16,555 nt of DNA from a candidate division KSB1 bacterium (GTDB taxonomy: Bacteria; Zhuqueibacterota; JdFR-76; DREG01). Both the position numbers and the translations under genes were made by a program. The DNA is taken from contig JADFJB010000104.1 in the NCBI GenBank assembly GCA_022566355.1, forward strand, positions 1 to 16,555, in the 5' to 3' direction. Positions 1 to 16,555 of this stretch are shown piece by piece. Position 1 is the first letter of the stretch. Each line of letters starts with the position of its first letter. Under the pieces are notes generated by a model. The model saw only the letters and a program-made list of their open reading frames with translations. It had not been told where the DNA came from and searched no databases.

Positions 1-753
1 AATGGTGAGTTGAGGTATTTTGCCCCGTTAGCCCGCCGGTAATTTTTAATTTAACTTCCGATAAGATTTTCACTGCATCAAAACTATCCTGCCCAGTTCC
101 CCTAATAGCTCCTGGCTGGACTGCTCATACAATTCCTCAAACGTTTTTCCTGCGGTTTTGGCAATATTTTTAGATCGCCTTAATTGAACGCCAAAATCCT
201 CCAATTTAGAGACTACAAGGGCAGGTGCATCGCCATAAAGGGAACGTGGCATAGCCGAAGTCATGGCCACAGCTCGGAATGGCGTTGCTTCATGGCCCAA
301 CAAACCGACCGCACGATTTAGCCAACCACTGGCAGTGCCTTTGCGAAATGGCGTGCCGGATTCCATGTAATCTTGTGCATCAAAATGAGAACGGGTTTTG
401 TTAGGAGAACCGACGCCGTGAATGATGCCCAATCGTCCTTCTTTAAAAAGTGGAATAAAGGAAGAAAATGCAGGATGAATGCCAAATCCTCCTTCGATTT
501 CGATAAGAGAATTACTGCCTTGATTTACAGACATAGCGAGTCTGGGCCGTAATTTTTTTAATCCGGCATCCGTCAGGGGAGTGACAGCCATTAAGCCATC
601 CATGGCGCCCCTCTGGAAAATATTTACCAGTACTTTCTTTCGTGGGCCAGTGGCAGCATTAGCTGTACGAACCAGGAATTCCGGCATGCCACCCCAGCCG
701 GTTGAAAATAATGCCAAACCCCCGGCTTTTAGAAATGCTCTTCTCGACCACAT
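1..753 (-). pseudogene. DUF1501 family exported protein, 3' partial with two frameshifts
   Basis: The protein begins with a Tat signal: SRRAFLK is at residues 3-9, followed by a hydrophobic stretch and a cleavage region near ANA. I chose the ATG at 751-753 because it puts the twin arginine at the N-terminus and has GGAG upstream; an ATG at 793-795 would add 14 unlikely residues. DUF1501 proteins belong to the alkaline phosphatase/sulfatase-like superfamily and usually exceed 400 residues. Here the frame stops at 70-72 after 227 residues. Homology continues in other frames: QDSFDAVKILSEV in one, then KNYRRANGAKYLNSP in a second. Restoring one base in the CCC run at 92-94 and one in the TTTTT run at 43-47 rebuilds the expected family sequence up to the window edge. 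It lies downstream of the DUF1800 gene, its usual partner, and is probably co-transcribed. The exact function is unknown. Decay and sequencing error cannot be told apart here. Confidence 0.8.
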
Positions 754-790
754 AATATCATTCTCCTTTTCAAAATCACAAATGACAATT

Positions 791-811
791 ATCAATTATC
801 AATTATCAATT
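791..811. repeat. Three tandem copies of heptamer ATCAATT
   Basis: The 7-base unit ATCAATT occurs three times without interruption, preceded by a partial copy (CAATT). It sits in the roughly 155-bp spacer between the DUF1800 stop and the DUF1501 start, just upstream of the DUF1501 ribosome binding site. It may be a slippage-prone tract; no regulatory role can be shown. Confidence 0.6.
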
Positions 812-908
812 TCAAATGAACCAAACTCAGAGTTGCCAAAGTATAGATTTGAAAATTGGTTATTGGAATTTACTGTATTTTGATTTTTGAGATTTGGTCA
901 TTCATCTG

Positions 909-2819
909 TCATCTTCTCTGAAATTCAGGCGATCCTAAAATGATACCCACTACCTGGGCCAATTGCTTTTTGGATTCCTTCTTTGTCGATTTATTTTTCT
1001 CTGCTATATTCGTTTTTCTTTCTTCCATTTCAAATTGTTCTTCACTTTTTTTCGAATGAACCCGGGATTGATTCGCACTTTGACTGACTTTCTCAGCTAG
1101 CTGTGGATTTGCAACCATCGGTTTCAACAAGCGCAAAGTCTCTGTAAGATCCCTTTCCGGCAATAAGAGGTTGGCATATCTTTCCAGGGCGGCTTCGACG
1201 GATTCCGGCTCTCTGTTTTGATTGAGGCCGGCCAAATCGAAGTTTATTCCGCGTATTTCACCCATAGCCAATGCAAGACCAAAATTCATTCGATTGAGTA
1301 ACGAGCCGGTATTCACCCAGGCTTCTGCTTTATCCGGATAACCAGTGGGCGCCTGGTAAGCATAAAGAGGTTGACCCATTTTTGAGATCTGCTCGATCAG
1401 TTGTCGCGGTCGCCAAATTTCCGCATCCAGAGCTCGAATAGCGCTGATTGCAAGTTGAAAAGGCGATTTAATTTTTGACCTTCGCACACTCTTATCCCAG
1501 AATTCAGGAGATTCAACCAGGGTAATCAAAAGTTCCCGGGTATTGCCATCGGTTTCAAGATAGGTTTCGCTTAAACGATCTACTAAAGCTTCAGGTGGAT
1601 TATCGGATACAAAGTACGTGGCTATTTTCCTGGATATGTGTCGAGCCGTTGCCGGATGTTTGGATAACAAGCCTAAAATTCGCTCACCTTCATCCATTCC
1701 TCCACCAGCGGAAAATTTCTCGCCGAGGATTGTTTTTTCTGTAGCATCGTGGGCATCTGCCCGGAAAAGAAATTCTCCCTGCTGTATAAACCCAACTCTT
1801 TTACCCCGCTCCAATCTTCTGTTCATTTGTTCCCGACGCTGACCAGGAGGGAAAACTGTCCAGCCGGTAAACGCCCTGGCAACTTCCACAACATCTTCCT
1901 GGGTATAGCCGCCATCGACGCCAAGTGTATGCAACTCCATTAATTCACGGGCATAGTTCTCGTTTAATCCCCTTCTTCTTCGCCGTTGATTGTTATTGCT
2001 TTGCTGCATTTCGTTTTGCTGTCGATTCGGTTGCCGGTTAAAACGGTTATTGCTCCTTCGTCCCCTCTGCTCTCTAAACTGGTCCATGTTGTAAGCCATC
2101 GTGGTTTTTATTCCTTCGGCTGCAGTAGATTGCGCATTGTCCAGGTAAAGCAGCATGGCGGGATGTTTTGCCGTGGCTTCCAGCAAGTTCTTAAACTCAC
2201 CAAAAACATTGGGCCGAATAGCATCACGTTCATAAGACAATACATAACCACGACATTGATTATCCGTGATGGACACATTAAAATGGTTGAACCAAAAATC
2301 CGTCAGCAATTCAGTAAGCTGATTTTGGCTATACACCGCTCGATACACCTTTTGCGTCAACATCTGACCGATCAATTCACGCTGTGAACGATAACCTTTT
2401 TTCTCATAAATGGACATCACTATTTTCCTGAGTTCCCCGCGATCGCCAGTCAAGTCCATCGAATCTATGATGCCTTCCCGGCGGGCCATATTCAAAATCA
2501 TACCAAATCCAAGATAGGTTGAGGCGATTTCACCCGCAGACATCTCCAGTGTCTTCAGGGGTTGTAAGCGACGCTCTAAAATTGCATCATCAAGATTGCC
2601 ATTTAACTGGGATATAAACCAATTTTCCAGTCCCATTTCAACAACTCGGTCCACATCGCCAATTCTAGGCCCAAAAGTAAATCGATCTAATAAATGTGCG
2701 GCTGCCTGGCGTTCTGTTAATCCTAATTCCCGGTAAGGCATATTTACTTTATTTTCCGTAAAAGCAAGATTGATGGATATACTAAATAGGAGAAAGAATT
2801 GAAACAGTTTTGCTTTCAT
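909..2819 (-). CDS. DUF1800 family exported protein
   Basis: This 636-residue protein starts with a Sec signal peptide (residues 1 to about 21) and matches DUF1800 along its length. Landmarks are DRFTFGPR (45-52), FWFNHFNV (175-182), the ENYARELMELHTLGV block (287-301), GGYTQEDV (303-310) and ARAFTGW (314-320), plus the C-terminal stretch around PTGYPDKAEAW. The biochemical role of DUF1800 is not established. It is typically encoded next to a DUF1501 protein in Planctomycetes, Bacteroidota and related groups, as here, so the two probably act together in the cell envelope. Two features are odd: a low-complexity insert rich in Arg, Asn and Gln at about 246-283, immediately before the conserved ENYARELMELH block, and a charged Lys/Glu-rich segment near the C-terminus (about 588-620). 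GAGG lies upstream of the ATG. The gene appears intact. Confidence 0.9.
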   Translation of the reverse strand: MKAKLFQFFLLFSISINLAFTENKVNMPYRELGLTERQAAAHLLDRFTFGPRIGDVDRVVEMGLENWFISQLNGNLDDAILERRLQPLKTLEMSAGEIASTYLGFGMILNMARREGIIDSMDLTGDRGELRKIVMSIYEKKGYRSQRELIGQMLTQKVYRAVYSQNQLTELLTDFWFNHFNVSITDNQCRGYVLSYERDAIRPNVFGEFKNLLEATAKHPAMLLYLDNAQSTAAEGIKTTMAYNMDQFREQRGRRSNNRFNRQPNRQQNEMQQSNNNQRRRRRGLNENYARELMELHTLGVDGGYTQEDVVEVARAFTGWTVFPPGQRREQMNRRLERGKRVGFIQQGEFLFRADAHDATEKTILGEKFSAGGGMDEGERILGLLSKHPATARHISRKIATYFVSDNPPEALVDRLSETYLETDGNTRELLITLVESPEFWDKSVRRSKIKSPFQLAISAIRALDAEIWRPRQLIEQISKMGQPLYAYQAPTGYPDKAEAWVNTGSLLNRMNFGLALAMGEIRGINFDLAGLNQNREPESVEAALERYANLLLPERDLTETLRLLKPMVANPQLAEKVSQSANQSRVHSKKSEEQFEMEERKTNIAEKNKSTKKESKKQLAQVVGIILGSPEFQRR

Positions 2820-3449
2820 AATTTTTACCTCAAAAACTTAAAAGAAATTTTTTCATATTTGGTCATTTAATACAAGATGAAAATCCATTGGGTTCAATTT
2901 ACAAAGGGCTGAATTAGATAATGTTTAACCAGAACAAATTCAACGCCATAGGGCACTGGCAGCAATAAGAGCCCATCAATCGTTAGTGACTACGCTGAAC
3001 ATTTATTAACCTGATCTATTCATAGCGAAGCTCAAGGTTGCAAACAAAAAATATACTTTAACAAATCTAGATGTTCATTTTTAGACAGGATAAACAGGAT
3101 TATCAGGATAAAAATCCAGTATATCTTGTTAATCCTGTCAAAAAAGAAAAAACAGCTATTAAAAAGTTTGTTCAAAATACAAAGTTTTACGCTGTAATAG
3201 CATAAACCTTATCACTTTCACTTTAAGCTTAAAACCATAACTCATGAATTATCGAAGTTAATGATCGTAAATGAATCTGAGAATATTTGGCTTAAAAAGA
3301 AATTTGCAAATGCACTCTTTTTATAACTACACTCTTCCGGAATATTTCAATAAAATCAATGAACGACTACGCAGTTATAACTCCCATGAAAATTTCATTT
3401 TCTACAATAACTAAATCTCTATGGATAAACAAATAACAAGGAGAGTACA
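2820..3449. other. 630-bp intergenic region between divergent genes
   Basis: This AT-rich region separates the divergent DUF1800 and alpha/beta-hydrolase genes, so promoters for both should lie here; I cannot place a convincing -35/-10 pair. It contains one inverted repeat (3078-3145, listed separately). I see no open reading frame with coding character. Confidence 0.5.
3078..3145. repeat. Interspersed inverted repeat of the ACAGGAT type
   Basis: The left arm at 3084-3098 (GACAGGATAAACAGG) is complementary at 13 of 15 positions to the right arm at 3125-3139 (CTTGTTAATCCTGTC). A/T runs continue the pairing outside (TTTTTA on the left, AAAAAAG on the right). The left arm also contains a short tandem repeat of CAGGAT spaced by 7-9 bases. 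Repeats of this wording are scattered between genes in many environmental bacterial genomes. The hairpin with flanking T/A runs could also terminate transcription. Confidence 0.6.
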
Positions 3450-4985
3450 ATGATTCGTAAATACATTCCTTTCATATTAGCCATCTTTTTTCTGCTAACC
3501 ATTTCATCTACTAATGCTCAACAATCCTCCAATGCCGGAACCTCTAAAACTACTTTTCACAATGCCGTTGCCAGGAGTCCCGAACCCGGCACGATTTTTC
3601 TATACCCTGAGCGTATCAAATTGAAGGAAGGTGGTTTTTTCAACGCCGAACGTGGGATGATGTTTGTGCCTTTAAATCGAGCCAAGCAGAACAGTGATGT
3701 GATTGCTGTCGAGGTTTACCGTTTTAGCAGATCAGAGAAAGCCGATCCGGAAACTCCACCCATTTTCTATTTGCACGGTGGACCCGGTTTTAGCGGACTG
3801 GAGCGACCCCTGGATAGGATGGGAACTTTTGAGAGGCGCTGGCAACCTTTCCTGGATGTTTCAGATGTGGTTGTAGTGAGCCAGCGCGGAATCGGACCGT
3901 CAAAGCCAACCACGATTATCGAAGCTACGACCAAGCCTCAGCTGCCGGATCAGCCCTATGACGATAGCAAAGCGATTGCCGATATCCAGCAAGTACTGGC
4001 TAACGAAAAGGCAGCCTGGGAAGAGCTGGGTTTGGATTTAAGCGGTTTCACGGTAATCGAAGCGGCAGCGGATGTGAACGATGTGCGAAAAGCGTTGGGT
4101 TACGATAAAATTGTGATCTGGGGCGGCAGCTTCGGCTCGCATTGGGGAATGGCCATCATGCGTTATTATCCGGAGACTGTTGAACGCGCGATTCTCCGCG
4201 GCATGGAAGGTCCGGATCATACCTACGATCATCCCGGTCATTTATGGAAGGTTTATGAACGTGTCGCTGCGGAAGCCGAAAAAGCGCCAGCCTTAAAAGG
4301 AAAAATTCCAAAGGGTGGACTGATTGTGGCAATTGAAACCGTGATTGCCCGGGCCGAAAAGAAATCTTTTAAAGTGAAGCCATCCAGTACAAAACTAGAA
4401 ATATTATTTGATGCAGAGTCCATTAAACGATTAGCAAGAGGTTACTCCGGCAGTTTACGCAGTTGGCCTGCGGATGTTATCACCCTGTATAACGGCGATT
4501 TCAGCATGGCTGCCGAACATGTGGTTCGCAGGTATCTCTATGGCGGAAGAAGTTTCCCAACCGCAAGCTATTATATGCTCGACTGCGGTTCCGGCATCAC
4601 GGCAATTCGCCTTGCAGAATACGACTCGGATCCAGCAATGAAAATTCTGGGTAGGATGAACTGGGGATATACAGCCGGTTGTTCGGTCTGGGGAAGTGAC
4701 CTGGGAGATGGATTTCGCAAAAATTTTGAGACCAATATCCCTACGGTTATTGTGCATGGCACCTGGGATACCTCGACTCCTTATGAGAATGCGCTGGAAT
4801 TGGTTCCTTATTTCAAAAATAGTAAATTCATCCCGGTAATCCGTGGACCGCACGGAGCGCTCCAGGCGGCCATGCGGGTGTCCGAATCCTTTAAGCAAGG
4901 CATCATGAAATTTGCAGCAACCGGTGACATGTCCGGATTGCCTGATGAGGTTGACATGCCGCCGGTGGAGTGGGTTGTGCCGTAG
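3450..4985 (+). CDS. Secreted alpha/beta-hydrolase, proline-iminopeptidase/tricorn-interacting-factor type
   Basis: This 511-residue protein has a Sec signal peptide (1 to about 23, ending TNA) and an alpha/beta-hydrolase fold. The oxyanion-hole motif HGGPG is at 109-113, the nucleophile elbow GGSFGS puts the catalytic Ser at 227, the acid is probably Asp440 in HGTWDTSTP, and His468 in GPHGA completes the triad. The HGGPG motif and layout are typical of family S33 aminopeptidases and related secreted peptidases (SlpD/E, tricorn-interacting-factor like), which remove residues or short peptides from N-termini. Esterase activity is possible. The ATG follows AAGGAGA at good spacing. The region between strand and nucleophile and the cap domain (about 255-370) are intact, and there is no sign of decay. 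The exported location suggests extracellular or periplasmic peptide use. The BrnA-like gene 31 bp downstream could share its transcript. Confidence 0.87.
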   Translation: MIRKYIPFILAIFFLLTISSTNAQQSSNAGTSKTTFHNAVARSPEPGTIFLYPERIKLKEGGFFNAERGMMFVPLNRAKQNSDVIAVEVYRFSRSEKADPETPPIFYLHGGPGFSGLERPLDRMGTFERRWQPFLDVSDVVVVSQRGIGPSKPTTIIEATTKPQLPDQPYDDSKAIADIQQVLANEKAAWEELGLDLSGFTVIEAAADVNDVRKALGYDKIVIWGGSFGSHWGMAIMRYYPETVERAILRGMEGPDHTYDHPGHLWKVYERVAAEAEKAPALKGKIPKGGLIVAIETVIARAEKKSFKVKPSSTKLEILFDAESIKRLARGYSGSLRSWPADVITLYNGDFSMAAEHVVRRYLYGGRSFPTASYYMLDCGSGITAIRLAEYDSDPAMKILGRMNWGYTAGCSVWGSDLGDGFRKNFETNIPTVIVHGTWDTSTPYENALELVPYFKNSKFIPVIRGPHGALQAAMRVSESFKQGIMKFAATGDMSGLPDEVDMPPVEWVVP

Positions 4986-5016
4986 ATGAAGAACATGAGT
5001 ATTTACGAGTGAGAAA

Positions 5017-5235
5017 ATGAGAGACCATTACGATTTTTCCAAAATGAAAGGGCGTAAAAATCCCTCCATAAAGTATTTGATGCAACCAGTAACTTTGCAT
5101 CTTGACCCGGATACTATCGCTTATTTCAAGTCGATGGCGGAAGAAACCGGTATTCCTTATCAAAGCCTGATCAATCTTTATCTCCGCGATTGCGCAGTTA
5201 ATAACCGCAAATTACAAATGAAATGGGAATCTTAA
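5017..5235 (+). CDS. brnA: BrnA-like antitoxin (CopG-type), no toxin visible
   Basis: This 72-residue protein carries the N-terminal HYDFSKMKGRKNP signature, then QPVTLHLDPDTIAYFKSM and GIPYQSLINLYLRDCA. This is the ribbon-helix-helix pattern of BrnA-type antitoxins: a beta strand followed by two helices that dimerise and bind operator DNA. In a complete system BrnA neutralises the BrnT ribonuclease, whose gene normally lies immediately upstream and overlaps or abuts brnA. Here the upstream gene is an unrelated secreted hydrolase ending 31 bp before, so this is an orphan antitoxin or a remnant of a lost pair. The ATG is preceded by GAGTGAGAAA, a weak purine-rich binding site. The family call is firm; whether it still regulates anything is unknown. 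Confidence 0.75.
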   Translation: MRDHYDFSKMKGRKNPSIKYLMQPVTLHLDPDTIAYFKSMAEETGIPYQSLINLYLRDCAVNNRKLQMKWES

Positions 5236-5556
5236 CGAAACCGCACTCCAATCGTTGAATTCAGTAACATTCATGTATTTCATAATTTTGTAGAAATTCC
5301 GCTTGTGTAGTGGATTGTGGCCATTAATTACACGAATAGACCTCACGATTGGCTGGCGGCTTACAAAACTGATGGCGCTCAGGTCTTCCGGAATTGCAGA
5401 ATTGCTACGTGCGTCGGCTTCGTCCCTGGGATTCTACCTCAAAGCATTGACCATACCCCAATGTATGATCATTGAAATCGATACAACCTAAATCTTAATT
5501 TGTTATTACTGGTTGAATCAATAATATTTTTTGAGTACAATAAAATTTTTATTAAC
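5236..5556 (+). other. Intergenic region with an unassigned coding scrap (5311-5475)
   Basis: No complete gene is visible. One frame is open from just after a TAG at 5308-5310 to the TGA at 5473-5475 (54 codons). It reads protein-like: NYTNRPHDWLAAYKTDGA, then QVFRNCRIATCVGFVPG. It has no start codon with a ribosome binding site, and the upstream frame is closed. I do not recognise the family. It is most likely the C-terminal scrap of a broken gene, but chance is not excluded. The rest of the stretch is AT-rich with no other structure I can support. Confidence 0.3.
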
Positions 5557-5631
5557 GCGCCAGTAGTTCTAGTGGATCGGAACGATAACCTCCGGAGCTA
5601 TAGGTAGTGGGTTCGATCCCGTCACTCGCTC
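5557..5631 (+). tRNA. Degenerate tRNA-Arg(CCG)-like sequence
   Basis: The region aligns to a tRNA cloverleaf with correct spacing. U8/A9 is TA at 5564-5565. The D stem GTTC/GAAC pairs perfectly (5566-5569, 5580-5583) around a 10-base loop containing GG. The anticodon stem ATAAC/GCTAT (5585-5589, 5597-5601) has one A-C mismatch and closes the loop CTCCGGA, giving anticodon CCG (Arg) at 5592-5594. A 5-base variable loop and the T loop TTCGATC (5612-5618) follow. The T stem (GTGGG/CCGTC) has two mismatches, and the 5' acceptor strand (GCGCCAG) does not pair with the 3' strand (ACTCGCT). No CCA is encoded. It is therefore most likely a pseudo-tRNA or the tail of a tRNA used as an integration site, not a working gene. 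Confidence 0.45.
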
Positions 5632-5681
5632 TAAAAGATAGAGATGTTATTACACCTAAATAAATTTGATAGGGTATCACT

Positions 5682-6830
5682 ATGAAAACAATTCAACTTG
5701 ATAGACAAAATACTCATCAAACTCCAAATGTTCGGAAGGCAGAAGAACTTCTTGCTCACACAGACATCCAACTTAATGGGGATAGACCCTGGGATATTCA
5801 GGTCCACAACCCGGAATTTTATCAAAGGGTCTTGTCAGGAGGGTCTATCGCATTAGGAGAATCTTATATGGATGGTTGGTGGGACTGTGAAGCCCCGGAC
5901 CAGTTTTTCCACAAATTGATTATGGCCAGGTTAGACAGTAAAGTGATACCGCTGTCGTGGAAAATCAATATTTTAAAAACCAAAATTCTTAATATGCAGA
6001 CCAAGTTAAAATCCAGAAAATCAGTTGAGAAGCATTATGAATTTAGTACTGACTTATTTATAAGTTTTTTAGATCCCTATAACCAATATACGTGTGCTTA
6101 TTTCAATGATACTGATGACCTCGATATTGCGCAGGAAAAAAAGTTAGAATTGATTTGTAGAAAACTCATGTTATCTCCGAAAGACAAAGTTTTAGACATA
6201 GGTTGTGGCTGGGGCGGTTTTGCAAAATTTGCGGCGGAAAGATACCAATGCCATGTTACAGGCCTAACAATTTCTGACAAGCAATTGGAATATGCAAAAA
6301 AAATCTGCGACGGACTACCCGTTACGATTATCAAGTCTGACTATCGAGATTATAAAGGTACGCACGACAAGGTACTCGTGTGCGGCATGATTGAGCATGT
6401 GGGATATAAAAATTACAAAACCTTGATGCAAACTGTTAATCATTGCTTGAAGGAAGAGGGCCTGTTTTTATTGCAAACTATTGGGAATAACATTTCGGTC
6501 ACGACAACAGATCCATGGTCTAATAAATACATATTTCAAAACGCAGTGATACCCTCTGCAAAAGATATTACCACAGCCGCAGAAGGATTGTTTGTGCTTA
6601 ACGATTGGCACAGCTTTGGAGCTTTTTATGACAAAACGCTGATGGCATGGCATCGGAATTTTAAGAAAAACTGGAATAGTATCAAAGATAGTTATGATGA
6701 TAGGTTCTATCGTATGTGGACATTTTATCTTCTCAGTTGTGCCGGTAGCTTTCGAAGCAACAAAAGCCAGTTGTGGCAGATTGTGTTCTCGAAAAGAGAA
6801 AGGAAAGCTGGCTACCAAAGCATACGTTGA
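5682..6830 (+). CDS. cfa: Cyclopropane-fatty-acyl-phospholipid synthase
   Basis: This 382-residue protein equals E. coli Cfa in length and matches it end to end. The enzyme transfers a methylene group from S-adenosylmethionine to cis double bonds of membrane phospholipid acyl chains at the cytoplasmic membrane face, making cyclopropane lipids. The N-terminal lipid-binding domain has ALGESYMDGWWD (57-68). SAM motif I LDIGCGWGG is at 171-179. The bicarbonate/active-site residues known from E. coli (C139, E239, H266, I268, Y317) correspond to Cys138, Glu238, Gln265, Ile267 and Tyr316, so the usual His is Gln here. PN in the KYIFPN motif reads QN (286-287). The C-terminus CAGSFRSNKSQLWQIVFSK is complete. 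The gene looks more AT-rich than its neighbours and lies between a tRNA-like sequence and a gene scrap, which hints at acquisition. The ribosome binding site AGGG is weak. Confidence 0.93.
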   Translation: MKTIQLDRQNTHQTPNVRKAEELLAHTDIQLNGDRPWDIQVHNPEFYQRVLSGGSIALGESYMDGWWDCEAPDQFFHKLIMARLDSKVIPLSWKINILKTKILNMQTKLKSRKSVEKHYEFSTDLFISFLDPYNQYTCAYFNDTDDLDIAQEKKLELICRKLMLSPKDKVLDIGCGWGGFAKFAAERYQCHVTGLTISDKQLEYAKKICDGLPVTIIKSDYRDYKGTHDKVLVCGMIEHVGYKNYKTLMQTVNHCLKEEGLFLLQTIGNNISVTTTDPWSNKYIFQNAVIPSAKDITTAAEGLFVLNDWHSFGAFYDKTLMAWHRNFKKNWNSIKDSYDDRFYRMWTFYLLSCAGSFRSNKSQLWQIVFSKRERKAGYQSIR

Positions 6831-6842
6831 TTTTTTCTTTAG

Positions 6843-7006
6843 CAAGCAAAACAGTTTGTTCGTGATTTCAATATTCCTGAGTTCGATGTTACCTATGAGA
6901 ATGGCAAACTTGGCATGGGGTTTTCGCACCCTTCTGAGCTGGTCGGCGATCTGGAACACTGGCAGTATGATACTTTGTAGCTCGCTGGCAAACGCACCCT
7001 ACGTGA
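6843..7006 (+). pseudogene. C-terminal scrap of a serine hydrolase (DUF3471 domain)
   Basis: Frame 6843-6977 encodes QFVRDFNIPEFDVTYENGK and then LGMGFSHPSELVGDLEHWQY. The LVGDLEHWxYDTF wording is typical of the DUF3471 domain at the C-terminus of beta-lactamase-class serine hydrolases. The frame then hits TAG at 6978-6980, but a neighbouring frame continues the family pattern as VARWQTHPT (6977-7003). Adding one T to the TTT run at 6974-6976 would join them as YDTFVARWQ. There is no start codon and the catalytic domain is absent: only 12 bases separate the scrap from the cfa stop codon. It is a remnant of a larger gene truncated from its 5' side. Confidence 0.6.
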
Positions 7007-7299
7007 ATGTATTATGTACCGTACTTATTCTTAAAAATAGGCACTAGCTTTAAGACCATCCTTTCCATAATGAAATCTTATTGTTTGGAAAAGTTATCAT
7101 TTCCGCTTACATTTTCAAATCGAAAAGTATGCATCTTTATGATGAACCAAAAAAGATTGCCATAAAGCTATATAGAAAAGGCACAAAAGATTCTGAGAAA
7201 AAGAAAAAGTTAGAATCTTTGTAAACTTATGTGCCTGCTTTGGGTTCTTAAAGTTCAAAAAATTCTTGTCGATCTGAGGTATAAATCAAGGAGAACAGA
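7007..7299 (+). other. Intergenic region with a short Lys-rich open frame
   Basis: After the DUF3471 scrap the sequence becomes AT-rich. A 31-codon frame at 7129-7224 (starting MHLYDEPKKIAIKLYRKG) is open but lacks a ribosome binding site and a recognisable family. It may be another gene scrap. The last 20 bases hold the AAGGAGA binding site of the phosphoesterase gene. Confidence 0.3.
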
Positions 7300-8925
7300 A
7301 TGATTCAAAAATTTAAAAGAAGAACATCCGGGACAGAGACTTCTCTTTGCGTTGCCATAGTCATTAGTTTTTTCTGTTTATGTGCTCAAACAACTGCAAA
7401 AAACCTTGGCCTTCTTGATAAGAAGACAGCCAGAGGAACTGTCTTCGTAGACATAAATAAAAATCTAAAATTGGATGCCGGCGAAAAAGGCTTACCGGGT
7501 GTGCTGGTTTCAAATGAAAGGGAAGTTACTCAAACAGATGTTGATGGCAAATATGAAATTTCGCTCGCAGAGGAAACCATCCTTTTTATTACCAAACCGG
7601 CCGGCTATGCGGTTCCACTCGATAAAAATAATCTACCACAGTTTTATTACATTCATCATACAAGGGGATCGCCAAAACAAAAATTCAGCGGTATTGCCCC
7701 TACCGGCGAATTGCCGGAATCCATAAACTTTCCTTTATTTAAGGTCGATGACCCAACCGAATTCGATATGCTGGTGTTCGCCGATACACAGCCTAAAACA
7801 CAAGAGGAAGTCGATTTTGTGCGGGATGATGTCGTCGCCGAACTGGTGGGTATCGATGCGGTATTTGGCGTGACGCTTGGCGACATCATGTATGACGAGC
7901 TCGACTTATGGGCCAGGCAAAATCAAATCATCGCTAAACTTGGTATCCCATTCTACAATGTTGCCGGCAATCATGACATGAATTATGACGCCGTGGATGA
8001 CCAGTATTCCCTGGAAACGTTTAAAAGCTTATTTGGCCCTGCTTATTATTCTTTCGATTATGGTGAAGTCCATTTTGTTGCCTTTGACGATGTGGAATAC
8101 CAGGGTTGGGATCTACAAAGTAGCAGTCCAAAATACCAGGGAAAAATCGGGGAAAAGCAGCTTGAATGGCTGGCCAACGATCTTGGTTTTGTCGATAAAA
8201 ACAAGCTCATTGTGTTTATGATGCACATCCCTTTTTACAATTCACAATCCGCTAGTCCGGGGGTGAACGTTGTCGATCGGGATAAACTCTTCGACATATT
8301 TAAAAACCGCAAATACTTACTGGCGCTTGCCGGTCACCTGCACCAGGTTCGCCATGACTTCCTGGACGAAAAGGCTGGTTGGCTGGGTGAAAAACCGCTG
8401 GATTTAATTGCGTGCGCGGCTGTATGCGGCTCCTGGTGGAGCGGCCCGAAAGATGAGCGTGGCATTCCGGTCGCTGTGCAAACAGACGGAACGCCAAACG
8501 GTTATCATATTTTCAGTTTCAAAGGAAACCAGTGGACCGAAAAATTCTATGCGGCGGGAAAAGACCGAGATACCCAAATGCGTATTATAAGTCCCGTTGG
8601 CACTATAGCACAATCGGATCTTGATTCTTTGAACGTATTGGTAAATGTATATGATGGCAGCGCTCGCTCTAAGGTGACCTATCAATTAAATGGCACCGCT
8701 GCCACTGACATGAAACGACTATCTATGGAAGATCCATTTTTTGTTGAGCTGATCCAAAATCACAAGCAGTCGTTTAAATCGTTTGTCAGGCCAGGAATTT
8801 CCGAGCATATTTGGTCTGCGCCTATGCCCAAAAGATTACCTGCTGGAATGCATGTCATCATAGTAGAAACGGTTGATCGATTCGGCAACAGGTATACAAC
8901 CAGTTCGATCTTTGAGGTGAAATAA
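7300..8925 (+). CDS. Secreted calcineurin-like phosphoesterase (MetallophosN/Metallophos/MetallophosC)
   Basis: This 541-residue protein has an N-terminal hydrophobic signal (about 14-33), then a small beta-sandwich domain (46-100; DINKNLKLDAGEKGLPGV, TDVDGKYEI) of the MetallophosN/SdrD B-like type. The metallophosphatase core follows at about 155-350, and a C-terminal beta domain at about 420-541 resembles MetallophosC. Dinuclear metal ligands can be followed in order: Asp162 in FADTQ, Asp195 in LGD, Asn224-His225 in GNHD, His309 in MMHIP, and His346 with His348 in AGHLH. The first motif is DTQ in place of the canonical DxH, as is usual in this subfamily. It should hydrolyse phosphomonoesters or diesters outside the cytoplasm; the substrate is unknown. 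The ATG follows AAGGAGA. The gene stands alone and converges with the antitoxin gene on the other strand across a palindrome. Confidence 0.88.
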   Translation: MIQKFKRRTSGTETSLCVAIVISFFCLCAQTTAKNLGLLDKKTARGTVFVDINKNLKLDAGEKGLPGVLVSNEREVTQTDVDGKYEISLAEETILFITKPAGYAVPLDKNNLPQFYYIHHTRGSPKQKFSGIAPTGELPESINFPLFKVDDPTEFDMLVFADTQPKTQEEVDFVRDDVVAELVGIDAVFGVTLGDIMYDELDLWARQNQIIAKLGIPFYNVAGNHDMNYDAVDDQYSLETFKSLFGPAYYSFDYGEVHFVAFDDVEYQGWDLQSSSPKYQGKIGEKQLEWLANDLGFVDKNKLIVFMMHIPFYNSQSASPGVNVVDRDKLFDIFKNRKYLLALAGHLHQVRHDFLDEKAGWLGEKPLDLIACAAVCGSWWSGPKDERGIPVAVQTDGTPNGYHIFSFKGNQWTEKFYAAGKDRDTQMRIISPVGTIAQSDLDSLNVLVNVYDGSARSKVTYQLNGTAATDMKRLSMEDPFFVELIQNHKQSFKSFVRPGISEHIWSAPMPKRLPAGMHVIIVETVDRFGNRYTTSSIFEVK

Positions 8926-8945
8926 ATTAGAAAACTCTACTATAA

Positions 8946-9015
8946 GCCACGGATTCACACGGATTATCACTGATGGTATCAATAAATAAACTGTTTATCC
9001 GTGTCGATCTGTGGC
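8946..9015. repeat. Inverted repeat between convergent genes, possible bidirectional terminator
   Basis: The left arm 8946-8964 (GCCACGGATTCACACGGAT) pairs with the right arm 8997-9015 (ATCCGTGTCGATCTGTGGC) at 16 of 19 positions around a 32-base AT-rich loop. It sits exactly between the phosphoesterase stop (8925) and the antitoxin stop (9017), where both transcripts would end. The CACGGATT-type wording recurs between genes in many bacteria as an interspersed palindrome. Confidence 0.65.
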
Positions 9016-9016
9016 C

Positions 9017-9283
9017 TCAATTTCTTTCCTCGTTAATATTTTTCAGCAAGTCTTTGGCATTTACTGTTTTGCCAGATTGATGTTCTTTTTTCGCCGTTTC
9101 AAATTCTTGTTCTAAATGAAAATGTTTTGCTAAAATGAAATCTTGCAGTTCTTCATCATCAATTTTTGATAGCAAAGCATAAGGATGACCATTTTTAGTA
9201 ATGACAACATCATCATCCTCATTTGCCATTTTAATATATTTTGATGGGGAACGGCTTAATTCTCTGATATTAATAAATTGCAT
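9017..9283 (-). CDS. Phd/YefM-type antitoxin, orphan
   Basis: This 88-residue protein resembles the Phd/YefM antitoxin fold. The N-terminal INIRELSRSPSKYIKMANE is followed by DVVITKNGHPYALLSKI, the strand that carries the typical ITKNGxPxAVL pattern. The C-terminal half is charged and helical, which in this family is the toxin-binding region. Such proteins bind operator DNA as dimers and neutralise a partner toxin (Doc, YoeB, RelE or PIN types), usually encoded immediately downstream. Here the downstream side is the convergent phosphoesterase, and upstream (9284-9755) has no toxin frame, so no partner is visible. The ATG at 9281-9283 is preceded by AGGAGC, a good ribosome binding site, so it may be expressed. 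Confidence 0.75.
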   Translation of the reverse strand: MQFINIRELSRSPSKYIKMANEDDDVVITKNGHPYALLSKIDDEELQDFILAKHFHLEQEFETAKKEHQSGKTVNAKDLLKNINEERN

Positions 9284-9755
9284 TAAGTGCTCCTAATATT
9301 ATATGTCAGTACAATTGGCATTACAACATAGCAAAAAAAAGAGAGGCAACCAAACGAATTTATGGGTAAAATGGTTGAGTTCATTCTAAAAAGGTGGGAT
9401 ACCGATTCCATCGCTCTCATAATATTTGTTTTTATGTATCAATTTTTTTAAAAAAGCGATGGCATCGGTTTTTAGAGTAGACTCATGGTTAGAATATACA
9501 AAATGCCCACCCACTCATACCGAAACGAATTCACAGGTTTCCCGATCGTTACGCTTGAAATAATAAATTAACCAATCGCTTATGCCGAACTGATCACTAA
9601 AATATTATGCGCAGGTTAGTTCCTTTAGATTTGCTGTGAACCGGTTGGTCCAGTAATAGAACATGGTGAGGCATGAAGTTAAAGGATAAGTTCGAACCTG
9701 CTCAATTTAGGTTCTGCTACTGTCAGTGAACATATGATGTCAGCATCAACTCATA
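9284..9755. other. 472-bp intergenic region with a MITE-like element
   Basis: No coding frame can be supported. The region contains the palindromic element at 9377-9484 (listed separately) and a small hairpin GAACCT/AGGTTC at 9694-9714 downstream of the M16 gene; this hairpin lacks a U-tract and is not a convincing terminator. Confidence 0.5.
9377..9484. mobile_element. MITE-like 108-bp palindrome with 6-bp direct repeats
   Basis: The element starts GAGTTCATTCTAAAAA (9377-9392) and, read from the other end, GAGTCTACTCTAAAAA (13 of 16 identical). A second inner pair, CCGATTCCATCGCT (9402-9415) against CCGATGCCATCGCT (reverse of 9455-9468), matches 13 of 14. The left arm carries 9 extra bases between the two blocks, and the loop is AT-rich. 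Perfect direct repeats ATGGTT lie immediately outside, at 9371-9376 and 9485-9490, as expected of a target-site duplication. It has no coding capacity, so transposition would need a transposase elsewhere. A stable structural RNA or regulatory hairpin is the alternative. Confidence 0.6.
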
Positions 9756-11222
9756 TTACTTGCCAGCCAAAACTGGTGGCTTACCCAAAACATCCTCAAT
9801 AGTCATCATTTTAATAGAGCCCAATTTAAGGTCACGCACACCCTTCTCAATCTTTTCGCGATCTCCGACAATTATGAAAGCCATTTTATCCGGCACAATA
9901 TATTTTTGTGCCACTCGTTGGACATCGGCTTTGCTGACACTGAGAATTTGCCGGGTATATTGATTGAAATAGTCTTCGGACAGATTATAAATGACCAAAG
10001 TCTCCAATTGATTAGCAATTCCGGAAACCGTTTGAAACCTCGCTGGGAAACGCAATGCAACAAAGTTTCTCGCCCGTTCCATTTCATCGTCAGTGACGGG
10101 TTGGAGGATGCCATTCAATTCTTTCATGAATTCCACCAGGGCTTTGTCGGTTACATCCGTCTGAACTGCGGATGAAGCGGTAAAGGGACCGGGCTCCGGG
10201 CGAAAACCAAAAGAAGTTCTGGCGCCGTAGGTGTAACCTTTGTCTTCACGCAGGTTTTGGTTCAACCGGGAGGCAAACGAACCGCCTAAAATGGTATTCA
10301 TCACGACGATTGCTGAATAATCATCAGAAGTTCTTGCAACACCAATCCGTCCGATACGAATTTCGGATTGGGCTGCTCCGGGTTTATCAACCATATAAAC
10401 CGTTCGTTTTTGAATCTGCTTGGCAGGAGGCAAGGATACCTTCGCTTTTTTCCCGGAAGTCCATTGTCCAAAAACGTTTTCCAATTTTCGTACAACAGAT
10501 TTAGGGGTTACATCCCCTACAACGATCAGAGTAGCATTTCCGGAATGAAAGTATTTGGTATGAAATTCTTTTAAATCCTGTGTTTTAAATTTTCTCAGAC
10601 TTTTCTCACTACCAATGGAAGGTATTCCGTAAGGATGGCTTTTACCAAAAAGCGTACGGTCATACAGAACGGAGGCAATATTACGCGCTTCATCATGCCA
10701 TTGAATCAAGGTGGTTAATCGTTGTTTCCTTTGTCTTTCCAGTTCCTCCTCAGGAAATGTGGGATGCATAGCAATATCCGCCATAAGCTCTAATGCCGGA
10801 TCCAATTTTGATAAAGGTGTACGAAGCGAAATTTTTGAAGTATGCAGACCGGATGAAGACGAGATGTTTGCACCAAGAAAATCGATGGCATCCGCCAATT
10901 CCAGTGCATTTCTTGAGCCTGCACCTTCGTCCATCATCGCGCTGGTGATACTGGCTAAACCCGGTTTGCCCTTGGGATTTAGCACTGCTCCGGCATTTAC
11001 TAAAAGATTAACCTGAACCAAAGGAACTTCATGCTTTTCCATGAGAAGAACCGGTAAACCATTACTGAGCTTGAAGCTCTGGATTTCAGGCAGGCTCATG
11101 GAAGGAGGCGGCGCTAATTTTGGCGGTGAACTGCGATCCGGTTTTTGCGCATTTACCGAAAAAACAACCAGGTTAAAGGTCAAAAATAAGATAATAAAAG
11201 AATTACGAACGATACATTTCAT
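9756..11222 (-). CDS. Exported M16 peptidase subunit, non-catalytic (R/Y-type) partner
   Basis: I chose the ATG at 11220-11222, giving 488 residues with a clean Sec signal (1-25, ending VNA). A start 19 codons earlier would bury it and overlap the upstream gene. The protein has the two-domain M16 (insulinase/pitrilysin) layout, but the zinc-site helix reads GLASITSAMMDEG, so HxxEH is replaced by S91, S94 and A95, and it should not bind zinc. Its second domain keeps the Arg/Tyr pair (R325 and Y332 in LREDKGYTYG) that binds substrate in heterodimeric M16 enzymes. The upstream gene has the reverse arrangement. The two genes are separated by one base (TAA-A-ATG), with GGAG inside the end of the first, which points to translational coupling and a 1:1 complex in the periplasm. 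Confidence 0.9.
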   Translation of the reverse strand: MKCIVRNSFIILFLTFNLVVFSVNAQKPDRSSPPKLAPPPSMSLPEIQSFKLSNGLPVLLMEKHEVPLVQVNLLVNAGAVLNPKGKPGLASITSAMMDEGAGSRNALELADAIDFLGANISSSSGLHTSKISLRTPLSKLDPALELMADIAMHPTFPEEELERQRKQRLTTLIQWHDEARNIASVLYDRTLFGKSHPYGIPSIGSEKSLRKFKTQDLKEFHTKYFHSGNATLIVVGDVTPKSVVRKLENVFGQWTSGKKAKVSLPPAKQIQKRTVYMVDKPGAAQSEIRIGRIGVARTSDDYSAIVVMNTILGGSFASRLNQNLREDKGYTYGARTSFGFRPEPGPFTASSAVQTDVTDKALVEFMKELNGILQPVTDDEMERARNFVALRFPARFQTVSGIANQLETLVIYNLSEDYFNQYTRQILSVSKADVQRVAQKYIVPDKMAFIIVGDREKIEKGVRDLKLGSIKMMTIEDVLGKPPVLAGK

Positions 11223-11223
11223 T

Positions 11224-12597
11224 TTAGTTTGTCTCCATTTTAGTTGCTGCCAATTCAGTCTTTCCCTGGGGAACCACACTTAAAACCACGCGGCCGTCAT
11301 CTCTTAAGTAACTCTGAACGATCGCTTGAATATCCGTTACACCAGCCGCTTTATAACGAGTTAAATCTTCGTTGAAATAATCGGGATTTCCGGTGGCAAA
11401 ATAATAGCTGTTCAACAGATCGGCTTTGCCGCCAAAGCCGCCAATTCGTTCTAATCGACGTAAAAAACCGGACTCTTGTTGATTAACAGCACGCTGCAAT
11501 TCTCTATCAGTGGGAGGATTTTCCTTCAATTTGTTGATCTCTTCCTGAATGACGGCCTCTAACTCGCCAAGCGTATGGCCGCTGCGAGCCGTTGCAATGA
11601 TGTAAAAGGCTGAAACAAGCTTTTTAGAAGCCTGGAACGAAGAAACACTCTGGGCAATTTGTAAATCATAAACCAGACGTTTATATAATCGAGAATTCTT
11701 TCCGCCTGTTAATATGTTTGCAAGCAGATCGAATTCAGCATCGCCGGGGGCAAAATGCGCCGGAGTTAACCATACCATAAAAAGCCTGGGAAGCTGCACT
11801 TTATCTTCAAGAATCTCGCGCTTTTCCTCGGCCAGATATGCCACAACAGATCCCATCGGCCCAACGGCAGGTCCGCGTGGAATTTCGCCAAACCATTTCT
11901 CCACCATTGCTAAAGTTTTAACCGGATCGATATCGCCGGCAATGCTAAGGCTGGCGTTATTCGGGCCATAATACCTTTTGAAAAAATTGACTACATCTTC
12001 ATAGCTTGCTGCTGAAAGATCTTCCATTGAACCAATGGTCGGCCAGTTATATTTATGTTCGCGAGGGTATAAGTTCTCATCGATGAGGATCCATGCCATG
12101 CCATATGGGCGGTTTTCATAGGATTGCCTGCGCTCATTTTTCACCACGTCACGCTGACCATCTACTTTACCTGGAGACATGGCATCCAATAAAAATCCCA
12201 TACGATCCGATTCCAGGAAAAGCGCCAGATCCAATGCATTGCTGGGAACATCCTCCCAGTAATTTGTGCGATCAGAATTTGTCGATCCGTTATTGTTGCC
12301 ACCGGCTGCTTCAAGCCATTCATCGAATTTGCCTTCAGGTACATTTCCCGAACCCTCGAACATGATGTGCTCGAACAAGTGGGCAAAACCGGTACGGCCA
12401 GGACTTTCACGCCCTGAACCAACGTGGTACCACATATTCACACTGACCATAGGTGTCGAGTGGTCTTCATGCAGAATGACGTTGAGTCCGTTATCCAGAA
12501 TATGGCGGGAGTATTCGATCTGGATGTTTTTATCCTGGGCTGTTACTAAACCAGTAAGACCAAAAAGTAATAGTGCAATTAACCCATTTCGATTCAT
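11224..12597 (-). CDS. Exported M16 zinc peptidase, catalytic subunit
   Basis: This 457-residue protein has a Sec signal (1-20, ending VTA) and the inverted zinc motif H73-L-F-E76-H77 in GFAHLFEHIMFEG. The third ligand is probably Glu155 in VVKNERRQSYENRPYG, at the normal distance. Glu76 is the general base. It is a compact M16B/C-type enzyme of two homologous halves that cuts short unfolded peptides. The second half has LVYDLQIAQSV where the partner carries the Arg/Tyr pair, so substrate binding probably depends on the downstream subunit, as in the MPP beta/alpha and Sphingomonas M16B pairs. The ATG is preceded by AAGGAGAACATGCC. It is first in the two-gene operon, and the 323-bp region upstream should hold the promoter. 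Confidence 0.92.
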   Translation of the reverse strand: MNRNGLIALLLFGLTGLVTAQDKNIQIEYSRHILDNGLNVILHEDHSTPMVSVNMWYHVGSGRESPGRTGFAHLFEHIMFEGSGNVPEGKFDEWLEAAGGNNNGSTNSDRTNYWEDVPSNALDLALFLESDRMGFLLDAMSPGKVDGQRDVVKNERRQSYENRPYGMAWILIDENLYPREHKYNWPTIGSMEDLSAASYEDVVNFFKRYYGPNNASLSIAGDIDPVKTLAMVEKWFGEIPRGPAVGPMGSVVAYLAEEKREILEDKVQLPRLFMVWLTPAHFAPGDAEFDLLANILTGGKNSRLYKRLVYDLQIAQSVSSFQASKKLVSAFYIIATARSGHTLGELEAVIQEEINKLKENPPTDRELQRAVNQQESGFLRRLERIGGFGGKADLLNSYYFATGNPDYFNEDLTRYKAAGVTDIQAIVQSYLRDDGRVVLSVVPQGKTELAATKMETN

Positions 12598-12920
12598 GGC
12601 ATGTTCTCCTTTTTAATAGTGAAAATGATGGAGTAAAAAAAGAAAATGTATATTCAAAATTTCAATTATAAATGAGGTGTTTACGTGGTTTTGGAAATTT
12701 CGTTGCGACACTAATTAATGAAGATGTAGAGTTAATCAGTCTGGAAGAATCTATTAAAAAACAGCACCTCACATAGGTCAAAATAGATTCCTTCTGAATG
12801 ACATTTGTTCGTATTGAAATATGATACTTGGAAGAAGTAACACAATGTTAAACGAAGTCGAAAAAAGGAAGTGTTCCATACTTCGACTCCACTCATTGTT
12901 AATTAATTCTGCTACGTTGC
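12598..12920. other. Intergenic region upstream of the M16 operon
   Basis: This 323-bp spacer lies between the PQQ-like gene and the M16 operon. It must contain the operon promoter, but I cannot place one securely. It holds an imperfect hairpin repeat at 12842-12899 (separate entry) and no credible coding frame. Confidence 0.45.
12842..12899. repeat. Imperfect hairpin carrying the TTCGACTCCRCTCA core
   Basis: ACAATG at 12842-12847 pairs with CATTGT at 12894-12899, and AGTCGAA just inside pairs with TTCGACT at 12882-12888. The right arm holds TTCGACTCCACTCA (12882-12895), a variant of a short core that recurs at 14543-14560, 15662-15679 and 16472-16487. It is probably a dispersed palindromic element. 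Confidence 0.5.
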
Positions 12921-14285
12921 TTAATCCGTACCATTACCTATACAATACAAATGCGAAGAAGTCCGGATAAACAGTTGATTCCCGGAAACAACGATGGAAG
13001 ATAAAGTATAACTGTCATCGAGTTGGTTAGTGGCCAATTGTTTGAACTCCGGCCCTGTCGCTACTACCGAGGTTGCCCCGCGTTCGTTAATAAAATATAT
13101 TTTCCTATCGACTAGAATTGGCGACGAACTAACAGTTCCTTGCGCGGTTCGCTCAGGTCCCCAAACGACCTCTCCGGTTTTTGCATCGAGAGCCGTGATC
13201 TTACCTGCATCATCTACCATATAAAAATATGTACCATCACAAACCGGCGTGGGTACATCCGGCGCTGCGCCGCCGTCCCATTTCCATACCAGGTTGCTTG
13301 TGGTTACATCCCCTCTACCTCCAGCCCTTAATGCCAATAGAGGTTTTTTTCTAGTGGGAGCATAGATCATTTCACCTACCACAACCGGTGAGGCAACGAT
13401 ACGATAATTGCGTCGTTTTTCCGGATTCAAACCAGCTGCTCGCCAAAGCTCTTTCCCTGTATTTGGATCGTGGCCGGTGACATAATCTCCACCTGTGATC
13501 ACAATTTCTGTTTTACCATCATATTCCAACACTGTTGGGGTAGTGTACGCATCGGGAGATTCTGTCACTGCATCAGTAGGCCGTTCCTGACGCCAGAGCT
13601 CTTTGCCGTCTTTCGCATTGAACGCGACGATGTACGAGGGATCGTCAGTTTTCATACCGTGCAGTACTTCGATGATGAGCTTGCCATCATATAGTAATGG
13701 GGAAGAGGCATAGCCCCAATTCAAACCAAAATCGCCGTACTCTTTTTGCAGGTTCTTTTGCCAGATCTGTTTGCCATCCAAATCAAATGATGTGATCTGA
13801 CCTGTTCCGGTAACAACCCATAGATGTTTACCATCAGTCACCGGCGAAGGCGATGTGTTATTCTGTTTGTTATAAGTTTTGTTGCCGACATCAAGTTGGC
13901 GCTGCCACAATTGTTTTCCATCTGATTTAGAAAAACAAAGTAAGAGTAACTCCTGGCCGCCAGGATTTCGTCTTGGTCGACGGCGTCTTCTACGATTTTG
14001 ATTTTGCTGTGGTTGCTCTTGAACTGGTTCCGCTTGAACTTCGGTCATAGATGGCGATGTAAGGAAAATTTTATCACCCCAAATAATAGGCGTGCCACCA
14101 CTCCAGGAAGGAAGCGGAACTTTCCATACGATATTTTCGGTTTCACTCCATGTTGTCGGTAAATTTGTAGCGTTACTGGTACCATTTCGGTTCGGACCTC
14201 GCCAATTGGGCCAGTTTTCCTGGGCAATCGAAAAGCCAATCCAAATAAACAGTAGTGGGAAAAGCAGGATTATTTTTCGTTTCAT
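12921..14285 (-). CDS. Exported PQQ-like beta-propeller protein
   Basis: This 454-residue protein has a Sec signal (1-21, ending IAQ) followed by the ENWPNWRGPNRNG motif that opens many PQQ-binding-like/BamB-type repeat proteins. Propeller blades are visible as repeats of the type DGKxLW/GKELWR: GKQLWQRQL, GKQIWQKNL, GKELWRQE, GKELWRAA and GEVVWGPE. A seven- or eight-bladed propeller is expected. Such proteins are not BamB itself, nor alcohol dehydrogenases; many have no tested function and may act as periplasmic binding scaffolds. Residues 86-110 form a Gln/Arg/Pro-rich low-complexity insert with a run of six Arg, unlike the rest of the fold and similar in character to the insert in the DUF1800 protein. 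The gene appears intact. It is separated from the M16 operon by 323 bp, so it is likely a separate unit. Confidence 0.85.
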   Translation of the reverse strand: MKRKIILLFPLLFIWIGFSIAQENWPNWRGPNRNGTSNATNLPTTWSETENIVWKVPLPSWSGGTPIIWGDKIFLTSPSMTEVQAEPVQEQPQQNQNRRRRRRPRRNPGGQELLLLCFSKSDGKQLWQRQLDVGNKTYNKQNNTSPSPVTDGKHLWVVTGTGQITSFDLDGKQIWQKNLQKEYGDFGLNWGYASSPLLYDGKLIIEVLHGMKTDDPSYIVAFNAKDGKELWRQERPTDAVTESPDAYTTPTVLEYDGKTEIVITGGDYVTGHDPNTGKELWRAAGLNPEKRRNYRIVASPVVVGEMIYAPTRKKPLLALRAGGRGDVTTSNLVWKWDGGAAPDVPTPVCDGTYFYMVDDAGKITALDAKTGEVVWGPERTAQGTVSSSPILVDRKIYFINERGATSVVATGPEFKQLATNQLDDSYTLSSIVVSGNQLFIRTSSHLYCIGNGTD

Positions 14286-14451
14286 GTTTTTGTTCCTCCA
14301 ATTTGAACGTAGAATAAATTTTGTTTATCACAAGTTTTATAAGATATGGAATAATAATTCATCTAATACAAATATTTTATTCATAATGTTCAAATTATAT
14401 CTGGTAAAATAGTTCACTATTATCGATAGACTTTTGAAATAACTATAATGC

Positions 14452-14577
14452 TGTCATTTCGAGGAGTTTACGACGAGAAATCTTTTAATCTATATAAAAA
14501 GATAACTTGCTAGAGACTAAGATTTCTCCTCGCGGAGTTTATCCTGAGCTTAGCCGAAGGGCTTCGTCGAAATGACA
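14452..14577. repeat. 126-bp palindromic interspersed element with nested hairpin
   Basis: The element begins TGTCATTTCGA and ends TCGAAATGACA, perfect 11-bp terminal inverted repeats. A second inverted pair lies inside: CGAGAAATCTT (14474-14484) against AAGATTTCTCCTCG (14519-14532). The right half holds a further hairpin around CGAAGGGCTTCG and an 18-bp core (14543-14560). It lies in the 339-bp gap between the deiminase stop and the PQQ-like start; the rest of that gap is AT-rich with nothing I can support. No clear target-site duplication flanks it. Sequences worded TGTCATTTCGA are common dispersed repeats in many bacteria. Confidence 0.7.
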
Positions 14578-14624
14578 ATCTGTTGATTTTTCAGAAATTT
14601 CCGATCCTTTATTCCTATCTTGGA

Positions 14625-15509
14625 CTATGCGCTGATTTCCCTGGTTAGTGGACGCGTCAGACAAGTAGGTCCACCAGCACCCTTAACACAAATCTCCTGT
14701 CCTTTGAATTCATAAACCTCGACTCCCACCGCTTCTAATCGCTTCCTTGTTTGTGGATTTCCAGCTACCATAATGCATTTTCCCGGCGCTACTGTAAGTA
14801 CATTGCATCCCATAGTTTCAAACTCAGCGTCGGGAACTTCGATGAGTTTCATACCCCGATCTAACAAAGCTTCGCGAAAAGGCACAGGCAGCAAAGGCGA
14901 ATAAACCAGGAGCTTATCATAGTCTATCGGGCTCAACATAGACATCAGGTGAAATACATCGGTCGATCCGCGCCAATGTGGTAAAGGCACGACGATAAGT
15001 TCCTCAATACAATCTCCCAAAAATTCTCGCAGTTGACGAATACCTTCATCATTGGTACGATATCCACGGCCCACGGCCAGGGTTTTGCTGTTAATCCAGG
15101 TAACATCTCCTCCTTCGATTCTGCCATTGCCGGAAATTGTACCACAAATCGCTAAATCCAATTTTTGATAATCCTTTTCCTGGGAAGCTGGTTCTGTTTT
15201 CCTCGCTGCTTTTCCCATGTTACATAGAATGATCCCTTTATCACAAACAATGGATGCATCGCGTGGATAGATAGAATCTAAACCTGTATTTTTATCTTTT
15301 GATAAAAAGTGAAGTTCAATATTAAACCCACTAAGTAAGTTTACAAAAGTTTCATATTCATCCGTAGCTTGAACAAAATCAGGCGGTAACTGATAATAGA
15401 GTCCCCGCCACTGGTTGCCAATAATTTCTTGGCTGACAAACGCATCCCTGGCGTGTTTAACCACAATACGCTGTATTTTTCCAACATCAGATTGGTAACT
15501 AATTTTCAT
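14625..15509 (-). CDS. Amidinotransferase-fold hydrolase (arginine deiminase/DDAH family)
   Basis: This 294-residue cytoplasmic protein has the pentein (guanidine-modifying) fold. Visible active-site elements are DSIYPRDAS (Asp78, Asp84), the EGGD motif (Glu132, Asp135), His187 in TDVFHLMSML, and the nucleophile Cys283 in GGPTCLTRPL near the C-terminus. The Cys-His-Glu set hydrolyses guanidinium groups of arginine or a methylated derivative to give citrulline and ammonia or methylamine. Length fits DDAH better than classical arginine deiminase (about 400 residues), and the residue two after His187 is Met, where arginine deiminases carry a substrate-binding Asp in HxD. DDAH or another arginine analogue hydrolase is therefore preferred; this is inferred. 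It lies behind an AdiC-like permease on the same strand, suggesting uptake followed by breakdown. The ribosome binding site is weak (GAGAAA). Confidence 0.85.
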   Translation of the reverse strand: MKISYQSDVGKIQRIVVKHARDAFVSQEIIGNQWRGLYYQLPPDFVQATDEYETFVNLLSGFNIELHFLSKDKNTGLDSIYPRDASIVCDKGIILCNMGKAARKTEPASQEKDYQKLDLAICGTISGNGRIEGGDVTWINSKTLAVGRGYRTNDEGIRQLREFLGDCIEELIVVPLPHWRGSTDVFHLMSMLSPIDYDKLLVYSPLLPVPFREALLDRGMKLIEVPDAEFETMGCNVLTVAPGKCIMVAGNPQTRKRLEAVGVEVYEFKGQEICVKGAGGPTCLTRPLTREISA

Positions 15510-15694
15510 TTATTTTTCTCAACTGAATTACCTCTAGCTAATTTGAATTGTTCAACACTGAAAAACACCGCAAACAGATTGAATAATAAAAAGAAATTTA
15601 AATAATATTTCACAGTTAATTTAGAAAATCCACACTTACAATTTTGATTTAAATTCAGCGGCCTGAGCGGAGTCGAAGGCTGATAATTTTGCAT
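15506..15694 (-). CDS. Possible small membrane protein, hypothetical
   Basis: This 62-codon frame lies between the permease scrap and the deiminase. It has AGGAAA upstream of its ATG and overlaps the deiminase start as ATGA, which could couple their translation. A hydrophobic stretch (YYLNFFLLFNLFAVFFSV) could span the membrane. Against a real gene, its N-terminal codons 6-11 are encoded by the dispersed repeat core at 15662-15679 (CCTTCGACTCCGCTCAGG on this strand), so the frame may be a by-product of a repeat. No family is recognised. Confidence 0.25.
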   Translation of the reverse strand: MQNYQPSTPLRPLNLNQNCKCGFSKLTVKYYLNFFLLFNLFAVFFSVEQFKLARGNSVEKNK

Positions 15695-15722
15695 ATTTCC
15701 TTTAAGATTAATTAAATCGAAC

Positions 15723-16421
15723 TCACTTTAATTTAGAATGAATTTCCTGTTTACCGCGCCATTGAACCCAAACATAAACCGGCACACCGGCCATCAACAA
15801 TATAAAGCCCAAATAGACTGCTTCCTCTCCCACACCGACAACTGCCCACATCGAATAAAGAAAAGCAACCACTGCCAGTACAGATGAGCCAAATAATTTC
15901 CGACCATTAAATTTTTCGGGCTCCTTAATAAAGATCAATAATTCAGCCATTGTTGAAAAAATATAGGGGATAAGACAAGTCAATGTAGCCAATTTGATGG
16001 TAAAAGTAAATAATTCTACCAACCCTTTGGTATAATTCAATCCCATTAGCAATGTAACCAAAACACTTGAGATAATAATTCCAATTACAGGTGTGCCATT
16101 TTTCGAAATATGGCCGAACGATTTAGGGAAGAGACCATCCTGTGCAGAAGCAAGAGGAATTTGTCCTTGTAACAGGATCCAACCATTCAACGCACCGAAG
16201 CACGAGATGATTGCCCCGATACCTACTGCATAGCCGGCCCAATTGCCCCACATGTTCCGGGCAGCATCCGCATAGGGTGCAGTTGAAACAGCCAGGGAAG
16301 CCGGGGGAATAACTCCCATTACCGCAACTGTTCCCAGGATATAAATGATTGCGGTGAACACTGTACCTAATATTGTAGCTCTCGGGATGGTCTTTTCAGG
16401 ATTGATGACATTTTTGAGATC
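15723..16421 (-). pseudogene. APC-family permease (AdiC-like), C-terminal half, 5' end disrupted
   Basis: The frame encodes KNVINPEKTIPRATILGT and then about six transmembrane segments to the C-terminus, ending with VWVQWRGKQEIHSKLK. It corresponds to TM6/7-12 of arginine/agmatine antiporters of the AdiC type: VMGVIPPASL, STAPYADAARNMWG, GWILLQGQ (the Trp matches AdiC Trp293), DGLFP and YSMWAVVGVGEEAV can all be aligned. Reading upstream, the frame passes DLKNVINPEK and meets TGA at 16425-16427, inside a 126-bp repeat-like segment. AdiC-family proteins continue N-terminally for about 200 residues, so the gene has been interrupted. An internal GTG at 16359-16361 opens 212 residues but would start in the middle of a membrane segment. 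The N-terminal half may lie beyond the right edge. Confidence 0.75.
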
Positions 16422-16422
16422 C

Positions 16423-16548
16423 CGTCACACGCAGGCTGTCGCAGAATGCGCAATATCATTAAAATGTCATTCTGAGCGCCAGCGAAGAATCTTGTTGGTA
16501 CAGCCCTTAATAACTTGATTATACTAGAGTTACAACGAGTTTCAAACA
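16423..16548. mobile_element. 126-bp repeat-like insertion in the permease gene
   Basis: This segment lies between two AGATCC direct repeats (16417-16422 and 16549-16554), consistent with a 6-bp target-site duplication. Joining the sequence across one copy would carry the permease frame on through its GAT codon. The segment is non-coding and contains a stem formed by CGCAGAATG and CATTCTGAGCG, and the motif TGTCATTCTGAGCG followed by CGAAGAATCTT, wording shared with the 14452-14577 element and with common dispersed repeats. No clear terminal inverted repeats are visible at the very ends. Only one base follows the right copy before the window ends, so the far junction needs confirmation. Confidence 0.55.
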
Positions 16549-16555
16549 AGATCCT

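Follow-up and report, generated by a model that had tools for sequence, protein, structure and literature searches.

A short intergenic palindrome in a candidate division KSB1 bacterium is very probably a MITE with IS1182-type ends

In a candidate division KSB1 bacterium, the gene for a PhdYeFM-type antitoxin (positions 9017-9283, minus strand) and the 3′ end of the gene for an M16 peptidase (9756-11279, minus strand) flank a palindrome that is bounded by two copies of the hexanucleotide ATGGTT. Is this palindrome a mobile DNA element, or is it a structured RNA or another kind of dispersed hairpin that is retained for its fold? The locus is part of a 16,555-nucleotide stretch of DNA (contig JADFJB010000104.1) that was analysed as a whole and that we call the window. 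We conclude that the element is very probably a MITE with IS1182-type ends, presumably moved in trans by an IS1182-type transposase. As an aside on its surroundings, the MITE is located 93 bp upstream of the start codon of the antitoxin gene, which is an orphan with no evident toxin gene adjoining it.

A renewed reading of the sequence finds the coordinates given in a preliminary description for the palindrome and its ATGGTT repeats to be exact. The repeats occupy 9371-9376 and 9485-9490, and are read as target-site duplications both from the sequence and from the copy-specific duplications around other copies of the element. They enclose a body of 108 bp (9377-9484, plus strand, GAGTTCATTCTAAAAA...TTTTTAGAGTAGACTC), oriented with its IS-type left end first, in which there are no ORFs of 80 or more amino acids. 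The left terminal repeat GAGTTCATTCTAAAAA (9377-9392, plus strand), which together with the T at 9376 reads TGAGTTCATTCTAAAAA, is defined by a phylum-wide consensus and by the motif that precedes a transposase gene. It is followed by nine left-end-specific bases, GGTGGGATA (9393-9401, plus strand), recognized in the host's own copies, in related MITEs and at the left end of an IS. Next come the left arm of an inner palindrome, CCGATTCCATCGCT (9402-9415, plus strand), a repeat in the alignment of all copies whose stem also occurs as a stand-alone hairpin, and an AT-rich loop that separates the inner arms (9416-9454, plus strand) and holds no ORF, as judged from the sequence, the ORF list and the alignment. 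The right inner arm AGCGATGGCATCGG (9455-9468, plus strand), which the alignment gives as AGCGATTGAATCGG in most copies, is directly abutted by the right terminal repeat (9469-9484), whose minus-strand reading is GAGTCTACTCTAAAAA. The outer arms pair at 13 of 16 positions (9377-9392 with 9469-9484), and the terminal consensus TGAGTYNAYTCTAAAAA is present in both orientations at MITE ends. The two ends are nonetheless not equivalent (left TGAGTTCATTCTAAAAAGGTGGGATA, right TGAGTCTACTCTAAAAA), and GGTGGGATA belongs to the left arm only, with no counterpart in the right arm of the window MITE.

The preliminary description proposed looking for further copies with the same ends in the host genome (G000; 4.62 Mb in 213 contigs), and many were found: a search of this genome with the window element yields 36 matches at E <= 7e-6. 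Thirty full-length copies, approximately 80-98% identical, could be aligned, and a covariance-model search of the same genome recovers much the same set. There are several truncated copies besides, and several of these are found at contig ends, as expected because repeats break an assembly. A search of 58 other genomes, the nearest of which belong to other genera, gave nothing for the element beyond short weak matches and brought up no empty target site; likewise, the exact pattern of its left arm has no match in the GTDB r220 genome collection or in viral contigs. Thus, this MITE subfamily seems to be limited to the host species among the genomes searched. Two of the copies, at the end of contig C179 and at C74:14751, have the right flank ATAATAGCGAGTAA in common while their left flanks differ; with one of them at a contig end, the assembly has probably made a join at the repeat.

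Most of these copies carry a target duplication of their own. Specifically, 22 of the 30 copies with both flanks are each bounded by a perfect 6-bp duplication that is specific to the copy and reads ANNNNT; examples include ATGGTT, ACATTT, ATAGTT, AAGCTT and AAAGGT. Here the left six bases are read so as to end in the T of TGAG, and the right six so as to start with the A of CTCA; counted in this way the duplication measures 6 bp, but it measures 4 bp when the terminal A and T are counted to the element, and the uninterrupted target would be ANNNNT in both cases. At two loci (L009 and L020), the printed flanks reveal perfect 7-bp duplications, AGAAGAT and AATATAT. When only the inner positions are compared, left and right flanks are identical at 102 of 120, whereas random re-pairing of the flanks (10,000 shuffles) yields 43 on average and never more than 66. 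The passive, transposase-less element with a 6-bp target duplication that was proposed from the sequence is thus well supported by its copies, ends and duplications, from which we infer that its mobilization occurs in trans.

The same ends are also found well beyond the host. Of 81 genomes from the phylum, 18 contain the exact consensus TGAGTYNAYTCTAAAAA, representing 16 of 58 genera, whereas a reversed control pattern has a single match in all 81. Places with the motif include further short elements that share these ends and are flanked by A-N4-T duplications. Among 25 related MITEs from other genomes, the duplications match at six of six positions in 15, at five of six in nine and at four of six in one, counts that serve as an illustration rather than a rate, as the elements were partly picked for a good match. 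Their interiors are mutually unrelated, save for a few common core types. Cores enclosed by these ends, that of the window element among them, include the GATTCCATCGCT hairpin and palindromes beginning CCACGAATT, TGTCATTCTGAGCG, GCCCTGAAGGGC and CCAGGTATTTT. Weak RNA-like relatives returned by a covariance-model search were also read, and each is either a MITE with the same ends or a stand-alone hairpin of the inner stem.

Which transposase could recognize such ends? An IS with matching terminal repeats, the second item that the preliminary description proposed to look for, was located, but in genomes other than the host, once with a broken gene and once with a single end. The first is a 1,285-bp element (L126, in genome G010, which belongs to the phylum of the host) that carries TGAGTCCACTCTAAAAAGGT (TGAGTCCACTCTAAAAAGGTATTTG) at one end, AGAGTTCATTCTAAAAACAATGG at the opposite end and a broken transposase between them, the N-terminal part of which resembles DUF772 just under the cut-off while the C-terminal part matches DDE_Tnp_1_6; its flanks form an imperfect duplication, with four of six positions matching. 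The second (L153) is in Candidatus Cloacimonadota AUK116 (JAGGWC010000038.1), where TGAGTTCACTCTAAAAAGGT (TGAGTTCACTCTAAAAAGGTATTTT) is located 124 bp before the ATG of a transposase that extends for 556 amino acids, runs off the contig end and is closely related to that of L126. Only this one terminal end is visible, and it is the sole match to the exact terminal motif in the 1.5-Mb AUK116 genome. The protein matches PF05598 (2.2e-6) and PF13751 (1.1e-6). The closest curated model for the longer transposase proteins is that of IS1182, albeit under its equivalog cut-off, and the L153 protein gives 7.3e-25 and 87.8 bits with this NCBIfam model. Because this score is below the 270-bit equivalog cut-off, the L153 transposase is a divergent IS1182 relative rather than a strict member. 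More distant relatives on haloarchaeal plasmids (L157-L160) encode transposases that are 33-36% identical, between ends that read TGAGGGCACCGTAGAAAGGG or similar, and all four are flanked by 7-bp A-N5-T duplications (AGACCTT, AGTGTCT, AGAGGTT and AGAGCAT, two called by script and two by reading the printed flanks). All transposases found with these ends are of the DUF772 + DDE_Tnp_1_6 type.

Searches of the host with PF01609 (DDE_Tnp_1), PF00665 (rve) and PF13751 (DDE_Tnp_1_6) turned up no intact transposase bounded by such ends; they returned unrelated IS3/IS21-type genes and, at the end of contig C80, one C-terminal IS1182-type remnant that lacks matching ends. Given that the assembly is in 213 contigs and that repeats are often at contig ends, a multi-copy IS could be missing from it. 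The mobilizer may thus be absent from the assembly only, may have been lost by the host, or may have an external source. On contig C8, two similar ends at a distance of 2 kb have an aminotransferase-like gene between them, and this pair was set aside as a chance occurrence.

The asymmetry of the two ends also has a plausible source in such a parental element. The preliminary description took the nine extra bases of the left arm for an insertion by which a once symmetrical copy had diverged. This reading is not supported, since every full-length copy in the host carries the nine bases after its left repeat, apart from small changes. Related MITEs in other genomes mostly have eight or nine extra bases at one end, G first; in most of them, one end continues with TCTAAAAAG plus seven or eight bases before the palindrome begins, and the other end enters the palindrome directly. 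Moreover, the left end of the IS in L126 and L153 reads TCTAAAAAGGT, the nine-base stretch has its counterpart in the left end TCTAAAAAGG of insertion sequences of the IS1182 type, and the left end of the window element, TGAGTTCATTCTAAAAAGGT, matches that of the group formed by L126, L153 and the haloarchaeal transposons. The nine-base difference is best read as the distinction between left-end and right-end sequence, and the extra bases would be a remnant of the left end of the parental IS.

We therefore favor a model, drawn from sequence comparison, in which the DDE transposase of an IS1182-type IS (DUF772 + DDE_Tnp_1_6) would have bound the TGAGTYNAYTCTAAAAAGG ends in trans and either cut the MITE out or copied it. 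The MITE would then have been joined to staggered cuts six, or sometimes seven, bases apart in AT-rich intergenic DNA, and the duplication would have resulted. Alternatively, a transposase of another family might move the MITE, for example that of an rve-type IS, which would have TG...CA ends and would generate a 4-bp duplication between an invariant A and an invariant T. A 4-bp duplication inside A....T would suit the flanks equally well, and the host has two IS3-type rve transposases near contig starts as well as one IstA-like gene. However, the rve elements of the host do not have these ends, with which only DUF772 + DDE_Tnp_1_6 transposases have been found, and we consider mobilization by another family to be improbable.

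It is less probable still that the element is a structured RNA or a cis-regulatory hairpin maintained for its fold. A strong fold is indeed predicted for both strands (-34 kcal/mol for the plus strand, where shuffles average -20.5, z -4.4; z -8.0 against shuffles for the minus strand). Regardless, a single genome holds at least 30 dispersed copies, the majority of which have a target duplication of their own, and the window element has no Rfam match. When the two-helix structure is imposed on the 30 copies, none of 30 pairs is changed on both sides and covariation does not rise above that of shuffles. Of 29 distinct copies, 10 have lost the pairing at one variable inner pair and 19 at the other. 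The preliminary description held that a single copy in the genome, together with covarying stem changes, would speak for an RNA; instead, there are many copies and no covariation. In addition, the variants GATTGAATC, GATGGCATC, GATTGCATC and GATGGAATC of the right inner arm have been amplified even though most of them break a pair, a pattern that fits the DNA copying of subfamilies and not selection on the fold.

The inner palindrome of the MITE has an existence of its own. The pattern GATTCCATCGCT-NNN-AGCGATGGAATC is present in 11 of the 81 phylum genomes (loci L167-L213), and in most of these 11 the stem is found alone, as a 27-bp hairpin whose 3-base loop is free. There are 65 matches in one genome (G072) and three in the host (G000:C20:18895-18921, C114:9462-9488 and C117:9080-9106), compared to zero for the control; the single match in each of two further genomes (G062 and G042) is a MITE. 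The pairs that flank the stand-alone hairpin covary (CT/AG, CC/GG, CA/TG, GC/GC, TT/AA and AC/GT). These hairpins are mostly intergenic, often just downstream of a gene, and no terminal motif is present within 130 bp of the stand-alone copies read. Contig C29 of the host holds three further hairpin copies with the arm variant GATTGAATC, which is the variant that dominates the MITE. No Rfam match was obtained for the hairpin in the loci tested, and a literature search with its sequence and with one other core returned unrelated papers only. The hairpin could be a terminator, a REP-like element or a protein-binding hairpin. At one locus in another genome (L176, on contig C16 of G015), a related hairpin, GATTCCATCGCT...AGCGATTGCATC, is repeated at least six more times and forms a tandem array in which several copies are spaced 125 bp apart.

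Because the inner stem is also solitary, the window MITE is, on the sequence evidence, a composite of transposon ends placed around an independent hairpin module, and the inner palindrome was probably acquired from a dispersed intergenic hairpin. The solitary copies, with their covarying flanking pairs and variable triloops, might suggest that the entire element is a palindromic repeat of the REP/RAYT or terminator type that involves no DDE transposase and has terminal repeats only incidentally, but this is highly unlikely given that the stand-alone hairpins lack terminal repeats while the window element has precise ends, duplications and many insertion sites, that other families with the same ends hold unrelated cores, and that a search of 9200-9760 gave no terminator-like site. 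The inner module alone may be of the REP/RAYT or terminator kind.

Returning to the MITE with IS1182-type ends, this family by itself is an ordinary one in a poorly studied phylum, for which the ends, the target rule ANNNNT and the likely mobilizer are now identified. An IS1182-related MITE is already known. MITEPye1 of Paracoccus yeei (159 bp), with ISPye18 of the IS1182 family, resembles the window MITE in being short, intergenic and free of ORFs, in its IS1182-like TIRs and direct repeats, in its long stem-loop fold and in its presumed mobilization in trans (PMC11578231). As compared by description, MITEPye1 differs in having 4-bp direct repeats and 1-3 copies per chromosome, rather than the A-N4-T duplications and at least 30 copies seen here (PMC11578231). 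QMITE2, Chunjie and other prokaryotic MITEs, likened by description and not by terminal motif, are similar in size, AT-rich intergenic sites, stem-loops, loss of the transposase and truncated copies that look like REP elements; the review that covers them does not mention IS1182 (PMC10969869). The IS1182-type ISs identified here (L126, L153 and L157-L160) share the terminal motif TGAG..CA...TA.AAAGG with the window MITE; they carry a transposase, whereas all that the MITE retains is approximately 26 bp from the left end and 17 bp from the right. Features that belong to the window MITE itself are the number of its copies, its ANNNNT rule, the conserved asymmetry between its left and right ends, and a core of composite make-up.

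The sole unusual part is the modular build, in which the same ends surround unrelated palindromes in many genomes and at least one of these palindromes is also a solitary dispersed hairpin. One tentative explanation, which we rate as possible but doubtful, is that one pair of IS1182-type ends repeatedly enclosed different intergenic palindromes of its hosts, picked up and exchanged through the preference for stem-loops that is reported for this transposase family, such that MITEs would be a vehicle that spreads common intergenic palindromic repeats between genomes. IS1272 of Staphylococcus, another IS1182-family system that interacts with palindromes, reportedly inserts at stem-loops and replaces the target stem-loop, leaving no duplication (PMC5678879). 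The window MITE, in contrast, has clear duplications and carries its palindrome inside the element, and the duplication forms compared range from A-N4-T here and A-N5-T in the four haloarchaeal relatives to 4 bp for MITEPye1 (PMC11578231) and none for IS1272 (PMC5678879). Given the reported targeting of stem-loops by IS1272 (PMC5678879), a structural preference of the transposase behind the pick-up of cores is a reasonable hypothesis, and no more. If capture does occur, it would offer a testable account of how the anonymous intergenic palindromes of many environmental bacteria arise and spread, and would tie in with the reported action of IS1182-family elements on stem-loops.

Two observations concern the CCACGAATT-type cores. 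One genome (G069) contains elements of 593 and 603 bp (L137 and L142) that have the ends of the window MITE and are flanked by perfect ANNNNT duplications; no clear transposase is present between these ends, the interiors are alike in opposite orientation, and the two may be long non-autonomous elements that have a border of the CCACGAATT type. The window itself has a second palindrome, GCCACGGATTCACACGGATTATCA / TGTTTATCCGTGTCGATCTGTGGC (8946-9015; arms of 24 nt, 79%), which separates the metallophosphatase gene from that of the antitoxin, and this palindrome is similar to the CCACGAATT-type cores of MITEs from related genomes.
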